DNA of 64,000 nucleotides, from IMG/VR virus record IMGVR_UViG_3300032431_000008, positions 1-64,000 of that record, one strand, 5' to 3'. The notes under the pieces are model-generated. The model did not search any database. It was not told where the DNA came from and worked only from the letters and a program-made list of their open reading frames with translations. Positions 1 through 64,000 of this stretch are shown here, piece by piece. Both the position numbers and the translations under genes were made by a program. Source of the DNA: a virus. Within the stretch, counting starts at the first letter, position 1. Every line of letters begins with the position of its first letter.

Positions 1-67
1 TGCAATTGGCGGAGGGGGAGTCGAATACTTGGACCTATGATGCGATACAACGAAAACGCGCAACGTA
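1..67. repeat. 67-bp terminal overlap (copy 1)
   Basis: Bases 1-67 are identical to bases 63934-64000. The large terminase reading frame ends inside this stretch and the next gene begins there, so joining the ends gives continuous gene order. A 67-bp exact repeat is best explained by circular assembly or a window that wraps a circular map. A true short terminal repeat is less likely. Confidence 0.97.
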
Positions 68-606
68 GGCCAATTGGCGGGCATCACTTTCTTGATCGCG
101 GGCAGATTATCAGGGCGGACACGTTTCGAGAGTTGGTGCAGGCGATACAAGATTATCGCGTTTCCAACTCATGGCCGCTGGGTGATCCAGAAGCCGATGT
201 GCTTGAGCACTACGCCAAGGTTGCCCCATGGCTGGTTGTGGAAGATGGAGAGCCTGTTAAGGCGCGGGGTATTCCTGAGCACGTTAAGCCTTTGTTTATT
301 TGGTTAAACGACGTTAAGCAGAGTGGGGGCACAGGGCTTTGCACGAAGGCGGAGGCGAAAGAGCGTTGGGCGGGGTGTGTTGGCTGTAAGTATTCGTCGG
401 AAATAGATTGGGACTACTCGCCAGAAACCAGCAAGATGCAGGTGGATGCGGCTATTATACGCAGGATGCAGAAGAGCCCGGTGGAGAACTCGTATTGTCG
501 CCTGCACAAGTGGGCAACGGGTGTGGCGGTGTTCCTTGCCAAGCAAAAGGTGAGCCCTGCGAATAAGGAGCGTTCACCGGATGGTTGCTTTGTGCTTAAA
601 CTTTAG
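37..606 (+). CDS. hypothetical protein, Cys/His-containing, directly after large terminase
   Basis: 189 residues of unknown family. The start ATG overlaps the terminase stop codon as ATGA (compare 63970-63973), so the two are probably translationally coupled and belong to the packaging operon. A C-x2-C pair near residue 117 (CVGC), a later C-x2-H (CRLH) and a near C-terminal Cys could together bind a metal. No transmembrane segment is visible. It converges with the leftward gene that ends at 596, overlapping it by 11 bp. Function unknown. Confidence 0.8.
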   Translation: MMRYNENAQRRPIGGHHFLDRGQIIRADTFRELVQAIQDYRVSNSWPLGDPEADVLEHYAKVAPWLVVEDGEPVKARGIPEHVKPLFIWLNDVKQSGGTGLCTKAEAKERWAGCVGCKYSSEIDWDYSPETSKMQVDAAIIRRMQKSPVENSYCRLHKWATGVAVFLAKQKVSPANKERSPDGCFVLKL

Positions 607-841
607 TCGGCGTCGCCCAATGGTTTGCCATAAAATCAAGCAGATGCAGCTCGTCATCGCCCATCGTAGGACGGCCCGCTTTTTTGGCATCGGCGCGACT
701 CATGTTTACGCAGTCGTGGACTGTGGCGCGGCATTCTATGTGAGCGTCTAGGTCGTTGCCTTCTGGCCCGCAGGCAAGACGGGGCTCTACCCATTCAAGT
801 TTTAGGGTGTGTCGCTGTTCTAGCATTTGTTCAGTAGTCAT
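596..841 (-). CDS. hypothetical small protein
   Basis: 81 residues, acidic, with no family I recognise. It is the last gene of the leftward block that starts with the DNA methyltransferase at 5.9 kb, and it converges with the gene downstream of the terminase (11-bp overlap). Three cysteines are spread through the chain without a clear zinc pattern. Confidence 0.6.
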   Translation of the reverse strand: MTTEQMLEQRHTLKLEWVEPRLACGPEGNDLDAHIECRATVHDCVNMSRADAKKAGRPTMGDDELHLLDFMANHWATPTKV

Positions 842-848
842 GTGGTGG

Positions 849-1013
849 TTAAGCTTTAGGTAGCCGCCTAGTAATCTCGCGTCGAATCGCCGAAGCTGCG
901 CGCACCGCCGCGTCGCTGTCCGAGGCTTTGGCCCTGCGGTATGCGGCTGCTAGTTCATCGGCTGATAGTGAGGCCAAGAGTTCGGCGGTAAAGGTTTGGT
1001 CATTTGTGTTCAT
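849..1013 (-). CDS. hypothetical short helical protein (54 aa)
   Basis: A 54-residue frame from ATG at 1013 to TAA at 849, alanine- and arginine-rich (begins MNTNDQTFTAELLASL, ends ITRRLPKA) and predicted to be wholly helical. It fills the gap between neighbouring leftward genes with a few bases on each side, which is the main argument that it is real. Function unknown. Confidence 0.6.
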   Translation of the reverse strand: MNTNDQTFTAELLASLSADELAAAYRRAKASDSDAAVRAASAIRREITRRLPKA

Positions 1014-1025
1014 GGTGTGAGTAGG

Positions 1026-1418
1026 CTATGGCTTTATTTGGTCAGGATTGTAGCTGGCGAGGTGTTCTGCGAATGCGTTTGGCGGTAGCCCGCAAAACTC
1101 GGTAATCGTCCTTGGCGGCGAGCACTTGGCCCGCAGCATGTCGCCTAGCTCGGTGATTGACCGGATGCCCCATTTGTCGCCTTCGACGGCGTGCTCGTCG
1201 TAGCCGATCTGACGGCAAAGGTTCTGCAAGTGGGTGTGGTCGTGAGCCCAATCATCGCACTCGTTCTTGATAATCTTTTTGAGGTCTGCGATTTGGGCGC
1301 GGAGGCGTGCCCTTTCGCTTTCCCATTGTGAAAGCATGTGGTTGTGCTCGGCGGCGGATACGACGAGGCCAGGGCCGTCTTGTTGGTGGATGAGGAGGCC
1401 GTCGGGGGTGGTGGTCAT
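1026..1418 (-). CDS. hypothetical coiled-coil protein
   Basis: 130 residues. The central region (about 30-55, SERARLRAQIADLKKII) has heptad spacing typical of a short coiled coil. The flanks look globular. No catalytic motif recognised. It lies between tightly packed leftward genes. Confidence 0.65.
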   Translation of the reverse strand: MTTTPDGLLIHQQDGPGLVVSAAEHNHMLSQWESERARLRAQIADLKKIIKNECDDWAHDHTHLQNLCRQIGYDEHAVEGDKWGIRSITELGDMLRAKCSPPRTITEFCGLPPNAFAEHLASYNPDQIKP

Positions 1419-1429
1419 GGCTGATTATG

Positions 1430-1618
1430 TTATTTAGTGTCTTTCCAAGGTTTGGAATACGCTTCGAGCATTCCTCCGCCGATAGAGCGAACTTTGATTT
1501 CGCGTAAAGATCCGTTCAGGAAGAAGGTGCGGTCGCGCTTGTCCAAAAACTGTTTCCATTCTTTGCGGGTTAGCGTAGTTGTAGCGGCTGGCATTGAATA
1601 AATATGATTAATGTTCAT
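1430..1618 (-). CDS. hypothetical small basic protein
   Basis: 62 residues, basic, starts MNINHIYSMPAATT. It lies 11 bp from both neighbours in the leftward operon, so it is probably cotranscribed. No family recognised. Confidence 0.6.
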   Translation of the reverse strand: MNINHIYSMPAATTTLTRKEWKQFLDKRDRTFFLNGSLREIKVRSIGGGMLEAYSKPWKDTK

Positions 1619-1628
1619 GCGCGGGTGC

Positions 1629-1997
1629 TCACTTTCTTACCCCCACTGAAAGTAACGCGGCTATGTCCCGCAAGGTTTGCAGCGGTAAATCGAGGGGGCC
1701 ATGAGCAGCAAACTTAGCTCGTATGTCCACTGTTAGCCATGTTGTTTCTCGCTCAATGGCGTATTCCTCCTTTGTCTCGTAGAGCGCGCTAGACGCCAAG
1801 CAGTCGGTGACTTCGTTCCATGTATCTAGGTGATGCTTTACGGCAAAACGCCCGCTGCATCCGGGGTGCTCACACTCAAAGTATTTTCGCCCGACTAGCG
1901 AGACGCGAACGGGCGTTAGAATTTGAGGGGAGCGGCGAGCGGCATTGCCGACGTTAAGCGAAAATAGGGTTTCACCCAAGATAGGTTTTCTTTTCAT
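1629..1997 (-). CDS. hypothetical protein with Cys-His cluster
   Basis: 122 residues. Residues about 40-56 contain CEHPGCSG followed by KHH, a spacing compatible with a small zinc site. The remainder has no recognisable motif. It belongs to the leftward block. Confidence 0.6.
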   Translation of the reverse strand: MKRKPILGETLFSLNVGNAARRSPQILTPVRVSLVGRKYFECEHPGCSGRFAVKHHLDTWNEVTDCLASSALYETKEEYAIERETTWLTVDIRAKFAAHGPLDLPLQTLRDIAALLSVGVRK

Positions 1998-2111
1998 GTG
2001 CGTGTAGGTTTTAGTTCTTGCCGTGGTTCAACGGACAGTGGATAGATTTCAGTTGAGAGAAAGGGGAAGTGCGGGGTTTATAGGTTCTCCTCGAAAAGTT
2101 CAACCCTAGGG

Positions 2112-2135
2112 ACGTAACACTTCTAAACGTCCTCT
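2112..2135. other. small hairpin in intergenic gap
   Basis: A 6-bp perfect inverted repeat (GGACGT...ACGTCC) with an 11-12 nt loop in the 140-bp gap between two leftward genes. There is no T-run, so it is not a typical terminator. It may be a minor regulatory structure or chance. Confidence 0.3.
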
Positions 2136-2137
2136 CA

Positions 2138-2344
2138 CTATTTTACGTTGGTGAACTGGCCATTGGGTAAGCGGCGAAGCTTAACCTTCATTCGTTTACC
2201 GTCGAAGATTTGCCGGTCAACCCAAGCGGTGTCGTAGCCTTTCTGGTATGCCTCTTGCAGTTTGATTTTGACGATTACCCAAATTACCAAGGACGCGGTT
2301 GTTGGGAAGACGACTATCAGAAAGAATAGCATTTCTTTGGACAT
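2138..2344 (-). CDS. small single-pass membrane protein
   Basis: 68 residues. Residues about 5-26 form one strongly hydrophobic helix, followed by a basic cytoplasmic-type tail (KMKVKLRRL). It starts 37 bp beyond a copy of the CTTACTT motif at 2381-2390. Topology suggests N-out, C-in. No lysis family is recognised, though a holin-like or accessory role is possible. Confidence 0.6.
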   Translation of the reverse strand: MSKEMLFFLIVVFPTTASLVIWVIVKIKLQEAYQKGYDTAWVDRQIFDGKRMKVKLRRLPNGQFTNVK

Positions 2345-2380
2345 GGCGTAGGGATAAGCTGGTGTGGTTGGTGGCGTAAA

Positions 2381-2390
2381 GGAAGTAAGC
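2381..2390 (-). promoter_or_regulatory. CTTACTT-type motif
   Basis: Minus strand reads GCTTACTTCCTT. It lies just upstream of the dnaB stop codon and 37 bp before the next leftward start codon. It is one of eleven copies in this window (see findings). Confidence 0.5.
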
Positions 2391-2396
2391 GAAAAA

Positions 2397-3749
2397 TCAC
2401 CCGCAGTAATTGTCGAAGCGGGTTATCGTGTTGGAAAAAGCGAGGTTCACGTCGCCTACCTCCCCATTGCGGTTCTTGTTAATCATTAGCCCCATCAGGT
2501 TAGATGCGGTCTGGAACTCGTCGCCTTCTGCTTTGGGCCGGTAGAGCATCATCACCACGTCGGCATCCTGTTCAATTGCGCCGGACTCGCGCAGGTCGGA
2601 CAGGCGGGGCTTGCGGTCGCCTTTCTCGGAATCGCGGTTAAGCTGGGCAAGGACCATAACGGGGATGTTCAGTTCCTTGGCCAATGCCTTGAGCCCCTTG
2701 GAAGCTTCGGCAACCTGTTGCTCACGGGGCGAGCGGGGATTGGCGGGGGCGATGAGCTGCATGTAGTCAACCACGATAAGGGAGAGCGGTTTCTTGGCGT
2801 GGAGCCTGCGGGCCTTGGCGCGGATCTGCATCACGGTGGGACTGGAAGCCTCGTCAATGTAGAGCCGGGACGCCATAAACTCTTTCTCGGCTGCTTCCAG
2901 GCTGTTCAGGTCGGAGGCGGAAAGCATGCCAGCGCGAATCATTTTCTGGTTCACGCGCGCTCGGGATGAGGCCAAGCGTTTTCCAAGTTCTACGGCGGAC
3001 ATTTCCATGGAGAAGACGAGGCAGTTTCCTTGGGCTTTACGGCCATGGAGCGGTAAGGCTACGGCTTCGGCTATGTTCATGGCGAGGGAGGTCTTTCCGC
3101 AGGAAGGACGGCCTGCCAGAACTATCATTTCAGACCCCTTCATACCCCAAAGGATTTGGTCAATGTCTTTAAGGCCGGTGGAAAGGCCGGTCATGGCTCC
3201 CTTGTCCTTGGCCATTTGCTTAAAGGTGGCAACGGCTGCGGACACGCAGGCACCTGCATGTTCAGCCCCGTCTTGAACGCGGGTCTGTGTGACGGCAAAT
3301 ATGTCGGACTCGATTTTATCCACGAACTCGGCAATGTTTCCGGTGTAGCTGTAACAGCCTTCTACGCCTGCGGTGCATACACGGATCATCTCGCGCAGTA
3401 GGGCAAGTTCCCGGACTTTCTCGATGAAGTAGGACACGCCTGCCGTGGTGGGGACGCGCCCGCTTATGCGGGTAAGGTAGGCGTAGCCGCCAATTTCATC
3501 TAGCTGCTTGGAAGTTTTGAGTTCTTCGGCTAGAACGGAAACGTCAATGAACTTGGCTGTGTTATAGATTTCAAGGAGTTTTTCGTAGCAGACGCGGTTG
3601 GCCGGGATTAGAAAGTCAGTGGGGGCAACCTTGCTTTCGATGCACTTGGAGATTACGTCCGCGCCGTCCAGTAAGCAGGCGGAAAGCAACTGCTCTTCGG
3701 CCTCAACGGAATGGGGGGGGACGCGGCCTAGGTTGGATTGTTGGGTCAT
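2397..3749 (-). CDS. dnaB: replicative DNA helicase, DnaB family
   Basis: 450 residues, the normal length for DnaB. It is a hexameric ATP-dependent 5'-3' helicase that unwinds the replication fork. The N-terminal DnaB domain opens with RVPPHSVEAEEQ (about 9-20). The RecA-like domain shows Walker A GRPSCGKT (213-220), FSMEMS (246-251), Walker B VVDYMQL (326-332), AQLNR (368-372) and DLRESGAIEQDADVV (385-399). All key residues are present. Its start overlaps the stop of the upstream small gene as ATGA. Two genes upstream lies the O-like initiator, which likely loads it. No primase is seen, so priming probably comes from the host. Confidence 0.96.
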   Translation of the reverse strand: MTQQSNLGRVPPHSVEAEEQLLSACLLDGADVISKCIESKVAPTDFLIPANRVCYEKLLEIYNTAKFIDVSVLAEELKTSKQLDEIGGYAYLTRISGRVPTTAGVSYFIEKVRELALLREMIRVCTAGVEGCYSYTGNIAEFVDKIESDIFAVTQTRVQDGAEHAGACVSAAVATFKQMAKDKGAMTGLSTGLKDIDQILWGMKGSEMIVLAGRPSCGKTSLAMNIAEAVALPLHGRKAQGNCLVFSMEMSAVELGKRLASSRARVNQKMIRAGMLSASDLNSLEAAEKEFMASRLYIDEASSPTVMQIRAKARRLHAKKPLSLIVVDYMQLIAPANPRSPREQQVAEASKGLKALAKELNIPVMVLAQLNRDSEKGDRKPRLSDLRESGAIEQDADVVMMLYRPKAEGDEFQTASNLMGLMINKNRNGEVGDVNLAFSNTITRFDNYCG

Positions 3750-3994
3750 GGGCGGGTGGTGGTGGTTAAACGGGGCAAAACCTCACTTATAGTTGTTGTT
3801 TTGACTACGCGATAATTTGAGCATACTTTTGTATGATCGGAATCACGATACTGCTTTTCCTTTTCTCGGACATAGCTCAGGCTTTCGCTGGAGCAGATTA
3901 GCCGCCATACGCCTTCGGAAATTTCTCCATGTAAGTCATAGATAACGTCAACGTCTGTTGACGCAGGTTGGGGGTTTTGAGCTGTGGTTGGCAT
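3746..3994 (-). CDS. hypothetical protein between initiator and helicase
   Basis: 82 residues, unknown family. It lies between the O-like initiator and dnaB, starts 5 bp after the initiator stop, and overlaps the dnaB start by 4 bp (ATGA). The position suggests a part in replication or helicase loading, but there is no motif to support this. Confidence 0.6.
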   Translation of the reverse strand: MPTTAQNPQPASTDVDVIYDLHGEISEGVWRLICSSESLSYVREKEKQYRDSDHTKVCSNYRVVKTTTISEVLPRLTTTTRP

Positions 3995-3999
3995 TTTGA

Positions 4000-5103
4000 T
4001 TAAGCGACGGAGGCAAAGTTAGTGGCCTTAGAGCGATTCATTGAGCTTATGAGGCTGTCCTGATGCTCTCGGGGAATAACAGGCCAAGGAAGGGCTGCGT
4101 TGGGCATTCCAGGGGCATAAGGGCAGGTCGGCATATCGGAGGCTACAAATTCACGCCAGTTTGCGGGTTCGGGCAAGCAAGTAAGCGGTTTTGGCGGGGA
4201 TTGGTAGGATGACGGATTTTGCTTAAACCAAGAACGGGCCTTGTCGATCTCGCCATTCCAGTTATTTACGAGGGCGGCTAGGTGGTGGCGGGAAAAGGTC
4301 TGATCCTGCGGAAGCTTGTAAAAGCGTTCAAGCAATACCCAATCCTCTTCGGGCGTGGCTGAGATGGCAGCTTTGCTGTTTCGGAACGCGGTTAGCTCAT
4401 TCTTGGTCGCTGGCGTGGCGGGGCGGCGATTCACCAAGGCTTCGGCGCGAAGTTGTAGCGGGCCTTTGGCGGGGTCGGGCTTGTCGGGCTTGTCGGGCTT
4501 TGGCGGCTTGGGTGCTTGGGGCTTGGCTTCAACGAGAGGGGGGGGAAGCGGGGAACCCGCGCTTGTCTTTCTCTCTGTCTTAGAAGCCTCTGAATCTGCA
4601 TTATCTGCTTTTCTATCTGTGTCTGCTATATGCACTCCAACCATTACATCACCGTTACCAACCATTACATGAGCGTTACCAACCGTTACATCACCGTTAC
4701 CAACCGTTACATCGGGTGACTGATCGGGCAACGCATTCCTTACCCTGTATCGCTTAACCCGTTCAGCGTTGGCGACTTTAGCATCCTCCCTGCTTGCCAT
4801 GTTGCGATACTTGGCGTGATTGAGTAATTCCCATCCTCCTGCAATAACACCAATGCGGCGACCTTCTTGATCGGGAGTGCGGGAGTATTTGTCTGGTGCG
4901 AGAAATTTATTTACGGCTTCTTCGCAGCATTCAATGGGCACGTTTGCCACTCGGGCGAGTCCGGGAATTGAGGCGTGAACCTCACCGTGCTGATCTGCTA
5001 GGGCAAGCATGGTGATCCATACGATGCGCGTTTCATGGGCCTCACTCCAGATGGTTGAGGTAATAATTGAATCGAACAGTTTTGTGTAGTTGGGCATATT
5101 CAT
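4000..5103 (-). CDS. putative replication initiator, O-like, with internal iterons
   Basis: 367 residues. The N-terminal 100 residues (MPNYTKLFDSIITSTIW through RIGVIAGGWELLNHAKYR) look like the winged-helix DNA-binding domain of phage replication O-like proteins. The middle is low-complexity with four 7-residue repeats (GNGDVTV type, about 128-155) and a proline/lysine linker. The C-terminal part, rich in W and F, may contact the helicase. The repeats come from four exact-length 21-bp DNA units, as in lambdoid phages where the origin lies inside gene O. Next downstream are a small gene and dnaB. Family assignment rests on recognition and context. Confidence 0.7.
   Translation of the reverse strand: MNMPNYTKLFDSIITSTIWSEAHETRIVWITMLALADQHGEVHASIPGLARVANVPIECCEEAVNKFLAPDKYSRTPDQEGRRIGVIAGGWELLNHAKYRNMASREDAKVANAERVKRYRVRNALPDQSPDVTVGNGDVTVGNAHVMVGNGDVMVGVHIADTDRKADNADSEASKTERKTSAGSPLPPPLVEAKPQAPKPPKPDKPDKPDPAKGPLQLRAEALVNRRPATPATKNELTAFRNSKAAISATPEEDWVLLERFYKLPQDQTFSRHHLAALVNNWNGEIDKARSWFKQNPSSYQSPPKPLTCLPEPANWREFVASDMPTCPYAPGMPNAALPWPVIPREHQDSLISSMNRSKATNFASVA
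4639..4722. repeat. four tandem 21-bp iterons inside the initiator gene
   Basis: Contiguous units start at 4639, 4660, 4681 and 4702, each opening AACC(A/G)TTACAT. Three end with CGTTACC and the last diverges after 12 bases. The 21-bp period equals two helical turns and keeps the frame. It is a candidate binding array for the initiator, hence a possible origin. Confidence 0.75.
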
Positions 5104-5133
5104 TTCATGTAATGGTCAAGCATTACGGTCAAG

Positions 5134-5146
5134 CAAGGAAGTGAGC
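5134..5146 (-). promoter_or_regulatory. CTTACTT-type motif before initiator gene
   Basis: Minus strand reads GCTCACTTCCTTG, with one mismatch to the CTTACTT core, 31 bp before the initiator start. Two copies of GGTCAAGC follow in the gap (5115-5135). Confidence 0.45.
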
Positions 5147-5151
5147 AAAAA

Positions 5152-5877
5152 TTAAAGTAAGGTTGTCTGCGCGGTTTCGCGGGCGATGCGCTCTTTAGCC
5201 GCTGCAAAATAGTCCGCGTCGATTTCGCAGGCGGTCAGGTGCATCCCGGCGCAGTGGGCTGCAATGGCGTGCGAGCCCGATCCAAGGTGCGTATCTAGGA
5301 TGCGTTGGCCGGGGATGGCGTAGTTGGCGAGAAGCCAGCGGTAGAGAGCGACCGGCTTTTGGGTCGGGTGGATTCTTTTCTCCTTGTTACTCATGTCTCC
5401 TTGGAGCATTCCATTCCAGCGATACCTAAAGCAATCAATTCTAAGCCCGAATGAATGGCTGGCCAGCTCGCATTTACTGAAAGTGCTAGAATCGTTTTCT
5501 TTGTCCCAAACAATCCGACCAACACTAGCGATGTGTTTTGCGTAATAATTGCACCCCCATATAATTTGATTTTTAGAAACTCGGGCAACCTCATTAAAGT
5601 ATTCTGCATCTGGAACATGCCAATTTTTTTGTTTGGTTGGGAAACGAGTTATTCCTTTTTTGGTGGTATCCGCGCCTGCATAATTTGGCTTTCCGTATTC
5701 TGCAAAATAAGGCGGGTCAGTTATAGCCAGGTCAAAATGGTTATCGGGATAGCGAGCCATAAGCTCCATGCAGTCCTCGCAGCTTAGGTTGAGTGAGCCA
5801 ACGGCAACGGCGGCATGGCGGGGAGTGGCTTCCGCGCCGTTGCTTTCAAGGGAAAAGGTTTCAGTAGTGGTATTCAT
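5152..5877 (-). CDS. DNA adenine methyltransferase (beta-class)
   Basis: 241 residues. It transfers a methyl group from S-adenosylmethionine to DNA. Motif IV DPPY is near the N-terminus (54-57), RIHPTQKP (168-175) precedes the AdoMet-binding motif LDTHLGSGS (194-202), and CEID (217-220) follows. This order is that of beta-class N6-adenine (or N4-cytosine) methyltransferases, and DPPY favours adenine. No restriction enzyme is adjacent, so it is probably an orphan enzyme that protects or marks phage DNA. It is the first gene of the leftward block, behind a CTTACTT motif 56 bp upstream. Target sequence unknown. Confidence 0.9.
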   Translation of the reverse strand: MNTTTETFSLESNGAEATPRHAAVAVGSLNLSCEDCMELMARYPDNHFDLAITDPPYFAEYGKPNYAGADTTKKGITRFPTKQKNWHVPDAEYFNEVARVSKNQIIWGCNYYAKHIASVGRIVWDKENDSSTFSKCELASHSFGLRIDCFRYRWNGMLQGDMSNKEKRIHPTQKPVALYRWLLANYAIPGQRILDTHLGSGSHAIAAHCAGMHLTACEIDADYFAAAKERIARETAQTTLL

Positions 5878-5906
5878 GGTTTGTGCGTGGGAGGCAAAGT
5901 TCTTAA

Positions 5907-5917
5907 CTTACTTTCGT
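5907..5917 (+). promoter_or_regulatory. CTTACTT-type motif, rightward
   Basis: Plus strand reads ACTTACTTTCG, a partial match to the consensus. It points toward the structural operon but lies about 220 bp before the portal start. Confidence 0.35.
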
Positions 5918-5932
5918 AGAATAATGCTTTGT

Positions 5933-5946
5933 CAAACAAGTAAGCC
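5933..5946 (-). promoter_or_regulatory. CTTACTT-type motif before methyltransferase
   Basis: Minus strand reads GGCTTACTTGTTTG followed by ACAAAG, 56 bp before the methyltransferase start codon. It is a good match to the recurrent motif. Confidence 0.55.
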
Positions 5947-5963
5947 TTGCACGTTTCTTTAAC

Positions 5964-5998
5964 GTAGGCACGCAAGTTTTCGCCCGTTTTGCCTACGG
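5964..5998. promoter_or_regulatory. inverted repeat, possible operator
   Basis: CGTAGGCA and TGCCTACG form a perfect 8-bp inverted repeat separated by about 19 bases in the divergent intergenic region. The spacing suits a dimeric repressor spanning two turns. There is no T-run, so a terminator is unlikely. Confidence 0.4.
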
Positions 5999-6135
5999 TA
6001 AACTCGGTTAAACAGCGATATTCCCCAATATTCCCCGCGATTACGGCAATGTCCGCGTGAAACTCACAAAAAGCTAGGGCGTGATTAAAAAAGATTTGAC
6101 TACGTGTTTAGCCATTCCCAAGGTCTGCTTAACAA

Positions 6136-8193
6136 ATGAAAGACGATTTTCTCGATGATGGCGACGGCGGGGCAAGCGACGACATGGGCAATGGCCCGGA
6201 CTTGGAGGCTGGCAAAAAGATTGAAGAGGGGCGCGTCGTTACAAGCGGCAAGCAAGCCTTCGACATTTGCGAACGGCTAGTGCAGGATTGGGACAAGGGC
6301 GTGTCTCATGCTGCCGCGATTACGAGCAAGCTGAACGGGGACCGCCCTTACAACGCCCGCACCCTTAAGAACCAAGGCAAGGCTTGGAAGACCAATATCT
6401 CCACAGGCTTCCTCTCGACTGAGTGTAATAAGATTCCCCCGCGCTTCTACATGCCGGTGTGTCAGGCCAAGTATCTGACAGCCGCGCAACTGCCAATTGG
6501 CTGGCCAAACGGAATTGAGAAGGATCAGTTCTTCCGCTCGGCAATCACTGAGGCCATTCGCTCTTGGAAGAAGTGGAATTTTTTCATTCGTGGGTTGTCC
6601 CGCGAGGTCGGCATTTTTGGCGTAGGCTATGCGGCCTACTTTGACAAGTATGAGTGGCGTCCGTCACTGGTCCGCATGGACAAGGGCTTTGTGCCCACTG
6701 GCACGGAAATCATGGACGAGGACATTGGGTTTTTCTGTGTGAAGTGGGACTACAAGCCTGGTGAGCTGATTGCGCTTCTTCGGAAGAACAAGGAGGCCGG
6801 GTTAAAGGAATGGGACGAGGACTCGGTAGTTGAGGCGGTCAATGAGGCTTCGCCTGTGGCAGCGGATCAGTCCCGTTCTGAGGAGCGTTCTTACGAGGAG
6901 CTTATTCGCCAGTCGGTTGAGAGCTATTCCTACGCAAAGGGGAGCAAGCTGGTGAAGACCTATCACCTATTCGCCCGTGAGTTTAGCGGCAAGGTAAGCC
7001 ATTACATCATCTTGCGGGACAGTAAGGGTGATTCTATGAAAATCCTCTACCGCAAAGAGGATGCCTATGACTCCATGAATTACGTGTGTGTGCCCATGGT
7101 GTTTGACTATGGCGACGGCACGATTCTTGGTAGCTGGGGCGGCGGTCAGATTCTTTTCGACATGTCTATCCAAGTGGAGAAGATTCGTAACGATTCGATT
7201 GATAACTTACGCAACCAGAACAAGCTAAAGATTCAAGTAGCCGAGGCCAAGGACGCCAATGCGGTTAAGCTACTGGTCAATGACACGATGATGATTGTGT
7301 CGGGCGGGACGTTCAATGGTGCGGCTGCGGCCCTACCGCAGAATGTGGAAGCCTACATGAGTCTGGACGTCCAGATGACGCGGTTGGCGCAGGAAAAGAT
7401 TGGTGCTTACGTGCCTCCTATTCCCTTGGCCCCATCGGACATTAAGGCTGCACAGGTCAATGCGGCAGTTGCCAAAGAGCAGGAGATTCAACAGGCATTG
7501 TTGGATAACTGGTTAATGCAGGTTGCCGGGTTGATTAACACGATTACGCTTCGTTTAACCGATCCTGATTCGCCGGATGCGGACGCGAAGAAGCTGCGCG
7601 AGAAGTTGCTTACCAAGCTGACTGAGGAAGAGATTGTGATTTACGTCACGCAGCCGAGCATCCAGACGATTCTCGACTTCACCCCCTTTGCCGCGCAACA
7701 GCGTGCGCAGTTTGCCGCGAGCAAGGCCAATAACCCGCTTTACAACCAACGCGCATTGGAGCTGGTGCAAGCGGAGGCGGCTGGTGGCATGCACTTTGCC
7801 GCGAACGTGCTACTGCCGGAAGGCGATCAGTCCATGATTCTCGACGCACAGCGCCAGCAGACCTTGGAGAACGCCGCCATGATGCTTGGAATGGCCGTTC
7901 CAGTCCTTCCCGTGGACAATGATTGGGTTCACGCCCAGGTTGTTGAGTCGGGTATTCCAAACCTGATTCAAGGTGGCAAGTTGGACATAGCTCAGTTGGC
8001 CCTTCAACATTACGCCGCGCACTACATGCAAGGCGTGGCGAAGAAGCAATGGCCCAAAGAAGAGATTAACGGGAGCAAGAAGAAGATTGCGGACTTCGAG
8101 AAGGCTTTGAATGACGCGATGCAGGCGCAGGCACAGCAACAGCAGGCCGAACAGGGTCAGCAAGGGATGCCACAGGGTCAGCCAATGGTGTAA
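6136..8193 (+). CDS. portal protein (podovirus type)
   Basis: 685 residues. The portal forms the dodecameric ring at the capsid vertex through which DNA is packaged and ejected. Support: length, first position in the rightward structural block, an acidic N-terminus, a central wing/stem-like part including RNDSIDNLRNQNKLK and the repeated amphipathic stretch around DVQMTRLAQEKIGAYVPP, and a Gln-rich C-terminus (from about 660) typical of portal barrels. Scaffold and capsid genes follow. The start ATG at 6136 is preceded by TTAACAA with no ribosome-binding motif. Assignment is by resemblance and order. Confidence 0.85.
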   Translation: MKDDFLDDGDGGASDDMGNGPDLEAGKKIEEGRVVTSGKQAFDICERLVQDWDKGVSHAAAITSKLNGDRPYNARTLKNQGKAWKTNISTGFLSTECNKIPPRFYMPVCQAKYLTAAQLPIGWPNGIEKDQFFRSAITEAIRSWKKWNFFIRGLSREVGIFGVGYAAYFDKYEWRPSLVRMDKGFVPTGTEIMDEDIGFFCVKWDYKPGELIALLRKNKEAGLKEWDEDSVVEAVNEASPVAADQSRSEERSYEELIRQSVESYSYAKGSKLVKTYHLFAREFSGKVSHYIILRDSKGDSMKILYRKEDAYDSMNYVCVPMVFDYGDGTILGSWGGGQILFDMSIQVEKIRNDSIDNLRNQNKLKIQVAEAKDANAVKLLVNDTMMIVSGGTFNGAAAALPQNVEAYMSLDVQMTRLAQEKIGAYVPPIPLAPSDIKAAQVNAAVAKEQEIQQALLDNWLMQVAGLINTITLRLTDPDSPDADAKKLREKLLTKLTEEEIVIYVTQPSIQTILDFTPFAAQQRAQFAASKANNPLYNQRALELVQAEAAGGMHFAANVLLPEGDQSMILDAQRQQTLENAAMMLGMAVPVLPVDNDWVHAQVVESGIPNLIQGGKLDIAQLALQHYAAHYMQGVAKKQWPKEEINGSKKKIADFEKALNDAMQAQAQQQQAEQGQQGMPQGQPMV

Positions 8194-8220
8194 GGAACAA
8201 ACCAATAACAAAAATATACC

Positions 8221-8373
8221 ATGGGCGTCACAACTATCAGTTTTCTCCTGTCACATTCTCTCTTACTATCAGTAGCTTACGGCCCTGATATTGGGACGGG
8301 CGGTCATGCTCTCGTTTTTACTGTCATAAGTATTCTAACTGTCCTGTTTGTTATGTATGCGATTAAGGACTAA
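8221..8373 (+). CDS. small two-helix membrane protein (50 aa)
   Basis: 50 residues from ATG at 8221 to TAA at 8371-8373. Two hydrophobic segments (about 5-19 and 29-46) are separated by a short polar turn (YGPDIGTGG), with a charged C-terminus (IKD). The topology resembles a class II holin, but the location just after the portal gene is unusual for one. It could instead be a membrane-associated accessory protein. It starts 28 bp after the portal stop and ends 2 bp before the next start. Confidence 0.55.
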   Translation: MGVTTISFLLSHSLLLSVAYGPDIGTGGHALVFTVISILTVLFVMYAIKD

Positions 8374-8375
8374 CT

Positions 8376-8816
8376 ATGACAACCACCAATAAAGTTAAGC
8401 GAGTGCCCGATAAGATCAGCGCAGAGTTTGAGTTTTACTTGAGTTACCCCACGCCGTTTGCTGAGTTACGCCCTACGCCTCCTGACCCCGATGGATTCTC
8501 GCCGCTTCAATGCTATTACTACCATGATAGCAGGGGGATAGACCTACCTTGTAATGAGCCGGTTGCGCTTAATCGGGCGCTCAATGGCAAGAAGGGGATT
8601 AACCTGCAAATCCTTATGTGGGTTGAGGGTTGCCTAGAGGGGACATTTTTCCCTTCCGAGTTTTACGACCTTTGTAAGACTTATCCAGCATGGGTTTGGA
8701 AGAGCTTCTTGAACCAGCTACATAAAGAACGCCTTTCCAAGTTCGGATGGATACCAACATTTATGAAGGAAAAGGGTATTCTTTATCTTTTAGAACCTTA
8801 CACTTTTAACCAATGA
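8376..8816 (+). CDS. hypothetical protein downstream of portal
   Basis: 146 residues, aromatic-rich and globular (FEFYLSYPTPFAELRP near the N-terminus, AWVWKSFLNQLHKERL later). No known domain. Its stop overlaps the next gene as ATGA, so the two are coupled. Confidence 0.75.
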   Translation: MTTTNKVKRVPDKISAEFEFYLSYPTPFAELRPTPPDPDGFSPLQCYYYHDSRGIDLPCNEPVALNRALNGKKGINLQILMWVEGCLEGTFFPSEFYDLCKTYPAWVWKSFLNQLHKERLSKFGWIPTFMKEKGILYLLEPYTFNQ

Positions 8817-9103
8817 CAAACATTATAAAAAACAGATTTCTTAGGTTGGTGCTATGGCTTCGATTCCGTGCTGCGAATTTACCCATAGTTCCCGCACATC
8901 TACGTGCGAAAATATTAGGGGATTCATATCGTATGTTTGATCGGGGATGGCCTGCTCTATCTAAGGATAAAACTCCGTATTCGATTAGGTCGGGGGTTCG
9001 TGTGGTGTCTAAGATAGAGCTGGATGCTAAAATCCAATCTCTTCCAGATTCTCCCGCTAAATCGGCACTCATTTCAATGCGTAATACCTGCTATGACAAC
9101 TGA
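8813..9103 (+). CDS. hypothetical basic protein
   Basis: 96 residues, basic. The first 25 residues are amphipathic and partly hydrophobic (RFLRLVLWLRFRAANL). It is coupled to the upstream gene by a 4-bp overlap and to the next by an 11-bp overlap. Function unknown. Confidence 0.65.
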   Translation: MTNIIKNRFLRLVLWLRFRAANLPIVPAHLRAKILGDSYRMFDRGWPALSKDKTPYSIRSGVRVVSKIELDAKIQSLPDSPAKSALISMRNTCYDN

Positions 9104-9344
9104 ACTAAGTAAGAAAGGGAGGATGGCTATTGCCAAATTCCTGACAACTGAGGCGGGTGAGGAGCTAAAAGGCTTCCTCGCCTACCTCGCGCCGTCCGTG
9201 TCGGTTAGCCCCGACGCGCACGTTATGCACTTCACAAGTGGGCAGACCCAAGGATGGGGCCAATGCGTGAAAGAGCTAGAGAAGCTTTCTACCCTAAAAG
9301 GTATGGAAGAGGGCAACGAGACAGATTATCAAATGGAACGCTAG
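9093..9344 (+). CDS. hypothetical small protein
   Basis: 83 residues starting MTTELSKKGRMAIAKF. I chose the ATG at 9093 because it overlaps the previous stop by 11 bp, like neighbouring couplings. No motif recognised. It precedes the scaffold gene. Confidence 0.65.
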   Translation: MTTELSKKGRMAIAKFLTTEAGEELKGFLAYLAPSVSVSPDAHVMHFTSGQTQGWGQCVKELEKLSTLKGMEEGNETDYQMER

Positions 9345-9357
9345 AACCAACAAATTT

Positions 9358-10734
9358 ATGGCCGAAAATATACTTGAACAAGTAATTCAGCAGGACACGC
9401 CGCCTGCTTCCGACAATAAGGTATCCCAAGAGATCATCCAAGACGGCAAGGGCTCGACCCCTTCCAGTGGAGAAAAAGCACTTGAGGGGATTTTCGATTC
9501 ATTCGCAAATGGCGATGACCCCTTTGCCGGTGCCAAGGCGGATGATGCCGTCGTCGTGGACGACTTTGGCGATGGCAAGCCTGCCGTTAAGGTAGATGAA
9601 GTGCCTGCGGTAGTTGTTGAGGACAAGCCCGTGGCGGTGGTTGGGGAAAAGCCTGCCGTGGTTGCAGATGACTTTACCGATTTGACCGATGAGGACTTGA
9701 CCCCCTCGCCACTGGATAAGCCCAAGACTGCCCGCCGCATCAACGCTTTGCTGGACAAGGTAAAAAAGACGGCTAATATCGTGGCTACTACCAAGGCTGA
9801 ATTGGCCGAGAAAGCTACCAAACTGGCAGAGCTGGAGAAGAAGCTGAATGAGTCGGGTAGTTCTAATCCCGAGGTCCAGAAGCAAGTGGATGAGCTGTCC
9901 ATGTATCGCCGCCGCTATCAATTGGAGACCGACCCCGAGGTTAAGACCAAGTTCGATGACGTGATTGCTTCGCGGGAAGTGGACATTGTGAACCTGCTCA
10001 AAGACAACAGTGCGGGCGAAGGGCTGATTAACCTGATTACCTCTGAGGGCGGACTGGTCAAGTTTGCCCGCCTGAACAAAAGCTACAAGCTAGCCGATGG
10101 ATCAAGCGTGAGTGCGAAGGCTTTGTTTAACCGAATCCGCGATTCTCTTACCGAGACTAACCCTGCCGATGCCTTGGCGTTGGATGCGGCTATTCAAGAG
10201 CAATCCCGGCTAAGTTCAGACAAGATCCGCTACATTGAGAGCGAGAAGGCCCGTGCCAAGGAGTATTTTGGCGAACAGGAAAAGGCCCAACAGGAACGCT
10301 CGGTAAATATCAAGACGAAGATCGACACGTTTCTTTCCAAGATGGCAACTGAGGATAACGACTTTAAGGAATTGGCTATTCCAGCGGACGCTACGCCCGC
10401 GAAGATTGCGGAACTCAAGGAAGAGAATGTTTACCGCAAGCAACTGCGCGACATTGCCAAGTCGTCTATTGGGATTACCGATGACGAGTATCTGAACATG
10501 GTGCGCGACTCGACGCTCCTCTACCCGGTTAAACGCTCACTGGCCCGCAGCGAAGAGCGCATTAAGGCACAGGACGCGGAGATTGCCAAGCTTAAGGAGG
10601 ACTTGGACAAGGTGCGTGGTGCCTCCTCGACCGTGCCTAAGCGCGGGGTTATCTCCACGTCCAAGGCGGACGCGCCGAAAGCTACCAAGGCCAAGACACT
10701 TGAAGAAGAGTTCGACGCTATTGGCGGAGAATAA
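9358..10734 (+). CDS. putative scaffolding protein
   Basis: 458 residues, very acidic at the N-terminus (Val/Asp-rich repeats about 60-115), with coiled-coil-forming segments (about 130-165 and 280-330) and a basic C-terminus (about 425-450). This profile matches phage scaffolding proteins, which bind the inside of the capsid through a basic C-terminal region and leave on maturation. Gene order portal-scaffold-capsid also fits, although four glycosyltransferase-like genes intervene here. No protease domain is visible. Confidence 0.7.
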   Translation: MAENILEQVIQQDTPPASDNKVSQEIIQDGKGSTPSSGEKALEGIFDSFANGDDPFAGAKADDAVVVDDFGDGKPAVKVDEVPAVVVEDKPVAVVGEKPAVVADDFTDLTDEDLTPSPLDKPKTARRINALLDKVKKTANIVATTKAELAEKATKLAELEKKLNESGSSNPEVQKQVDELSMYRRRYQLETDPEVKTKFDDVIASREVDIVNLLKDNSAGEGLINLITSEGGLVKFARLNKSYKLADGSSVSAKALFNRIRDSLTETNPADALALDAAIQEQSRLSSDKIRYIESEKARAKEYFGEQEKAQQERSVNIKTKIDTFLSKMATEDNDFKELAIPADATPAKIAELKEENVYRKQLRDIAKSSIGITDDEYLNMVRDSTLLYPVKRSLARSEERIKAQDAEIAKLKEDLDKVRGASSTVPKRGVISTSKADAPKATKAKTLEEEFDAIGGE

Positions 10735-10738
10735 CACC

Positions 10739-11662
10739 ATGCCCACCCTAATCAATAAGGTGTTGGCCAAGTGCGAAGAGCTTGGGCCAGCGGAAGCGGC
10801 TAGATACTTTGGAGTAACCCCCCAAAGTATTTACAACTGGCGCAAAGGCAAAAGCTCGCCGTCCATTGAGGCGATTGAGCATGTGCTTGAAGATGAGGCC
10901 AAGATGAAGCCGCATGACGTCATCCACTGGACCGGGCGCAATGTAATGGTGCTCCTGCCCGTTTACCGGAATGTCTCGATTGAGACCCACTACACCCTGT
11001 TTGCCAACTATGCCAAGTATGGGCCGGAAAAGATCGGCATTATGATTGAGAAGCGCACGCTTATCCATGAGAGCCGGAATATCTTGGTGGACAAGTTTCT
11101 CAAGACAGATGCGGAGTGGTGTATCTTTTTGGACGACGATATGATTATGCCGTTTGGCAACGAGGCTTTGTTTACCCAAAGGTATCGCTGCAATATCCCG
11201 TCTAAGTTTACGTCGCAAACTGCGTTTAGCCGGATAATGTCGCATGATGTGGATAAGCCTATTGTCGGCGCTCTCTACTTTGGGCGGCATGAGTTTGGCC
11301 GTGGTCAATGCGCGGATGGGTTTGCGTCTGACGTGGAGAATGCCGTCCTGCATGACTACAATCAGATTGGCGGACTACGGGAACAGCGTTGGGTGGGGAC
11401 GGGCATGATGCGTATTCACCGCTCGGTTATGGAAAAGATGAAGGCTGCGGCTGAAACTGAATGGCCGCATATCCTGCCAATGAACAATGAAGGGCAACCC
11501 GAGAAGCCGGTTGGCTACTTCACGCCTGACGTTGTAGGCCAAGGTGAGGATGTGGCGTTCTGCCTTCGTGCCGGTAAGCTGGGCATCCCTATTTACTTGG
11601 ACACTGGTTTGGTTTGTTTGCACACGGGCGAAACGCACTTTGGCCCGCATAACACTCGTTAA
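10739..11662 (+). CDS. HTH-glycosyltransferase fusion protein
   Basis: 307 residues. Residues about 15-40 (GPAEAARYFGVTPQSIYNWR) form a clear helix-turn-helix of Cro/terminase-small-subunit type. From about 66 the chain turns into a GT-A glycosyltransferase fold: a first strand VMVLLPVYR, then WCIFLDDDM (128-135), whose DDD is the metal/nucleotide-sugar DxD motif, and a late GEDVAFCLRAGK that resembles the acceptor/base region of family-2 enzymes. The start at 10739 follows the scaffold stop by 4 bp. The fusion of a DNA-binding-like module to a glycosyltransferase next to the capsid gene is odd. Substrate unknown; possible targets are capsid protein or DNA. Confidence 0.75.
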   Translation: MPTLINKVLAKCEELGPAEAARYFGVTPQSIYNWRKGKSSPSIEAIEHVLEDEAKMKPHDVIHWTGRNVMVLLPVYRNVSIETHYTLFANYAKYGPEKIGIMIEKRTLIHESRNILVDKFLKTDAEWCIFLDDDMIMPFGNEALFTQRYRCNIPSKFTSQTAFSRIMSHDVDKPIVGALYFGRHEFGRGQCADGFASDVENAVLHDYNQIGGLREQRWVGTGMMRIHRSVMEKMKAAAETEWPHILPMNNEGQPEKPVGYFTPDVVGQGEDVAFCLRAGKLGIPIYLDTGLVCLHTGETHFGPHNTR

Positions 11663-11683
11663 GTTACTTCTAATTAAAATCTT

Positions 11684-12340
11684 ATGTATATTGTAAATGA
11701 TAGACTGGTCCGGTATAGCGTAGTTGTCGCCAAGATCATTCCGGCAAAGGGAAAGAAGCGGGAGTTGGTTGCGCAGATTCAGCAAAGCGCGCTCGACTCC
11801 TGGTTAAACGCGGCAAGTAAAGTCGTGCTCTTAAACAGGCCCGAGGAGATTCCGTATCTCAACGTAAAAGGTGCGATGTTTGAGGAAAAGTATGCGGATT
11901 CTCCTACGGTTATTTCAGCAATGGCCGTGCTGGGCGAGGAGTTGCCTGATAGTGGCTATGGTGTTCTGGTTGAGGACAGGGTTATCTTGGAACCAAAGGG
12001 CGCGCACGTTATGAACAACGTCAGGCTTGAGGCGCAACTGAGCAAGGCGTGGGTTGCCGTGGCGGACGTAGATGTTGAGGACTTGGACGGCACTTTGCAC
12101 GGGACAGGCGGGGCGGTGTTCTGGATCAGCAAGACAGTGGCCCGCTACCTCAAGGAGAGTTGCAAGAATCCGCCGCTACTGGAAAACTATCCGGTGTGGG
12201 CGTCGTGGTTGCAGGATGAGATTAAGGCCAAGGTGTTTGGGCATAGATACTTTGACGCCAGCCAGCATAACTTGGCCAAGGTAGTTGTGGTTAAGGGATT
12301 CGATGTGGTCGAGCTTACCATGCCATTTACCAAGCACTAA
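11684..12340 (+). CDS. glycosyltransferase-like protein
   Basis: 218 residues. The strand-helix opening (YSVVVAKIIPAKGK, then SALDSWLNAASKVVLLN) and the acidic VAVADVDVEDLDG (about 124-136) resemble a GT-A fold with a DxD-like site. No family is certain. It is the second of four consecutive genes of this type between scaffold and capsid, starting 21 bp after the HTH fusion and ending 1 bp before the next. Confidence 0.6.
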   Translation: MYIVNDRLVRYSVVVAKIIPAKGKKRELVAQIQQSALDSWLNAASKVVLLNRPEEIPYLNVKGAMFEEKYADSPTVISAMAVLGEELPDSGYGVLVEDRVILEPKGAHVMNNVRLEAQLSKAWVAVADVDVEDLDGTLHGTGGAVFWISKTVARYLKESCKNPPLLENYPVWASWLQDEIKAKVFGHRYFDASQHNLAKVVVVKGFDVVELTMPFTKH

Positions 12341-12341
12341 A

Positions 12342-13088
12342 ATGAGAACCGATATTCTACTTGTAACCTACCGGAAAGACTATGATTGGGCGGTGCTTTG
12401 TTTGCGCTCCATTGAGAAGTTCGCGTTTGGATTTGGGGGCGTAACATTGGCGTGTCCGGTGGACGACGAAGCAATCTTCGTGGCATTGGCAGCGAAGCAT
12501 AGCCGGTCCGACCTGCCAATTCTGGTGAGGAGCTATATTCCAAAGAAGGGGTATGAGTTCAATCATCATCAGGTAATGAAGTGCTACTCCGATGTGCTGT
12601 GTCCAAAGGCTGACTACGTGCTGCATATTGATTCGGACTGCATCTTTACGGACTTGGTGGCCCCGAATGACTACTTCAAGGACGAGAAGCCATACCTGTT
12701 AATGCGGATGTATCAGCATAGCGAGCCGTGGTATATCTGGCGGAAGCCAACTAGCCTGGCGCTGGGGGTGGCGTGTAACTATGAGACTATGGTAAGGCAC
12801 CCTGCCGTTCATCCCGTGGCGACATATCGGGACTTGCGCGGATACATGGAGACGCTGCACGGCATACCCTTTAGTGAGTGGGTGCTTAAGCAGTCGGGGA
12901 ATTACCCGGCCTGTCACTTTTCGGAGTTCAACACGCTTGGCAGTTACGTCCTGATTGCCTGTGCGGAGCGATACGAAGTGATTGACACCGACAAGGTAGA
13001 GCAACCGCCAAGTAATTTGGTCCAAGGGTGGAGTTGGGGCGGGGCGGACAAAGCAAAGCAAGACTATGAAAAAATCCTCTCGCGGTAA
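12342..13088 (+). CDS. glycosyltransferase-like protein
   Basis: 248 residues. It opens MRTDILLVTYRKDYDWA, a typical first strand of GT-A enzymes, and contains DYVLHIDSDCIF with the DSD motif at 97-99. I chose ATG 12342 because the preceding gene ends at 12340 and the homologous opening strand begins there. Its 3' end overlaps the next gene by 23 bp. Confidence 0.7.
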   Translation: MRTDILLVTYRKDYDWAVLCLRSIEKFAFGFGGVTLACPVDDEAIFVALAAKHSRSDLPILVRSYIPKKGYEFNHHQVMKCYSDVLCPKADYVLHIDSDCIFTDLVAPNDYFKDEKPYLLMRMYQHSEPWYIWRKPTSLALGVACNYETMVRHPAVHPVATYRDLRGYMETLHGIPFSEWVLKQSGNYPACHFSEFNTLGSYVLIACAERYEVIDTDKVEQPPSNLVQGWSWGGADKAKQDYEKILSR

Positions 13089-13851
13089 AATCTTGCTCAA
13101 CATGCAAATGTCCCCCTTGGACTACAATCAGGGGGTGGCGTTGCTTAAGCTTATCTGTGATTTAGAGGACGGGAAACGCGAGGATGTGATTCTCATGCTC
13201 ACCCATCGCTATGACATGAAGGTTGATCCCAACTTGGTGAGTGCGGTTAAGCAGAAGTTTCAGCATGTGCTGACCCATGTTACCGAGCGGAAAGGCAACG
13301 GCTGGCCCGCTGGTCCCAATGCCATGATGGGGGATAGCTACTTGGCGGCGATAAACATGCAGCGCAGGGGCTTGGATATAGACGCGGTGATGTTCATGGA
13401 GTGTGACTGCGTGCCATTGGCCAAGGATTGGATAGACCAACTCAAGGCCGAGTGGGATAGTTGCCGTGAAGCGGGGAAGAGCGTCCTTGGCGCTTGGCTG
13501 GAAGTGGGGGATGCGGGAGGTAAGCATATTAACGGTAACTGCATTATTGCGGTGGACTACTGGCAGAAGAACCGGGGCATACTGAACTCGCCGGAAAACA
13601 TTGGGTGGGATGCCTACCACGCGAATAGCATGTGTGCGGAAGGTTTGGCTAGCAGACTTATTTACTCGGACTATCGGCTAGGGACTGCGGATAATCCGTG
13701 GAAGGGAGATGCGTATCTATGGGAAGCCAAGGGATATGGGACTGTAACTAATCCGTTTTTCGGGGAAAAACTATTCCCGGTGTGGCTGCATGGGGTGAAA
13801 ACTTTACAGGGGATAGAGGCAGTGTGTAAAAAACTATTGACTTCCGGTTAA
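13066..13851 (+). CDS. glycosyltransferase-like protein
   Basis: 261 residues. AVMFMECDCVPL (108-119) stands where DxD/ExD sits in GT-A folds, and KGNGWPAGPNAMM (76-88) resembles a nucleotide-sugar loop. It is the last of the four glycosyltransferase-like genes. A 209-bp gap follows before the capsid gene. Confidence 0.65.
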   Translation: MKKSSRGKILLNMQMSPLDYNQGVALLKLICDLEDGKREDVILMLTHRYDMKVDPNLVSAVKQKFQHVLTHVTERKGNGWPAGPNAMMGDSYLAAINMQRRGLDIDAVMFMECDCVPLAKDWIDQLKAEWDSCREAGKSVLGAWLEVGDAGGKHINGNCIIAVDYWQKNRGILNSPENIGWDAYHANSMCAEGLASRLIYSDYRLGTADNPWKGDAYLWEAKGYGTVTNPFFGEKLFPVWLHGVKTLQGIEAVCKKLLTSG

Positions 13852-14060
13852 ATGTAAGTTCTAAGTGTGTGCGTGCCAGTTGGAGATTCGCGGTTGTAGG
13901 CACAATTCGCCGCAAGTCGCTAGAGTAAAACATGGCCCCTCATACGGAGGGTAAATGATTGTTCCAGTCGCCAAGGAGCAGGAGAATATGGACCCGGTAA
14001 TTCGGTGCTTCGGTTCCTGTCCTGTAAGCGCACCAACAACAATTCATTCAAGTTTTCATC
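13852..14060. other. 209-bp leader before the capsid gene
   Basis: No gene supported. It contains several short inverted repeats but no clear hairpin-plus-T terminator and no CTTACTT motif. The length suggests a separate promoter or a long untranslated leader for the highly expressed capsid gene; I cannot place a promoter. Confidence 0.4.
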
Positions 14061-15290
14061 ATGGCTACTTCATACTGCGATCTGACCCCGGCACAATACT
14101 CCCAGGGCATCGCCAATCAGGTTTCAACTCTTCGGAACGATGTTATTCGCTTCCTCGCGCTCAACGACCCCTACGCCAATCTTATCGAAGGTGGCACAAC
14201 CGCAAATAACTCGGGCACGGAAATCCGCACCTTGGTTACTAACCGCATGGTTACTGGCCAGAGCCTTACCGCTCCCGCCTTTTCCGACACCATTGACAAC
14301 TGTAATACTACTGGTCCTGCCGCCAAGAACGGCCAGACTGAGTTTACCACCAAGCTCCGCACCCTGCGTGGCGAAGGTCCGGTCATCTGCTTGAATCAGG
14401 CTCGCTACTCTGTTCTGGATTCTTACCGCGTTGCGGAGATGAATCTTAAGGATGCAGTGAAGTCCCTTAACTCGGCTGACATTCGTTCGCAGCTCCTCAC
14501 CCTTTCCGGCGTGAAGGCAGTTGTGAAAACTGGCGATACCACCCTTGGCCAAGTGCTTACTGGTGGCTACAATCAGGTTGCTGTCAACTTCCGTGGCGGT
14601 CTCCCCTCCCAGCCGGTCAGATACAAGTTCCTCGTAGCTCTCTCCAACTACATGCGCGATAATCTCTCGCCTGAGTTCTTTGGCGATGGTGCGGGCGGTC
14701 ACTTCGTGTTCATCGCTGGCTCTGAGCAAATCGAGTCGCTGCGTAATGAGGCTGGTGTTAAGCAGGATCTTCTCGCTGCCGTTCAAGGTTCCTTCAAGGA
14801 CACCAAAGACGCCCTCATGAAGTATGCCTTCATCGAGTATCCTTATCGCCAAATCAAAATGGCGATTGACCAACAGCCCCTCCGTTTCAACACGGTGAAT
14901 GGTTCTGGCTTCCCCAACTTCATTGAGCCTCTTGTCGAGACCGTCACTGACTTTGGTGTGGAAAATGCCACCAATCCCGCTTGGATCAATGCCCGGCATG
15001 AAGTTGGCTTCCTTGTTTCCAAGGGCACCTTCAAGCGTCTGGTCCCTGAGCGTTTTATTGGCGAAGGTATGAGCAAGTTTGATGCACAGTTCATTATGGG
15101 CGAGCTTAGCTGGTTCTACTCCAAGGATAGCTGTAACAAGTTTGGCGACAACGGCCAATTCCTGTATCAGTTCGTGCGCGCCTTCCAGGCTCGTCGTCCC
15201 CACGGTGTAATTCCAATCCTGTATAAGCGTTGCGCGCAGGACTTGGGCCTTAGCGAGCTTTGCTCTAACATCGTAACTGACGTTATCTAA
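14061..15290 (+). CDS. major capsid protein
   Basis: 409 residues, a usual size for an HK97-fold capsid protein. Support: position after portal and scaffold, a long leader before it, a strong terminator directly after it, and codon use that differs from its neighbours (C-ending codons such as CTC, TCC, ACC), as expected for a very highly expressed gene. N-terminal helices are followed by mixed strands (GGHFVFIAGSEQIESLR in the middle). No protease cleavage site is seen. Assignment is by context; the sequence was not matched to a known family. Confidence 0.8.
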   Translation: MATSYCDLTPAQYSQGIANQVSTLRNDVIRFLALNDPYANLIEGGTTANNSGTEIRTLVTNRMVTGQSLTAPAFSDTIDNCNTTGPAAKNGQTEFTTKLRTLRGEGPVICLNQARYSVLDSYRVAEMNLKDAVKSLNSADIRSQLLTLSGVKAVVKTGDTTLGQVLTGGYNQVAVNFRGGLPSQPVRYKFLVALSNYMRDNLSPEFFGDGAGGHFVFIAGSEQIESLRNEAGVKQDLLAAVQGSFKDTKDALMKYAFIEYPYRQIKMAIDQQPLRFNTVNGSGFPNFIEPLVETVTDFGVENATNPAWINARHEVGFLVSKGTFKRLVPERFIGEGMSKFDAQFIMGELSWFYSKDSCNKFGDNGQFLYQFVRAFQARRPHGVIPILYKRCAQDLGLSELCSNIVTDVI

Positions 15291-15314
15291 GCTAGATAGA
15301 TAGTTAATTTAGGC

Positions 15315-15346
15315 AAAGCCCCGCTCTTAATTGAGTGGGGCTTTTT
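15315..15346 (+). terminator. rho-independent terminator after capsid gene
   Basis: Stem AAAGCCCCGCTC / GAGTGGGGCTTT with a 6-nt loop and a T-run. One G-T wobble in an otherwise perfect stem. The A-rich left side means it could also act on the other strand. Confidence 0.92.
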
Positions 15347-15414
15347 CATGGCAGGACTGGTTAAACGACCTTGACTGCTTAACCAAACAGGGCATACAGG
15401 CTAGCCATTAACTT

Positions 15415-16971
15415 ATGGCAACGCCCATTTATAACGAGCTTACTTCACCCAAAAGTAATTTACTTGAATTATTGGCAGAGCAAAAGTCCGATGGGCAGAC
15501 GGCAGGTAACGTAAATGGGGTGCAGCCCTTTGAGGTTCTGGCAGTTAAGGCGATGCTCAATACAGAGCAAAAGGCAGGCGCGGACATGGCCGCAAACTCG
15601 GTCAAGGTCCGTGCGGCCAACACCTCCGGCGCTTCGTCGGATTTGGCCCTTGCAGCTTCGCAGCTTCTAGGACGCGGTGCGACGGGAGATGTTGCCCCCA
15701 TCGTCCTAGGCGGGGGGTTGAGCATTACTGGCACGACGTTGAGCGCGTCGGGGGCGACCTTCCCGAGCTTTACTGGTCAGACAGGGAGGTTCCTGCGTGT
15801 GAACGTCGCGGAAACCGCCGTGGAGTGGGCGGTACCTGCTGGCGGCGGTGGTGGGTTAGAGGCGGGAGACTTGCTCACTACTGCGCGCGTCGCCCCGGCT
15901 GGATATGTTCTGGCCAACGGCGCTGTATATCTAATAGCTACCTACCCCGTCCTTGCCGCTGCAATACCAAGGCAAATCGACAATGCGGCTGTATTTACGG
16001 CCCGCACCTCGGCTGCGGATAATCAGTGGTTTGGCGTCTGCTGGGCTCCTGCGCTTACTTTGTTTGTGGCTGTTGCTAATACCGGCGTGGGCAACCGAGT
16101 CATGACGTCACCGAACGGAACGACATGGACCATCCGCACATCGGCGGCTGATAACAACTGGGTTGCTGTCTGCTGGTCTGCTGGGTTAAGTTTGTTTGTT
16201 GCTGTCGCCATAAGCGGCGTGGGCAACAGAGTCATGACGTCACCAAACGGCATCAGTTGGACGATCCGTACTTCGGCTGCGGATAACAACTGGCGCGCTG
16301 TCTGCTGGTCGCCGGAACTTAGTTTATTCGTGGCTGTTGCCACTACCGGGACCGGCAACCGAGTGATGACGTCGCCAGACGGAACCACGTGGACAATCCG
16401 CACGTCGGCTGCAAACAATGATTGGCACTCTGTCTGCTGGTCGTCTGAGTTAAGTCTGTTCGTGGCTGTTGCTAATACTGGCGTGGGCAACCGAGTCATG
16501 ACGTCACCGAACGGAACGACATGGACCATCCGCACATCGGCGGCTGATAACAACTGGCTTTCTGTCTGTTGGTCGCCGGAATTGAGCCTATTCGTGGCGG
16601 TCGCTACTACTGGAACCGGAAACAGGGTGATGACATCGCCAAACGGGATTGCGTGGACCATCCGCACATCGCCAGTGGACAATCAGTGGGTTGCTGTCTG
16701 CTGGTCGCCGGAGTTAAGTTTATTTGTTGCTACCGCCATAGATGGCGTGGGCAACCGGGTCATGACGTCACCGAACGGAATGACGTGGACCATCCGCACC
16801 TCGGCTGCCGATAACAGTTGGTGGGGTGTCTGCTGGGCTCCTGCGCTTACTTTGTTTGCGGCGGTTGCTACTACCGGCACCGGCAACCGAGTCATGACAC
16901 TAGGCCCAAGCTATAACGTCGCCACAAGCTTTGCCGTGCCGGACAGGCCTGGTATGTTTATTAAAACCTAA
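15415..16971 (+). CDS. tail fibre with seven-repeat beta-propeller
   Basis: 518 residues. The first 90 residues (PIYNELTSPKSNLLELL onward) are shared with the next gene and look like a virion-attachment domain. Residues about 190-505 consist of seven near-identical 44-residue repeats, each with RTSAADN, VCW, LFVAVA, GNRVMTSPNG and TW. Seven repeats of this length and Trp/Gly pattern fit a seven-bladed beta-propeller like BNR/sialidase or lectin propellers, so receptor or glycan binding is likely. No catalytic sialidase residues are recognised. DNA repeat identity is high, so copy number could change by recombination. Confidence 0.8.
   Translation: MATPIYNELTSPKSNLLELLAEQKSDGQTAGNVNGVQPFEVLAVKAMLNTEQKAGADMAANSVKVRAANTSGASSDLALAASQLLGRGATGDVAPIVLGGGLSITGTTLSASGATFPSFTGQTGRFLRVNVAETAVEWAVPAGGGGGLEAGDLLTTARVAPAGYVLANGAVYLIATYPVLAAAIPRQIDNAAVFTARTSAADNQWFGVCWAPALTLFVAVANTGVGNRVMTSPNGTTWTIRTSAADNNWVAVCWSAGLSLFVAVAISGVGNRVMTSPNGISWTIRTSAADNNWRAVCWSPELSLFVAVATTGTGNRVMTSPDGTTWTIRTSAANNDWHSVCWSSELSLFVAVANTGVGNRVMTSPNGTTWTIRTSAADNNWLSVCWSPELSLFVAVATTGTGNRVMTSPNGIAWTIRTSPVDNQWVAVCWSPELSLFVATAIDGVGNRVMTSPNGMTWTIRTSAADNSWWGVCWAPALTLFAAVATTGTGNRVMTLGPSYNVATSFAVPDRPGMFIKT
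15994..16917 (+). repeat. seven 132-bp tandem repeats
   Basis: In-frame units of about 132 bp encode the propeller blades. Some blocks are identical between non-adjacent copies, for example the stretch ACCGAACGGAACGACATGG in repeats 1 and 4, which suggests gene conversion. Confidence 0.8.
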
Positions 16972-16979
16972 AGCAGACA

Positions 16980-17564
16980 ATGGCCCTACCTATTTACAAT
17001 CAGTTCACGTCGGCTGAACAGAATGTCCTTCAGCTGTTGGCGGCGCAATCTGGGCCAAACCCGCCGATTGGCCAAGAAGCGTTTGCGGTGCTCATAACCA
17101 AAGCAGTGCTGAACATATTTCAGCCAGCGGGCGGGTCGCTTACTGAGGCAACGGCAGATGAGAGGTATCTAGGGAAGGCGAACAGTCTTTCGGATATTCC
17201 TAATCCGCAGCAGGCACTAGCCAATATAGGCGGTATGCCACGCACCGATTTCTTGACTGGACTGGTGGGGCTGGGCGGCGGGTATGTGGTGAGGCGGGGA
17301 GATGGTTCCGCAGCATCACGGGTTCTGCAAGCCGGGGCGGGAATCACGGTGGTTAATGGCGATGGAGACAGCGGGAACACAATTATCGGCTTAGATAGTC
17401 CAGTTGTTCCGGTGGACCTGACTTCTGCCACCTATGGCGCGGTTCCATTGGAGGTGGATTTCGGGATTAGGTTTACAGTTTTGGAGAACACGCAGGCTCC
17501 ATTTGCGTTCCCGATTGAGGTAGATGGTGAATTGGTTGTTGAAGGGGTGCTCTATTCTGTTTAA
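16980..17564 (+). CDS. tail fibre paralogue lacking the propeller
   Basis: 194 residues. The N-terminus (PIYNQFTSAEQNVLQLLAAQ) is a paralogue of the upstream propeller protein, so both probably attach to the same virion site. The middle (ERYLGKANSLSDIPNPQQAL) is a common phage-fibre shaft motif. The C-terminus is a small beta domain. It starts 8 bp after the previous gene. Confidence 0.75.
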   Translation: MALPIYNQFTSAEQNVLQLLAAQSGPNPPIGQEAFAVLITKAVLNIFQPAGGSLTEATADERYLGKANSLSDIPNPQQALANIGGMPRTDFLTGLVGLGGGYVVRRGDGSAASRVLQAGAGITVVNGDGDSGNTIIGLDSPVVPVDLTSATYGAVPLEVDFGIRFTVLENTQAPFAFPIEVDGELVVEGVLYSV

Positions 17565-17578
17565 CCGTTGGTCCCATT

Positions 17579-18019
17579 ATGGCCAACCTATCACTTTTAC
17601 AGACGGTCCCGAGTTCTTGGCCGGTTAGAGTTAATGCCTTGGCCATTGGGGCGACGACCACGGGCGGGGTAAGCGTGGTGAATGAAGTTTCACTTGAGAG
17701 GCAAGTAAGCCTTCGCATGGACGTGGTTACGGTGGTGCCCTTAACTGCTGGGACAACGGTAATGGCCGACACGGACTTTAACCAACTGCGGAATATGGCG
17801 GCGGCGGGAACGATAGCTACGCATACGGTTACTTTGCCGACCGATGCGAATAGCCGACTCGGGCAGGAGGTAGTTATTTCTACGCTGTTTGAGGTGACGG
17901 CGCTTACGATTAATGGGGCAACCACGATTCGTGGGTATTCCGCGCCGTTCCTGTTGGGGGCGGGGCTTAGCCGCCGATTAGTCAAGATCGCGGCGAACAC
18001 CTGGGCAATCATCGGTTAA
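17579..18019 (+). CDS. putative tail/fibre-tip beta protein
   Basis: 146 residues, rich in Val/Thr with alternating strand pattern and no charged clusters, ending SRRLVKIAANTWAIIG, a typical end of a phage fibre-tip or decoration domain. It sits in the fibre cluster. No enzyme motif. Confidence 0.65.
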   Translation: MANLSLLQTVPSSWPVRVNALAIGATTTGGVSVVNEVSLERQVSLRMDVVTVVPLTAGTTVMADTDFNQLRNMAAAGTIATHTVTLPTDANSRLGQEVVISTLFEVTALTINGATTIRGYSAPFLLGAGLSRRLVKIAANTWAIIG

Positions 18020-18031
18020 ACGATTACTCCC

Positions 18032-18787
18032 ATGAAAAACAATAAAGGTGAGATAACGCTGGCGACATTGGGGCTTATCGTGCTAGGCACGGTGGTCATT
18101 GGGTTTTTCCTGCCAAAGCCAAAGTTCTTGGACTCGCGCTCGCGTGAAGCTGACAAGTCGAGTGAGGTATCAGCCGAGGTAGAGGAGGCGGTGAGGAAGG
18201 CCAAGAAGGCGGATAACGATAAGGGGGAGGTGGTGGCTGCTAGTTTGGTGCAAATTGGGGTGGCTGCTGGGCAGTTGCCGGAATCGCCGCAAGCTACGTT
18301 TATTGGGCGTGAGGCTGCGTTCATGTCGCCATTGCTACCTGCGCCTTCACCTACTGCCCTATTGGCCGCAGAACGGCGTAGAGTGGCATTGCTTGAGGGT
18401 AAGCTGGAGCTTGCGGACAAGCTTTACTTGCAAGGGACAAAAGAGAACGGGAAGTTACTGGAACGTGCGGTGAAAGCGGAGGTCAAACTAGATGCGGCCC
18501 AAGTGGAGAGAAGGGGCGTGGATAGTCAGTTACAGGAGTCTGCGGCTTATGCCCGTGGGAAGGACGCTATTATCGGGGTGCTGGCTGGTATTGTAGTGCT
18601 GGTCGTGGTCCTGTGGTTGTTCGCCAAACTGAATGGTTTTGGCCCAAAAACAATGGGAAATATGCTTGCCGATTTACGTAGTGGCGACTCTCTTGAGACA
18701 GTCTTTGACCGCTACGTTCCAGTGCGCCTTCATAAAGCTGTCAGGCATGCTGCAAGCGACGCATCAATTAACACCAAAACACCATGA
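18032..18787 (+). CDS. membrane protein with coiled-coil, possible spanin-like or tail protein
   Basis: 251 residues. An N-terminal hydrophobic helix (about 9-26) is followed by an acidic/Lys helical region, a long amphipathic coiled coil (about 110-170) and a second strong hydrophobic helix (about 178-200), then a basic tail. The next gene is also a small membrane protein and overlaps by ATGA, so the pair may be the lysis/envelope module. I recognise no family. Confidence 0.6.
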   Translation: MKNNKGEITLATLGLIVLGTVVIGFFLPKPKFLDSRSREADKSSEVSAEVEEAVRKAKKADNDKGEVVAASLVQIGVAAGQLPESPQATFIGREAAFMSPLLPAPSPTALLAAERRRVALLEGKLELADKLYLQGTKENGKLLERAVKAEVKLDAAQVERRGVDSQLQESAAYARGKDAIIGVLAGIVVLVVVLWLFAKLNGFGPKTMGNMLADLRSGDSLETVFDRYVPVRLHKAVRHAASDASINTKTP

Positions 18788-19050
18788 GCCTTGACCAAAT
18801 CCGCAAAATAGAAATCGCCCTTTCGCGTATCCTTTTGGCCCTAGAAGGCGATGACGGGATGGGTCAAGTGGGGGTGGTGGATAGGGTAAAGAGCGTGGAA
18901 GTTATCGTGAATGAGATACAGCAGGAACGGCGCGATGAGGCGAATAAACGGCAAGGAGCAAAGTGGGTGATGGGGGTAATTGCTACGGTCGGTGGAGCAG
19001 TTGGCGGGGTTTTGACTTGGCTTAGCGGCATTTTTAATCATAACGCTTAA
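18784..19050 (+). CDS. holin-like / haemolysin XhlA-like membrane protein
   Basis: 88 residues. The N-terminal 55 residues are amphipathic helix with heptads (RKIEIALSRILLALEG), followed by one transmembrane helix (about 60-82, VMGVIATVGGAVGGVLTWL) and a short polar end. The arrangement resembles XhlA-type proteins and some phage holins. Coupled to the upstream gene by ATGA. If lysis genes exist in this genome, this pair is the best candidate. Confidence 0.55.
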   Translation: MSLDQIRKIEIALSRILLALEGDDGMGQVGVVDRVKSVEVIVNEIQQERRDEANKRQGAKWVMGVIATVGGAVGGVLTWLSGIFNHNA

Positions 19051-19055
19051 CGATT

Positions 19056-19325
19056 ATGGGATGCCCTTTTCGTAGCTTAGTGCCAATCACGCCAAGGGTG
19101 GCGGACCTGAGTTACGCATCTACGCTGAATGATGACAGCGTGGTGAGGTATGAAAACACGGTGCAGTCATACACGGCTTCGTGTGTGCCCCCGCTGACTG
19201 GAACGCCGGTTACAGTGACGATACCTGCGGGAACTTATGCGTCCTACCAGAGTCAGGCAATAGCCAATGGGCAGGCTTTGGCAGTGGCGACGCAGCAGGC
19301 GGAGGCGGCGTTGGAATGCGTGTAA
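19056..19325 (+). CDS. DUF5977-like single-repeat protein
   Basis: 89 residues. One copy of a module beginning ENTVQSYTASC, then GTPVTVTIPAGTY, SYQSQAIANGQALA and AALEC, as in DUF5977 repeats of Bacteroidota surface and phage proteins. It is a near duplicate of the first 95 residues of the next gene. Likely a virion or fibre component. Confidence 0.7.
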   Translation: MGCPFRSLVPITPRVADLSYASTLNDDSVVRYENTVQSYTASCVPPLTGTPVTVTIPAGTYASYQSQAIANGQALAVATQQAEAALECV

Positions 19326-19331
19326 AACAAA

Positions 19332-20357
19332 ATGAGCTGTCCATTTAGAAGCGAAGTTCCGGTTACGCCAAGGATTGCGCGCCTTGGGTATGCGGCCATG
19401 CTTAATCTGGATGCGTCAATGGCGGTAAGGTATGAGAATGCGGTCCAGTCATACACGGCAACATGCGTGGTGCCGTTTACGGGAACGCCGGTTACAGTGA
19501 CAATACCTGCCGGAACTTACGTGTCCTACCAGAGTCAGGAGATTGCAGACGCACGGGCCTTGGCGGTGGCGAGGGAGCAGGCGGAAGCGGCGTTGGTGTG
19601 TGTGTTTACGTATTTTAACACTGTTCAGCAATATACGGCAAACTGTTCACCCCCTCTTGTTGGCACGCCAGTTACCGTGATAATTGCGGCAGGAACCTAT
19701 ACGTCATTTACGAGTCAGGCGATTGCGAATGCACTGGCTTTGGCCGCTGCGACGAGTCAGGCGGAAGCGGATTTGGTTTGTGCCTTTGGCAACACCGTTC
19801 AGCAATATACGGCTAGTTGCTCTTTCCCTCTTGTTGGTGCGCAAGTTACGACAGTAGTCCCGGCAGGAACCTACACCTCATTTATAAGTCAGGCCATTGC
19901 CAACGCGGCGGCATTGGCGGCTGCGACGAGTCAGGCGGAGTCAGAGCTACTTTGTGGCCCTCCGTTTTTCCGTGATATACCTACGTTGACCGTGGCTTTG
20001 ACAAGTGGCAGCTATAATGAGACAGTGGTGGATGGCGGCGCGTTTGGCCCTGACAGCGGCTCATTGACCGTGGCTTTGACAAGTGGGAGCTATGCTGAAG
20101 TGGTGGTGAATGGCGGTCAGGTCGGCCCTGACAACGGTTCGTTGACCGTGGCGTTGACCAATGGAAGTTATAACTTGGTCGTAGTAGATGGCGGTCAGTT
20201 CGGCCCCGGTGGCGCGTTTGGCCCTGACAGCGGCTCGCTGACGGTGGCATTGACTGGTGGAAGCTACAATTTCGTCTTGGTGGATGGCGGCTCGTTTAAC
20301 CTTGACTCCACTACGTTGTCCGTGTCTCTCACATCTGGCTCTTATGTCCTCGCTTAA
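19332..20357 (+). CDS. DUF5977-like multi-repeat tail protein
   Basis: 341 residues. Three DUF5977-like modules (about 35-95, 98-150, 153-205), each with a Cys near the start and AGTYxSxxSQ. Then come five beta-rich repeats of about 24 residues around SLTVALTSGSYN and VVDGG. The N-terminus duplicates the upstream 89-residue gene. The modular repeats suggest an adhesive fibre. Its 3' end overlaps the next gene by 14 bp. Confidence 0.7.
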   Translation: MSCPFRSEVPVTPRIARLGYAAMLNLDASMAVRYENAVQSYTATCVVPFTGTPVTVTIPAGTYVSYQSQEIADARALAVAREQAEAALVCVFTYFNTVQQYTANCSPPLVGTPVTVIIAAGTYTSFTSQAIANALALAAATSQAEADLVCAFGNTVQQYTASCSFPLVGAQVTTVVPAGTYTSFISQAIANAAALAAATSQAESELLCGPPFFRDIPTLTVALTSGSYNETVVDGGAFGPDSGSLTVALTSGSYAEVVVNGGQVGPDNGSLTVALTNGSYNLVVVDGGQFGPGGAFGPDSGSLTVALTGGSYNFVLVDGGSFNLDSTTLSVSLTSGSYVLA

Positions 20358-21528
20358 TTCAACTATCTCACAGTCTGCTTGCGTAAACTACACTGTATCA
20401 GTTATTGACTCTGTAACTGGCGAGGAAGTGAAGCGATACCCACGGAAGAGAAACTTGATCCTAGACCAAGGGTTAAACCAGATTGCAGTAAACTCTTGGG
20501 TCCAGTGTTTTGCCGTAGCAGCTTTAGGCACGGGAACGACGCCCACAAATCGCAGGAACGCTTCAATAACCTTTACCCGTTCGGGCACTACGGTAACGGC
20601 ATCTGCTGCATTTTTCGTCAACTCGGATGTTGGAACTTTGCTTAAGTTCGACACTGGCGCAGAGATGTATATTACGGCGTTCACCTCGGATACCGTTGTC
20701 ACGGTTGGCGTATCGGGAGCCTTGTCAGCATCACAAGGGACTGTCTGGTTCGTAAATCAGACAGCTCTAATTACCGAGACTAAACGTAGCCAAACTTACA
20801 GCAATAACGGTGGGGCAAATGGTTCGACTTATGTAGGTGGCATCTACACCCACAAGAGAACATTTGTTTTCTCGGCGGAGTCCGGCAATATCACGTATAG
20901 GGAAATTGGCTGGTCATGGACGGCCACGGTGGGCGCAAACTTATTTGGGCGCGATCTATTTCCGGGTGCTGGGATAAGCCTAACCGCTTCGCAGCAACTC
21001 CAAGTTATTGTAGAGTTGGCCGTAACCTATTCACCTGTCACCCCTATCTCCTACACAAATGTCATAACAGGTGGATTTGGGGGTAATGGGAATCAGTGTT
21101 TGGAATGGATTATAACGACATCTGTAAATACCAACGGAACAACTGGTAATGATAGTGTAAATAGCGCCAGAATGGACCCATACGCCAACAGGCAAACATG
21201 CCTATCTACGACTGCTAGTGCTCTGAGAAATGGGTCTCTTGCGAGTAACGATATAGGCAGTCAGACTCAATCAACTGACGTAAGTTTAGCAAAAGCTTCT
21301 TATACTGCCGGTTCTTTTAGATTCGTAGAAACCGGCGTCCTGGGGATTGCCAATGGAAACAGAAGCGATTGGCGGTCTATAATTATAGGGAACGTAAACG
21401 TAAACAATGGAAATTTAGTAAGCACTTACTTCAGAATCCTGCTAGATGCCTCCGCCACCAAGCTCTCAACCCATACGCTTTCACTTACATTCACTATGAA
21501 TTGGGGAAGGGTGCTGGTTAATGTTTGA
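20344..21528 (+). CDS. putative tail fibre / receptor-binding protein
   Basis: 394 residues from ATG 20344. The open frame extends upstream to 20257, but the ATG at 20344 fits the 14-bp overlap and an N-terminal MSSLNSTISQS. Thr/Ser/Asn/Gly-rich beta protein with a few aromatic residues, as in phage fibres. The first 60 residues (SVIDSVTGEEVKRYPRKRN) resemble the start of many phage tail proteins. Codon use is more A/T-rich than flanking genes, which suggests recent exchange. Confidence 0.65.
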   Translation: MSSLNSTISQSACVNYTVSVIDSVTGEEVKRYPRKRNLILDQGLNQIAVNSWVQCFAVAALGTGTTPTNRRNASITFTRSGTTVTASAAFFVNSDVGTLLKFDTGAEMYITAFTSDTVVTVGVSGALSASQGTVWFVNQTALITETKRSQTYSNNGGANGSTYVGGIYTHKRTFVFSAESGNITYREIGWSWTATVGANLFGRDLFPGAGISLTASQQLQVIVELAVTYSPVTPISYTNVITGGFGGNGNQCLEWIITTSVNTNGTTGNDSVNSARMDPYANRQTCLSTTASALRNGSLASNDIGSQTQSTDVSLAKASYTAGSFRFVETGVLGIANGNRSDWRSIIIGNVNVNNGNLVSTYFRILLDASATKLSTHTLSLTFTMNWGRVLVNV

Positions 21529-21842
21529 TGAAAAACAGAATCTACAATCCATTGACCCGGCGAATGGAAGTCGAGGGGTCGGAGCACCACAAGCCTAGCT
21601 TCATCGCCATGGCTAGCAGCTTGCTCGATGCTGCCGTAAACACGGTTAAACGTGTGGCGGACGGGGAAAAGGTTCTGGCTACGGATGAGGTGCTGGCGGA
21701 GCGCAAAGCTACGTGCCTGGAGTGCCCCCAATGGAACCCCCGTGGGTGGGGTGGGCTGGGCAAGTGCGAGGCGTGTGGGTGCAGCGGGCTAAAGCTTACG
21801 CTGGCGGCAAGTCAGTGTCCCCTTGGCAAGTGGGAAAGGTAA
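21528..21842 (+). CDS. small zinc-ribbon-like protein
   Basis: 104 residues from ATG 21528, overlapping the previous stop by one base. The C-terminal half has C-x2-C (CLEC), then CEACGC and a further Cys (QCPLGKW), a spacing suited to a zinc ribbon. Similar small Cys proteins occur in phage structural blocks, but I cannot name the family. Confidence 0.65.
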   Translation: MKNRIYNPLTRRMEVEGSEHHKPSFIAMASSLLDAAVNTVKRVADGEKVLATDEVLAERKATCLECPQWNPRGWGGLGKCEACGCSGLKLTLAASQCPLGKWER

Positions 21843-21882
21843 GCCTTGACGTTTAGCTGGGGTTACGGTTTTAACCTTACCA

Positions 21883-22227
21883 ATGAAAATGCACGATGTT
21901 TCGTATGAGTATGAGTCGCCTAGCTGCCAGATGGCTTCTGATTCCAAGGAAGGCAAGAAGCGCAAAGAGTATCCATGCCTTTACATTCGAGGGAAAGCTA
22001 TCCCCAAGCTAGAAGTGGGCGAGGACGGTATGGGGATTGCCACGATCAAGTTTCGCATCCTTGGCTATCGTGAGCCAACGGACGGCGAGAAGACGCTTGA
22101 ACTTGAAGTTTACGAAATTGGCGGCGAAGGTGCGACCATGGAAGAGACCGACACTGGCGATGATGAGGCGGATGGGCTGGACGAAGCCTTCGACAAGGTT
22201 GCCAAGGAGTATGACTATAAGGAATAA
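21883..22227 (+). CDS. hypothetical acidic protein
   Basis: 114 residues. The first 80 form a beta-rich domain (YEYESPSCQM, KEYPCLYIRGKAIPKL, GMGIATIKFRILG). The last 30 are highly acidic. It precedes the adaptor gene by 6 bp. A capsid decoration or assembly role is possible; no family recognised. Confidence 0.6.
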   Translation: MKMHDVSYEYESPSCQMASDSKEGKKRKEYPCLYIRGKAIPKLEVGEDGMGIATIKFRILGYREPTDGEKTLELEVYEIGGEGATMEETDTGDDEADGLDEAFDKVAKEYDYKE

Positions 22228-22233
22228 CAAGTT

Positions 22234-23199
22234 ATGCGCGTATCTCAAATCTATGTGGATGCAATAGAGGCGCTGGGTAAGTGCGACGAGGCTACGGTAT
22301 TCCGTCGCTTGTCGGACGCTGTGCGCCTGCTTTCCAACAAGGGGGTGTTTGACCCGACCGTTGCGTTCATGGACATATCCATGGGGGTTGACGGGATTCT
22401 GACCCTGCCATTTGAGGTAGGGACGGTGCTGGCGGTAAATGCCGGGTGCAGACCGACGCTACTGCGGGACCAATGGTTTCAATATCATTTGAATGGGGTG
22501 GGGACTGAGATGCACACGGACTGTGGCTACTCGGATGTTCTCGCGCAGAATGTGCCTGTTATCCGGGAGCTTGAAGCCCCGGTTAAACTGGTGGCTAAGC
22601 CTGAGCGCGTCTCGGACAATAACAAGGTGGTGCGGGTGTTTGGCTGGGACAGTAACGGTGCGCGGATATACTCTGTCGAAGCGGGCGTTACGGTTGACGG
22701 GTTCCTTGTGCCGTTGGTGTTTGGGTTTCCTGCGGTCAACGTGAATGCCCCTGCCATTGGCAAGATTGACCGCGTGCAGAAGGACAAGACCAATGGCTAC
22801 GTGGAGTTGGTTGGCGTCAACCCCTTGGTGCCCACCACGGAGCTGTATCGTTTAGGCTACTATCAGCCAGTGGAGACAGACCCCTCGTATCGCCGTTTGC
22901 GTGTGTCTGCCCCGAATGGGACTAGGAATGTCCGCATTGCCTACAAGAAGAACGACACCGAGATTCGCAGCCAAGACGACTGGATTCCTTTGGATAACCG
23001 CGAGGCTATCCTACTGGCGATTAAAGCGGTGAAGTTTCGTAATGCCAATAATTTCGAGTTGGCGCTGGCAGCGGAAACTGAGGCGCAGCGGCTCTTAAAT
23101 GAAGAGGCTGCATCGCGTAAGCCCGCCACCTCACTTTCTGCGCCACAAGTTATCCGCACGGATGAATGGGATTCTGGTGCGGAAGGGATGTTTTACTAA
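22234..23199 (+). CDS. head-tail adaptor / tail tubular protein A-like
   Basis: 321 residues. The helical N-terminus (MRVSQIYVDAIEALGKC) and the following beta domain match the shape of T7 gp11-like adaptor proteins that dock on the portal. The gene is followed 11 bp later by a nozzle-like protein, as in gp11-gp12 order. The C-terminal helix includes ILLAIKAVKFRNANNFELA. Assignment is by resemblance and synteny. Confidence 0.65.
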   Translation: MRVSQIYVDAIEALGKCDEATVFRRLSDAVRLLSNKGVFDPTVAFMDISMGVDGILTLPFEVGTVLAVNAGCRPTLLRDQWFQYHLNGVGTEMHTDCGYSDVLAQNVPVIRELEAPVKLVAKPERVSDNNKVVRVFGWDSNGARIYSVEAGVTVDGFLVPLVFGFPAVNVNAPAIGKIDRVQKDKTNGYVELVGVNPLVPTTELYRLGYYQPVETDPSYRRLRVSAPNGTRNVRIAYKKNDTEIRSQDDWIPLDNREAILLAIKAVKFRNANNFELALAAETEAQRLLNEEAASRKPATSLSAPQVIRTDEWDSGAEGMFY

Positions 23200-23210
23200 G
23201 CTCAATTACT

Positions 23211-25157
23211 ATGCCCGACTCCGGCCAACTAACAGATGGGTCTTCTTCGTTTGTGACGGGGATGGACAGTTACTCTCAGCCATTGCAGCTAGAGCCCACG
23301 GCCTATGTGGCGGGGCAGAACATCACCTGCCGGGGCGGTATCGCCAAGACTCGTCCAGGCTCTAAGTCATTGCTGCGTTTACCCGATGGCAATTTGCAGG
23401 GGATGGAGCTGTTCAAGCCCACCACGGGCTATGCCTCGATAGTGGCGGTGGTGGATGGGCTGGTCTATGTTTCGCCGTCACCGTTTATCACTTACACGCA
23501 GTTGGATGGGATACAGTTTAGTCCGGTAAGCCGCTTTGTTACTTTCACAAACTGCCTGCAATCAACGTCCTATAATAGCCAAGGCGAGATTGTGTTTCTG
23601 GATAACCCAAAGGCGATCCTGATAATGCAGGACGGTTTAACCAGAGCGGCGATGTGGGATGGGTCGGTCTCGCGCCATTTGGACCCTGAGCAATCAGGGG
23701 AGGAGATTACGCCGGACGGTAAGGACGAGACGCCCATCGGTCTTTGGTGTGTGTGGAGTAACAATCGCCTATGGGTGAGCAGGGATAATCAAGTGCTGGC
23801 TTCGGACATTGGCAACCCGCTCAAGTTTACCGAGACCCAATATATCAATGAGGCGCGGGCGTTCTATCTGCCGTCTAGTTGCACGGGTATTGTCGAGACA
23901 GTGGACCAAGACGGCATTATCGTGTTCACGCAGAACGAGGGGATTTTCATTCGTAGCTCCATCCAGAATAGGTTCCAGTGGTTATCTACGCCGGAGTTCC
24001 AAAAGACCGTGCTGCCAAATGTGGGGTGTGTGGCTCCCCGGTCTATCGTTATTCAGTATGGGCTAATCTGGTGGTTTAGTGCCAAAGGTTTAATGTCGTT
24101 GAACTCGGCGATTCGTGCCAATGTTTCCTCCAAGCTTTCCATTCAAGATAACGAGATGATGGCGAGCAAGTTTGCGGTGGGGTCGGACCTGAGCCGGATA
24201 TGTGGCATAAGCCACGAGAACTACCTGTTGATGAGCGTGCCCTACGGGGACAGCTTCAACACCCATACTTGGGCATTGGATCAGAACCCATTTACGCAGG
24301 AGGGGGGAGACGCCAACTCTTGGGCGTCTTACTGGACTGGCTGGCGTCCCGTAGATTGGGCGAGCGGACAGGTGTTTTCCGAGGAACGCACCTTCTTTGT
24401 GTCCAAGGACTATGATGGGAAGAACCGGGTATGGGAGGCTTTTCTTCAAGAGCCTAGCGACAACGGGACGCCCATTGAGTGCTACCTTCAGACCAAGGAA
24501 TACTCGTTTGGCAATGGGGACCGCAAGCGATTCCAGTATGCTGAAATCTTCGCGTGTGAAATCTATGGGCCGGTGGAGTTTGGCGTGTTTGTGGCGGCAC
24601 AGAAGGGTGGGTTCCAGAAGATCATGGAGAAGCGTATCGTGGCGAGTGCCGGGCAGGTCAACTACGGGGTGAGCTATGGCGGTAATCCCGGCCAGCTTAA
24701 GTTTGCGGGTAATAGGCCGCAGTTCCGCACGCTTAAGACGGGTGAGTTGGGTGGTCCCAATGACTGCAACGGGTGCGGGGTGGAGTCGGACATACCCACG
24801 AATATTGACAGGGCGTTTTCGCTTTTGATTGTCTGGCACGGGGCATTGGGGGTAAATGGGATTCGCTTGTTTGCTTTGCCGGATGCCGAGAATTACGGCG
24901 GGGCTTGTGAGGATGACGAGGAAGGGCCGCGCACGCTGTCATTCGACGGGTGCGGATCAAGTGAGTCACTGTTCGTCCAGACGGGGCCATTTACCGTGGC
25001 TAGCTCTACGCAGGCGCGGTGTGTGATACCGGAGGATAGCGTGGTCTCGATATGTGCGGAAGCTACGGTGACGACGATTCTAAGCCAGGCTGCTGCGGAC
25101 AGACTGGCAGGTATAGCCGCGACGCAAAAAGCATCGTGGCTGGTGGAGAACACTTGA
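23211..25157 (+). CDS. tail nozzle / tail tubular protein B-like
   Basis: 648 residues from ATG 23211 (the open frame extends to 23166). Early strands (GGIAKTRPGSKSLLRLPDGNLQG) and repeated beta elements with Trp/Asp (AAMWDGS, LWCVWSNNRLWV) fit the beta-propeller-like nozzle proteins of short-tailed phages. It would form the distal tail channel. The C-terminal 110 residues with a GCGVE Cys pair look like a separate small domain. Confidence 0.7.
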   Translation: MPDSGQLTDGSSSFVTGMDSYSQPLQLEPTAYVAGQNITCRGGIAKTRPGSKSLLRLPDGNLQGMELFKPTTGYASIVAVVDGLVYVSPSPFITYTQLDGIQFSPVSRFVTFTNCLQSTSYNSQGEIVFLDNPKAILIMQDGLTRAAMWDGSVSRHLDPEQSGEEITPDGKDETPIGLWCVWSNNRLWVSRDNQVLASDIGNPLKFTETQYINEARAFYLPSSCTGIVETVDQDGIIVFTQNEGIFIRSSIQNRFQWLSTPEFQKTVLPNVGCVAPRSIVIQYGLIWWFSAKGLMSLNSAIRANVSSKLSIQDNEMMASKFAVGSDLSRICGISHENYLLMSVPYGDSFNTHTWALDQNPFTQEGGDANSWASYWTGWRPVDWASGQVFSEERTFFVSKDYDGKNRVWEAFLQEPSDNGTPIECYLQTKEYSFGNGDRKRFQYAEIFACEIYGPVEFGVFVAAQKGGFQKIMEKRIVASAGQVNYGVSYGGNPGQLKFAGNRPQFRTLKTGELGGPNDCNGCGVESDIPTNIDRAFSLLIVWHGALGVNGIRLFALPDAENYGGACEDDEEGPRTLSFDGCGSSESLFVQTGPFTVASSTQARCVIPEDSVVSICAEATVTTILSQAAADRLAGIAATQKASWLVENT

Positions 25158-25190
25158 AATAACCTAGTTTAGCGTTAATAACCAATTTAC

Positions 25191-26096
25191 ATGAGCAACG
25201 TCCTTCCACTTACAATTCGCACAGGTGCACTCCCGCCCAATGCTACATATACTCCGCAGCAGTTCTTGGACGTGCTGGCGACGGCCTTGCAAATCGAGAG
25301 TCAGACACAGTTTGCTTTGTTCGTGTCGGGGGCGGTGGAGCCTGTCTTTAACGCGGGGCCATTCCTGCGTGACGGGATTACTTGGCGGGTGTGGAAGGAT
25401 TCGCTGGGGGCTTATGGCCCGCTGGTGCTGGAGCAGGAGTCGCTACGGTATGCGGTAAGCTTTACCGCACCTGACGAGACCAAGTATGACTTCTGGATTA
25501 AGTTGGATGGAGCGGGTAAAGGGCAAGGTGTGTTCAAGTATTTTGGTGCGGCGTGGGTGGATGTTTACTCGGATATATTCTACTCTAAGGCGCAGATTGA
25601 CACGGCGATTGCCGGGGCTTTGCCGGTGGGAATGATGTTTCCTTTTGCCGGTGCGGCTGCGCCTACGGGTTATTTGTTGTGTAATGGCGCTCCGGTAAGT
25701 CGGGTAACTTTCGTGCAATTGTTCAATGTGACGGGCACTACCTATGGAGCCGGTGATTTGCTGACTACTTTTAACGTGCCTGACTTGCGCGGGCGCACGC
25801 TTGTTGGAGCTGGCGTAGGGGATGCTGTTGACGCTACTACGTGGAATCGCGGGCAGAAATACGGTGCGGAAACGGTAGCTCTGACGACGGCGCAAATACC
25901 CGCTCATTCCCACGGGGTTAATCAATATGGTGCTAATAGCACGTCTAGCGGCGGTTTCAATAACACGCCTCCGCAGAACTCAAATAATCAGGTAACAACG
26001 CTTTACACTGGTTTCCAGACTACTGAAACTGGCGGCGGTCTAAGCCACGCAAACATACAGCCTTCATTGGGAATCAACTACATCATCAAGACCTAA
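25191..26096 (+). CDS. tail collar fibre protein
   Basis: 301 residues. Residues about 145-210 match the phage Tail Collar domain: PVGMMFPFAG, PTGYLLCNGAPVSR, LFNVTGTTYGAGD, FNVPDLRGR. The C-terminus has IPAHSHGVN and a final NIQPSLGINYIIK, also typical. The N-terminal 140 residues are a globular attachment domain (WRVWKDSLGAYGPLVLEQE). It ends TAATG, overlapping the next gene by one base. Confidence 0.88.
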   Translation: MSNVLPLTIRTGALPPNATYTPQQFLDVLATALQIESQTQFALFVSGAVEPVFNAGPFLRDGITWRVWKDSLGAYGPLVLEQESLRYAVSFTAPDETKYDFWIKLDGAGKGQGVFKYFGAAWVDVYSDIFYSKAQIDTAIAGALPVGMMFPFAGAAAPTGYLLCNGAPVSRVTFVQLFNVTGTTYGAGDLLTTFNVPDLRGRTLVGAGVGDAVDATTWNRGQKYGAETVALTTAQIPAHSHGVNQYGANSTSSGGFNNTPPQNSNNQVTTLYTGFQTTETGGGLSHANIQPSLGINYIIKT

Positions 26097-26941
26097 TGGA
26101 GCTGGCTGAAATAACATCCGGCTTAGGGGTAGTGACGGCTAAGCGGGTGGAAGAGGCCATTGATAAGCTCCTATTACTGCCGCAAGCCAAGTGCGAGGTG
26201 TTGCACCATTTCCCTGAGCCGGGGGTGTATCTGCGCGAGGCGAGGTTTCCGGCTGGTGCGATGGTGATTGGTCATCATCAGAACTTTGCGCAGACGAATA
26301 TCTTTGCGAAGGGGAGGGTGACAATGCTTTTGGACGACGGGACTACCTTGGAGTTAAAGGCACCGATGAGTTACCACGGGAAGCCTGGGCGGAAGATTGG
26401 GTATATCCATGAGGACGTTGTGTGGTATAACGTCTATCAGACCGATGAGCAGGACATTGAGAAGCTTGAGGCTTACTACCTGACCAAGCCCGAATCGTTT
26501 AACCGGCGTCCTGCGGATGAGCGTAAGTTATTGGCCGCGATCCATGCACAAGGTGATTACCGGGGGATGATAATGGACAAGGGGATGGAGCAGGAGGCGA
26601 TTGACTTGGTGGTGAAGGATGAGAGCGACATGGTGGACATGCCCCACGGGAGCTACAAGTGGCAGCTAGGCTCGTCGTTAATCCACGGTAAGGGGATAAT
26701 GGCGACGGCGGACATTGCGGTGGATGAGGAGATAGGGGCGGCAAGGCTGGGTGGTGGCAGGACGCAGCTAGGAAGGTTCACCAACCACAGTTCTAGGCCC
26801 AATGCGAGGTTTCGCTACTTGGACAATGGGGATATTCACCTTTACGCGATAAGCCCCATAGAAGGGCAGCGGGGGGGTGTTGTCGGGGACGAGATTTTGA
26901 TTGATTATCGGGAGCCTTTAGCTCAAATCCATAACATATAA
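26096..26941 (+). CDS. cupin-SET domain protein
   Basis: 281 residues. Residues about 43-125 read as a cupin barrel (GVYLREARFPAGAMVIGHHQ with HH at 60-61, then GRVTMLLDDGT and H106). Residues about 192-274 form a SET-type core: HGKGIMA (197-203), NHSSRPNA (230-237, the signature NHSxxPNA) and GDEILIDY (264-271). SET proteins use S-adenosylmethionine to methylate protein lysines, but the usual GE-x-I turn here reads DEEIG and the pre/post-SET cysteines are absent. It lies inside the virion operon with a one-base overlap, which implies a structural substrate or virion incorporation. Activity not certain. Confidence 0.8.
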   Translation: MELAEITSGLGVVTAKRVEEAIDKLLLLPQAKCEVLHHFPEPGVYLREARFPAGAMVIGHHQNFAQTNIFAKGRVTMLLDDGTTLELKAPMSYHGKPGRKIGYIHEDVVWYNVYQTDEQDIEKLEAYYLTKPESFNRRPADERKLLAAIHAQGDYRGMIMDKGMEQEAIDLVVKDESDMVDMPHGSYKWQLGSSLIHGKGIMATADIAVDEEIGAARLGGGRTQLGRFTNHSSRPNARFRYLDNGDIHLYAISPIEGQRGGVVGDEILIDYREPLAQIHNI

Positions 26942-26942
26942 T

Positions 26943-27893
26943 ATGAGCGCAGCAATCACAGCAGCCGTAGTTGGCGCGGGAATCTCAGCCGCAGGCGCGA
27001 GCCGAGCGGCTAGGGCTGGCCGCACAAGGGCGCAGAGCGTGGACATTGATAGGCTCAACACGCAGGCCACGGGTATAGCCGGGACTAATGCGCGGGCATC
27101 TATTGCACTGGAGAATGAGCTGACGCCCGAAGTGGCGCAGTTGCGTAGTGAATCCATCAGGCAGTTGCTTGGCGATATGGGCGGAGAGGACCAAACCACG
27201 GCCCTCCTGCGCGACCGATTTGCGGCTATGCTTAGTGGTGAGGGCGGCGGGGATATATCTCTGCTTAGAGCCGCGAATAACCGTGCTGCGGAAGACTTGG
27301 CGATGGGCAGTGAGATACCCTTGGATGTAAGGAATCAAATGGTAAGGGTGAGTGCGGCCAATGCGGCTAGTGTGGGCGGGGGTGGGCTAGGACTTGGGCG
27401 TGACATTGTTGCGCGAGACCTTGGGCTGAACTCGCTGCAACTGCGTGATAACCGTTTAACCAATGCCCTAGCATCTGGTCAGGCTTTTTTTAATGCTGGG
27501 CAAGAAGGGCTGGGCAATCAGTTCAATGCGCTATCCGGTCTTGGCAACCTGAGCAATACGGCCTTTGGGCGTCGGCAGGCATTGGCGACCTTGGGGCAGG
27601 CGATTGAGCGGCCACAGGTGGGGCTGTCGCAAGGGAGCATTGCGGATATTTCCGTGGGTAATACCAATGCGAGCAATGCGTCCATGCAGCAGAACGCGGC
27701 GGTGAGGGCGCAGATGTGGAACTCCTTGGGGCAGCTAGGTGGTCAGATGGCTGGGGCTGGGCTGGGTATGTATGCGAATCGAGCACCTACGCAGCCATTG
27801 TCCACGGTGCGCACGCAGCCAACGGCCTCGTCCTTTGGTGGCTCGTTTAACCAGCCATTGGGATTAAACTACAACGCCGGGTTTGGCAGATAA
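26943..27893 (+). CDS. putative internal virion / DNA-ejection protein A
   Basis: 316 residues, Ala/Gly-rich with an N-terminal hydrophobic helix (AAVVGAGISAAGASRAARAG) and later Ala/Leu-rich helices with a glycine-rich C-terminus. The composition and location, first of three genes leading to a giant protein, match ejectosome proteins of short-tailed phages that leave the capsid and span the envelope. No lysozyme domain. Confidence 0.65.
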   Translation: MSAAITAAVVGAGISAAGASRAARAGRTRAQSVDIDRLNTQATGIAGTNARASIALENELTPEVAQLRSESIRQLLGDMGGEDQTTALLRDRFAAMLSGEGGGDISLLRAANNRAAEDLAMGSEIPLDVRNQMVRVSAANAASVGGGGLGLGRDIVARDLGLNSLQLRDNRLTNALASGQAFFNAGQEGLGNQFNALSGLGNLSNTAFGRRQALATLGQAIERPQVGLSQGSIADISVGNTNASNASMQQNAAVRAQMWNSLGQLGGQMAGAGLGMYANRAPTQPLSTVRTQPTASSFGGSFNQPLGLNYNAGFGR

Positions 27894-27907
27894 TTTACAT
27901 ACTTCCC

Positions 27908-29239
27908 ATGGCAACTTTACAAACAGGCTCCGGCCAACTATCGCAGCGCATTGACCCAGGGTTGGTTGACCCGCGCTTGCTTGCTGCGGACTTTTCGCGC
28001 ATAGGCCAAGGGATTGAGCAAGGGATGGGGTTGGCGAACAACTTTGCCACGATGAGGGAGAACGCGCAGATGCGTCCTATCCGTGGTGCGTTGGCTAATT
28101 TCGAGTTGGCAAAGGCGGAGGAGTTTGCGGCGCAGGCGGCTAATCGCGGGGCGTTGGCGGATCTGAACATAGCTGCGTTGGAGGCTGCTCAAGCGCGTAT
28201 GCCTTTGCAGGATGAGGCTTTTGCGTTTAGGTTGGCTCAAGAACAAGAAGACGCACGAATCAAAGCTATGATTCCAAGGGTAATTTCCGAAGGCACGAGC
28301 ACTAGTGGTGGCTTTTTTTCCTCTCCCGATGGCCGTTTTCTTCCGCGTGAAACGATTAGGTCTGGTGAGGCTATCGTTAATGGACAGGTAGTTCCTTTTA
28401 GCAATGTTGTGAACATGGAGTCGTCAGCGGACGTGCAGAACAGATTGAATTCGGAGGCATTGGACAGACGCGGTAAGGAGGCTGCTGTTATGTTCAATGA
28501 GTCGCGTGCAAGGGTGGGTGACTCTGATCCAAGGACTACCGCTGCTATTCCCGTGCAAGGTCAAGACGCACAAGGAAACACAACGGTAACATTTTTCAAT
28601 AATCTTGGTGAAAAATTAGGGACACAGATTACTGGTGTTGTGCCGGTTAGGCCGCTTAGTGCTTTAGACCAGAGAATAGCTAATCTAATGGCGGGTGAAA
28701 ACGCAGCAAGTAATCCTACTGGAGCTGGCGGACAGGTGGCAGAATCTCGGCCTAATCCATTCTTAGGTGGTGGGGGGCAACCTGCTGCTGCCGCGCCTGT
28801 CCAGGCTGCTACGGCTATGCCTGTTGTGGCGGAACAATTTGGTGATTTTCGGGATTTCCTACCTAGAACTACGGTTGGTGCTTCAACTCCTGCTGCGCCC
28901 GGTCGGAGTGCTGGCATGACTGCTATTGTGGGCGAAGCGGTTCCTGCTGGTAAGCCTGCTGCGGCTCCATCGCCATTGGATGCGATAACGAGGAAGCCGA
29001 CTCAAGCCTCAACGGCTAAGCCTGCTTCACGCGCACAAACGCCTCGGGATAAAGCCGCACAGGCATTTCGTAAAAGACAGGCCACTGAAACATTGGCTGA
29101 AATAAGCAAGCTTGTCGCCGATGGTGGAGCAACGGTTATAAACAGGGACGGCAGCACACGCATTGTCCAGTTGAGTCCAGCAAGGGCCAAGGAATTGGAG
29201 AAGGAACGGTTGGCCGCGATTAAAACGCTGGGACTTTAG
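27908..29239 (+). CDS. putative internal virion protein B
   Basis: 443 residues. The N-terminal 130 residues are helical (LLAADFSRIGQGIEQG, LANFELAKAEEFAAQAANRG). The middle is Ala/Pro low-complexity, and the C-terminus is a basic helix (SPARAKELEKERLAAIKTL). No enzymatic motif. It is probably a partner of the neighbouring internal proteins. Confidence 0.6.
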   Translation: MATLQTGSGQLSQRIDPGLVDPRLLAADFSRIGQGIEQGMGLANNFATMRENAQMRPIRGALANFELAKAEEFAAQAANRGALADLNIAALEAAQARMPLQDEAFAFRLAQEQEDARIKAMIPRVISEGTSTSGGFFSSPDGRFLPRETIRSGEAIVNGQVVPFSNVVNMESSADVQNRLNSEALDRRGKEAAVMFNESRARVGDSDPRTTAAIPVQGQDAQGNTTVTFFNNLGEKLGTQITGVVPVRPLSALDQRIANLMAGENAASNPTGAGGQVAESRPNPFLGGGGQPAAAAPVQAATAMPVVAEQFGDFRDFLPRTTVGASTPAAPGRSAGMTAIVGEAVPAGKPAAAPSPLDAITRKPTQASTAKPASRAQTPRDKAAQAFRKRQATETLAEISKLVADGGATVINRDGSTRIVQLSPARAKELEKERLAAIKTLGL

Positions 29240-29287
29240 GGTGGACGATGGGCGGGGAAGATGGTTTACTTTGGTAAAGTAAAAACT

Positions 29288-32200
29288 ATGGCATCCATCG
29301 TCCCCTTTTTTGATGTTGAGCAATCTCCCGAGTGGCAAGGTGGGGACATTGATCGTAAGCGCGAGATACTTAAATCGTGGTATGCCTACAACAGTGATAT
29401 TGTTAAGGGCGATAGCGAGCTAGAGGACATGCTACAAACTACGGCTAACAAGCTGGTTGTGGAACAGGACATTGGGGCAACTGGTTGGGAGAGTGTAGGG
29501 GATGCAGCAAGGACGATTGTGCCCGCTATTGGCGGCACGGTTCTAGGCGGTCTTGTGGCAGCGAGCACGCTAGGTATTGGCGCGGGTGCTGTTCCGGTCG
29601 GTGCGGTAGCCGGTGGCATCTTAGGCGAGACATTGCAACAGAGGGCGGCAATGGAACGAGGCACGCAATTTGGTGGTGCTCCGCTTGCTGCGCTGGCCTT
29701 TGGTGCGGCCAATGCTGTTCCCGGTGGCAGTTTTGCCGGACGTGCGTTAAGGCCGCTGGTTAAAGAGGCAGGGAAGACGGCGGCGAAGTTTGCCGTGCTT
29801 GGCGCTGGCGGTAATGCTATCGAGCAACAAGAGCTTAGGGGCGAGATTAACCCGACTGAGGTTGCTATGGCCGGTGCGCTTACAGGTGTGGGCGGCGGTC
29901 TGTTGGATGGCGGCGTGATGCTTGGTCAACGGGTGCTCCGAGGCCGTGCCCAAGGCGGAATGCCGGTTGTTGATTTGGCGGCTATGTCTCCCGACGACTT
30001 GACTACGGATTCGCTGGCGCGGGTGACTGACTTTAAAGCGGAAGAAGCTTTATCACGGGACGCACAGATGGCGGCGGCAAGGGCTGGCAGGCGGGAAGAG
30101 GATGCGTTTGCCATGGCGGAGGCGCGGCTGTCCGATGACTTGGCCGCTGGGGACTTTGACGCACGGGTTGCGATGGACGATGCGGTTCCGGTTGTTGAGG
30201 AGCCGCCTATTGAGGCAACGCTTTCGATCATGGATGAGACGCCTGTTGAGGCTTTGCCTGCTGCGGCCAATCCTGCGGCGGCACAAATGCCTGAGTTCAC
30301 CCCGTCGCTGGTGGCACAGGCTGACGCTGCACAAGGCGGGTCAATGGAAGCGGTGAACGCAGCGGCCAATCAAATGTCGGGTGCTACTCCGGTGGCTAGG
30401 GAAGGTGCGCGTGGCGATCAGTTCCTTGCTGGTGTAAGACAGGGACAGGCGGATGAGGCAATTACTCCGGTGGATGATTTCACGTCAAGGAACGTAGGCG
30501 GGGCGGTGGATGGCGAGGTGGTTCCTGTCATGGACGAGGCTGCGGCGATGGGCAGGCCATTGGTTGAGCCGGTGGTGGAAGAGTTTGATTCGGCTGGTTC
30601 CATGCTACGTGGTGTTGCGCCAACGACCGAGCGCGTAAAGTGGCAGAATCTCAACAAGCTGGTTAAAGAAGGGGAAGAGCAATTCACCAAAGCGACCAAG
30701 GAGATTAAGGGCAATATCAGCAAGGCGGAGCGCAGGGTAAGGGAGGCCCAACAGGACGCGAACAAGGAGGCGTTACAGCTAGAGCTGGCCCAACGTCGCG
30801 CTGCGGTGGTGAATGAGCTGGGTGAGCCGGTGGACCGCAATGCGGCGCAGGCATTGGCAGACTATGAGAAGGCGCTGTCTATGTATGACCCTTCCACGAA
30901 TGTTCGCGGGGATATTATCAACAGGTTCACGACTGGCCAATACGGCGGAAGGTTGTCCGGCGAGATGGACAATGCGCTTGGAATAGAGGCGGAAGCCGTG
31001 AAGGTGCGCATTGAAAAGGCTGGCAAGATCGCCCTTAAGATGGCGGACAATGAGGCTGTCACGCCAGCGGAGCGGCAGTTCATGAATGACACGCTTACCG
31101 AGCGTGGGAAGGAGCGCCTTGTGGAGTATCAGCGTAAAGCAAAGGCTACCGTGGGCGGTAAGGTGTTAAATGAAAGCTCCGGGGTTGAGCCTGCTGACGA
31201 ATTGCTTGAAGGGTTTAACGAAAGCTTTGAGATATTAGGCGACGAAGATACTAACGGGGCTTTGCAGGCAATCACCGATGCGTTTAACCGGGGAGCCGAG
31301 AAGCCACCGGCCTTTGTCTATCCCGAGTATGACAAGGAGAGCGTGCGTGTGCGTATGAGTGCGGCTGAGCGTGCGCCGGACAAGGTGCGGCAGGCTAGGC
31401 GGGCTGAGCGACTGGCCAAGCAACTGAGCGATGCGGAGGTGGCCAAGGGCGGGGCGATGGGTATTCGTAGCGGAGCATTGCCGTCCGCTGGCGAGCCATT
31501 GCTGGGCGGTGTGGCAGGGTTCTTGTCCACGACGCAGGACGAGGGGGAGAGTGATGAGGAGTTCGCGGAACGCCGGTTAAACAACGCCTTGCTTGGCATG
31601 GGCGTGGCTACGCTGGGCGCGGCGGGGATTCGCCGCTTGGCTAAGGCTATGGGCGTGGAGCCTATGGGGATGGACCTGGAGAAGCTGGGCGCGGCTGTCC
31701 AAAAACCCGCCAAGAAGCGGACTAGGGCTGAGCTGATGGCGGAGTATATTGCTCTTAACGAGGCGGCTGCGGCTGCGCAGAAGGGGACGATCTTTGAGAA
31801 CATGAGCGCGGGCGTGGCGGCTGCTGCTGCGGCTGGGCCGGTGCCGGGGTTTGACGTTAAGGCGGCGGTGGCAGCGCGGGAGCAGGCAAGGAAAGTGGCG
31901 CGGCTAGGGGAAAGAGCTGGTGAAACATTCATGGACAAGGTGAGCCGTAAACCGTTGGAAGTGGGGACTGCGCTTGAGCGAACCTTCTCTTCATCTACGG
32001 ACAAGATCATGCGCCGCCTGGAGAAGACCTTTAACAACACTAATTACGATTTCAATTACTTCCGCGCCAAGCTGAACAACTTCGGGAAGAACCATGCCAA
32101 GGGAGCGGAGTCGTTTATTGATAACGAGCTTCTTCCGCTTAGCTCGGTAGATGGAACTACTGTGGGCGAGTCAAGTATCATGAACTTCCTTCGCACGCCT

Positions 32201-34813
32201 TTCTTTGGTGAGTCTGAGCTTATGATTCGGGCTAAGGCGCAAGGTGTAACCCCCGCTCAATATGGCGCGAACTTGGACACGTTGCTTGAAGCAAAGCTGG
32301 CGAAGAATCTCTATGGCCGTGGCTATACTGCTGACGAGGTGGGCAACTTGATGACTGAGGCGGAAGCGGATGCGTTCATTGGTGCGTTCGGCAAGGATTA
32401 CGAGGCGTCTGCCAGATTTATCAATGATGGCTATAAGCGATTACTGGATAAGAAGGTGGAGAATGGAATGCTGAGCAAAGAGGATGCCGATTTCTGGACC
32501 AAGCTTTCCCCTGATTACGTGCCCTACAACCGCATATTCAGTGAGGACGAGCTGACGGACATGGGCAGCGGGTTTGCCCGTGGCGGCAATGTCATTGGCT
32601 CGCTGAGCAAGGCTGGGTTATTTCCAAAGCGCGAGGGTAGTAGCCGTATGGTTGCGTCTCCGATTGATGGGCTGTTCACCCATGCTGCAACTACGTTCTC
32701 GCAAATGGGCAAGAACATCGCGGCTAAATCTATGGCCGATGCGCTTTACATGGCGAGCAAGATTGACAACAGCATCGTCTCCAAGCCTTTGTTTCGTGTG
32801 AGCGCGCAGGACACTGCGCTCTACGCCAAGGGGACCGTCTTTGATTTAGGCGATGGCAAGTTTCAGTTAATGGGCGAGGGGAATGTCCCCGTGAAGGACA
32901 TAGATGGGCTGTCGGTATTCCTCGATAAGAGTCAGGTAAGGGAAACGTCCGAGGGTAATTTCGTGGGCGACGGCAAGATCATTAACAGTGGTGATGCAAC
33001 GGGTGAGCATGTGCTTACCTACATGGAAGACGGCAATCAGCTAAAGATGGTAGTGAGCAAAGAGGTGGAAGATGCCATGAAGGGGCTGGGCGTGGCGGGA
33101 GTGGGGATATTGGGCAGGCTCATGCGGATTCCCACCTCGATTTCTCGGGCGGGCTTTGTTGGTTTGAGTGCCCCCTTTGCGGCCATGAACGTATTCGTGG
33201 ATACCACGACCTCCATTATCAACACCAAGGGATACAGTGGGCTCAATGACTTGGCAGGTGGCTATGCGAAGTCCTTGACTACGGCCCTAAGCGGCTTTGG
33301 TGGGACGGATAATGAGCTGCGTGAGCTGTATCGCCGGACGCAAAGCAACTTCTTCCAGAAGGATATTCTGCGGGATGCCTCTAAGGACCGTCCTAATTTC
33401 AGCAAGCTCATCAAGCCGGTGACTACCATTGATTGGAATACCCCCATGGATATTTTCAAGAAGATGGAAGATTTCGTGGGCGTGTCAGAGGAGATTACCC
33501 GTCTCAAGATTTTCCAACTGGAGGCAAATCAGTTGGCGCAGGAAGCCTTGGCCAAGGGTGCCAAGATTCAGTTCGACCCCAAGACGCGGGTATGGACCGG
33601 CGAGGATGACGCGATTACCCGGATCTACACCATTGCCGGTGAGCAGTCCATGGAGAGAACGGCCAACTACATCAACCGTGGCAACTGGTCAACGGGCATG
33701 AATAGCGTGTTTTTGTTTTTCCATGCCAATGTGGCAGGCACACGCGCCAACGTCAGGGCGGCACGTAGAGATCCCATGGCGTGGGCGATTAAGGTATTGG
33801 GCGGTGTGGGCGGTGGGCTGGCAGCAGCGACCTACTACAACCTGTCCAGTCCTGAGCGGGCCGAGGTTTATACCAACATCCCGGAGTCTGACCGGCAGAA
33901 TAACTTGCTCTTAGTGGCTCCCAATGGCGAGCGTGACGACGAGGGGAATCCCTTGGTCCTCCGCATCAAGCTTCCCCCAGGTATTGGCCGCGTGGCGCAG
34001 ACGGTGCGGCGGGCGGTTGAGGGGGCTTACGGGTTTGGTCAAGAGACTGGAACCATGGATTACTTCACGAAAGCCGGGGCGGATCTCTTGGCCTTCGGCG
34101 TGCCGCTTGGCGACAGTGGCGCATCTACACTGGTGCCGCAAGGACTCAAGCCTCTGGTCGAGGCGAGCGATACGTTTAACCGGAACCTGTTCAGTGGCCA
34201 GCAAGTGGTGAGCCGCCAGCTACAAGACCTGCCAAGCGAGGATCAGTTTGACTCGCGCACGTCCTTGACGGCAAGGGCCGTGGGCAGGGCGCTTGGGGTA
34301 AGCCCGGTGAAGCTGGACTACATTGGCAAGGGCTATGCCGGTGGTTTATTTGAGCAGGCTATTCAGCTTTCAGACAAGGCCGTGGCTGCGGTCACTGGAC
34401 AGGATGCGGCAGACGGCAAGGGGCGTGGGGTTTTGACGCAGGTGGTTCAACGGTTCACCAAGGGACAGCAGGGTGAGCAGTTGAATCGGTTCTACGCCAA
34501 GATGGACGCGGCCACCGAGACCAAGAAAGGGCTGGACGTGGCGCTTGCCCGTGGAGACACGGCGCGGGCGGATCAACTCTTAGAGGCGGGCATCCCCCAG
34601 CTAGTCAACTATGAGATTCTTACGGGAATCAGGACCAAGATCATGGATAACTACGGGCAAATCCGGCAGTTGGAGAATGTATCCATGGACCGTGCCGAGA
34701 AGGCTGAGCTGGTGCTGATGCTGCGTAACACGAATGCTGAGCTGGCGCGGATAGGCGTCACTATTACTGACAAGATGGAAGCGGACTTGGCTGCGCGGGA
34801 GGCGGGGCGGTAA
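29288..34813 (+). CDS. giant internal virion protein with LPD38-like region
   Basis: 1841 residues from ATG 29288 (the frame opens at 29261; MASIVPFFDVEQ looks like the natural start). Layout: Gly/Ala-rich hydrophobic segment (about 75-220), acidic Ala/Pro linker, long coiled-coil (about 455-525), helical middle with another Gly/Ala segment (about 740-790), and a globular C-terminal third. Around 1470-1560 the chain (MNSVFLFFHANVAGTRANVR, then RIKLPPGIGR) resembles large polyvalent protein-associated domain LPD38, found in giant phage ejection proteins. Role inferred: it is packaged in the capsid and ejected with DNA. No transglycosylase motif was seen. It is the largest gene and ends the structural block. 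Confidence 0.75.
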   Translation: MASIVPFFDVEQSPEWQGGDIDRKREILKSWYAYNSDIVKGDSELEDMLQTTANKLVVEQDIGATGWESVGDAARTIVPAIGGTVLGGLVAASTLGIGAGAVPVGAVAGGILGETLQQRAAMERGTQFGGAPLAALAFGAANAVPGGSFAGRALRPLVKEAGKTAAKFAVLGAGGNAIEQQELRGEINPTEVAMAGALTGVGGGLLDGGVMLGQRVLRGRAQGGMPVVDLAAMSPDDLTTDSLARVTDFKAEEALSRDAQMAAARAGRREEDAFAMAEARLSDDLAAGDFDARVAMDDAVPVVEEPPIEATLSIMDETPVEALPAAANPAAAQMPEFTPSLVAQADAAQGGSMEAVNAAANQMSGATPVAREGARGDQFLAGVRQGQADEAITPVDDFTSRNVGGAVDGEVVPVMDEAAAMGRPLVEPVVEEFDSAGSMLRGVAPTTERVKWQNLNKLVKEGEEQFTKATKEIKGNISKAERRVREAQQDANKEALQLELAQRRAAVVNELGEPVDRNAAQALADYEKALSMYDPSTNVRGDIINRFTTGQYGGRLSGEMDNALGIEAEAVKVRIEKAGKIALKMADNEAVTPAERQFMNDTLTERGKERLVEYQRKAKATVGGKVLNESSGVEPADELLEGFNESFEILGDEDTNGALQAITDAFNRGAEKPPAFVYPEYDKESVRVRMSAAERAPDKVRQARRAERLAKQLSDAEVAKGGAMGIRSGALPSAGEPLLGGVAGFLSTTQDEGESDEEFAERRLNNALLGMGVATLGAAGIRRLAKAMGVEPMGMDLEKLGAAVQKPAKKRTRAELMAEYIALNEAAAAAQKGTIFENMSAGVAAAAAAGPVPGFDVKAAVAAREQARKVARLGERAGETFMDKVSRKPLEVGTALERTFSSSTDKIMRRLEKTFNNTNYDFNYFRAKLNNFGKNHAKGAESFIDNELLPLSSVDGTTVGESSIMNFLRTPFFGESELMIRAKAQGVTPAQYGANLDTLLEAKLAKNLYGRGYTADEVGNLMTEAEADAFIGAFGKDYEASARFINDGYKRLLDKKVENGMLSKEDADFWTKLSPDYVPYNRIFSEDELTDMGSGFARGGNVIGSLSKAGLFPKREGSSRMVASPIDGLFTHAATTFSQMGKNIAAKSMADALYMASKIDNSIVSKPLFRVSAQDTALYAKGTVFDLGDGKFQLMGEGNVPVKDIDGLSVFLDKSQVRETSEGNFVGDGKIINSGDATGEHVLTYMEDGNQLKMVVSKEVEDAMKGLGVAGVGILGRLMRIPTSISRAGFVGLSAPFAAMNVFVDTTTSIINTKGYSGLNDLAGGYAKSLTTALSGFGGTDNELRELYRRTQSNFFQKDILRDASKDRPNFSKLIKPVTTIDWNTPMDIFKKMEDFVGVSEEITRLKIFQLEANQLAQEALAKGAKIQFDPKTRVWTGEDDAITRIYTIAGEQSMERTANYINRGNWSTGMNSVFLFFHANVAGTRANVRAARRDPMAWAIKVLGGVGGGLAAATYYNLSSPERAEVYTNIPESDRQNNLLLVAPNGERDDEGNPLVLRIKLPPGIGRVAQTVRRAVEGAYGFGQETGTMDYFTKAGADLLAFGVPLGDSGASTLVPQGLKPLVEASDTFNRNLFSGQQVVSRQLQDLPSEDQFDSRTSLTARAVGRALGVSPVKLDYIGKGYAGGLFEQAIQLSDKAVAAVTGQDAADGKGRGVLTQVVQRFTKGQQGEQLNRFYAKMDAATETKKGLDVALARGDTARADQLLEAGIPQLVNYEILTGIRTKIMDNYGQIRQLENVSMDRAEKAELVLMLRNTNAELARIGVTITDKMEADLAAREAGR

Positions 34814-34846
34814 GGTGGGGATTAGGCTTGCCCCTTTTTAGCGAAG
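34811..34846 (+). terminator. weak terminator at end of structural block
   Basis: GGTGGGG and GCCCC flank a short loop and are followed by TTTTT, directly after the giant gene stop. The stem is short, so this is a moderate call. Confidence 0.45.
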
Positions 34847-34961
34847 TGGTGAGTTTGGCCTTACCCCTTCGGCATGGGAATAAAGCCGCCTTGTATCGGG
34901 TCGCACCGAGCCGTCTAGCAATGTCGATAAACTGCCTCGCCGTGGAGCGTCACGGATACTT

Positions 34962-35249
34962 TCACGGGGCAGTAATGGCAGGCGGTGGGATAAGAAGAGC
35001 ACCGCGTAAGGCGTAGATGATCGCCTCGCGCAGCGTAGTTCGCTCCCGCATCTGCCCGCCTGTCGCATGAATCCCATCGGGTCTGATTACGAGAAATGTC
35101 CACGGGCACAATGGGTGGTCTCGCTCGATTGCGAATTGGTGGTCTCGGTAGCTGCCATAAAATCCGTGCTCCCATTGTTCCGTGCATCTCAACCTGGGAG
35201 CCGAACTAGCGTGCGCAGCACAAGCAGGTTTAGTTTTGGTAGTTGTCAT
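34962..35249 (-). CDS. hypothetical protein, end of RNase H operon
   Basis: 95 residues from the ATG at 35249 (a longer frame to 35318 exists). It follows the ASCH-like gene with a 4-bp gap in a four-gene leftward operon. It contains QFAIERDHPLCPWTFLVIRP and ends in a helix that may touch membranes (REAIIYALRGALLIPPP). Family unknown. Confidence 0.6.
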   Translation of the reverse strand: MTTTKTKPACAAHASSAPRLRCTEQWEHGFYGSYRDHQFAIERDHPLCPWTFLVIRPDGIHATGGQMRERTTLREAIIYALRGALLIPPPAITAP

Positions 35250-35253
35250 GTGA

Positions 35254-35520
35254 TTACTCAAAGTGAATGCGGATGTAATCCCCGTCCCAACCTGGGATTG
35301 GGCATGGGCCAAGGTCAATTAGGGTAATGGCGTATTCTGCGGTGGTCTTGGTGTAGCCCCGCGAAAACCGGACCTGCTTAAGTTGCTCCCGGATGTTGTA
35401 GATTTGCCCCATCCAGCGGGGTGTAATGGCGCGGTATTCGATGCGCTTGCCACCTGTCAAGGTTTGGTCAAACCAGTGGAAGGTGAGTGACAGGCAGAGT
35501 AGCGATGGGTCGATTTTCAC
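35254..35520 (-). CDS. ASCH-like RNA-binding protein
   Basis: 88 residues. It opens with LLCLSLTFHWFDQTLTGGKR, then IEYRAITPRW, the characteristic strand-helix-turn of ASCH/EVE-related domains (K/R in the GGKRxEYR signature), and ends in beta strands. ASCH domains are thought to bind RNA or act on nucleic-acid substrates. Overlaps the upstream gene by ATGA. Confidence 0.75.
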   Translation of the reverse strand: MKIDPSLLCLSLTFHWFDQTLTGGKRIEYRAITPRWMGQIYNIREQLKQVRFSRGYTKTTAEYAITLIDLGPCPIPGWDGDYIRIHFE

Positions 35521-35753
35521 TTGAGTATTGTAAGCAAAGCCTCGAAAGCGTCTTTGTCGCTGTTGATTCCGCTTTTTTTGCTGATGTATTTGCGAATGCG
35601 CCCGCTTTCGCGCGATCTGAGGAATCGGATTATCTGGGTGTTGTTGAAGATGGCGTGCATTGCGGCTGCTTGCTCTTTCGTTTCGATCAGGAGTGGCAGG
35701 GTGAAAGGCTTGAAAGCCTTTGGTGCGGTTGGATAGGATGAGTCAATTTTCAT
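35517..35753 (-). CDS. hypothetical small basic protein
   Basis: 78 residues from ATG 35753. It begins MKIDSSYPTAPKAFKPF and has a basic middle (FLRSRESGRIRKYISKKSG). It overlaps RNase H upstream and the ASCH-like gene downstream, each by ATGA. Both this gene and the ASCH gene start MKID. Function unknown. Confidence 0.65.
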   Translation of the reverse strand: MKIDSSYPTAPKAFKPFTLPLLIETKEQAAAMHAIFNNTQIIRFLRSRESGRIRKYISKKSGINSDKDAFEALLTILK

Positions 35754-36205
35754 GGGTGTGTTGGTTGAGCTTGTTTCAGTTCCAAAATCTTCTGTTCGCA
35801 AAGAGCATCGGCAGTCTCGTTGTCCTTGTCGCCTGCGTGTCCTTTGACCCACACTGGTTTAACCGTGTGGGTTTTTAACTGTTCCCACAAGCGATGAACC
35901 AAGTCCATGTTCTTTCCTTTGCGCTCCCACTTCATCCGCTTCTTGGTAGAGTGGCCCATGTAGCCCGCGCAGATGGCATGAATGGCGATTTGCGAGTCAG
36001 TCCTGAGCATTACCATGCACGGCTCCCGAAGTGCCTCTAAAGCCTCGCAAATGGCAGTTAGCTCCATGCGGTTATTGGTGGTCGTTTCTGCTGACGCTCC
36101 CGCGATGGTCTTGCAGGCGTTGCCATAGCGCAAGATTGCGGCCCATGCCCCTTGTCCGGGGTTTGGTTCGCACCCGCCGTCTGTGGTTATCGTTATGTTC
36201 TTCAT
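35750..36205 (-). CDS. rnhA: ribonuclease HI
   Basis: 151 residues, full length. It cleaves the RNA strand of RNA-DNA hybrids, removing primers or R-loops. Visible catalytic acids: D9 in TTDGG, E48 in NRMEL, D70 in RTDSQ, and an Asp in the C-terminal NETADAL, with VKGHAGDKDN (120-129) carrying the conserved His. First gene of a four-gene leftward operon behind a CTTACTT motif 39 bp upstream. Together with the helicase and resolvase it forms the replication equipment. Confidence 0.95.
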   Translation of the reverse strand: MKNITITTDGGCEPNPGQGAWAAILRYGNACKTIAGASAETTTNNRMELTAICEALEALREPCMVMLRTDSQIAIHAICAGYMGHSTKKRMKWERKGKNMDLVHRLWEQLKTHTVKPVWVKGHAGDKDNETADALCEQKILELKQAQPTHP

Positions 36206-36243
36206 TCGTTACCTGCAATGACTGCTGCGTTTAGCCTCCTCAT

Positions 36244-36259
36244 GGTCAACCAAGTAAGT
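36244..36259 (-). promoter_or_regulatory. CTTACTT-type motif before RNase H
   Basis: Minus strand reads ACTTACTTGGTTGACC, 39 bp before the RNase H start. Paired with a plus-oriented copy at 36285-36297 in the same divergent gap. Confidence 0.65.
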
Positions 36260-36284
36260 AAATCAAACAAAGTAATTTTCCCCT

Positions 36285-36297
36285 GCTTACTTCCTTG
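36285..36297 (+). promoter_or_regulatory. CTTACTT-type motif, rightward
   Basis: Plus strand reads GCTTACTTCCTTG, 52 bp before the rightward start at 36349. Divergent arrangement with the minus copy supports a promoter role. Confidence 0.65.
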
Positions 36298-36348
36298 CTG
36301 GCATGGGGGAGGATGGCTTTGTTGGTGGGGTAAACCAAATTAAACCCA

Positions 36349-36984
36349 ATGACAAAAGAAACACTCGCAGCCCTGTTAAACGGGCGAGAATACGGTAGCG
36401 AAATAACCCAGGAGGAAGCTGCTGCTGCCAAAGCTGCGGGCCTCGTCGTGATCTTCGGATACTCCGATGACAACATGGAGATTCGTGGCGCAATTTTCGA
36501 CGAGTTATCTTGCTGTGACGGAATGGAATTTAAACTAAACCGCAATGGCCTTGCAATGGAATGGGTGCGGTGGGAAGATAAATGCGAAGGGGATGCTCGT
36601 GCGTATTTCGAGGATGAACGACTACCATCTGTGACGATATGTGCTATTTGGGGGTCAGATGGATACTCTTGGACTTACGATGCTAAATTCCCCCACTCGA
36701 CTTTTGACGTGATGGAAGACGGCGAGAAGTATTGTCGCGGCATCGTGTTTTCCTTGGCCGAGGTTTTGCCCTGCATTAGCGACTCCTGTGAACAAAACAT
36801 GGCTATCGCCTACAAGGATGCTGTCAACGGTAAGCCAATGCCAGAAAAATACGTGGAAGAAAACGGACGTTTGCTTTTCGAGCTTGGCTACATTGCAGGC
36901 CAACAGGCCGCGCTCAAGGAAGTCCGCGCCACCCTGCGCTCCCCCGCTACCTCCCCTTTCTCGTCAAACACGACGAGCAATTAA
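36349..36984 (+). CDS. hypothetical protein, first gene of recombination block
   Basis: 211 residues. The N-terminal segment (LAALLNGREYGSEITQEEAAAAKAAGLVVIFGYSDD) followed by EIRGAIFDEL resembles a small family common in phage early regions, function unknown. Later the chain has a WIF-like beta domain and a helical end. It is driven by the CTTACTT motif upstream and starts 22 bp before the SSB-like gene. Confidence 0.7.
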   Translation: MTKETLAALLNGREYGSEITQEEAAAAKAAGLVVIFGYSDDNMEIRGAIFDELSCCDGMEFKLNRNGLAMEWVRWEDKCEGDARAYFEDERLPSVTICAIWGSDGYSWTYDAKFPHSTFDVMEDGEKYCRGIVFSLAEVLPCISDSCEQNMAIAYKDAVNGKPMPEKYVEENGRLLFELGYIAGQQAALKEVRATLRSPATSPFSSNTTSN

Positions 36985-37005
36985 CAAAATAGACACAATA
37001 CAACA

Positions 37006-37653
37006 ATGAGCTTAATCGCAAAAGATAGTGGAGGCGGAACAGACTTCGCCCCAATTCCGGCAGGCATGCATCACGCAGTCTGCTATTCCGTGGTAGATAT
37101 TGGAACACAGCCGCAAGTGGGGACGTTCCCGGCGCGGCGCCAGATCGTCATTACGTGGGAGATTCCTGCGGAGACTATCGAGATGGGAAAGGACGGCAAG
37201 AAGGTGATGCTGCCCCGCGCTGTAAGCTCACGCTTCACCCTGTCCTTGGCCAGCAAGGGCAATCTACGCCCCATGTTGGAGTCGTGGCGCGGGCGGGCCT
37301 TCACGCCGGAGGAGCTGGCTGGGTTTGACCTTAAGAGCCTGGTAGGGGCCAACTGCCTTATCAACATTATCCACGAAAAGGGTAAGGGCGAAAATGCGCA
37401 CAAGGTTTACGGCAATGTGGCGAGTGTCAGCCCGTTAATGAAGGGGACGCCCAAGCTTACCCCACTTAACCTCAAGGTTCTGTTCTCCTTGGACGAGTTT
37501 AACGGGACGATCTCGGATGACATTCCAGATTGGGTGGTGAAGTTGATTAACAACAGCAAGGAATACCTTGCCTACGGTCAGCCTGCGGCAGCTAAAGGCG
37601 GGACTGCGCCTGCTGGTGATGCACCGGCAGACGACGGCGATGTTCCTTTTTGA
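37006..37653 (+). CDS. single-stranded DNA-binding-like protein
   Basis: 215 residues. The chain is beta-rich with an OB-like core (HHAVCYSVVDIG, RQIVITWEI, LVGANCLINIIHEKGKG, HKVYGNVASVSPL). The tail is Ala/Gly-rich and ends DDGDVPF, matching the acidic Phe-terminated tip (DDDIPF) by which SSB proteins recruit repair and replication partners. Placed with a nuclease and resolvase, so a recombination/replication SSB is likely. Sequence differs from bacterial SSB. Confidence 0.75.
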   Translation: MSLIAKDSGGGTDFAPIPAGMHHAVCYSVVDIGTQPQVGTFPARRQIVITWEIPAETIEMGKDGKKVMLPRAVSSRFTLSLASKGNLRPMLESWRGRAFTPEELAGFDLKSLVGANCLINIIHEKGKGENAHKVYGNVASVSPLMKGTPKLTPLNLKVLFSLDEFNGTISDDIPDWVVKLINNSKEYLAYGQPAAAKGGTAPAGDAPADDGDVPF

Positions 37654-37664
37654 GCACTAACAAT

Positions 37665-37693
37665 TACTCCGCCTAGTTTGGTCGCTGGGCGGA
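37665..37693. other. hairpin after SSB-like gene
   Basis: ACTCCGCC and GGCGGAGT pair perfectly over 8 bp around a 13-nt loop. No T-run follows, so it may be an mRNA-stabilising or attenuating hairpin. Confidence 0.4.
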
Positions 37694-37783
37694 GTTGGGT
37701 CGGGCCGTGGTGGTCCAGGCGACACCTGCCTAATGTGGTGATGACTTTTCGGTGGAGAGTAACCGTTCAATTTTTACAAAACC

Positions 37784-38026
37784 ATGATACATTTATTACA
37801 ATCATTTGCAGGCGGATTATGTTTCGCCTTTGGTGCCTTCGTAGGCATCGGTGTTGCTGGCCTGCTGGTTGGGCGTCGGGATAAAGCGCGTGATGCTTTT
37901 TACCAAAACGAGTTCATGAATCTTAACAAGAAGATTGAGCAACGTCTTGGTAAGCAGGTGGAAGCCTTAGAAGTAATTGCTAAAGCCGCTTCGGCGAAGA
38001 ATACCAATGAAACGAAAACTGAATAA
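37784..38026 (+). CDS. small membrane protein with charged tail
   Basis: 80 residues. One or two membrane-spanning turns at 4-30 (SFAGGLCFAFGAFVGIGVAG) then a charged helix with a coiled-coil character (NLNKKIEQRLGKQVEAL). Overlaps the heptad-repeat gene by 20 bp. No family recognised. Confidence 0.65.
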   Translation: MIHLLQSFAGGLCFAFGAFVGIGVAGLLVGRRDKARDAFYQNEFMNLNKKIEQRLGKQVEALEVIAKAASAKNTNETKTE

Positions 38027-38309
38027 ACAATTGCATCAACTGACTGGTGATGTGACTGCACTAACCGGCAACGTGCGCGAATTGGTTGGCTACGTGGACG
38101 GCCTTTATGGAAACGCTACTGGACTCCAAGGCGATGTAACTGGATTGAGCGGAGACGCTAGCCAACTTTACGGCGACGTAACTAGACTGACTGGCGATGT
38201 AACGGGATTGAGGGGCAATGCGACCGGCTTCTTTGGCAACGTAGACGACTGCAAGTTATCGAGAAAAGACCGTTCCAACTGCATTAACATACAGGATCTA
38301 ATCGCATGA
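38007..38309 (+). CDS. GDV heptad-repeat protein
   Basis: 100 residues. Residues about 9-80 are eleven consecutive 7-residue repeats of pattern L-x-G-(D/N)-(V/A)-(T/x)-x (LTGDVTALTGNVRELVG...). Each turn carries a Gly then Asp/Asn and a small hydrophobic residue, which fits a tight beta-solenoid rather than a coiled coil. The C-terminus has two Cys and a charged end. The start at 38007 overlaps the previous gene by 20 bp, and the end overlaps the nuclease gene as ATGA. Possibly a DNA mimic or structural coil; function unknown. Confidence 0.75.
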   Translation: MKRKLNKQLHQLTGDVTALTGNVRELVGYVDGLYGNATGLQGDVTGLSGDASQLYGDVTRLTGDVTGLRGNATGFFGNVDDCKLSRKDRSNCINIQDLIA

Positions 38310-39139
38310 GCAAAACTGATGTAAGCCATTTCTACCGGCTGTTACCCACGGGTAAAGTCGAGTCCGCCTACGGTGCTTCGATCAAGGAAGCACGGGCAGG
38401 CGGATTATTCGCCTCGGCAACCATGGCCCTTAAGATGGTGGCCAATGTCGGGTTGGACATTTGGATCAGAGCAAACCTGTTGGACGCGATGGTGAACAAC
38501 CCGCGCAATCCTGCGATGGAAAGTATCGAGGACTACAAGCAACGCATAGATGAGCTAAGCGAGGTTAAACGCACCAACGCTGCTGAGTTCGGCACGGCCC
38601 TACACAACGCCCTAGAGCACTACCCGCTGCCCTGCCAGGACGACAAGGTGGCCCTTCACTACGCAGCCTGCGTCCCTTGGTTAAAAGCCAACGTGGCAAG
38701 CGTGATTGGCAGTGAGCTTATGCTGGCAGATGAACAGATAGGCTTTGCGGGCAAGACGGACTTGGTGTTTTTCGACAATGCAGGGGTGCCCTTCATCGTG
38801 GACTTTAAGACTACCGGCTTTAAGAAAACCAAGACTGGCAAGTGGGCTAAGCCTGCGTTTTACCAGTCATGGGTAAGACAGTTGGCGTTCTACGCCCGGT
38901 CCTACCAGAAGAAGTACGGCGGGCCATTGCCAAGGGTTATCTCGCTAGCCATTAACTCGGGTGAGCCATGCGAGCCGGTTGCGCGGTTCTGGACCGTGGA
39001 AGAGCAGGAGCAGGGCATGAACGAGTTCCTTTGCGCGGCCTACCTGTATTCCTGCGACCGGGACCATTGGCCTGCGGGTCTGTGGGAGTTGAAGGAGCAA
39101 CGAGGTGGGTCCGTGTCAGTGGACGTGACAATCGTTTAA
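38306..39139 (+). CDS. PD-(D/E)XK exonuclease, Cas4/RecB-like
   Basis: 277 residues. It contains GTALH (96-100, the early His), an acidic residue near E137, TD at 151-152, IVDFKT (164-169) which supplies the D-x-K part, and QLAFYA (192-197, the conserved Q/Y motif). This set is the RecB-like nuclease core. Substrates are probably DNA ends, in phage recombination with the SSB-like protein and RusA. No helicase part is fused. Confidence 0.88.
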   Translation: MSKTDVSHFYRLLPTGKVESAYGASIKEARAGGLFASATMALKMVANVGLDIWIRANLLDAMVNNPRNPAMESIEDYKQRIDELSEVKRTNAAEFGTALHNALEHYPLPCQDDKVALHYAACVPWLKANVASVIGSELMLADEQIGFAGKTDLVFFDNAGVPFIVDFKTTGFKKTKTGKWAKPAFYQSWVRQLAFYARSYQKKYGGPLPRVISLAINSGEPCEPVARFWTVEEQEQGMNEFLCAAYLYSCDRDHWPAGLWELKEQRGGSVSVDVTIV

Positions 39140-39144
39140 CCGCC

Positions 39145-39444
39145 GTGCCTGCCCCATCCCTTATCCCTGCGCTCAAGATTGAGCAACCCTATGACTCCGC
39201 TACGCGCTGGCTGATACCTAGCAAGAGCGAGGGCGGGGCTGCTTACTTGGTTGACCTAGCTGAAAATGAGGGGTGGGGTTCATGTCAATGTATGTGGTGC
39301 CAAACTTCCTACGCCCCGCTCTTAAAGAAGGGGGTGGTGCCTATCAGGACGTGCTCGCATATCACCGATGCGCGGAAGAAGTTCGCGCTGTGGGCAGTGA
39401 ACGCCTTCGACAAGCAGGATAAGAATAATCGTGAGCAGGACTAG
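39145..39444 (+). CDS. SWIM-like zinc-binding protein
   Basis: 99 residues from GTG 39145, five bases after the nuclease stop. Residues about 45-75 show CQCMWC then TCSH, close to the C-x-C...C-x-H SWIM pattern. Such modules bind DNA or protein. It is adjacent to the nuclease and could be its accessory. Start codon choice is tentative. Confidence 0.6.
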   Translation: MPAPSLIPALKIEQPYDSATRWLIPSKSEGGAAYLVDLAENEGWGSCQCMWCQTSYAPLLKKGVVPIRTCSHITDARKKFALWAVNAFDKQDKNNREQD

Positions 39445-39482
39445 ACAAGAATTTCTGTCAGTAACCTAAAACAAAACCAACA

Positions 39483-39689
39483 ATGAAAACCATTATCGAC
39501 GGCTCTACGCTCCTCGTTCTCGTATTATTCCAAGTCACGCTTGCAATCTGCATGGTGACTGCATGGTGTGTTAACTTCTTCAAGCTCACGCAATGTGACT
39601 TCCAAGCCCCGTATAAGGGCGAGGCTATCCACGCAGTGGGGATTATCCCGCCGTTCGCGTTGGTGACGGTATGGTTCAACGCAAAGTAA
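39483..39689 (+). CDS. small membrane protein
   Basis: 68 residues with two hydrophobic helices (about 9-30 and 50-63). Its stop codon (TAA at 39687) lies inside the first attC-like site, as is usual for integron cassette genes. No family recognised. Confidence 0.6.
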   Translation: MKTIIDGSTLLVLVLFQVTLAICMVTAWCVNFFKLTQCDFQAPYKGEAIHAVGIIPPFALVTVWFNAK

Positions 39690-39750
39690 GCCATGAACCC
39701 AAACGAAAAACCTGCCGCTGAAATGGCTTCTCTGCATCGCCTGGTTAGCG
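39674..39750 (+). other. attC-like site A (degenerate 5' half)
   Basis: 5' R-box GTTCAAC (fits RYYYAAC) at 39674-39680 and 3' core GTTAGCG at 39744-39750 (one mismatch to GTTRRRY). L' arm TGGCTTCTCTG is identical to site B, but the upstream L'' arm is degenerate. The 3' half shares 52 bp with site B with two mismatches. Confidence 0.6.
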
Positions 39751-40013
39751 GGCGTGCTTTTATTTATTGGCTTTTTATCTACCAGAAATGGCCGATAAAG
39801 CCCCTAGCCAAGAATCTGTGGGCGCTTTGGTATGCGATTAAAGATTTGGCGTGCGCTCTCTGGAAACTGGCGGTGATACCGTTCGCACCCGTAGCTTGCG
39901 CGCTCGCCATGCTCGCCGACGCAAAGATTCGCGCACAGGTAATAGAGATGCACGCCAGCCGCGCAACGCCGCGTAAGACCGCCGACATTATCGGCACAAT
40001 TTCATATCGCTAA
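39693..40013 (+). CDS. cassette-type hypothetical membrane protein
   Basis: 106 residues. The first 16 residues (MNPNEKPAAEMASLHR) are encoded by the attC-like repeat itself and recur in the next cassette. From there the chain has hydrophobic/aromatic stretches (YWLFIYQKWP, LWALWYAIKDLACALWKL) consistent with membrane association. The stop lies in the next attC. No function assigned. Confidence 0.55.
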   Translation: MNPNEKPAAEMASLHRLVSGRAFIYWLFIYQKWPIKPLAKNLWALWYAIKDLACALWKLAVIPFAPVACALAMLADAKIRAQVIEMHASRATPRKTADIIGTISYR

Positions 40014-40112
40014 CAAAACAGATCAGAGAGCCAACCCCCAACCCTAGAATAACTATGAACCCAAACGAAAAACCTGCCGCTCAAATGGCTTCTCTGCATC
40101 GCATGGTTAGGC
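40008..40112 (+). other. attC-like site B
   Basis: R'' region CGCTAAC (40008-40014), L'' CAGAGAGCCA (40024-40033), L' TGGCTTCTCTG (40086-40096), R' GTTAGGC (40106-40112). L' pairs with L'' through ten bases leaving one extrahelical T, and the 9-nt spacers on both sides are equal. This is the defining geometry of an integron attC. The R'' box matches only in part. Confidence 0.72.
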
Positions 40113-40399
40113 ACGGTGTATTTTCGGAATTGAAGTGTGATTGCCCGCATCGAAAGGACTGGCGAAATAATGCGGGCGGCGACATGTCCGACTGCACTCT
40201 GCACGACTCGGGAAATCTGCCGCCTTGCATACCGGAAATCTGCCCACTGTTTAACAGCGACGACCCCAAAGGCGATCACGACAATATGCGGACGGAAGAG
40301 GAAGTGGAGGGAACATGGCTTCCGCCTAACAATCGCAGTCAGCGAGCCGTGAACCCCGCTTCGACAAGCAAAAGCGACGAGCATACGGCTTCGCTGTAG
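40055..40399 (+). CDS. cassette-type hypothetical protein
   Basis: 114 residues from ATG 40055, or 98 from ATG 40103, which overlaps the GTTAGGC core. The first start reuses the repeat-encoded leader. Cys-rich middle (LKCDCPHRKDW, DCTLHDSGNLPPC, CPLF) may bind a metal. The reading frame passes through the next attC without a stop until 40399, so the 3' end may be artefactual. Confidence 0.45.
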   Translation: MNPNEKPAAQMASLHRMVRHGVFSELKCDCPHRKDWRNNAGGDMSDCTLHDSGNLPPCIPEICPLFNSDDPKGDHDNMRTEEEVEGTWLPPNNRSQRAVNPASTSKSDEHTASL

Positions 40400-40412
40400 T
40401 GCTTGGTTGGGC
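40324..40412 (+). other. attC-like site C
   Basis: R'' GCCTAAC (40324-40330), L'' CAGCGAGCCGT (40340-40350), L' ACGGCTTCGCTG (40385-40396), R' GTTGGGC (40406-40412). L'' and L' pair over 11 bases with one extrahelical T. Spacers R''-L'' and L'-R' are both 9 nt. Best match of the three to the attC consensus (RYYYAAC...GTTRRRY). Confidence 0.82.
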
Positions 40413-40436
40413 TCCGTAATTCCGAAATAAAAAACC

Positions 40437-40751
40437 ATGACTACATACCAAATACGCAACGCCCAGCTCGACGGCATCTACATTGACTTCGTAGATGAAC
40501 AAGTAGCCGCCCACTATTGGCGCGGAAATATCGAAAATTGCAGCGACACCGACTCCCGCAAGGGTGCCGTTATGGGCCGCTACACCCGTGAAAGCGAAGC
40601 CGAGGCAGACCGCGCGCGCCTCGACTGGCTCGATGGAAACAGGAGTGCGGCGCTCTCAGCGAGACGATTCATCCGCGACGTTATCGACGACCACCGCAAG
40701 CTCAGGCTTAGCGAGTTCGTGCAGCTTTTGCCTCTGCCCAACAAGGAGTAG
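40437..40751 (+). CDS. cassette-type hypothetical protein
   Basis: 104 residues. It begins 25 bp after the core of attC site C, as expected for the gene of the next cassette, but no attC follows. The chain (MTTYQIRNAQLDGIYIDFVD, ESEAEADRARLDWLDGN) is globular and helical at the end. Family unknown. Confidence 0.6.
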   Translation: MTTYQIRNAQLDGIYIDFVDEQVAAHYWRGNIENCSDTDSRKGAVMGRYTRESEAEADRARLDWLDGNRSAALSARRFIRDVIDDHRKLRLSEFVQLLPLPNKE

Positions 40752-40807
40752 CCGTAAATCTTTCCACCTATCCCGCGAAAAAGTCCACCGTCACCTGTTC
40801 TCACCCC

Positions 40808-41143
40808 ATGAAACGCACCCCCATTAAGAAAGTAAAAAGCAAGAGGGCCAAGGAATTGCGCGAGTATTCCAAGCTACGCGAAGCCTACCTTGCTGCCCAC
40901 CCCCATTGCCAAGCGACGATACGGCTGAATGGGCTGAACGAGGCGGAGGTGATTGAGCGTCACGGGCATTATGGCACTGGCTTTATGGTGCCACTGGCCA
41001 CGGAGATTCACCACGTAGGCAAGCGATACGGTTCCCGGTTAAACGATACGGCAAAGTGGCTGGCCGTGTGCCGGACCATGCACATAGCTATCGAGCAGGA
41101 TAAGACCTGGGCTCGGACGAATGGCCTGCTTGACAACTACTGA
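40808..41143 (+). CDS. HNH-like endonuclease, divergent
   Basis: 111 residues. It shows EIHHVGKRYG (about 70-79), LAVCRTMH (86-93 region) and the terminal WARTNGLL typical of small phage HNH nucleases that read EIHH...CRxCHxxIH. Here the second zinc Cys is Met and the final H is replaced (MHIAIEQ), so metal binding or activity may be reduced. Basic N-terminus (MKRTPIKKVKSKRAKEL). Confidence 0.65.
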   Translation: MKRTPIKKVKSKRAKELREYSKLREAYLAAHPHCQATIRLNGLNEAEVIERHGHYGTGFMVPLATEIHHVGKRYGSRLNDTAKWLAVCRTMHIAIEQDKTWARTNGLLDNY

Positions 41144-41169
41144 GCAGGGTAGCAGGTTCGAGGTGAACC

Positions 41170-41430
41170 ATGAAACAACAGCCTAGACCGACCCGGAAAC
41201 AGTTTATGAAGCGCGTCCAAGTGGACATTGCAAAGCTTGAGCAGGACGCGGCGGTGCCCCGCATGATGGCAGAAGCTTTGTGCTGGCACTTTGAGCTTAG
41301 CTCCGACCGCATTGGCGAGATTGTAAATGCGTATCTTGGATGGATAGAAGCTGGCGGTAAGCCGGTGGAGCGGGTGAATGAACAAGACCTTCCAGTAATC
41401 CATGGAGTCGTATGCCCGCCGCTCGTTTAA
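41170..41430 (+). CDS. hypothetical helical protein
   Basis: 86 residues. Two helices (FMKRVQVDIAKLEQDAAVPRMMAEAL, LSSDRIGEIVNAYLGWIEAGG) and no recognised motif. It overlaps the RusA-like gene by 19 bp. Confidence 0.6.
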   Translation: MKQQPRPTRKQFMKRVQVDIAKLEQDAAVPRMMAEALCWHFELSSDRIGEIVNAYLGWIEAGGKPVERVNEQDLPVIHGVVCPPLV

Positions 41431-41843
41431 CCAGTGGCCAACTCGAAAAAGTCTTGTCCCGTAGTGGCTACGCTATTACAGGCGGCACTGTTGCCAAGCC
41501 ATGCCTACCCCGTGAAGGTAGTAATACCGATCCGTTGCCCGAGTTGGAATGCTATCTTGACGGCGGGGCATTGGCAAAGGGCGAAGATAAAAAAGCAAGT
41601 GCAGGCCGCTTTCTTGTCAGGGTTAAAGTCTTTCGGAAGCGATTCATTGACCCCGATAACGTCAGCCTTAAATACGCAATTGACTGCCTACGTTACGGAA
41701 GCATTTTGCCGGATGATAGAGCAGAAGACATTAAGCTCGAAATCGAGGAGCAAATCAAAGTCAAAACCGACGCAGAAGAAAGAATTGAAATCGAAATCTA
41801 CGGGCCTGATTCCGTGGAAGCCAAGCAAGCGAACCAAAGGTAA
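41412..41843 (+). CDS. RusA-like Holliday junction resolvase
   Basis: 143 residues. The C-terminal half carries the RusA signature: VRVKVFRKRFIDPDN (about 70-84, the D-x-DN active site), SLKYAIDCLRYGSILPDD and EEQIKVKTDAEERIEIEI. The enzyme resolves four-way junctions and needs acidic residues that are present. A second open frame (41434-41850) covers the same DNA and encodes at its start PVKVVIPIRCPSWNAIL, which looks like a RusA N-terminal strand. The two frames share an A-AAA-AAG heptamer near 41589-41595, so a -1 shift could join them (see findings). Confidence 0.72.
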   Translation: MPAARLTSGQLEKVLSRSGYAITGGTVAKPCLPREGSNTDPLPELECYLDGGALAKGEDKKASAGRFLVRVKVFRKRFIDPDNVSLKYAIDCLRYGSILPDDRAEDIKLEIEEQIKVKTDAEERIEIEIYGPDSVEAKQANQR

Positions 41844-41846
41844 ACC

Positions 41847-42050
41847 ATGAGCATCCATATTGTCCCACGATGCGACAGGATTGAGCACACCCCTTGCGGC
41901 AGTTGCTGCAATGCCTTTACGGATGAGGAAGGGATAGTAAACCACCATAGCGCAGATAAGCGGGAACAATTTGAGCGCGTTGGAATACGCAGCAAAGGGT
42001 GGGAGATACGCATGTGCTTTGATGACGAAGTAAAATACGATTGGGAGTAA
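41847..42050 (+). CDS. small Cys/His protein
   Basis: 67 residues starting MSIHIVPRCDR with CGSCC near residue 17 and HH later. Possibly metal-binding. It starts 3 bp after RusA and stops 6 bp before the next gene. Confidence 0.6.
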   Translation: MSIHIVPRCDRIEHTPCGSCCNAFTDEEGIVNHHSADKREQFERVGIRSKGWEIRMCFDDEVKYDWE

Positions 42051-42056
42051 CAATTT

Positions 42057-42509
42057 ATGAGCGCAATATATGCAGTCCAAAGGACAACGGATCTTGGTTC
42101 AGTGGAGTGCCAGGAGTTCCTAAGAACTAACCGCTATTCCAAGCGCGGGTTTAGGACGCGCAAGTATTCCATTCTGCAACTTGACCAATCGGTTAAACAC
42201 GCCGCTACCCACGGGTATGCTGCCGCGCAAGAGGTGACAGGCGTAAGCATACACAGTATCAAGAAGCACGCGCTGTCGATAAATCGCCGTGGCAAGGACT
42301 CGGCGCAGGTTGCGCGTGAGTTTGTGGGCCGCAAGTATGAGGCGCGCCAACTTACCTATGCCATTGAGCGGGCCATAAAGCTGCAACGGGCTGGGGCTGG
42401 CTCCATGAACAAGTGCCTAGAGAAGGCGGCGGGGCTTTGCGGTGTGAGCTACGCTTACCTGCGGGTGATCTACTCGAAGGAGTTGGTGCCGTTTAACACC
42501 AACCCGTAA
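42057..42509 (+). CDS. putative DNA-binding (HTH) protein, late regulator candidate
   Basis: 150 residues, basic. Two possible helix-turn-helix segments: AAQEVTGVSIHSIKKHALSI (about 56-75) and CLEKAAGLCGVSYAYLRVIY near the C-terminus. It is the last gene of the rightward early block, which converges with the leftward block, so a late transcription or antitermination role is plausible but not shown. Confidence 0.6.
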   Translation: MSAIYAVQRTTDLGSVECQEFLRTNRYSKRGFRTRKYSILQLDQSVKHAATHGYAAAQEVTGVSIHSIKKHALSINRRGKDSAQVAREFVGRKYEARQLTYAIERAIKLQRAGAGSMNKCLEKAAGLCGVSYAYLRVIYSKELVPFNTNP

Positions 42510-42510
42510 G

Positions 42511-42696
42511 CTACCGGCCTCGTTCGTGGGCAAAGCTGTCGGTGGCGCGGAGGTAGGCGCGGAGTTTCTTTAAGGGCTTAACTGACTTCACGACCTTTGT
42601 GTTCTTGAGCAGGTGGGCGTTGTCCTGTGGGGACAGGTAAAACCCCGCGAAGCCTTCCAAGGGGTAGAGTATGCTGGGAGGAGGGCGTTTGTTCAT
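42511..42696 (-). CDS. hypothetical small basic protein
   Basis: 61 residues from ATG 42696 (MNKRPPPSILYPLEG). Preceded by CCCGCCACC, like many starts in this block. It overlaps the 67-residue frame 42578-42781 by 119 bp in another frame, so one of the two may be spurious, or they may be joined by a shift. Confidence 0.5.
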   Translation of the reverse strand: MNKRPPPSILYPLEGFAGFYLSPQDNAHLLKNTKVVKSVKPLKKLRAYLRATDSFAHERGR

Positions 42697-42781
42697 GGTG
42701 GCGGGTGCGTATGGGGACGGGAGCGGTAATGTCCTCGCCGTCGGCTGCAAGGTCTGCGAGGTATTCACCGAAGTCTTTCAT
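42578..42781 (-). CDS. hypothetical small protein coupled to initiator-like gene
   Basis: 67 residues from ATG 42781, which overlaps the stop of the upstream gene as ATGA. The first 30 residues (MKDFGEYLADLAADGEDI) look natural; the rest is Pro/His/Arg-rich and overlaps the next gene. Confidence 0.45.
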   Translation of the reverse strand: MKDFGEYLADLAADGEDITAPVPIRTRHHEQTPSSQHTLPLGRLRGVLPVPTGQRPPAQEHKGREVS

Positions 42782-43650
42782 GATATTTTCATGTCGATAC
42801 ACTTGTCCACGAAAGCAGAGCAGGCTTTCTTGAAGTTAACGATGGGTTCTTGTTCTCCGGTGATGGCACTCTTTGTGGTCCAACCGTTCTTTTTGCTGAC
42901 GTCAAACCAAGACGTGGCGTGGATGCGCTCTTCGTCGTCGGGATAGGTGGCTTCGGCCCACTCTAGGAAATCGGTCTCACTGACAGGGCGAATGACGGGC
43001 GCGGCGGTGGCGTCGGCTTTGAGGAACGCGGCTAGGGCGATCTTCCAGTTACGAATCGGACGGTCTTTGATGCGCCAACCGTTGCGCTCGTTGATGGCGA
43101 AAAACCGGGCGGCGGCGGCGGGCGCGGCAAAAAGGCGGGCAGATTCTTTTATGACGTCGGAGATCGGAGGCTTTGATTGCTCTGATTCAAGAGAGAGAGG
43201 GGGGCCGACTCGAAGAGTTGGCGTCAGTTCTTTCGGTGCGGACCGGGAAGTTCTCGTCAGTTCCTTCAGTTCTTCTTTCTTTGTTTCAATCTTTCTTTGT
43301 ATATCAGTGTCGTGAGTTCCGACCGTTCGGAAACCGCACTCTCTCCTCTCAAGAGGATCAGAATAGACGTTCCAGCGTTTCCCTTGAAAAAATGAGCCTT
43401 TGTCGGAAGGAAGCGTCACAAGTTTCATGTGTCCTGCCTCCGCGAGTTCTTTGAAGATGCGACGGATGACGACATTCCCGATGCCAATCGTCTTCTTTAG
43501 TGGCTCAACGCGAATCACCCAATCGTCAGGGAGGCTGAGGAGGTAGGCGAGCATCCCACGTGCTTCAAGGGTAAGCCCGTTGTTCTGCGCAATGCTGTTG
43601 GGGAGAATCGAGAAATCCTTAAGTGGTTTCGATTTGTGGATGGTTTTCAT
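42778..43650 (-). CDS. replication initiator / helicase-loader-like protein
   Basis: 290 residues. N-terminal winged-helix (about 12-75): FSILPNSIAQNNGLTLEARG, LLSLPDDW, IGNVVIRRIFKELAEAGHM, typical of phage replication wHTH proteins. Two modules follow, FFAINERNGWRIKDRPIRNW (about 187-206) and SWFDVSKKNGWTTKSAI (about 247-263), resembling repeats of DnaD-like or DnaA-recruiting replication proteins. With the next gene it makes a second initiator module, distinct from the O-like gene by dnaB. Confidence 0.7.
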   Translation of the reverse strand: MKTIHKSKPLKDFSILPNSIAQNNGLTLEARGMLAYLLSLPDDWVIRVEPLKKTIGIGNVVIRRIFKELAEAGHMKLVTLPSDKGSFFQGKRWNVYSDPLERRECGFRTVGTHDTDIQRKIETKKEELKELTRTSRSAPKELTPTLRVGPPLSLESEQSKPPISDVIKESARLFAAPAAAARFFAINERNGWRIKDRPIRNWKIALAAFLKADATAAPVIRPVSETDFLEWAEATYPDDEERIHATSWFDVSKKNGWTTKSAITGEQEPIVNFKKACSAFVDKCIDMKIS

Positions 43651-43937
43651 TTGGCTAGGCGGTAAGACTTGATTTTGGAAATGCCCGTGTTGGGCTGCTC
43701 GGAAAGGAGCAACCCTGATTTCTCAAGACGGGAAATTGCCCGCTGAATCGTGGAGATGGACCAGAAGGGAAAGAACTCGGACTGGAGTTCCTTGTAACTG
43801 GCGATGACCCATGGTTCGCGGTGGTGGGTCATGTTCTGTATGTGCTGTAAGACAATCGCCTCGTTCAGCCCGATGGCTAAGGCAAGGGACGCGGTTACTT
43901 GCAGGGGTGGTTCCTGGATTAGAAGTGATGTTGTCAT
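43647..43937 (-). CDS. winged-helix replication/regulatory protein
   Basis: 96 residues. The segment EAIVLQHIQNMTHHREPWVI, then SYKELQSEFFPFWSISTIQR and SRLEKSGLLL, is the winged-helix seen at the N-terminus of phage replication initiators. ATGA overlap with the 290-residue gene suggests a coupled pair. It lies behind a 180-bp structured leader. Confidence 0.7.
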   Translation of the reverse strand: MTTSLLIQEPPLQVTASLALAIGLNEAIVLQHIQNMTHHREPWVIASYKELQSEFFPFWSISTIQRAISRLEKSGLLLSEQPNTGISKIKSYRLAK

Positions 43938-43985
43938 AGTGGGCGTGTGTGTTTAACCGCTAAGCTAGCTGGCTTCTTGGTAGCG

Positions 43986-44030
43986 GAAAACAAAAAGCCC
44001 ACCGTAGGGCGTCGAAGGCTACGGTGGGCT
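43986..44030 (-). terminator. strong terminator hairpin in leader
   Basis: AGCCCACCGTAG and CTACGGTGGGCT pair perfectly over 12 bp around an 11-nt loop. On the minus strand the stem is followed by TTTTTGTTTT. It lies between the gene ending at 44136 and the replication pair starting at 43937. Confidence 0.9.
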
Positions 44031-44036
44031 CAGAGT

Positions 44037-44114
44037 GAACGGCGCGGCTGTAAGTCTCCTTACAGTTTCGACGCCGTTCGGAAGAACCTGATAGAACTGT
44101 TCTTTTTGGAACAG
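44037..44114 (-). promoter_or_regulatory. structured leader, possible attenuator
   Basis: Outer stem GAACGGCG/CGCCGTTC (44037-44044 with 44072-44079) encloses inner stem CTGTAAG/CTTACAG (44048-44054 with 44059-44065). A third hairpin CTGTTC/GAACAG lies at 44097-44114. Together with the terminator at 43986-44030 this sits between a CTTACTT motif and the replication pair, as in an attenuation leader. Confidence 0.5.
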
Positions 44115-44130
44115 GTCAACCAAGTAAGTT
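44114..44130 (-). promoter_or_regulatory. CTTACTT-type motif before structured leader
   Basis: Minus strand reads AACTTACTTGGTTGACC, directly upstream of the hairpin-rich leader of the replication pair. Confidence 0.6.
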
Positions 44131-44135
44131 AAGAA

Positions 44136-44522
44136 TTACGAAGCGCGTGGTGTTGCTGGTAAAGTGGTCCTTCGCGCCGACTCAAGGCCGACAGCTTGGC
44201 CGCGATAGACTTCCGCTTGATTCTCCAGCTTGTCTTGCAAGTGACGGATCGCTAGCGGAACTGTTGTGCCGGATGCCGTCTGCAACCATGGGGCACGAAG
44301 GCCATACCCGGCTATGCGGCACTCATAAACCGTGCGCGCCAGCCTTTCCTTCATATCGACCGAAATAGTGGAGCAGCGATTAAAGCCGCTGGTCCGTATG
44401 CCGGTGGCCTTTAAGTCGTAGCCGGGGCCGTCCCACTTGTGGACAGTCCACTGGTAGCCGGGTAGCGCCTTGGTGAGCGCGGCCCTGAAAGCTTTAATAT
44501 CTGGTTTAGGTTTAGGATTCAT
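44136..44522 (-). CDS. hypothetical protein
   Basis: 128 residues from ATG 44522 (MNPKPKPDIKAFRAALTKAL). Mixed alpha/beta, with no recognised domain. It starts 31 bp after a CTTACTT motif copy and is a single-gene or first-gene unit. Confidence 0.65.
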   Translation of the reverse strand: MNPKPKPDIKAFRAALTKALPGYQWTVHKWDGPGYDLKATGIRTSGFNRCSTISVDMKERLARTVYECRIAGYGLRAPWLQTASGTTVPLAIRHLQDKLENQAEVYRGQAVGLESARRTTLPATPRAS

Positions 44523-44552
44523 AGTGGTGGAAATTCTTCTGTGGTGATTACA

Positions 44553-44569
44553 GGTCAATCAAGTAAGTT
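44553..44569 (-). promoter_or_regulatory. CTTACTT-type motif, extended copy
   Basis: Minus strand reads AACTTACTTGATTGACC, followed by TGTAATCACCACAGAAGAA. The downstream 20 bases match those after the copy at 45427 almost exactly, so the conserved element is about 40 bp. Confidence 0.6.
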
Positions 44570-44975
44570 ACTTTTCGGTGGGCATGTTTATGGCGCTATA
44601 TGCTATTTCAGCCGCTAGCCGGACTTCGCAGGCTTTCTCGTATTTGCGTTGTGCTTCCTCGTATTCTGTCCCGCTCATTGCCACCACCGAGCATCCTTCA
44701 ATGACGGCATAGCACAGTTTGCATTCGAGATTGGCGGCATCAACGGCGTCCCGTAGTGCGAGAGTGTCCGGGGCGGGCACGTTGCTACCGAGGCGTTCCA
44801 TCTTGGCGATGTATGCCTTAAGCGCGGGGATTCCGCTGGGCTCAATGAGGACGGTATCGGTTGCGTGGACTGGCAGGTGGTGGTTGGCCGTGATAATCAG
44901 GCCGTAGGTGTGGGGGCAGACGGATGCGTAGGCACCGTCGCCAAGGTGGATGGGTTCGGGGAGTGGCGCGTTCAT
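44568..44975 (-). CDS. hypothetical protein
   Basis: 135 residues. The N-terminal half has a beta pattern (YGLIITANHHLPVHATDTVLI), the C-terminal half is Ala-rich helical (YEEAQRKYEKACEVRLAAEI). Overlaps the upstream gene by ATGA. It is one of a set of small Ala-rich helical proteins in the block. Confidence 0.65.
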   Translation of the reverse strand: MNAPLPEPIHLGDGAYASVCPHTYGLIITANHHLPVHATDTVLIEPSGIPALKAYIAKMERLGSNVPAPDTLALRDAVDAANLECKLCYAVIEGCSVVAMSGTEYEEAQRKYEKACEVRLAAEIAYSAINMPTEK

Positions 44976-45385
44976 TTTGCACCTTTCTTTAGGGATTTGT
45001 TAAGGGCGTTGCGGGCGGCGTGGGCGTTGAGTGCGGCCTTGTGCTGGGTTTTAATCAGCTTATAGTAGGTAGCCATTGCTGCCTTAAGCGCTACATCAGC
45101 GGAGCCCTTGGAACTGATGGATTGGAAGTGTGCACATCCAGCGGCTTCATGGTATGCCTCGTCTCGAATAGTGAATGCGTCCTTTGAGTCTTCAAATGCG
45201 TCGTTGGCTGCGTTATAGGCGATGATTGCAGAAACTTGTGAGTAAAGCGCGGAGGTAAAATTAAGGAAAGCCGCGTTTCGCATGGCAGTTACGGTAAGGT
45301 AAAGAGCGATTGCGTCGCTAGATTTCTGAGCAAGGCTAGGCTTAGTAGGGGCTGGGCAGGTGGTGGTGGTAGGCTTTGTTTTCAT
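44972..45385 (-). CDS. Ala-rich helical protein
   Basis: 137 residues from ATG 45385 (MKTKPTTTTCPAP). Long helices (SAIIAYNAANDAFEDSKDAF, ALNAHAARNALNKSLKK) with repeated A-x3-A-x3-Y spacing. It belongs to the Ala-rich small-protein set and follows a CTTACTT motif by 42 bp. Confidence 0.65.
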   Translation of the reverse strand: MKTKPTTTTCPAPTKPSLAQKSSDAIALYLTVTAMRNAAFLNFTSALYSQVSAIIAYNAANDAFEDSKDAFTIRDEAYHEAAGCAHFQSISSKGSADVALKAAMATYYKLIKTQHKAALNAHAARNALNKSLKKGAK

Positions 45386-45426
45386 GTTGGTTATTGCGTG
45401 GTGAAAGTTCGTCTGTGGTAATTGCG

Positions 45427-45443
45427 GGTCAACCAAGTAAGTT
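45427..45443 (-). promoter_or_regulatory. CTTACTT-type motif, extended copy
   Basis: Minus strand reads AACTTACTTGGTTGACC, then CGCAATTACCACAGACGAA. It overlaps the last codons and stop (NLLG-stop) of the small gene 45429-45596 and lies 42 bp before the next start. Confidence 0.6.
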
Positions 45444-45596
45444 CTTTTTGGGAGTCTCAAGGAACGATTCTTGGCGGGATGCTTCCTTGGCCACGGCCTC
45501 GCTGCGCTCGGCAATCTCGGCCATGGTGGGTAGGCTTTGCTGTTCGGTGGAAGCGAGGTTGAAGTCGGCTGCAAATAGGTCGGGTTGGTTGTTCAT
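45429..45596 (-). CDS. hypothetical small protein (55 aa)
   Basis: 55 residues from ATG 45596 to TGA 45429 (MNNQPDLFAADFNLAS to KKNLLG). Helical middle (MAEIAERSEAVAKEASR). The stop codon is formed within the CTTACTT motif. Absent from longer-frame views; supported by tight spacing and plausible composition. Confidence 0.6.
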   Translation of the reverse strand: MNNQPDLFAADFNLASTEQQSLPTMAEIAERSEAVAKEASRQESFLETPKKNLLG

Positions 45597-45874
45597 GTGG
45601 TTAAGCGCTGGCGGTTGCCTGTGCGGTGGAGCAGTCCGGTGATTGCGGCGCAGGAAAATCCAAGCTGGTCGGCGATGTGTTGGGGGGAGGTGCCTTGATG
45701 GAACAGGATTATGGCGTCGGCTTGTTCGGCTTTTGTCATGCGGCGTAGGTCGGTGGGTTTGTCGAGCACTACGGTATTGAGCGGGGCGGTGAGCATGTGG
45801 CGGTATTTGGCAACTAGGTGCTCAAGTGCGCGGACGGTGGAGCTGGCTGGGTGGTCTAGTGTTTCGTGGTTCAT
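45593..45874 (-). CDS. small HTH protein
   Basis: 93 residues. A helix-turn-helix at about 50-80 (ADAIILFHQGTSPQHIADQLGF then CAAITGLLHR) of the resolvase/MarR-like type. Possible repressor of the block. ATGA overlap downstream. Confidence 0.7.
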   Translation of the reverse strand: MNHETLDHPASSTVRALEHLVAKYRHMLTAPLNTVVLDKPTDLRRMTKAEQADAIILFHQGTSPQHIADQLGFSCAAITGLLHRTGNRQRLTT

Positions 45875-45901
45875 TGGTGGGAGGAGGTGGTGGAGTTGGC
45901 G

Positions 45902-46096
45902 TTATTTTTGGGAGGTGGTGTAGCGGAGAATTCCGTGGCGGCGGGAGACGAGGGAGACGAGGGACTGAGAGACGGCAAGGGCTGCGGCAATCTCAACCTG
46001 GGTTGCGGAGGTGCGGGCCATTGCTAGGATGCGTTTGATGGTATCGGCTGGCGTTGGCTGGTGGGCTGGGCGGGTGGGCGTTGGTTGTGTGTTCAT
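45902..46096 (-). CDS. small HTH protein
   Basis: 64 residues. Helix-turn-helix at about 22-48 (RILAMARTSATQVEIAAALA, SQSLVSLVSRRHG). It could bind DNA as a dimer. Two adjacent HTH genes suggest local regulation. Confidence 0.65.
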   Translation of the reverse strand: MNTQPTPTRPAHQPTPADTIKRILAMARTSATQVEIAAALAVSQSLVSLVSRRHGILRYTTSQK

Positions 46097-46101
46097 GGTA
46101 G

Positions 46102-46122
46102 GGCACCGGGAAGCCCCGCCGC
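46102..46122. repeat. 21-bp exact repeat with hairpin, copy 1
   Basis: GGCACCGGGAAGCCCCGCCGC is identical to 47117-47137. An imperfect hairpin follows (AAGCCC with GGGCTT). Confidence 0.7.
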
Positions 46123-46160
46123 TTGTGAAAGCAGGCAGGGCTTAGGGCGGGAGGGTCGGC

Positions 46161-47084
46161 TTACTTTTTGAGCAGACGGAATGCCTCGGTTTTGTCGATG
46201 GTCCGCATGGTGCCGTCTGGCTCCATTACAAGCATGGTGTGGTCAGAGTTGGCCGGGCGGCGTAGGTCTTTTTGTCCCCACGCGATGACTTCGCCGGGGG
46301 TGCAATCAATGCGGAGGAGTCCGTCCTTGCCCCATTTGCCGGTGGAGTCGCCGAAAGTGTAGTCCGGTTTTGCACCGGAAGGAAAGGACACCTTGGCAAT
46401 CCATGGCGCGGAGTAGCGGCGCTCGTTGTAGCTGCCGGTTTCGCGCTCGTAGTAACCGGAGGCGAGACGGGCGGCGGCGCGTTCGGCCTTGGCGATAACC
46501 TTAAGGCGGTCGCTCTCGACCTTGGCGGCGGCGGCGCGGGTTGTGTGCTCGGTGGTGAGGCGGGCGATTTCGGCGAGGTGCGGGGCGTTGTGAGCCTCAA
46601 TCAAGGGCGTGATGCGAGCGATGGTTTCGGCCTTGGCGGTGTCGTGCGCGGCGCGGTCAACTCCATCGGGTAGGTAGTAGTCTGCCAGGTGCCGCACTTC
46701 CTGCTTATCCCACGAGTAGGACGGCCCTGCGCCGGTGTGCGTGTTGTGCGTGCAGCTAATGATCGGATCGGCCTGCCAAGCGGCAAACCGACTTACGTGC
46801 TCGGCGAGGGCAGCGGCTTCGCGGTCTGCTTTGGCGGTGATGACTTGCGCCAAGGCGGCGGCAAGGGCGGCGGGCGTTGCCTCGCTGACTTCGATGGCTG
46901 CGCCGTTCATGTTGTTTACGGTGGCAGGTGTGGTTCGCAAATCTAGGATAGAGACTAAGGTCGCCCAATGAACGGGCGAGAAGTCGGATGGGCTGACATT
47001 AATCTCGACACGAGGGCCAAGGACTAAGCCTTTGAGGAGGGCGGCTTTTTGATCGGTGCTTACGCTGATACTTAGGGAGTTCAT
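46161..47084 (-). CDS. hypothetical protein with long helix and beta C-terminus
   Basis: 307 residues from ATG 47084 (frame opens at 47153). N-terminal domain (SISVSTDQKAALLKGLVLG), a long charged helix (about 160-230), then a beta-rich C-terminus (YTFGDSTGKWGKDGLL, CTPGEVIAWGQKDLRR). It is the largest gene of this small-gene region. I recognise no family. Confidence 0.65.
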   Translation of the reverse strand: MNSLSISVSTDQKAALLKGLVLGPRVEINVSPSDFSPVHWATLVSILDLRTTPATVNNMNGAAIEVSEATPAALAAALAQVITAKADREAAALAEHVSRFAAWQADPIISCTHNTHTGAGPSYSWDKQEVRHLADYYLPDGVDRAAHDTAKAETIARITPLIEAHNAPHLAEIARLTTEHTTRAAAAKVESDRLKVIAKAERAAARLASGYYERETGSYNERRYSAPWIAKVSFPSGAKPDYTFGDSTGKWGKDGLLRIDCTPGEVIAWGQKDLRRPANSDHTMLVMEPDGTMRTIDKTEAFRLLKK

Positions 47085-47116
47085 TTTAGTTTTGTTATGC
47101 CATAGCGTGATTGCTA

Positions 47117-47167
47117 GGCACCGGGAAGCCCCGCCGCGCCGTTTTACGGGCAAGGGCGGGGCTGGGG
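47117..47167. repeat. 21-bp repeat copy 2 with perfect hairpin
   Basis: Bases 47117-47137 repeat the 21-bp unit exactly. GCCCCGCC and GGCGGGGC (8 bp) form a hairpin. It could act as a terminator-like or mRNA-stabilising element between genes. Confidence 0.6.
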
Positions 47168-47184
47168 GCTGTGTTGGTATGGGG

Positions 47185-47454
47185 CTATGCCATGGAGGCG
47201 GGGATTGGTTCGTTGGCTGTGGTTAGTTGAGTTTCGGCATATTTTGCACGTCCTCTGCGGTCTTGCTCGGAGCGGAAAGCCATAAGTTTTGCGCGTAGGT
47301 CTTTACGAAGTGCCGCACGATCAGCGGCGGGAGTCGGTGATTTGCTGTATTTGTCGCCTCTTGCGCCGATGGACTCAATGTTACGTAGCCTGTCATAAAT
47401 GGATGTTTCGCTGCGGTATAGTTCAAGGTCGGTTAAATTTAAAAGTGTGTTCAT
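47185..47454 (-). CDS. hypothetical small protein
   Basis: 89 residues, starts MNTLLNLTDLELYRSE, basic helical middle (RAALRKDLRAKLMAFRSEQD). No family recognised. Confidence 0.6.
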   Translation of the reverse strand: MNTLLNLTDLELYRSETSIYDRLRNIESIGARGDKYSKSPTPAADRAALRKDLRAKLMAFRSEQDRRGRAKYAETQLTTANEPIPASMA

Positions 47455-47474
47455 GGGCGTTCTTGTTGTGTGGG

Positions 47475-47606
47475 TTATTGGTCAAGTATCTGGAAAGCGT
47501 CGGCAAGGGCGCGGGCAATCTCGTCCTCGTCGGCGTTGCGGGGAAGCGGGGGGAGGTCGGCAAGGCGCAAATATTGGTTGGCCTCGGTGGTGGTGGTGGT
47601 TGGCAT
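47475..47606 (-). CDS. hypothetical small protein (43 aa)
   Basis: ATG 47606 to TAA 47475: MPTTTTTEANQYLRLADLP, then DEDEIARALADAF. Thr-run start and acidic helix. It fits exactly between neighbours with the same style of start (ACC repeats). Confidence 0.5.
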   Translation of the reverse strand: MPTTTTTEANQYLRLADLPPLPRNADEDEIARALADAFQILDQ

Positions 47607-47610
47607 GGGA

Positions 47611-47784
47611 TTAGCGGCGATATGGGGTGGCGTTCCACTGTGCGCCGGTCATGCGGATGACTTTGCCGGGGTCGCTGCGAGCAAGGGCGTGGGCGTCGCG
47701 TTTGGCGTTCGCACCACAAAAGGCGTAGTCAGAGCGGCGAGCGTTAAAGCGGACTATGTAATAGATTCGGGCGTCGTTGTTCAT
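47611..47784 (-). CDS. hypothetical small protein (57 aa)
   Basis: ATG 47784 to TAA 47611: MNNDARIYYIVRFNARRS, then KVIRMTGAQW. Likely a beta-rich small protein. Sits between other small leftward genes. Confidence 0.5.
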   Translation of the reverse strand: MNNDARIYYIVRFNARRSDYAFCGANAKRDAHALARSDPGKVIRMTGAQWNATPYRR

Positions 47785-47804
47785 GGCGTTCTTGTTGTGT
47801 AGGA

Positions 47805-48146
47805 TTAGGCTGCGGGAAAGCGGGATTTAAAAGCGGCAAGTAAAAGGTCTGCGGCGGTGATGGGGTCGCTGTTCTTGGCGGCAAGGGCTGCGAGGGCGTA
47901 GGCGTGCCAGCGTTCGGCGTCGGCTGGTGTGGGGGGTGGGGCGGGGGCTTTAGTGGACTCAATATGTGCTTCCATGGCGGCGTTTAGTGCTGTTAGGGCA
48001 TCGCGGCGAAGTGCAAAGGTGGCTGTCACGGCGTCGTATTGAGGGGAGCTGAGCGGCGTTCCATCGGCTGCGTTGAGGGCGTTGTCATAGGCATTGGCTG
48101 CGAGTTCGTAGGCGATGACGGCTTGCTGGTAGGCGGTGGTGGTCAT
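47805..48146 (-). CDS. Ala-rich helical protein
   Basis: 113 residues (MTTTAYQQAVIAYELAANAY). Helices with A-x3-Y/A-x3 spacing, Pro-rich linker, second helix (ADLLLAAFKSRF). Coupled to the upstream 48-residue gene by ATGA. Confidence 0.6.
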   Translation of the reverse strand: MTTTAYQQAVIAYELAANAYDNALNAADGTPLSSPQYDAVTATFALRRDALTALNAAMEAHIESTKAPAPPPTPADAERWHAYALAALAAKNSDPITAADLLLAAFKSRFPAA

Positions 48147-48289
48147 GGCGTGATGGTGGCAAGGGTGAGGAAGGCGAGGGCGAGGGCTGCGAGGGCGTAG
48201 GGCAGGCGGCGGGCGAGCCGGTGGGACTGGCGGACCTGGGCGCGGTTCGCGCGGCGTTGCTGGGCGGTGGTGGTGTGGGCGTGGTGCAT
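48143..48289 (-). CDS. small membrane protein (48 aa)
   Basis: ATG 48289 to TGA 48143. The first 30 residues are basic (MHHAHTTTAQQRRANR, HRLARR), then a transmembrane helix (LPYALAALALAFLTLATI). Overlaps the next gene by ATGA. Confidence 0.5.
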   Translation of the reverse strand: MHHAHTTTAQQRRANRAQVRQSHRLARRLPYALAALALAFLTLATITP

Positions 48290-48326
48290 GGGTGGGTGGG
48301 AGAGATTTGACTAAAGGGCTTTAGCG

Positions 48327-48812
48327 TTATGCGATGCGGAATGAACCTTGCGATGCGTCGGTTAAAACACGGCATCCATATTTTGCTTTTATCGTGTCTA
48401 AGTCTTGGCCTTTCGAGAATCTTGCGGCGTCTTGTTCTCTGCGGAAAAACCAGGCACGCTTCTTAGCGGCGAATTTAAAGGCTGCGGCTTTCAGGGCGTC
48501 TTTAACTGTGAAGGTGTCGCCGGTAACCCATAGCCATTTCCCAACGATTTCGATAATGATCCCTTGTAAAGCAATGATCTCTGAAACCTTGGCTGCAATT
48601 TCCTCGTCCATCTCAACGGCGGTTTCGGCGTCGTTGTCGGTCATGGTTTTGCGGTATTCACCGCGCAGGGCGGCGGAGTAGGCGGCGTTTATGCGCTGCA
48701 TTTCCTCAAGGCTTCCGCCAAGGTCGGGGTGGTTGGCCTTGGCGAGTTCACGAAAGCGGGTTTTGATTGCAGCCTCGTCAAAGCAGGCGGCGAAGTAGTT
48801 TTGTGTGTTCAT
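48327..48812 (-). CDS. J-domain (DnaJ-like) protein
   Basis: 161 residues. N-terminal J-domain with HPD at 28-30 (AKANHPDLGGSLEEMQRIN) and the usual helix III. J-domains stimulate Hsp70 ATPase. The rest is a helical region and a beta end (FTVKDALKAAAFKFAAKKRA). Unusual length for a DnaJ, but the core signature is exact. It could recruit the host DnaK to phage replication or assembly. Confidence 0.85.
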   Translation of the reverse strand: MNTQNYFAACFDEAAIKTRFRELAKANHPDLGGSLEEMQRINAAYSAALRGEYRKTMTDNDAETAVEMDEEIAAKVSEIIALQGIIIEIVGKWLWVTGDTFTVKDALKAAAFKFAAKKRAWFFRREQDAARFSKGQDLDTIKAKYGCRVLTDASQGSFRIA

Positions 48813-48844
48813 TTGGTCGGGTTGGTGGTGGTGGGTGGGCGCCT

Positions 48845-48877
48845 TAAAACCCCGCCACTCCTGGGAGCTGGCGGGGC
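48845..48877 (-). terminator. rho-independent terminator
   Basis: CCCCGCCA / TGGCGGGG stem (8 bp) around an 11-nt loop. On the minus strand it is followed by TTTTAAGG. It lies between a small gene ending at 48894 and the J-domain gene starting at 48812. Confidence 0.65.
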
Positions 48878-48893
48878 TGGGTGCGGGTTGGGC

Positions 48894-49145
48894 CTAGTCG
48901 GTGCAAACGGCAAATCCTCGGGAGTAATACCCGGCGATGTGTTCGCCTGCGGGCACGTCTGCGCGGGTTACAATGTAAAGCGCGCACCCTCTCGGGTCGG
49001 TCTGGTGGTGGGCGATAAGGTGGGGATGGGCGGCCATTACTGCGGCGATGCGGGCAAGTGCGCCTTTTTCTCTGTCGGGCGTACGGGCTAGGCGTTTTCC
49101 GGTGTGGGTGTTGTAGGTGTGCGGGGCGTCGGTGGTGGTGGTGAT
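48894..49145 (-). CDS. hypothetical protein with non-standard ATC start
   Basis: An 83-residue open frame that reads ITTTTDAPHTYNTHTGKR onward to CTD-stop. The expected ATG of the local MTTT-type pattern is ATC at 49145, and no in-frame ATG, GTG or TTG is available between the upstream stop (TAA) and that codon. Either ATC is used, the start has mutated, or the true start is downstream (M at residue 37). Confidence 0.4.
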   Translation of the reverse strand: MTTTTDAPHTYNTHTGKRLARTPDREKGALARIAAVMAAHPHLIAHHQTDPRGCALYIVTRADVPAGEHIAGYYSRGFAVCTD

Positions 49146-49166
49146 GTGCTGAGAGAGTGGGGCGGG

Positions 49167-49355
49167 TTAAAGGGTCACGCGGTCGGCTAGGGCTTCCGTG
49201 ATGCGTCCAGACCGGGCGAGGCTGTCAACGTAGTTGCAAAAGGTCTCGCGCACGTGGGCGGGGTAGTCGTTTTGCCTGCGGGTGCGTCGGTAAAGCGGGG
49301 CGAATTGGGGGAAGTTATTCCAAAAGGCGGCGCGTAGTTGGGCGGTGGTGGTCAT
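49167..49355 (-). CDS. small protein paralogous to C-terminus of 49658-50083 product
   Basis: 62 residues: MTTTAQLRAAFWNNFPQF ... RITEALADRVTL. Matches the end of the 49658-50083 protein (MTTQQQIRASFWQAHPHL ... RITPALAARTTL). Both have a Trp/Phe helix, a central Cys-aromatic region and the same R-I-T-x-A-L-A-x-R end. A small duplicated family. Confidence 0.65.
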   Translation of the reverse strand: MTTTAQLRAAFWNNFPQFAPLYRRTRRQNDYPAHVRETFCNYVDSLARSGRITEALADRVTL

Positions 49356-49375
49356 GGGAAAAGGTGGGTTTCGGG

Positions 49376-49636
49376 TTAAAGGGTGGCGGCTGATTCGCGC
49401 GCTTGAACGCGCTCGGCTAGAAATTTAAATGAAGGGGCGTCGAATCGTTGTGAGTCGAAAATCAACCAAATCGCTTCGGCTGTTTTGCCCGCTTTACTAA
49501 GTGAAAGGACAAGCTCGGCTGTTCTGTCGATCTCGGCTAGTCGTCCTCCAATGGGAAAGCGGGCGGCTTGGTCTAGGGTGGTGTAGTAGATACTTAATCG
49601 CTCGTCGGTGGTGGTGGCTGGTGTTGGTGTATTCAT
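49376..49636 (-). CDS. hypothetical small protein
   Basis: 86 residues (MNTPTPATTTDERLSIYY), helical (RTAELVLSLSKAGKTAEAIW). No family recognised. Confidence 0.55.
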   Translation of the reverse strand: MNTPTPATTTDERLSIYYTTLDQAARFPIGGRLAEIDRTAELVLSLSKAGKTAEAIWLIFDSQRFDAPSFKFLAERVQARESAATL

Positions 49637-49657
49637 GGGAAAAGGTGGGTGGGTGGG

Positions 49658-50083
49658 TTAAAGGGTGGTGCGGGCTGCGAGGGCTGGGGTGATGCGTTGC
49701 GCTGTTATTAGGGTTACGAGGTATGCACTGAATGAACAAGTGACGGTCGCGCAGTGGTGGCGCTTGCCCTTGGATATAATGCCAGCGGCGCGGGCCTGCT
49801 CGGCTAGGTGTGGGTGTGCTTGCCAAAAACTGGCGCGGATTTGCTGCTGTGTGGTCATGGTGGGGGGGTGTGGGTTAGTGGCTGCAAGTCGGTCCTCGGC
49901 TTTCCATAGTGCACGCTGCGCACGTCCTCGGGATTCTAGGGCGGGTGTCATGGCGTGGTCATAGTTAAAACCGGAAGTGGGGAGGGCTGCGGCGTGGCTG
50001 TCTGCGTCGGCGAAGGCTTTTTTCGCGCAGGCTAAAGCGCGGCGGGCGGCGGTGGGTGTGGTCGTGGTGGTCGTGGTGGTCAT
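49658..50083 (-). CDS. two-part small protein, C-terminal half duplicated elsewhere
   Basis: 141 residues. The N-terminal 75 form an Ala-rich helix after a Thr-run (ARRALACAKKAFADADSH). From M76 (nt 49858) the chain repeats the fold of the 49167-49355 product. It may be a fusion of two small genes, or two proteins from alternative starts. Confidence 0.55.
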   Translation of the reverse strand: MTTTTTTTTPTAARRALACAKKAFADADSHAAALPTSGFNYDHAMTPALESRGRAQRALWKAEDRLAATNPHPPTMTTQQQIRASFWQAHPHLAEQARAAGIISKGKRHHCATVTCSFSAYLVTLITAQRITPALAARTTL

Positions 50084-50100
50084 GGTGGGGCGTGGGTGGG

Positions 50101-50400
50101 TTAAAGGGAGGCGATGGGCGCGGCGATGCCTGCCCGGTCAAGCGCGGCTTGTAGCTGCTCGCCCAGGCGTTCGGCCTTGGCGCGGGCGGCGAAGTATTGG
50201 GCGCGGGCGGTGCCGTAGTCCTGGGCGAGCTGGGCCGCTACTTGGTCGGCAGTAGCGGGGGGGATGGGCGGGGGCAAGCTGGCTGCGGCGTCGGTGGCCT
50301 CAAGGGCGAGGGCGGCGGTCATGGAGGCGTAAGCGGCGCGGGCGCGGTTGCGTTCGGCTTCGGTGGTGGTGCGGGTGGTGGTGGTGGTGCGGGTGGTCAT
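50101..50400 (-). CDS. Ala-rich helical small protein
   Basis: 99 residues beginning with a Thr/Arg run (MTTRTTTTTRTTTEAERN), then Ala-rich helix (ARAAYASMTAALALEATDAA) and a second helix ending AAPIASL. Part of the Ala-rich set; GC-rich. Confidence 0.55.
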   Translation of the reverse strand: MTTRTTTTTRTTTEAERNRARAAYASMTAALALEATDAAASLPPPIPPATADQVAAQLAQDYGTARAQYFAARAKAERLGEQLQAALDRAGIAAPIASL

Positions 50401-50427
50401 GGTGGGAGGTGGGTCGGGTGTGGTGGA

Positions 50428-50649
50428 TTAATGCTTGGAGGCGGAAAGTTCGGCTTTATAGGCGGCTCGGTAAGTGGCCCGGTATTTTTCGGCGCGGTAA
50501 ATGGATTTTAGATATGAGAGCCCCGGCCCCCATTCGGGGTTTATGGTGGATGTGGTTGCGGCGGCGGCGGCGTGGGCGGTGGTTCGTAGTTTGGCGCGGG
50601 CTAGCTTGCGCGTTAACCGGGCTTTTTCGGGCGTGTTTTGGGTGGTCAT
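50428..50649 (-). CDS. small basic helical protein
   Basis: 73 residues from ATG 50649 (frame opens at 50799): MTTQNTPEKARLTRKLAR to AYKAELSASKH. Basic Ala-rich helix with an aromatic centre (WGPGLSYLKSIYRAEKYR). Confidence 0.5.
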   Translation of the reverse strand: MTTQNTPEKARLTRKLARAKLRTTAHAAAAATTSTINPEWGPGLSYLKSIYRAEKYRATYRAAYKAELSASKH

Positions 50650-50659
50650 GGGCGGGAGG

Positions 50660-50893
50660 TCAAAGGGTTGTGGGCGTTGCGAGGGCGGCGGCGATCTCGT
50701 CGGGAGTCCATTGAGATTTGACCGTATTCCAGCAAGTGAGGGCAAAGTTTTCGTTAAGGTTGGCAAGGGCCGCAGCGTGGCGGGCTTTCTCTTGGGCAAT
50801 CTTCTGGAGAGTGATCTTCGCCTCGCTCATCAGGTTGTATGATACGTGGGGAAGGTGCCTGACTGCGCGGGCGTTTTCTTCGGTGGTGGTCAT
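50660..50893 (-). CDS. hypothetical small protein
   Basis: 77 residues from ATG 50893: MTTTEENARAVRHLPHVS, helix (AKITLQKIAQEKARHAAALA) and an end WTPDEIAAALATPTTL. No family. Confidence 0.5.
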   Translation of the reverse strand: MTTTEENARAVRHLPHVSYNLMSEAKITLQKIAQEKARHAAALANLNENFALTCWNTVKSQWTPDEIAAALATPTTL

Positions 50894-50919
50894 GGGTGGG
50901 AGTGTTCTACGTGGAACAA

Positions 50920-51090
50920 TTAAAGGGCGGCGAAGGCGCGGGCAAACGTGGCGCGCGCGGCGTGGCATTCGGCATTATACGCGGCACTGGCTGCGGCGTA
51001 GGCTACGGGATCAACGGCAACGGCAAGGGCTCTATCCAGATTGGTTTCGGCTGTGGCAAGGCAGGCGAGCAGGGCGGGATAGGTTTTCAT
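50920..51090 (-). CDS. Ala-rich helical small protein (56 aa)
   Basis: ATG 51090 to TAA 50920: MKTYPALLACLATAETNL and ending RATFARAFAAL. Entirely helical with A/Y spacing, first gene of the leftward 42.5-51.1 kb block behind the non-coding region. Confidence 0.5.
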   Translation of the reverse strand: MKTYPALLACLATAETNLDRALAVAVDPVAYAAASAAYNAECHAARATFARAFAAL

Positions 51091-51729
51091 GGTCGGTTTA
51101 GGTGGTGGTTATCTGTCGAGGCTTTCAACGTGTAATAACAGAGAGTATCAGTCAATACCTGAATTAAAAAAGATTTTAGATATTGTAGAAAACTTTATGC
51201 CGCAAACTGTTAAACTAGGATTTAATTTGGTAGTTATTATTTGGATACAAATTGAGGGCAAGGGCGGGCAAGGGGTGGGAATATGGGGAAAACCTGGGGA
51301 AAGGGCGGGAAAGCGTGGGGCGTGCTGGTGGCCCTAGGTGGTGGGCAAGGGCTGGCGGGGCGTGCTGCGTGTCGTCCAGGGCGTGCGGGAACGGTCAAAC
51401 AGTGGGCGAAAAGCGCGGGGAAGGGGCGGGGACGCGGTTAAACAGGGCGAGCAAGGGCGGGAAGGGGCGGGAATGTGGGGCGATGATCGGGCCGATTCGC
51501 GGAACACTAAGAACGCAATGGTCAGCTAGTGTCCTAAGCAGGGAGTAAGGGAACAACATAAGGGGGGAAGGTAAGCAAGGGGACCGGCTGAGAGGGCCGG
51601 GGGTCGGTCAATTGGGAGCAATTGGAAGGGCGTGGGCGAGGCTGGGCGAGGACGAGCAAGGGGACCGGCAGGCAAGGACGGGCAAGGAAGGCGGGGAGGA
51701 AACGAGGAATTTCAGGGGGACTTTTAGCA

Positions 51730-51799
51730 TTTTTACATGCCTTGCCTAACAGTCTTAGTCGTGCCTAAGAAGATTAGCCTTGCCTAATATATGTAAAAA
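51730..51799. repeat. A/T-rich centre with inverted repeat and TGCCTAA copies
   Basis: TTTTTACAT at 51730-51738 and ATGTAAAAA at 51791-51799 are perfect inverted repeats. Between them TGCCTAA occurs at 51743, 51762 and 51781 (19-bp spacing). The even spacing suggests protein binding sites about two helical turns apart. Confidence 0.65.
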
Positions 51800-52027
51800 G
51801 CGGGTGAGATTGACCTGTTTCGGCCCTTGTCCTGCCCTTGCTAAGTGTGTGGGGGCGAGGCGAAAGCGTGACGCACAATCGTTATTATGTCTAATCGCCC
51901 TGTAATTCCACGGGGGGCAGGGAAGTGGCGCGCCAGGCCCGGACCCACCACCCCTGCCACCACGACCGGCGTTTGCAGGCCGTCTTATTAAACAGCCCCT
52001 TCACCCAGTAATAGCTCCCACAAACCG

Positions 52028-52095
52028 CCCGCCAATTGCCCGCCCTTGCCAGCCTTTACGCTCCTTCCTGCCAGCCTTTACCCGCCAATTGCCCG
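52028..52095. repeat. paired direct repeats in C-rich half
   Basis: CCCGCCAATTGCCCG at 52028-52042 and 52081-52095, TGCCAGCCTTTAC at 52047-52059 and 52069-52081. A nested duplicated block of the candidate origin. Confidence 0.65.
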
Positions 52096-52322
52096 TCCGT
52101 GCGCCTTTATTCTTGGCCATAGCCGTCCTATTGGAGCAACCGGGGGGTAGGCTAAACAGGGGGGGGGTAGGTAAAAAATGGGGTAGTATTGGTAAAAATT
52201 AGGGTAAATATTCGACTTACGTAATTTAGCAAGTGTCTGGCGATACTGGCTATGCTGGGTAAAAGTGAGGTGGTGCCACGGGCCGGGAGGAGAGTGTGAA
52301 TTGCGTAAGTGGTTTGGGCATG

Positions 52323-52354
52323 AAAAAGCCCTTGGCCGGGAGGGGCCGAGGGCT
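52323..52354 (-). terminator. rho-independent terminator, end of leftward block
   Basis: AGCCCTTGGCC / GGCCGAGGGCT (11 bp, one G-T) with TTTTT on the minus strand after it. It terminates the leftward operon that ends with the 52382 gene. Confidence 0.88.
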
Positions 52355-52381
52355 GGGGTAAGTGGGGGGGGGGTATGGCGG

Positions 52382-52639
52382 TTACTTGTCAGGCTGAACG
52401 GCCAGAGCGGCGCGGGCGATCTTGCCCATTTTATTAGCGTCTTCGTAAGGGTCGCAGGCGTTTACGTTAATTTCTCGAATCTGCATGAGAGCCTTTCGCA
52501 TTTTAGCGTTTTCTCGTTCCAGCTTGCGGCGTTCCTCTTCAGTGGATAAGAGCAGGGCTGTTATCTCATCGGGAGATGCCCGAGCTATTATCTGATCGCG
52601 GGAAGCCTGGGTTATTTCCATTAGTCTAGGTATGTTCAC
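52382..52639 (-). CDS. small coiled-coil protein
   Basis: 85 residues, last gene of the leftward block before the non-coding region. Coiled-coil at about 25-50 (LLLSTEEERRKLERENAKM). Overlaps the upstream gene by ATGA. Family unknown. Confidence 0.6.
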   Translation of the reverse strand: MNIPRLMEITQASRDQIIARASPDEITALLLSTEEERRKLERENAKMRKALMQIREINVNACDPYEDANKMGKIARAALAVQPDK

Positions 52640-53088
52640 TTCCCGCCTCCTTTGGCCAGCGCCGCGATAACTGCTTTAAACAGCTTCACGTCGCGGCGGT
52701 ATCTTGCGGCGATGGATTTTTCCCTGTCCGCGATGAGGAGCCGCTGTGCTTTGGTGCGCTTGGACCCGGCCTCGCGCCACAAAGCGTCTGTGCCTTCGCG
52801 CCAGCATTTGTTCGCTTGCTCGCGTGAGCGCAAAGTCTGTTGAGCCTCCGCGAGTTTTTTCTTTAGAAAGTCTAGGGCGTCAGGGGAGACCGGGACTTTG
52901 GCAGTGGCGGCACTTGCCACAACATGCCTGCGATAGTTTGCGACGAGCTGGGCGTCGTTCTGTGCCCACTTTGGCCATGCTTCGTATGGGGCGGGAAGCC
53001 CCCTGCGCACACGCGGGTTGAGCTGTCGCACAAGTTCGATGTCTGCCGGTGTGATTTCTTCGGGTAGGTTCATTTCGTATGGTTTCAT
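52636..53088 (-). CDS. hypothetical basic helical protein
   Basis: 150 residues. N-terminal LPEEITPADIELVRQL, then helices with many Lys/Arg (KTKAQRLLIADREKSIA-like region, RRDVKLFKAVIAALAK). No recognised domain. Confidence 0.6.
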   Translation of the reverse strand: MKPYEMNLPEEITPADIELVRQLNPRVRRGLPAPYEAWPKWAQNDAQLVANYRRHVVASAATAKVPVSPDALDFLKKKLAEAQQTLRSREQANKCWREGTDALWREAGSKRTKAQRLLIADREKSIAARYRRDVKLFKAVIAALAKGGGK

Positions 53089-53106
53089 GGGAAGGTGTGT
53101 GCGTGT

Positions 53107-53274
53107 TTAACCAGTCTTACCCCGTGCTTGGCTATCCTCGTAGCATTTCTTGGCGACGGCTTCAGCGGATTTGCGACCGGCGTAGAAGCCCATGGAGAAG
53201 CTGGTGGAGAAAAAGCCGATTAGGTATGAGAAGGGGAGTATCAGGAATATGGAGATGATTTTAAGTGGGTTCAT
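53107..53274 (-). CDS. small membrane protein (55 aa)
   Basis: 55 residues from ATG 53274 (MNPLKIISIFLILPFSYLIG). One long hydrophobic segment, then a charged tail (GRKSAEAVAKKCYEDSQ). Overlaps the upstream gene by ATGA. Confidence 0.6.
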   Translation of the reverse strand: MNPLKIISIFLILPFSYLIGFFSTSFSMGFYAGRKSAEAVAKKCYEDSQARGKTG

Positions 53275-53492
53275 GGTAGAGTTGGGTAGCCTGCGAGGAT
53301 TTGCTGGATTCTTAATTCGTTGGCGAGGTGAATTGACGCGTCCCATTGGCGACCATTGAGGCCGTCGTGTTGGCGTTTCATGAGGAGGAGGAACAAGAGT
53401 TTTGTGAAGTCTTGGTTATTTTCGAGGATGGTATCGGCAAGTGTGGCGACTTGGACGAGGGTTTCTTGTTTTTCTTGTTCGTATGTTTTCAT
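53271..53492 (-). CDS. hypothetical small protein
   Basis: 73 residues from ATG 53492 (MKTYEQEKQETLVQVATLA), helical, coupled to both neighbours by 4-bp overlaps. No family. Confidence 0.55.
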   Translation of the reverse strand: MKTYEQEKQETLVQVATLADTILENNQDFTKLLFLLLMKRQHDGLNGRQWDASIHLANELRIQQILAGYPTLP

Positions 53493-53794
53493 GGGGAGGG
53501 AGTGGCAGGCACAATAGCCGCGATGAAGTCGATAAGCTGCTTGGCGAGTTTTTCTCCTGAGTCGGGGCTTTGGAAGTCCAGGTAGATGTGTTCGGAGAAT
53601 TTTGCCGGGGTGTGTTCGTCCCATCCGTGGGTATGTGCGGCAACGCTGAGCATGTGGCAGTGAGGGGAGAAGCTTACGAATATGTCGGCGATGTGTGAAG
53701 GGGTGGAGGTGGCGAGGGCGAGGATTTCTTGGATGGAGCGGATTTGGTCTGAGTGGTATCCGCGAGTGGGGGGAGTGGGAGGTGTGTTGTTCAT
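53489..53794 (-). CDS. hypothetical protein
   Basis: 101 residues (MNNTPPTPPTRGYHSDQI), His-rich middle (SFSPHCHMLSVAAHTHGWDEH). Could bind metal. Overlaps neighbours by ATGA. Confidence 0.55.
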   Translation of the reverse strand: MNNTPPTPPTRGYHSDQIRSIQEILALATSTPSHIADIFVSFSPHCHMLSVAAHTHGWDEHTPAKFSEHIYLDFQSPDSGEKLAKQLIDFIAAIVPATPSP

Positions 53795-54306
53795 GGGAGA
53801 GTGGGCGTGGTTAAACAGGATTTGAGCAGGTCAGAAATCTTAGGGCTGGCGGGTGGCATAGGGGGAATGGGGACGACCATGCCTTCGCCTTCAAAGTTGA
53901 TTGCGTCGATTTCCCAGTGTCCGGTTTGCCACTCAGTTGAGCCTTCTTCCGACCAAATGCCGATAAACTCACAGCGGTATTGTGAACCGCTGCTAGATGC
54001 GCGCGCACGTGATTGTTCAACTATTTTGCAGATAGCAGGCGCGGCCCTTCTTAGGTCTTCATAATCCGTTGCTGACATGTGCTCCTCAATCCAATGGTCG
54101 GAATGCGGTGCGATTTCTTGCAGCGAATAGATAACGAGAACGTCGGATGTGAGCAGGCAGGTTGCCGGATCGGTTTCCCATTCTTCGTCTTCCTGATAGC
54201 TGCATTTATTGAGGGATGGGATGTAAACTAAAATGGAGTCCGGCGTTTCGCTTGGCGGCGGAGAGCCTGCGAAGTAGAGGGCAGTGTGAATGATAGTGGA
54301 GTTCAT
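53791..54306 (-). CDS. hypothetical protein
   Basis: 171 residues from ATG 54306 (MNSTIIHTALYFAGSPPP). Mixed alpha/beta with a W-rich acidic end (WSEEGSTEWQTGHWEIDA). No family recognised. Confidence 0.6.
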   Translation of the reverse strand: MNSTIIHTALYFAGSPPPSETPDSILVYIPSLNKCSYQEDEEWETDPATCLLTSDVLVIYSLQEIAPHSDHWIEEHMSATDYEDLRRAAPAICKIVEQSRARASSSGSQYRCEFIGIWSEEGSTEWQTGHWEIDAINFEGEGMVVPIPPMPPASPKISDLLKSCLTTPTLP

Positions 54307-54545
54307 GGATAGTGGTTTCCAACGGTTTCCAGCAAGTCCGGGCAAGGCTGGTCCGGCGCGTGGTAGTGGGTCATGTAGGAGATGTGGGAAGGCTCGTCGG
54401 GCTGGAAGGCGTGGATGAATCGCAGGCAAGTTTCGCGGTGTGGGCAGTCGAGGGACCAAAGTGTGCCGTCCATGCCGTTGGGCATGCGGGTAAGTTTCGG
54501 GAGTAGTCCGTCGCAGCGGGCAACGTCGTAAGGGAGGGCGGGCAT
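54303..54545 (-). CDS. hypothetical Cys-containing protein
   Basis: 80 residues (MPALPYDVARCDGLL), with DCPHRETCLRF and HYHAPDQPCPD, a possible zinc site. Overlaps the next gene by ATGA. Confidence 0.6.
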   Translation of the reverse strand: MPALPYDVARCDGLLPKLTRMPNGMDGTLWSLDCPHRETCLRFIHAFQPDEPSHISYMTHYHAPDQPCPDLLETVGNHYP

Positions 54546-54557
54546 GGGGAGGGATAA

Positions 54558-54827
54558 TTAGGACTTAGGTAAATGAAACTGAAAAACATGGGCTCCTCTT
54601 TGGTGGCTATAATGGTATTCCCATGAGTTTGCGCGAAGGTGCAGGCGGGCATGATGGAGCGCATTGACAAGACCGGAGCGTTCGGGTCTGCATCCCACCA
54701 TTCGTGCCAGCATGGCGGCGCATGAAGACTCGGCATCTATTGGTAGGCGGGCTTCGCCCATGTCACGGATGATCTGCTTGTCCGTGATTGTGTATAGGGT
54801 GGACGGGGATTCTTTGGGGCTTTTCAT
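54558..54827 (-). CDS. hypothetical protein
   Basis: 89 residues from ATG 54827 (MKSPKESPSTLYTITD). HH pairs (ALHHARLHLRANSWEYHYSHQ) near the end. No recognised family. Confidence 0.55.
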   Translation of the reverse strand: MKSPKESPSTLYTITDKQIIRDMGEARLPIDAESSCAAMLARMVGCRPERSGLVNALHHARLHLRANSWEYHYSHQRGAHVFQFHLPKS

Positions 54828-54846
54828 GAATTTCGCTATTATGGGC

Positions 54847-55104
54847 TTAATCGAGGGAAGCGCCAAAGGCCAGGACTGAGGCTGAGCGGGATTTGGCGTC
54901 CTCGGTGATGGCAAGTTGGAGTAGTTCGTAAGTGTGGGTGCGGGTTTTACGGGCTTGAAATTCTTTATTGTTGGCGATGTAGTGGGCGTTTGATGCTTCG
55001 GCAAGGGCGGCACCGGCGTTTAACATGTCCGCGCAAGCGGCGTCGTATGTGTTTTGTGCGGCGGCGACAACTTGGCCGGTGGTGAGAGGAGTTGGGGGAT
55101 TCAT
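54847..55104 (-). CDS. Ala-rich helical small protein
   Basis: 85 residues (MNPPTPLTTGQVVAAAQNTY), helices with A/Y spacing (ACADMLNAGAALAEASNAHY). Member of the Ala-rich set. ATGA overlap with the upstream gene. Confidence 0.6.
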   Translation of the reverse strand: MNPPTPLTTGQVVAAAQNTYDAACADMLNAGAALAEASNAHYIANNKEFQARKTRTHTYELLQLAITEDAKSRSASVLAFGASLD

Positions 55105-55706
55105 TGGGTGGGATTCATGGGGTGGGCGTGGAGTTTTTCTATGTTGAGTTTTTCAAGGGCGGCTCGTGCGGTAACTTCGCAGAAGGTAAGGACTGTAAGG
55201 GACTGATTGTAGTCGTATGAGGCTTGGTTAAACGCGGCGCGGTCAATGAATCGGTTGGCGTAAGCGTCGGAGACCTTGATTTTACGTTCTGCGCATTTCC
55301 TTTTAGCTTCAGTGAGGTCGGCTAGTGCAACATTGTGGGCGGCAACATTGATTGCTTTGGCCTCGGCTTCCTTTACGGCTACACCGGATTCATTGTAGGC
55401 TTGCATGGCGGCATCTAAAGCTTCGTCGGTTTTGCCGGGGTTGCATAAAGTTTCTGCAAAGACCTCGCCAAGTTCTTCGCGTTTGCGGTTAAGCTCGTCC
55501 AGCGATACCGGGCCTTCGCCGTCCATGAAGACCGTGGACGCGGGGCCGGAAACACGGGTAGTGGCTACGGCTTTAAGGATCTCAAATGTCTCGCCCGTGT
55601 GCTGGTTGGCAAGGCGTTCAGTCTCGGCTTGAGCAAGGGCGAGCGTTGCGTGGCGAACGGTGGGGGGATGGCTATTTTTGCGGAGGACGTAGTAGTAAGG
55701 TTTCAT
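55101..55706 (-). CDS. hypothetical helical protein
   Basis: 201 residues. Beta start (MKPYYYVLRKNSHPPTVR), then mostly helical (LDAAMQAYNESGVAVKEAEA, LADLTEAKRKCAERKIKV). Overlaps RNA ligase upstream by ATGA. Confidence 0.6.
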   Translation of the reverse strand: MKPYYYVLRKNSHPPTVRHATLALAQAETERLANQHTGETFEILKAVATTRVSGPASTVFMDGEGPVSLDELNRKREELGEVFAETLCNPGKTDEALDAAMQAYNESGVAVKEAEAKAINVAAHNVALADLTEAKRKCAERKIKVSDAYANRFIDRAAFNQASYDYNQSLTVLTFCEVTARAALEKLNIEKLHAHPMNPTQ

Positions 55707-56311
55707 AGGCGAATAGATTTGGGTGAACCGTCATTTTCGAGGGTTTTCTTAAAGCCTAGATTGCCCGCAATGTGCCAGCAAACTATGCCCTCGGGTAACT
55801 TAAACCCTGGCGCGGCCTTGCTGCCGCCCGTTCTCAATGCCCATAATGCGGCATCGCAAGCGTCGGTGGTGAACGGTCCTTGGTAAAGGATGGGCACGAC
55901 GCCAACGCAGGGAGGTAGCACGTCTTGCCACTTATTAACCCGTGGATCAGCCGTGGGCATTGCGCGGGGCGTTTCGCCGTGCAGGCACCAGCGGTCGGCA
56001 TTGAACAGGCTTAGTCGCTTTTCGCCTTTTGGCAGGTTATAGCCGCGCTGGATGCCAGACCCCCACCATTCGCCGAAGTGACGGCCTGTGCCAAGGGTAA
56101 GCAATTCTTCGCGGTGTTGGGAGCACCACGTAGCAAAGCCGTGGTTGTCGTCGCCGGGGGTGATCCAGCGGTTGCGCGAGCCGGTCATTATTTGGCCGTC
56201 CTCGGTGATGAGGATTTGGGCGTTCGTGCCGTCGATTTTCTCACTGATAATGCAGTCGCGGGAGAGGCGAGCTAGTTTAGGGAATCCGGTAAATTCGGTG
56301 TTGGTGTTCAT
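55703..56311 (-). CDS. RNA ligase-like protein (Rnl2-like family)
   Basis: 202 residues. It carries the nucleotidyl-transferase lysine motif KIDGTN (25-30), FGEWWG (79-84, motif III-like), PEGIVCW near 173-179 (motif IV) and FKK near 190 (motif V). These fit ATP-dependent RNA/polynucleotide ligases that adenylate on the motif-I lysine. The chain is short, so probably a core catalytic unit without a C-terminal domain. It may repair cleaved host tRNA or RNA. Close to the nucleotidyltransferase-like gene. Confidence 0.82.
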   Translation of the reverse strand: MNTNTEFTGFPKLARLSRDCIISEKIDGTNAQILITEDGQIMTGSRNRWITPGDDNHGFATWCSQHREELLTLGTGRHFGEWWGSGIQRGYNLPKGEKRLSLFNADRWCLHGETPRAMPTADPRVNKWQDVLPPCVGVVPILYQGPFTTDACDAALWALRTGGSKAAPGFKLPEGIVCWHIAGNLGFKKTLENDGSPKSIRL

Positions 56312-56319
56312 GGCTAGGT

Positions 56320-56805
56320 TTATTTGGTATCGTTAAAGCGTGCATCCATTGCTGCGTGAGCAACGGCAAAGTAGCTGTTACACAATAGTTTAATGTTTTC
56401 TCGTTTTACCGTTCTCTCGTTAGAAGACTTCCAAAGATATTTTACAAACACTTCTACTGGAATGTTCTCAAAAACTGTTTTGTAAAACTCAGCATCCTTG
56501 CGGAAGATAACTTGAACATTGTGAAGGTAAAGGACGTATAGTGCTTCTGTGTCGAGGGGGTATAACTCGGAGTCTTTTAGCTGTTCCTCAAAACCATTTA
56601 GCAAAAGAAGTTCCTTAAGTGCTGGGTTGGCCGTGGCGTAATAGTCATAGTCGGTTTCTTCATTGATCGTAATTTTCGGAGTGGCTAAGCCCCACATATT
56701 AGCCGTAGCAGCTATTGCTGCCATTTTACGGGAGCCGCCGAGATAGAGAGTGAAGCAAGCAGCAGCATTTTCTATTACCTTTAGCGCTGGGAGTTGGGTG
56801 TTCAT
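56320..56805 (-). CDS. nucleotidyltransferase-like protein
   Basis: 161 residues. TLYLGGSRKM (19-28) and TDYDYYA (about 51-57) form the G-G-S...D-x-D pattern of polymerase-beta-type nucleotidyltransferases in minimal phage forms. No second acidic cluster is certain. It lies directly upstream of the RNA ligase, so a joint RNA-repair role is possible. Confidence 0.65.
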   Translation of the reverse strand: MNTQLPALKVIENAAACFTLYLGGSRKMAAIAATANMWGLATPKITINEETDYDYYATANPALKELLLLNGFEEQLKDSELYPLDTEALYVLYLHNVQVIFRKDAEFYKTVFENIPVEVFVKYLWKSSNERTVKRENIKLLCNSYFAVAHAAMDARFNDTK

Positions 56806-56824
56806 TATTTTGGTAAGTTATCGG

Positions 56825-57241
56825 TTAAACGCCGGTAGAGCCAAAGCCATTGGCGGCGCGGGTGGTTTGGTCTAGGGAGGAGGCTGGAGTGAGTTGTGGG
56901 TAGCAGACATTGGCAAAGACGAGCTGGGCAATGCGCGACCCCTTTTTTACCATGAAGTGCATATCCGTGGTGTTGTGCAGGATCGCGCTTACCTCGCCGC
57001 GATAGTCGCTGTCGATGGTGCCGAGAATGGCGACGATGCCGGACTTTGCGGCTAGGCCGGAGCGCGGGCGAACCTGGGCTTCAAGGCCGTAAGGGATTTC
57101 AAGGGCGATGCCGGTGGGGATAACGGCAATGGCGCAGGCTTCGATGATGTGGTCACGACAGGCGTAGAGGTCGTAGCCGGAAGCGCCGGGAGTTCCCTGT
57201 GAGGGAATCATGGCGTCGGGGTGGAGAAATTTGATATTCAT
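56825..57241 (-). CDS. dut: dUTPase
   Basis: 138 residues from ATG 57241. All five motifs are visible: GASGYDL (19-25), PRSGLA (59-64), GTIDSDYRGE (74-83), GSRIAQLV (101-108) and RAANGFGSTG (128-137). The trimeric enzyme hydrolyses dUTP to dUMP, keeping uracil out of DNA and feeding dTMP synthesis. Length is normal. A 166-bp region with a CTTACTT motif lies upstream. Confidence 0.95.
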   Translation of the reverse strand: MNIKFLHPDAMIPSQGTPGASGYDLYACRDHIIEACAIAVIPTGIALEIPYGLEAQVRPRSGLAAKSGIVAILGTIDSDYRGEVSAILHNTTDMHFMVKKGSRIAQLVFANVCYPQLTPASSLDQTTRAANGFGSTGV

Positions 57242-57406
57242 AGTTGGGTGAATTGAAGGGTGGTTCTGGTCCTTCGCAATCACGTCCTGTTTACATATCC
57301 CCTATGATTGCCATGGGGGAAGTGTAGCGATTCTAGTTAGGGGATAATGATTGATGGGTTTTCTGTGGTTCATGGACTAGATGTGAACGGGTGGGTCTAT
57401 TTGAGC

Positions 57407-57420
57407 CAAGGAAGTAAGTG
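57407..57420 (-). promoter_or_regulatory. CTTACTT-type motif before dut
   Basis: Minus strand reads CACTTACTTCCTTG, 166 bp before the dut start. The intervening leader is open to regulation. Confidence 0.5.
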
Positions 57421-57436
57421 AAATAATTGGAGTAGT

Positions 57437-57799
57437 TCACTTCACGCTTATGGCGTCACCGCCAGAGGTGTGAACGATTTTTGAGCCCAAAGGAGCCCCG
57501 CCTGTGCGGGCTTTTACGTCTGGATTGAGGGCGCGGTAGTCTTTCCATGCGCGTTCAATGATGTGAGTGGTAACGGAAAGGTGTTCGGCAATTTCTATGG
57601 TCCTCACCCCGGACAGCTTAAGTTTGACAATGGCGGCGTCGAGGGCGGAAGCGGGGGTGGTTGATTTACCGGCCTCTCTGTGTCGTATGTCGGGGATGCG
57701 GGAAGTGGTGCGTAATGTGTCGCGGTGATTGGTTTTAATGGCCGGGGAAAGGCCGGAAATCTTGGGCTTTGAGAATAGGTTATCGTCGGTGTTTTTCAT
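57437..57799 (-). CDS. HTH DNA-binding protein
   Basis: 120 residues. Helix-turn-helix at about 65-95 (IVKLKLSGVRTIEIAEHLSV, THIIERAWKDYRAL), terminase-small-subunit or MarR-like. Overlaps the upstream small gene by ATGA. Candidate regulator of the following dut unit. Confidence 0.7.
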   Translation of the reverse strand: MKNTDDNLFSKPKISGLSPAIKTNHRDTLRTTSRIPDIRHREAGKSTTPASALDAAIVKLKLSGVRTIEIAEHLSVTTHIIERAWKDYRALNPDVKARTGGAPLGSKIVHTSGGDAISVK

Positions 57800-57963
57800 G
57801 GTAAAAATTCGTCAATGGCGTAGGAGAAAGCCAGTTCGTAAGTGGTGAATGTTCCTATGATGCCAAAGGCTTCGCCGGTTAAGAGAAAGCAGGACGGCCC
57901 ATGCTGGTGAATGGACAAGCCTTCGGGGGATGACCAAAGGCAGATCGGGTATTTGAGGGCCAT
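57796..57963 (-). CDS. hypothetical small protein (55 aa)
   Basis: ATG 57963 to TGA 57796 (MALKYPICLWSSPEGLSIH). Stop overlaps the HTH gene start as ATGA. Composition looks natural (FGIIGTFTTYELAFSYAID). No family recognised. Confidence 0.6.
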   Translation of the reverse strand: MALKYPICLWSSPEGLSIHQHGPSCFLLTGEAFGIIGTFTTYELAFSYAIDEFLP

Positions 57964-57968
57964 GGTTA

Positions 57969-58325
57969 TCATAGTCTTGGTATGGAGAGTTTAGGCGAGG
58001 ATTTTAGGTCTTGCTGTTCGGCGGTGTGTTTACGGGAGCTGCTTTTCATTGCGGCAAAGTAGTTGGAATGGGCGAGGGACAGGTGTTCAAGGGACTGCCA
58101 TGCGCGGAATATGAGCAGGCGTTGGGCGGGGGTGGTTGTTTTGTGGTTGTAGCTTTTATCGAGAACATCACGGAGGAGGCGCAAGCGGAGCGGTTTTTCG
58201 GGGGTGACTGGCGGGAGTTCCGGCAGGGGGGTAATGTGGGTGATATTTGCGAGTTGCTGAACGGCTTCGTGCTTTCTTTGGAATAACAGTTGAAGCAAGG
58301 GGTCAGTCGGCGGGCTGGTTGTCAT
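57969..58325 (-). CDS. hypothetical helical protein
   Basis: 118 residues (MTTSPPTDPLLQLLFQRK), helical and basic. Overlaps the upstream gene by ATGA. No family. Confidence 0.6.
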   Translation of the reverse strand: MTTSPPTDPLLQLLFQRKHEAVQQLANITHITPLPELPPVTPEKPLRLRLLRDVLDKSYNHKTTTPAQRLLIFRAWQSLEHLSLAHSNYFAAMKSSSRKHTAEQQDLKSSPKLSIPRL

Positions 58326-58780
58326 CCGGTAGGCTTGTTTTTATCTATCAGGCCAAGGCAGGGTTTTCCTTCTTCGGACAGAATTACGTGAAACTCGGGG
58401 GAGATATTGCAAGAAATCCCCTTTTTTTCATATTCCTTTGCCAGTTCCTCAATGCACGTAGTGGCACACTGCAATAGGTGTTCCATTTGGGCACTTGGAA
58501 TGGGGCCGTATTTGGTAAATGCAAAGAGCATGGCTTGCGTGATTATTGTTTGCGCCTCGGTATTAGTAAAGGGGGAGTCTTCCATAAGATTGCCCTCGTT
58601 TTTGCCAATAATGTTTGGGGTTTCTAGGCAATGTAAAAGGCATGCGTGGATTGCATCTGCGCGTTCTTGGCCGGTTTTGCCGTTAGTGGCAAAAAACAAA
58701 TCTCTTATTGTTTCACAGCATGTGTTAATGAATAATGAATAGGAGTTGAGGGACTTGGCCTCTGTTTGTTCTTGGTTCAT
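58322..58780 (-). CDS. hypothetical protein
   Basis: 152 residues (MNQEQTEAKSLNSYSLFI), helical with Cys (CCETIRDLFFATNGKTGQER). Overlaps the FkbM gene by ATGA. A/T-richer than neighbours. Confidence 0.6.
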   Translation of the reverse strand: MNQEQTEAKSLNSYSLFINTCCETIRDLFFATNGKTGQERADAIHACLLHCLETPNIIGKNEGNLMEDSPFTNTEAQTIITQAMLFAFTKYGPIPSAQMEHLLQCATTCIEELAKEYEKKGISCNISPEFHVILSEEGKPCLGLIDKNKPTG

Positions 58781-59493
58781 TTCTGATAGGTGGCGAAAAT
58801 ATCGAATTGTGGCGAGTCGCTGGTCAGGGACTTGTCGGTTATTTCCCAGGTGTAGCCATGGCGGTGTAGAATGTCGGTAACGTCGGCCATTACATTACCT
58901 TGGCGGGCTAGTGCGCCGTGGTTAATCTCGATGAGGAGGTCGGGCTTGTGGTTGGTGAGTGTGTTTTCGGCGGAGAGGAGTGCTTTTACTTCCCATCCTT
59001 CCACGTCTATTTTAATGAACGAGAGCGGTTCGTCATTGTTTAAGATGAACCAGCAAATCCAGTCGATGGACCTGACCTTGATTTCGCTTCCGGTATTTTC
59101 AGTGCGGGCGAGATACGATGCGCCTGCGTTGGTATCGGCGATGAGTTCAACGGTGGCTAGCGAGTCCGCGTCCGTGCCCACTGCGTAATTCATCGCTATG
59201 GCACTTAGGTTAAGTTCAAGATTGTGTTGAATGTTGTATTCCAAGCAAGCAAAGGCGTGGGGGTTGGGCTCAACGGCAAGGACTACGCCCATTGGCCCGA
59301 CATGCTTGGACATGGTAAGGGCGGTATCGCCAATGAATGCGCCAATATCAATGCACACGCCACCGACTTTGACGTTCTTAAGCCAAGGAAGGATCTGCCC
59401 TTCTTGAATGTCGAGACGACCTTGGGATTCTACCCATTGGGAGATATGGCTGTCAGTTTCGATTACGGCTATTCCGTGGGAGGTGAGTTTCAT
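58777..59493 (-). CDS. FkbM-family methyltransferase
   Basis: 238 residues. S-adenosylmethionine-dependent methyltransferase of the FkbM type: IDIGAFIGDTAL (about 48-59, motif I), VEPNP (about 74-78), SFIKIDVEGWE (about 158-168) and LLIEINHG. These enzymes methylate hydroxyls of sugars or other small molecules. Together with the glycosyltransferase-like genes it could modify a glycan or capsid. The position among small genes of unknown function is unusual. Confidence 0.85.
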   Translation of the reverse strand: MKLTSHGIAVIETDSHISQWVESQGRLDIQEGQILPWLKNVKVGGVCIDIGAFIGDTALTMSKHVGPMGVVLAVEPNPHAFACLEYNIQHNLELNLSAIAMNYAVGTDADSLATVELIADTNAGASYLARTENTGSEIKVRSIDWICWFILNNDEPLSFIKIDVEGWEVKALLSAENTLTNHKPDLLIEINHGALARQGNVMADVTDILHRHGYTWEITDKSLTSDSPQFDIFATYQK

Positions 59494-59515
59494 AGGAAGG
59501 GATTTGGGAAAAGGG

Positions 59516-59899
59516 TTAGCATGGGCTATTCGGAGTGGTTGGCGGTAGGTGACGCTTTAGGCGTATGAGGAAGCGGCGCGGGCGGTGTAGGTAAAACCGT
59601 ATAAGTAGGCGCAGAAGGAGGTTTCGGAGAAGGGGGGTTAAGCGGTTGTTTCCTTCTTGGGAGAGCAGGTAATAATAGGCGTCGCGTTTATTAGCGTGGT
59701 CTGTGTCGGCATCAAAAAAGCCAGCTTGGGCGAGGGCAAAGTCGTGTTGGTCTAATGCAGTGTAGCCGGGTCTAGCGACAACAGATGCTATTTTCATGAG
59801 GCGTGTGAGGGCGTCAGCGCGATGAATACGGGCGGCTGTTACGCTGTTCCGGGCTGCGGTAATTAGTTCGTCAGCAATGGGTGTTTTGGGCGGTTTCAT
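59516..59899 (-). CDS. Ala-rich helical protein, possible C-run frameshift
   Basis: 127 residues as read. The N-terminal 85 residues fit the Ala-rich set (ADELITAARNSVTAARIHRA, QHDFALAQAGFFDADTDHAN). After a run of six C the annotated frame becomes unnatural (LLRNLLLRLLIRFYLHRPRR). One base shifted, the frame would read FSETSFCAYLYGFTYTARAA to a stop at 59557, which matches the local style better. Indel or phase variation is possible. Confidence 0.55.
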   Translation of the reverse strand: MKPPKTPIADELITAARNSVTAARIHRADALTRLMKIASVVARPGYTALDQHDFALAQAGFFDADTDHANKRDAYYYLLSQEGNNRLTPLLRNLLLRLLIRFYLHRPRRFLIRLKRHLPPTTPNSPC

Positions 59900-59907
59900 A
59901 GTAGTGG

Positions 59908-60171
59908 TTATTCTTTATCTTTCATTTTGGCCATGACGGCATCTATGGCCTCGCGCCAAGTTGCGCCGCGTGCGCTGACTACCGCATAGCCCATTATATC
60001 GCGGATATAGATATCAACCTCGTCGTTTACGTGTGCGTCGGTGCCTGCACGGTCCCTCCGTAGTCCTTCGGGATTGTCCTTTCCCTTCCAGCACGGCGTC
60101 ATTTCGTGGCGTCCTACAAGGCTGTCGAGGAAGTCTATGCGTTGCGTATCGGTGATGGGTTCGGGTGTCAT
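59908..60171 (-). CDS. hypothetical small protein
   Basis: 87 residues (MTPEPITDTQRIDFLDSLVG), alpha/beta (VDIYIRDIMGYAVVSARGAT). Shares the MTPEPI start with the next gene. No family. Confidence 0.6.
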   Translation of the reverse strand: MTPEPITDTQRIDFLDSLVGRHEMTPCWKGKDNPEGLRRDRAGTDAHVNDEVDIYIRDIMGYAVVSARGATWREAIDAVMAKMKDKE

Positions 60172-60172
60172 G

Positions 60173-60442
60173 TTATTTTGGATTTCGTGTTTGTTGCTTT
60201 TGGGGCTTTGGGTGGTCCAATATAGTTAAGGCTTCGGCAAAAACCTTTGCCGCGTCTTCGTGTTTTTTTACTAGCTTGTAATAATCGCTACCGACATACT
60301 GATAGTCAATTTTAGCTAGCTCCATTTCCTTTTTCTTACGCTCTAACACGTCGCGCGCTACATGCATGGCGATTTTCGTAGAGTAAAAGGCACGTTCGAT
60401 TTGCGGAAAGGTGTCGGGTTCGGCGATGGGTTCAGGTGTCAT
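60173..60442 (-). CDS. small coiled-coil protein, first of leftward block
   Basis: 89 residues (MTPEPIAEPDTFPQIERAF). Coiled-coil (VARDVLERKKKEMELAKID). It is the first leftward gene after the terminase region, 41 bp from a CTTACTT motif. Confidence 0.65.
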   Translation of the reverse strand: MTPEPIAEPDTFPQIERAFYSTKIAMHVARDVLERKKKEMELAKIDYQYVGSDYYKLVKKHEDAAKVFAEALTILDHPKPQKQQTRNPK

Positions 60443-60482
60443 AGTTGCTAGGTGGAAAGTTGAGGCTGGGCCAATTTCGCAT

Positions 60483-60496
60483 CAAGGAAGTAAGTG
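60483..60496 (-). promoter_or_regulatory. CTTACTT-type motif at head of leftward block
   Basis: Minus strand reads CACTTACTTCCTTG, 41 bp before the 60442 start. Confidence 0.6.
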
Positions 60497-60547
60497 GAAA
60501 AAGATTGACGAGGCGGCGGTGGGTGGGGCTTGCTTGGCGGCGAACCT

Positions 60548-60709
60548 ATGAAAACTAAATGGAAGAGCTATCTGGACAAGCCCGTTCGCAAAGCGGGCCG
60601 ACTATCGCAAGGAAACAAGGCCAACAAACGGCTTTTTCGCCTCCACGGTGATTCCGAGCTTATTCGCATGGCAAAGTCTGCGGATGCGCGAGTGGCGTTT
60701 ATTGATTGA
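60548..60709 (+). CDS. small basic protein before terminase (53 aa)
   Basis: ATG 60548 to TGA 60709 (MKTKWKSYLDKPVRKAGRL ... FIDstop). Basic, helical. It precedes the terminase genes; it may be a small packaging or regulatory gene. No family recognised. Confidence 0.6.
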   Translation: MKTKWKSYLDKPVRKAGRLSQGNKANKRLFRLHGDSELIRMAKSADARVAFID

Positions 60710-60736
60710 TTTTGACAATGCCGGGGAGTGGGGCCA

Positions 60737-61327
60737 ATGGAAGTGCTTATGAATGACCTTGAACCAACGATTGACGCGATTGATATTTCCACGGAAGCCG
60801 AGGGGCGAGGTGAAGGGGCGCTAGAATTACGCCCACCGCCTAAAGTTCGGGTAAAGAAGCAAATGAGGGAGAAGCATTTCTCCAATGCGCTGATTATCCG
60901 GCGTGAGACGGGGGACAAGGTGTTGGTCCCGCTTGAAGCCAAGGACAATCGCCATGCGAACATGGTTGTGGCCGCGATGGTCCGTGAACTGGTGAAGAGC
61001 AACATTGACCTTTACAAGAAGAGCAACGAACCATTGAAGCCAAAGGAATTGGTGGATGTGGTTACGGCTGCGAAGCTGGCGGCTGAGCTGAGCTATGGGG
61101 CTTACGATTTTAATCCGTCTGAGCTAGGGCCGGACGGAAAGGCGCGGCCACCCACCGGGTCGGTATCCGGGCTCATTACGGGCATGCAGGCAATTGGGAA
61201 GGGGATGGCAGATGGATTCGCGGAGAAGCCGCAAGGATTTGCTGCAATCATGCAGTCCTTGGACGCGCTCGCCAAGAAGACGCCCATGCCCAAGAATGTT
61301 TCGCCTAGCAAAGATCAGGACGTTTAA
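60737..61327 (+). CDS. putative terminase small subunit
   Basis: 196 residues from ATG 60737 (GTG 60728 is also open). The chain is acidic at the N-terminus, then helical with a basic stretch (RVKKQMREKHFSNALI) and a Gly/Pro-rich linker (PTGSVSGLITGMQAIGKG). Terminase small subunits recognise pac/cos DNA. Assignment rests on position just before the large subunit and size; no HTH was seen. Confidence 0.6.
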   Translation: MEVLMNDLEPTIDAIDISTEAEGRGEGALELRPPPKVRVKKQMREKHFSNALIIRRETGDKVLVPLEAKDNRHANMVVAAMVRELVKSNIDLYKKSNEPLKPKELVDVVTAAKLAAELSYGAYDFNPSELGPDGKARPPTGSVSGLITGMQAIGKGMADGFAEKPQGFAAIMQSLDALAKKTPMPKNVSPSKDQDV

Positions 61328-61330
61328 CCG

Positions 61331-63973
61331 ATGACCAATGACCAAGTAAAGTTTATCCACTCGCTCTTGGAGCAAGGCAAGGAGAGCTGGGTAGATGCGG
61401 CCAACGCCATTCTCTACATATCCCAAATACCGGGGCAAGTGGCGCACTACGCGGAGGCCAAGATTATTGTGCGGGCGTTCCTGCAAAGGTTGCTGGACCA
61501 TGACGACTACTTGCTGGCAGCTACGTTGCTGTGGGGGAATGTCCGGTTAAACACGCTTACCCAATATACGCAGGACGTGTTTCGGGCCATGCACGAGAAC
61601 AACATGCTTTTGATCCAGGGTGGGGCATCGACGAGTAAGTGTCTAGGGCCGGACATTCCGGTGATGATGCACGACGGATCAACCAAGAAGGCTAGGGACG
61701 TGGTGGTTGGCGACGTGCTCATGGGGGACGACTCCAATCCTCGGAATGTCCTGAGCACCACAAAAGGCAGGAGCAAGATGTATCGAATCACCCCTGAGCG
61801 TGGTGAATCGTGGATTTGCAATGACGAGCATATCCTGACAATGCGCGTGAATCAGGGCGACAAGTGGGCTGTGTTGGATATTCCCATTAAGGAATACATT
61901 GGATACCCGGAGTCGCGTAAGGCTGCGCTCAAGCAGTTTTCCGTTGGGGTGGAGTTTCCAGAGCAGCCGGTTCCCGAAGATCCATACATTTACGGTGTTC
62001 GGGTCGGCAACAATGAGCCTGGCGGGCAACTGATTCCTGAGTCCTACATGAAGAACAGCCGTGAGAATAGGTTTAGGCTTTTGGAGGGACTACTGGATTC
62101 TGATGGATACGTCGGCAAAACGAAAGCTACGGTCGCTATTAAAACCAAGTGGAAGTCACTTGCTGAGCAGATTGTTTGGCTGGCAAAGAGTCTAGGCTTT
62201 TACGCTAGATTCTCTGGTGACTATTCCTTGGTTTATATCAATTTTGACGAATGTAAATCAACTGCCAATGTTGGCATTGAAGTTGAGGGCATTGGGGAAG
62301 GTGAATACTGCGGGTTTAGCGTGGACGGGAATAGCCGATTCCTTTTGGGGGACTTCACCGTTACGCATAACAGCTACTCGATGGGAGCTTGGTTACTCCT
62401 TGACTGGATAAGAGATCCATATTTTACATCGGTCAAAATAGTCTCCAAGGACGAGAAGCATTTGAAGGGTAATTTGTTTGGCCATATCTACTCCCTGTTC
62501 CAAGGCATGGCTATCCCGCTTACGGATAATGACGCGGAAGAAGTGGTATGGCGGGAGCACGATATGTTCCTTGGACTGAAAGCCGTGGGTAACATTGCCG
62601 GTTTGCAGGGGGAGGCACTTAAGCATTCGTCAAGTTCCTCGGGCGACTTGAAAGGGTATAAGCCTCAACCGCGCCGCAAAACGCCTCACCCAAAGTTCGG
62701 GAACATGTCTCGACTGCGGGTAGCGGTGGATGAGGCGCAATCGGCACCTGTGGGTATATTCCAAGATTTCATGTCCGTGCGAGGTTCCTTGGACGGGCTG
62801 GACTTGGTGAAGATCATTTGTGCCTACAATCCTACCAGCCTGAGCGATAGGGTGGTGAATGAGGCTGAACCTCTCCATGGCTGGATTGAGACCGACCTGG
62901 ACACGCTGTATGAGTGGAAGAGCAAGAAGGGGTGGCGCGTGCTCCGGTTGGATGGCTCGCGGTCGGAAAACGTGGTAGCCAAGAGCAAGATATTCAGTGG
63001 CATCCAGACCTACGAAGGCTTTATAAGTTTCCTGCAAGGTGACGGTGCTGACAGTTCTCCCGACTACTTTACGTTCGGGCGTGGCTGGCCACCTCTCAAG
63101 GGTAGTGCCAACACGATTATCCCTGCTACTTGGTGCGTTGAGGCGCGGGGAGAAGCTGTGTGGTTGGAGAAGCCGATTATGGGGGCAAGCGTGGACCTTG
63201 CGTTCCAAGGAAGCGACACGGCGCAGATGACTATTTTTAAGTGGGGGCTGGCAAAGGGCTGGCGACGTGCCGATGGGAAGTATGTCGAGTATGTTGACCG
63301 GACGAGCGCGGGGCGGAAGAAGCCAAGGCACGTACTGGAAGTTTACCAGATTATCCAGATGGAGAAGTCCTACGATTCCATCCAGATGAGTGAGGAGATT
63401 ACGGGTCGCTGTCAGATGTTGGGGATTTCACCGGATTGGACCGTCGTGGACAAGTCGGGTAGCGGCCTTGGCACGTTCTCCCACCTTACGAAGTATTGGG
63501 GGAATATCATGGGGATTATGTGGGGCGATGGTGCTACGGATATGCTTGTCTTGGCGGAGGACCAAGAGGCCGCGTCGTCCCGGTTCCAAGGGATAATGTC
63601 GGAGATGTGGTTTGCTTTCCGTGAGTGGTTAAACCCCACGGTGGGGGCGATAATTATTAACCCCATGGTCCCAACGTCGCCACTAAACGTGCAGTTGAGT
63701 TCACGCCGGTTTAGGTATGCGAAGAACGGGACGATGAAAGTTGAGAGCAAGGACGAGTATAAGCAACGGAACCAACGTAGCTGCGATGAAGCGGACAGCG
63801 TGATTCAGATTGTGCAGCTTATCCGCGCACGGGGGCATATTTTGCCTGGTATGATGGAACAGTCGGACTCCCGTTTCAGTAATCAGGAAACTGAGAAAGC
63901 TGGGCTGGAGACGGCTGACGTTGACGAATCACTTGCAATTGGCGGAGGGGGAGTCGAATACTTGGACCTATGA
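61331..63973 (+). CDS. terminase large subunit interrupted by an intein
   Basis: 880-residue precursor; 636 residues after splicing. The motor ATPase/nuclease that cuts and packages DNA. The Walker A loop is split: IQGGASTSK precedes Cys104, and SYSMGAW follows the intein, giving GGASTSKSYS when joined. Walker B is RLRVAVDEAQ (nt about 62710). The nuclease domain has VDLAFQGSD (nt about 63190), VVDKSGSG and CDEADSV (nt about 63780) as acidic sites. Its stop overlaps the next gene as ATGA across the window junction. Confidence 0.95.
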   Translation: MTNDQVKFIHSLLEQGKESWVDAANAILYISQIPGQVAHYAEAKIIVRAFLQRLLDHDDYLLAATLLWGNVRLNTLTQYTQDVFRAMHENNMLLIQGGASTSKCLGPDIPVMMHDGSTKKARDVVVGDVLMGDDSNPRNVLSTTKGRSKMYRITPERGESWICNDEHILTMRVNQGDKWAVLDIPIKEYIGYPESRKAALKQFSVGVEFPEQPVPEDPYIYGVRVGNNEPGGQLIPESYMKNSRENRFRLLEGLLDSDGYVGKTKATVAIKTKWKSLAEQIVWLAKSLGFYARFSGDYSLVYINFDECKSTANVGIEVEGIGEGEYCGFSVDGNSRFLLGDFTVTHNSYSMGAWLLLDWIRDPYFTSVKIVSKDEKHLKGNLFGHIYSLFQGMAIPLTDNDAEEVVWREHDMFLGLKAVGNIAGLQGEALKHSSSSSGDLKGYKPQPRRKTPHPKFGNMSRLRVAVDEAQSAPVGIFQDFMSVRGSLDGLDLVKIICAYNPTSLSDRVVNEAEPLHGWIETDLDTLYEWKSKKGWRVLRLDGSRSENVVAKSKIFSGIQTYEGFISFLQGDGADSSPDYFTFGRGWPPLKGSANTIIPATWCVEARGEAVWLEKPIMGASVDLAFQGSDTAQMTIFKWGLAKGWRRADGKYVEYVDRTSAGRKKPRHVLEVYQIIQMEKSYDSIQMSEEITGRCQMLGISPDWTVVDKSGSGLGTFSHLTKYWGNIMGIMWGDGATDMLVLAEDQEAASSRFQGIMSEMWFAFREWLNPTVGAIIINPMVPTSPLNVQLSSRRFRYAKNGTMKVESKDEYKQRNQRSCDEADSVIQIVQLIRARGHILPGMMEQSDSRFSNQETEKAGLETADVDESLAIGGGGVEYLDL
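61640..62371 (+). mobile_element. intein in terminase ATP-binding loop
   Basis: 244 residues (precursor 104-347). It starts with Cys (CLGPDIPVMMHDG, splice block A), has block B as WICNDEHIL with the His present and Asn in place of the usual Thr, a single LAGLIDADG-like stretch LLEGLLDSDGYV (block C), a helical block with WLAKSLGF, and ends VTHN (block G) followed by Ser +1. The second LAGLIDADG motif is missing, so the homing part is probably degenerate. Splicing residues (C1, terminal HN, S+1) are intact. Confidence 0.93.
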
Positions 63974-64000
63974 TGCGATACAACGAAAACGCGCAACGTA
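63934..64000. repeat. 67-bp terminal overlap (copy 2)
   Basis: Identical to bases 1-67. See the first entry. Confidence 0.97.

Follow-up and report, generated by a model that had tools for sequence, protein, structure and literature searches.

Cupin-SET proteins encoded beside the DNA ejection genes of short-tailed phages: candidate lysine methyltransferases of virion morphogenesis

Viral SET domains and the slot between tail and ejection genes

The first report of lysine methylation on proteins of phage virions dates from 2026 and concerns the portal, capsid and other virion proteins of Cellulophaga phages (PMC13288928). These phages were not known to encode methyltransferases and the methylation was ascribed to host enzymes (PMC13288928), whereas the phage presented here carries a putative SET enzyme of its own. 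Among viral proteins, vSET of PBCV-1 (A612L; 3kma, 1n3j) is likewise a compact SET domain with the same motifs. However, vSET stands alone, is encoded by a virus that infects eukaryotic algae and has histone H3 as its substrate, whereas the protein described below is fused to a cupin, comes from a tailed phage and has no known histone target. The best fold match lies with the MLL/KMT2-type SET domains (MLL1, 7u5v), a resemblance that amounts to the superfamily core; MLL/KMT2 proteins are host histone enzymes, and compared with them the phage protein has a much shorter SET-I insert and no Cys-rich post-SET region. The same full-length architecture is found in PHROG 34170, a family of unknown function, and in MW202744, labelled 'pbcV-1 histone H3-lys 27 methyltransferase structure', for both of which we found automatic annotation only. 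Our literature search returned no paper joining phage, cupin and SET domain, and the protein has no match in NCBIfam.

A homologous cupin without the SET half occurs in proteins of PHROG 12032 and 24280 (Vibrio 234P9, VPMS1, Alteromonas H4/4 and Sphaerotilus R1). Judged by position between the tail and ejection genes, the cupin-SET gene occupies the slot of T7 gene 13 (gp13, PF11090) and P22 gene 14 (gp14, PF11039). No sequence relation of the cupin-SET protein to either was found, and comparison of P22 gp14 with T7 gp13 gave a probability of 6.5. In a T7-like Pseudomonas phage the slot holds a GNAT acetyltransferase (PMC10142737). When the P22 gp14 profile was searched with a GNAT relationship in mind, the only match was a weak one to 3ct8 (E 0.32).

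The locus and the predicted fold of its cupin-SET protein

The window analysed here is 64,000 bases long, and the IMG/VR virus record from which it is taken has 64,108. By position and weak matches, its genes run in the order portal, scaffold, coat, fibres, tail tube, fibre, cupin-SET and three internal virion proteins, an order like that of P22- and T7-like short-tailed phages. The initial annotation had placed the cupin-SET gene between a collar fibre and internal virion proteins with a one-base overlap, and the ORF coordinates, the Pfam Collar match and an iterated gp7 profile all agree with this. The ATG overlaps the stop of the upstream fibre ORF by one base (TAATG), and a single nucleotide separates the cupin-SET stop from the next ORF (Table 1). 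The label 'internal virion protein' also holds for that next ORF, which iterated profiles tie to the P22 gp7 ejection family; the protein joins this family only after iteration, with E 4.5e-8 before clear inclusion and a strong compositional bias. The same gp7-type profile recognises P22 gp7 itself, and phrog_598 ('DNA ejection') is matched by four representatives that adjoin cupin or cupin-SET genes. The putative second ejection protein of the window (27908-29239) has no family match in Pfam or PHROG.

Table 1. Features of the cupin-SET gene and its neighbours in the window, with the basis of each assignment
Feature	Position	Strand	Basis
Collar-domain tail fibre, upstream of cupin-SET	25191..26096	+	Pfam Collar, 4.4e-19
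Cupin-SET gene, 281 aa	26096..26941	+	Uninterrupted ORF; PHROG 34170; Pfam SET; AlphaFold2
Cupin barrel, residues 30-132	26183..26491	+	VIA Z about 9 to cupins; PHROG 12032, 24280
Helical linker, residues 133-181	26492..26638	+	Secondary structure of AlphaFold2 model; conserved D154, D178, P183
SET domain, residues 182-276	26639..26923	+	VIA alignment to MLL1 SET and vSET
GxG AdoMet motif, G198-K199-G200	26687..26695	+	Both glycines invariant in 165 relatives
NHSSRPN motif, residues 230-236	26783..26803	+	N230 165/165, H231 164/165, N236 163/165
GDEILIDY motif, residues 264-271, putative catalytic Tyr271	26885..26908	+	E266 and Y271 in every relative not cut off there (162/165)
P22 gp7 / phrog_598 'DNA ejection' type protein, downstream, 316 aa, 0 Lys	26943..27893	+	Iterated profile; neighbours of relatives match phrog_598; lysine count
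Putative second ejection protein (gp20/gp15 position), candidate substrate, 13 Lys	27908..29239	+	Position only
Large internal virion protein (gp16 position, LPD38 domain), candidate substrate, 97 Lys	29261..34813	+	Pfam LPD38, 4.8e-23; position; lysine count

On an alignment of 44 relatives, AlphaFold2 returned a model of the cupin-SET protein with a pLDDT of 91.9 and a pTM of 0.88, in which the 281 residues are predicted to form an N-terminal cupin barrel, a set of helices and a C-terminal SET domain. Both the cupin-like barrel and the SET core proposed in the initial annotation are borne out. The full-length protein matches PHROG 34170 over residues 6-277 (E 3.1e-66). The Pfam SET model gives 24.1 bits (E 5.2e-5), above its curated cut-off of 22.4, and all 39 SET halves compared match it at E below 0.01. 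A profile built from the 44 sequences finds MLL1 SET (2.6e-8) and vSET (2.1e-5) in the PDB. In VIA-align, residues 182-272 superpose on MLL1 SET (7u5v) with Z 10.4, an rmsd of 1.8 over 79 aa and 28% identity, and residues 186-271 on vSET (3kma) with Z 9.5 over 80 of 105 aa. Thus the predicted fold has SET topology and, within the SET motifs covered here, the AdoMet and catalytic residues are kept; a lack of either would have told against the initial annotation. In the model the SET-I region is very short and no Cys-rich post-SET follows; the C-terminal helix 272-280 could close the lysine channel instead.

For the cupin half, Foldseek gives 1.5e-5 to 2fqp, and the VIA matches are to ppnP (7eyp), ectoine synthase (5bxx) and DddK. 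The earlier suggestion that this half might bind a metal or serve in demethylation is not supported by the ligand positions. Counted by motif spacing, without coordinates, the motif 1 positions are H60, Q62 and Q66 and the motif 2 histidine position is Gly102; neither HxH(x3-4)E...H nor the HxD/E...H pattern of JmjC proteins is present by this count. As the metal ligands are mostly lost, a role as demethylase, dioxygenase or other metal enzyme is unlikely and we take the cupin as a binding module. It may serve docking or assembly without a metal and bring the SET domain to its target, and it may have been the original occupant of the slot.

Conservation, distribution and modular versions

This protein family is genuine, widespread and hardly described so far; it represents a variant among the known SET proteins and not a new kind. 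One profile scan recovered 556 related loci in IMG/VR and 12 relatives in bacterial genome contigs. Across 165 fused relatives, S194, G198, G200, T223, G226, R227 and N230 are invariant; the scans were partly selected on RTxxGR..N, which biases the invariance of G226, R227, N230 and H231 and leaves GxG, E266, D270 and Y271 free of bias. The SET motifs are near-invariant among relatives that share 22-63% identity, and Tyr271, the NH motif and GxG are conserved as tightly as anything else in the protein. The longer NHSSRPNA string, residues 230-237, on which the SET assignment was first made together with GDEILIDY, includes the second of these motifs. D154, D178 and P183 are the conserved positions in or near the linker.

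The median dN/dS is about 0.08 for the cupin and about 0.11 for the SET half, with values near 0.5 in a few divergent, near-saturated pairs; judged by these ratios, both halves are mostly under purifying selection. With relatives in 556 viral loci and mostly purifying selection on both halves, the cupin-SET protein lies well beyond chance, and the conservation and dN/dS rule out a chance or decayed ORF. A search for an anti-phage defence protein gave no PADLOC match.

A gp7-type protein was detected at 143 of the 165 fused loci, and in all 143 it is the next gene on the same strand. SET enzyme genes thus placed in a virion operon occur in cultured phages too, namely Rhodoferax phage P26218 and Pseudoalteromonas phage PH1. 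The two halves also occur apart. The T7-family phage Sphaerotilus R1 has a bare cupin in the slot, and cupin-only versions are found at L009, L010, L011, L013 and L101, among others; in the first four of these, which were checked, the cupin precedes ejection or internal virion genes. In L103 cupin and SET are successive genes, and in L183 the order is SET, cupin, ejection gene. Some genes have a SET half and the helical linker but no cupin: in L139, L147 and L155 they stand between the portal and scaffold genes, and in L185 and L186 beside terminase and portal. The second part of the linker also accompanies SET-only genes (L102, L139 and L147). In the SET tree, the portal-slot genes cluster with a fused gene (96/84), so that fusion and fission have happened more than once. 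That the halves are sometimes separate neighbours and sometimes fused points to one shared function.

In L185 and L186 the SET-only gene comes before the terminase and portal genes and directly after a gene that by eye is possibly 2OG-Fe oxygenase-like (its PHROG matches are minor coat protein and endonuclease V). A more distant SET-only branch includes a gene of some 100 aa that immediately precedes the gp25 baseplate wedge gene in cyanomyoviruses (L012 and L106) and members placed elsewhere in L107, L108, L184 and L187. Some SET-only cousins lie outside virion clusters: P-SSM7, where the gene is near nrdB, Kolga, L184 and L187. A small Cys-rich, zinc-ribbon-like protein of the virion cluster in the window (21525-21842) recurs in L180 (5375-5608), there after a SET-only gene.

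Candidate substrates and function

The adjacent ejection protein is ruled out as a lysine substrate in this phage, since it has no lysine in its 316 residues and 25 arginines, where about 14 lysines would be expected from the other virion-cluster proteins; among 110 relatives of this gp7-like protein, no alignment column has lysine in more than 43%. The substrate must therefore be another virion protein or a host protein. The initial annotation had proposed methylation of virion proteins, or of host targets after ejection, and of this only the simplest form, that the enzyme methylates its neighbour, falls away. The proteins at the gp20 and gp16 positions, portal, scaffold, coat and host proteins are left as candidates.

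We consider it about an even chance (roughly 0.5) that the cupin-SET protein is a working SET lysine methyltransferase that acts late, as part of virion morphogenesis. On this reading, an AdoMet-dependent enzyme would be made late and tethered to the morphogenesis machinery by its cupin. Its target would be a lysine of a morphogenesis or ejection protein other than the gp7-like one, most likely the gp20- or gp16-position protein, portal, scaffold or coat, and methylation during assembly may adjust folding, packing or the ejection step. In favour are the SET fold and sequence, AdoMet and catalytic motifs that are near-invariant in the 165 fused relatives, the mostly purifying selection and the lysine methylation seen on virion proteins of Cellulophaga phages. 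Also in favour are the fixed slot directly before the ejection genes, the interchange with cupin-only and split versions, and the SET-only cousins at portal and scaffold (L139 and L147), terminase and portal (L186) and gp25 (L012 and L106). Against it stand the SET-only cousins outside virion clusters, the few dN/dS values near 0.5, the lack of lysine in the adjacent protein and the attribution of Cellulophaga phage methylation to host enzymes. In addition, relatives that lack a SET half get by with only the cupin, which means that methylation is not a general requirement.

A different role would be that of a packaged effector: the virion would carry the protein, which would pass into the host together with the ejection proteins and there methylate proteins of the host, much as vSET does histone H3. 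vSET is the closest viral structural match in the PDB (Z 9.5), it is packaged and methylates host H3K27 (PMC7019647), the cupin-SET gene sits with the ejection-protein genes, and in Cellulophaga phage infections the methylation of host proteins goes up at an early stage (PMC13288928). However, the T7 cryo-EM paper examined makes no mention of the same-slot protein gp13 and no band is listed for the same-slot protein of phage G11, both of other families, and the SET-only cousins beside portal and scaffold genes fit assembly better. We regard delivery into the host as unlikely, although it is the strongest of the competing accounts.

The same genomic neighbourhood could also suit an assembly chaperone, with the cupin as the working part in assembly of gp7/gp20/gp16-type proteins and the SET domain binding a client without methylating it. 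The slot is common to P22 gp14, a head morphogenesis protein, and T7 gp13, a probable scaffold protein according to Pfam, and cupin-only versions suffice in many phages. The tight conservation of Tyr271, the NH motif and GxG speaks against a SET domain that merely binds, which makes this account rather improbable. Least probable is a short tail fibre or adhesin with cupin and SET as rigid beta domains lacking catalysis: SET-less relatives with the same cupin (PHROG 12032, 24280) carry the labels 'short tail fiber' or 'tail fiber adhesin' and a collar fibre gene lies upstream, but the fibre label in Alteromonas phages rests only on HHpred/Phyre2 resemblance to KdgF and DMSP lyase (PMC8228385), the gene tracks ejection genes, and a purely structural role would not require near-invariant SET motifs.

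A late methyltransferase of morphogenesis would make the cupin-SET protein a good candidate for a phage enzyme that has so far been missing, one that methylates proteins of the virus particle, in a setting where SET enzyme genes lie in the virion operon of hundreds of short-tailed phages, some of them cultured. If active, it would offer a tractable system for studying what protein methylation contributes to the assembly of the virus and the ejection of its DNA. It would also suggest a role for a podophage gene slot that is among the least understood, that of T7 gene 13 and P22 gene 14. More tentatively, and with considerable doubt, the tail-ejection slot of short-tailed phages might be a general place for protein-modifying or modification-derived factors (GNAT-type in at least one T7-like phage, cupin and cupin-SET) that prepare ejection or capsid proteins, with cupin-SET as the first lysine-methylation system that a phage encodes for its own particle.

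Two further features of the window were noted. Between the scaffold-position and coat-position genes lie three possible glycosyltransferase-like genes (10748-13851), the first of which, unusually, combines this with an N-terminal helix-turn-helix. The terminase large subunit ORF (61331-63973) carries an intein-like insertion made up of a Hint domain (4.6e-13) and a LAGLIDADG homing endonuclease (1.6e-8).

Follow-up and report, generated by a model that had tools for sequence, protein, structure and literature searches.

A probable phage-borne integron array fragment of Opitutaceae type that has three attC sites but lacks an integrase

Phage CALINs and related arrays

Phage-borne clusters of attC sites lacking an integrase (CALINs), with functional sites among them, were already published in 2023: 10,705 phage genomes were screened and 17 such clusters found, and IntI1 recombined five of the six attC sites from virulent phages that were tested (Qi et al. 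2023, PMC9892861). The locus described here lies in a window of 64,000 nucleotides, this being nearly all of the 64,108-bp virus record IMGVR_UViG_3300032431_000008 of IMG/VR. It is very probably a short fragment of an Opitutaceae-type, and hence verrucomicrobial, integron array, with two cassettes, three attC sites and no integrase, within the recombination-gene module of a double-stranded DNA phage; in other words, a phage-borne CALIN. A first-pass annotation had invoked the CALIN concept for this cluster, which is upheld. In this regard, the locus resembles the CALINs of TJE1, PH101, P12002L and MW202573 (PMC9892861) in having at least two attC sites, small cassettes, no integrase and single-gene spacing, but differs from the CALINs described there in its Opitutaceae-type attC sites, its inverted cassette ORFs and the lack of a methyltransferase cassette. 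What is new is the bacterial lineage, since Opitutaceae are not named for phage CALINs in the sections of PMC9892861 drawn on here; the unusual features are confined to the inverted genes and the start codons within the attC loops.

Two further systems provide useful comparisons. The chromosomal arrays of Opitutaceae genomes (L002, L059-L067) share with the phage locus the boxes, spacers and L arms, both unpaired bases and cassette-sized spacing (median 531 bp), whereas the phage array stands in a genome without IntI, has different loops (GGGTTCAY) and carries inverted genes. Moreover, short ORFs in attI1 and attC sites (ORF-11 and the attC ORFs) help to translate the next cassette (PMC8876359). 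The phage sites are alike in supplying the next cassette with a start codon from within the recombination site, but unlike in that the frame, which is predicted only, runs through the core into the cassette and does not stop there.

Three attC sites and their affinity to Opitutaceae

Reading of the sequence bears out the three attC-like sites of the first-pass annotation, here A, B and C (Table 1). For B and C, the boxes, the 9-nt spacers and the L arms of 10-11 bp with one unpaired T all match the earlier description, as do the core-to-core distances of 362 and 300 bp, the second of which places at least two attC sites close together, as in a CALIN. The RYYYAAC and GTTRRRY boxes of B and C are present and matched from cassette to cassette, those of A being weaker, and the R' box of B (CGCTAAC on the plus strand) deviates from the GTTRRRY consensus at its final two letters. 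Besides the T, B and C each have a second unpaired base (a C in B), giving a T-N6-C or similar spacing, and such spacing of the unpaired bases is a known feature of attC sites. Moreover, reverse-complementing the core of A gives precisely the left box of B, and the core of B relates in the same way to the left box of C, a pattern that integration of circular cassettes bearing a single attC site should produce. The stops of the preceding genes also fall in the sites as had been described, that of a 68-aa ORF in the left arm of A and that of ORF 1 in the left box of B.

Table 1. Coordinates of the attC sites, cassette ORFs and phage genes in the window
Feature	Position	Strand	Details
attC site A	39674..39750	minus (canonical top strand)	R'' CGCTAAC, L'' GCAGAGAAGCCAT, L' ATGGCTT(A)CTTTGC, R' GTTGAAC; partly decayed
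attC site B	40008..40112	minus (canonical top strand)	R'' GCCTAAC, L'' CAGAGAAGCCA, 52-nt loop, L' TGGCTCTCTG, R' GTTAGCG
attC site C	40324..40412	minus (canonical top strand)	R'' GCCCAAC, L'' CAGCGAAGCCGT, L' ACGGCTCGCTG, R' GTTAGGC
Left box, site A	39674-39680	read on plus	GTTCAAC
Core, site A	39744-39750	read on plus	GTTAGCG
Left box, site B	40008-40014	read on plus	CGCTAAC
Core, site B	40106-40112	read on plus	GTTAGGC
Left box, site C	40324-40330	read on plus	GCCTAAC
Core, site C	40406-40412	read on plus	GTTGGGC
68-aa ORF	39483..39689	plus	3' end (FNAK, TAA) in left arm of site A; missing from related phage L001
ORF 1, 106 aa	39693..40013	plus	Start in loop of site A (MNPNEKPAAEMASLHRLV...); stop TAA within left box of B
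ORF 2, 114 aa, Cys-rich	40055..40399	plus	Start in loop of site B (MNPNEKPAAQMASLHRMV...); runs through site C, stop in its right arm
104-aa ORF	40437..40751	plus	Starts 25 nt past core of site C; missing from L001
PD-(D/E)XK exonuclease-like gene	38306..39139	plus	PF12705, E 3.2e-7; phrog_298; left flank, kept in L001
HNH endonuclease-like gene	40808..41143	plus	Weak PHROG HNH matches; right flank kept in L001
RusA-like Holliday junction resolvase gene	41412..41843	plus	phrog_34, E 3.6e-6; further right flank, collinear with L001
DnaB gene	2397-3749
Divergent terminase large subunit gene	61331-63973

Site A had been credited with a degenerate L'' arm, which is only partly the case. Its weak points, limited to the R box and the arrangement of the bulges, are real, but its L arms do pair, at 13 positions on the minus strand including one G.T. 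With paired L arms and a following GTTGAAC, A is a decayed yet complete attC site, the R' end of which lies inside the 3' end of the 68-aa gene. Recognition of the L' arm also did away with the idea that A is a half-site truncated at its ATG; site B has about 24 extra nucleotides beside its ATG. The probability of the canonical fold is about 0.17-0.33 for A when constrained, 0.25 for B on the plus (bottom) strand, and 0.25 on the plus strand versus 0.012 on the minus strand for C.

A search of the locus against Rfam gave no match, and a covariance model was therefore built from Opitutaceae attC sites; this model was trained solely on seven sites of one Opitutaceae metagenome-assembled genome (MAG) and is not that of IntegronFinder. 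With it, the covariance search proposed in the first-pass annotation returns significant matches at C (35.3 bits on the minus strand, E 2.3e-6 over 256 kb; 15.4 bits on the plus strand) and at B (27.8 bits, E 2.7e-4 over 256 kb, on the minus strand only), and no significant match at A (3.4 bits). Positive controls scored by the same model lie at 29-38 bits for class 1 integron attC sites, to which the scores of B and C are comparable, and at 33.7 bits for a Shewanella phage attC site. When every phage position was compared with the R''-spacer-L'' halves (27 nt) of 150 attC sites from Opitutaceae, B scored highest of some 128,000 positions (24/27), followed by C (23/27) and then A (21/27), each of them on the minus strand. 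A degenerate pattern of arm and box occurs twice in the window as against 0 times in 100 shuffles, and in a simulation of 40 sequences of 64 kb two sites of comparable quality never fell less than 1 kb apart. The combined comparisons confirm A, B and C as predicted integron attC sites that are not due to chance.

The affinity of these sites is indicated by a search of the degenerate pattern through 257 Gb from 84,980 species genomes, which matched exactly one contig, a 7-kb piece of an Opitutaceae MAG that is itself a cassette array with seven attC sites. Sites of this type occur in 81 of 150 genomes of the same family, and IntI scores above the NCBIfam curated cut-off in nine of the ten Opitutaceae genomes examined, in several cases beside arrays (G076, G006, G035). 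It is on this prevalence of attC and IntI, together with the half-site kinship, that the phage sites are called Opitutaceae type, a sequence-based assignment by boxes, spacers and arms. The loops are a different matter: the family-typical loop (TGTCACG...CGCGCCA) is not matched by those of the phage, which have in common GGGTTCAY on the minus strand (RTGAACCC on the plus strand), a motif with 11 scattered matches in Opitutaceae genomes, none of them inside an attC site called by the model. This unlikeness of the loops implies that the exact donor is absent from the genome collection. Among viruses, the degenerate attC pattern matched no other contig of 2.9 million, and neither an exact search for the site sequence nor either of two degenerate attC patterns turned up a further viral contig. 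The genomes L002 and L059-L067 show the Opitutaceae to be a family rich in integrons, and no paper linking Opitutaceae to integron arrays was found in the library of open-licence papers searched.

Polarity of the sites and the cassette reading frames

When the bottom strand of a known attC site folds, the bases left unpaired lie on one side and determine which strand the integrase uses (PMC3053210). In B and C both extra bases, the T and the second one, belong to the right arm, which on the plus strand adjoins GTTRRRY, and the canonical top strand is therefore the minus strand, the recombinogenic bottom strand being the plus strand. The polarity implied in the first-pass annotation is thus reversed, and the plus-strand ORFs are inverted relative to the sites. 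Controls of known gene direction carry the extra base on the gene-side arm, and the phage agrees in this with the class 1 integron of P1 (genes on the minus strand) and is opposite to TJE1 (genes on the plus strand). The strand scores of the covariance model concur with a minus polarity.

The coding frames point the other way. Codon scores trained on the phage are 12.8 bits for cassette 1 and 6.7 bits for cassette 2 on the plus strand, with all minus frames negative; ORF 1, the sole open frame of cassette 1 on either strand, has the best score there, as does ORF 2 on the plus strand of cassette 2. It could nonetheless be argued that the sites are real attC sites but that the cassette genes follow them on the minus strand, the usual arrangement in Opitutaceae cassettes, and that the plus-strand ORFs are spurious antisense frames, given that the attC polarity is minus and that in 107 of 124 Opitutaceae cassettes the longest ORF follows that polarity. 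The phage codon statistics, however, favour the plus strand in both cassettes, every minus frame of cassette 1 is interrupted by 2 to 4 stops, the only minus frame that is open in cassette 2 has a score of -13.7 bits and the neighbouring genes are all on the plus strand, such that minus-strand genes are unlikely. Codon statistics thus place the predicted cassette ORFs on the plus strand, opposed to the attC polarity, which would make these cassettes of the minority inverted type; among the 124 Opitutaceae cassettes the longest ORF runs against the polarity in 17, and strongly so in 4. For the proteins of ORF 1 and ORF 2, family libraries hold no relatives and neither do the Opitutaceae genomes, the latter by single-protein queries of which an empty result proves little. 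The 68-aa ORF has a weak match to phrog_6006 (E 0.0017).

On the plus strand the loops translate as MNPNEKPAAEMASLHRLV (A), MNPNEKPAAQMASLHRMV (B) and VNPASTSKSDEHTASL followed by a stop (C). In keeping with the earlier claim that two genes begin with the same repeat-encoded leader, a 56-nt stretch beginning at an ATG is 96% identical between A and B, and ORFs 1 and 2 open in the leader frame and continue in it straight through the core; the coding role of the leader is less well founded, as its codon scores of 2.1 and -1.0 bits indicate no coding bias. This shared stretch raises the question of whether the whole resemblance to attC is fortuitous and reflects a coding leader of 56 bp (MNPNEKPAAxMASLHRxV) duplicated within the phage. 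Such a duplication would leave unexplained site C, where the loop differs and the boxes and arms do not, as well as the complementarity of the boxes and the similarity of A, B and C alike to Opitutaceae attC, and the leader itself lacks coding bias. Furthermore, the repeats matched no conserved phage coding family, which had been the other possibility raised at the outset, and a chance resemblance is extremely improbable.

With integron attC sites retained as the explanation, translation of the leader fused to the cassette ORFs is a hypothesis, because the leader has no coding bias and ORF 2 could instead start at an in-frame ATG at position 40103, immediately ahead of the core of B. A more ambitious form of the idea would have the sites act as a socket for gene exchange, in which the loop start codon in RTGAACCC, with the leader in A and B, fuses to the inverted cassette beyond the core, such that a host integrase could swap in promoterless and start-less genes that are translated at once. 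This proposal is improbable.

Phage context and possible origin of the array

The record is that of a phage, with tail and virion proteins encoded in addition to the terminase and DnaB. The attC sites sit in a rightward run of genes, between the exonuclease-like and the HNH-like and RusA-like genes, and phage genes on both flanks are collinear with those of L001, the only relative of the flanking genes in IMG/VR. The exonuclease-like gene is 83% identical to its L001 homologue over the aligned length, the RusA-like gene is 57% identical to its counterpart, and the HNH-like gene shows 73% DNA identity over 157 bp. This collinearity makes a chimeric assembly unlikely. The homologues of 39444 and 40808 are separated in L001 by about 185 bp and one small ORF, as against 1,363 bp in the window, and no attC site was found in that L001 interval; therefore, the segment was either gained in the lineage of the window or lost in that of L001. 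Near 12059 in L001 a possible attC remnant was considered but discarded, there being no attC structure at that place. At 12059-12100, just downstream of the HNH homologue, L001 has a mini-ORF (ATGAACCC..., MNPTKDTPTPSYG) that resembles the start of the window leader. No relative of the locus was found among INPHARED phages.

No match to TIGR02249 or PF00589 was found in the 64,108-bp record, which is possibly a fragment. It thus has no integrase and does not amount to a complete integron, with intI and attI, and in the absence of a tyrosine recombinase the array is a passive substrate. Whether it is a substrate at all is less certain. It is conceivable, if somewhat doubtful, that the array is decayed debris of illegitimate recombination on which no integrase acts, as the missing integrase, the decay of site A and the finding of only one such phage by the patterns used might suggest. 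Set against this are the both boxes, both arms and unpaired bases (T-N6-C or similar) retained in B and C, their good fold, and the precedent of virulent-phage attC sites recombining with IntI1 in most of the cases described in PMC9892861. By sequence, B and C appear to keep everything needed for exchange by IntI.

On the reading of the locus as a phage-borne array fragment, the phage probably gained it while infecting an integron-bearing bacterium, with capture either by recombination mediated by the host IntI or by illegitimate recombination. During replication the plus strand, as the recombinogenic bottom strand, could fold into attC hairpins that a host IntI could cut, such that any gain or loss of cassettes would depend on an integrase from the host; the array is probably kept because its plus-strand ORFs are expressed along with the rightward genes of the phage. 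Movement of cassettes between cells by the phage, as envisaged in the first-pass annotation, is only a possibility, but if host IntI acts on the array, phages would be vehicles for cassette exchange among environmental bacteria. The locus would add the Verrucomicrobiota to the lineages whose integron cassettes occur in phages; it also points to a specific donor family, the Opitutaceae, with integrases available for cloning. The reversed genes, together with start codons located inside attC loops, pose the puzzle of how phages express captured cassettes.

Searches for a direct trace of the phage in the Opitutaceae genomes gave no credible terminase relative (one weak partial match) and no CRISPR spacer against the phage stretches tested, the short DNA matches being of low complexity or coding; ten inspected loci with such matches had no CRISPR repeats. 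A 27-kb record from another metagenome (L015, IMGVR_UViG_3300007517_000031) encodes an identical terminase protein, the portion compared stopping short of the attC region. Upstream of the exonuclease gene, within an ORF at 37977-38309, positions 38039-38247 of the window hold tandem-like degenerate direct repeats of 62 nt and 19 nt (CGATGTAACTGGATTGAGC type). The phage also encodes, all on the minus strand, an N6/N4 DNA methylase (5152-5877), an RNA ligase (55703-56311) and an FkbM-type methyltransferase (58777-59493).
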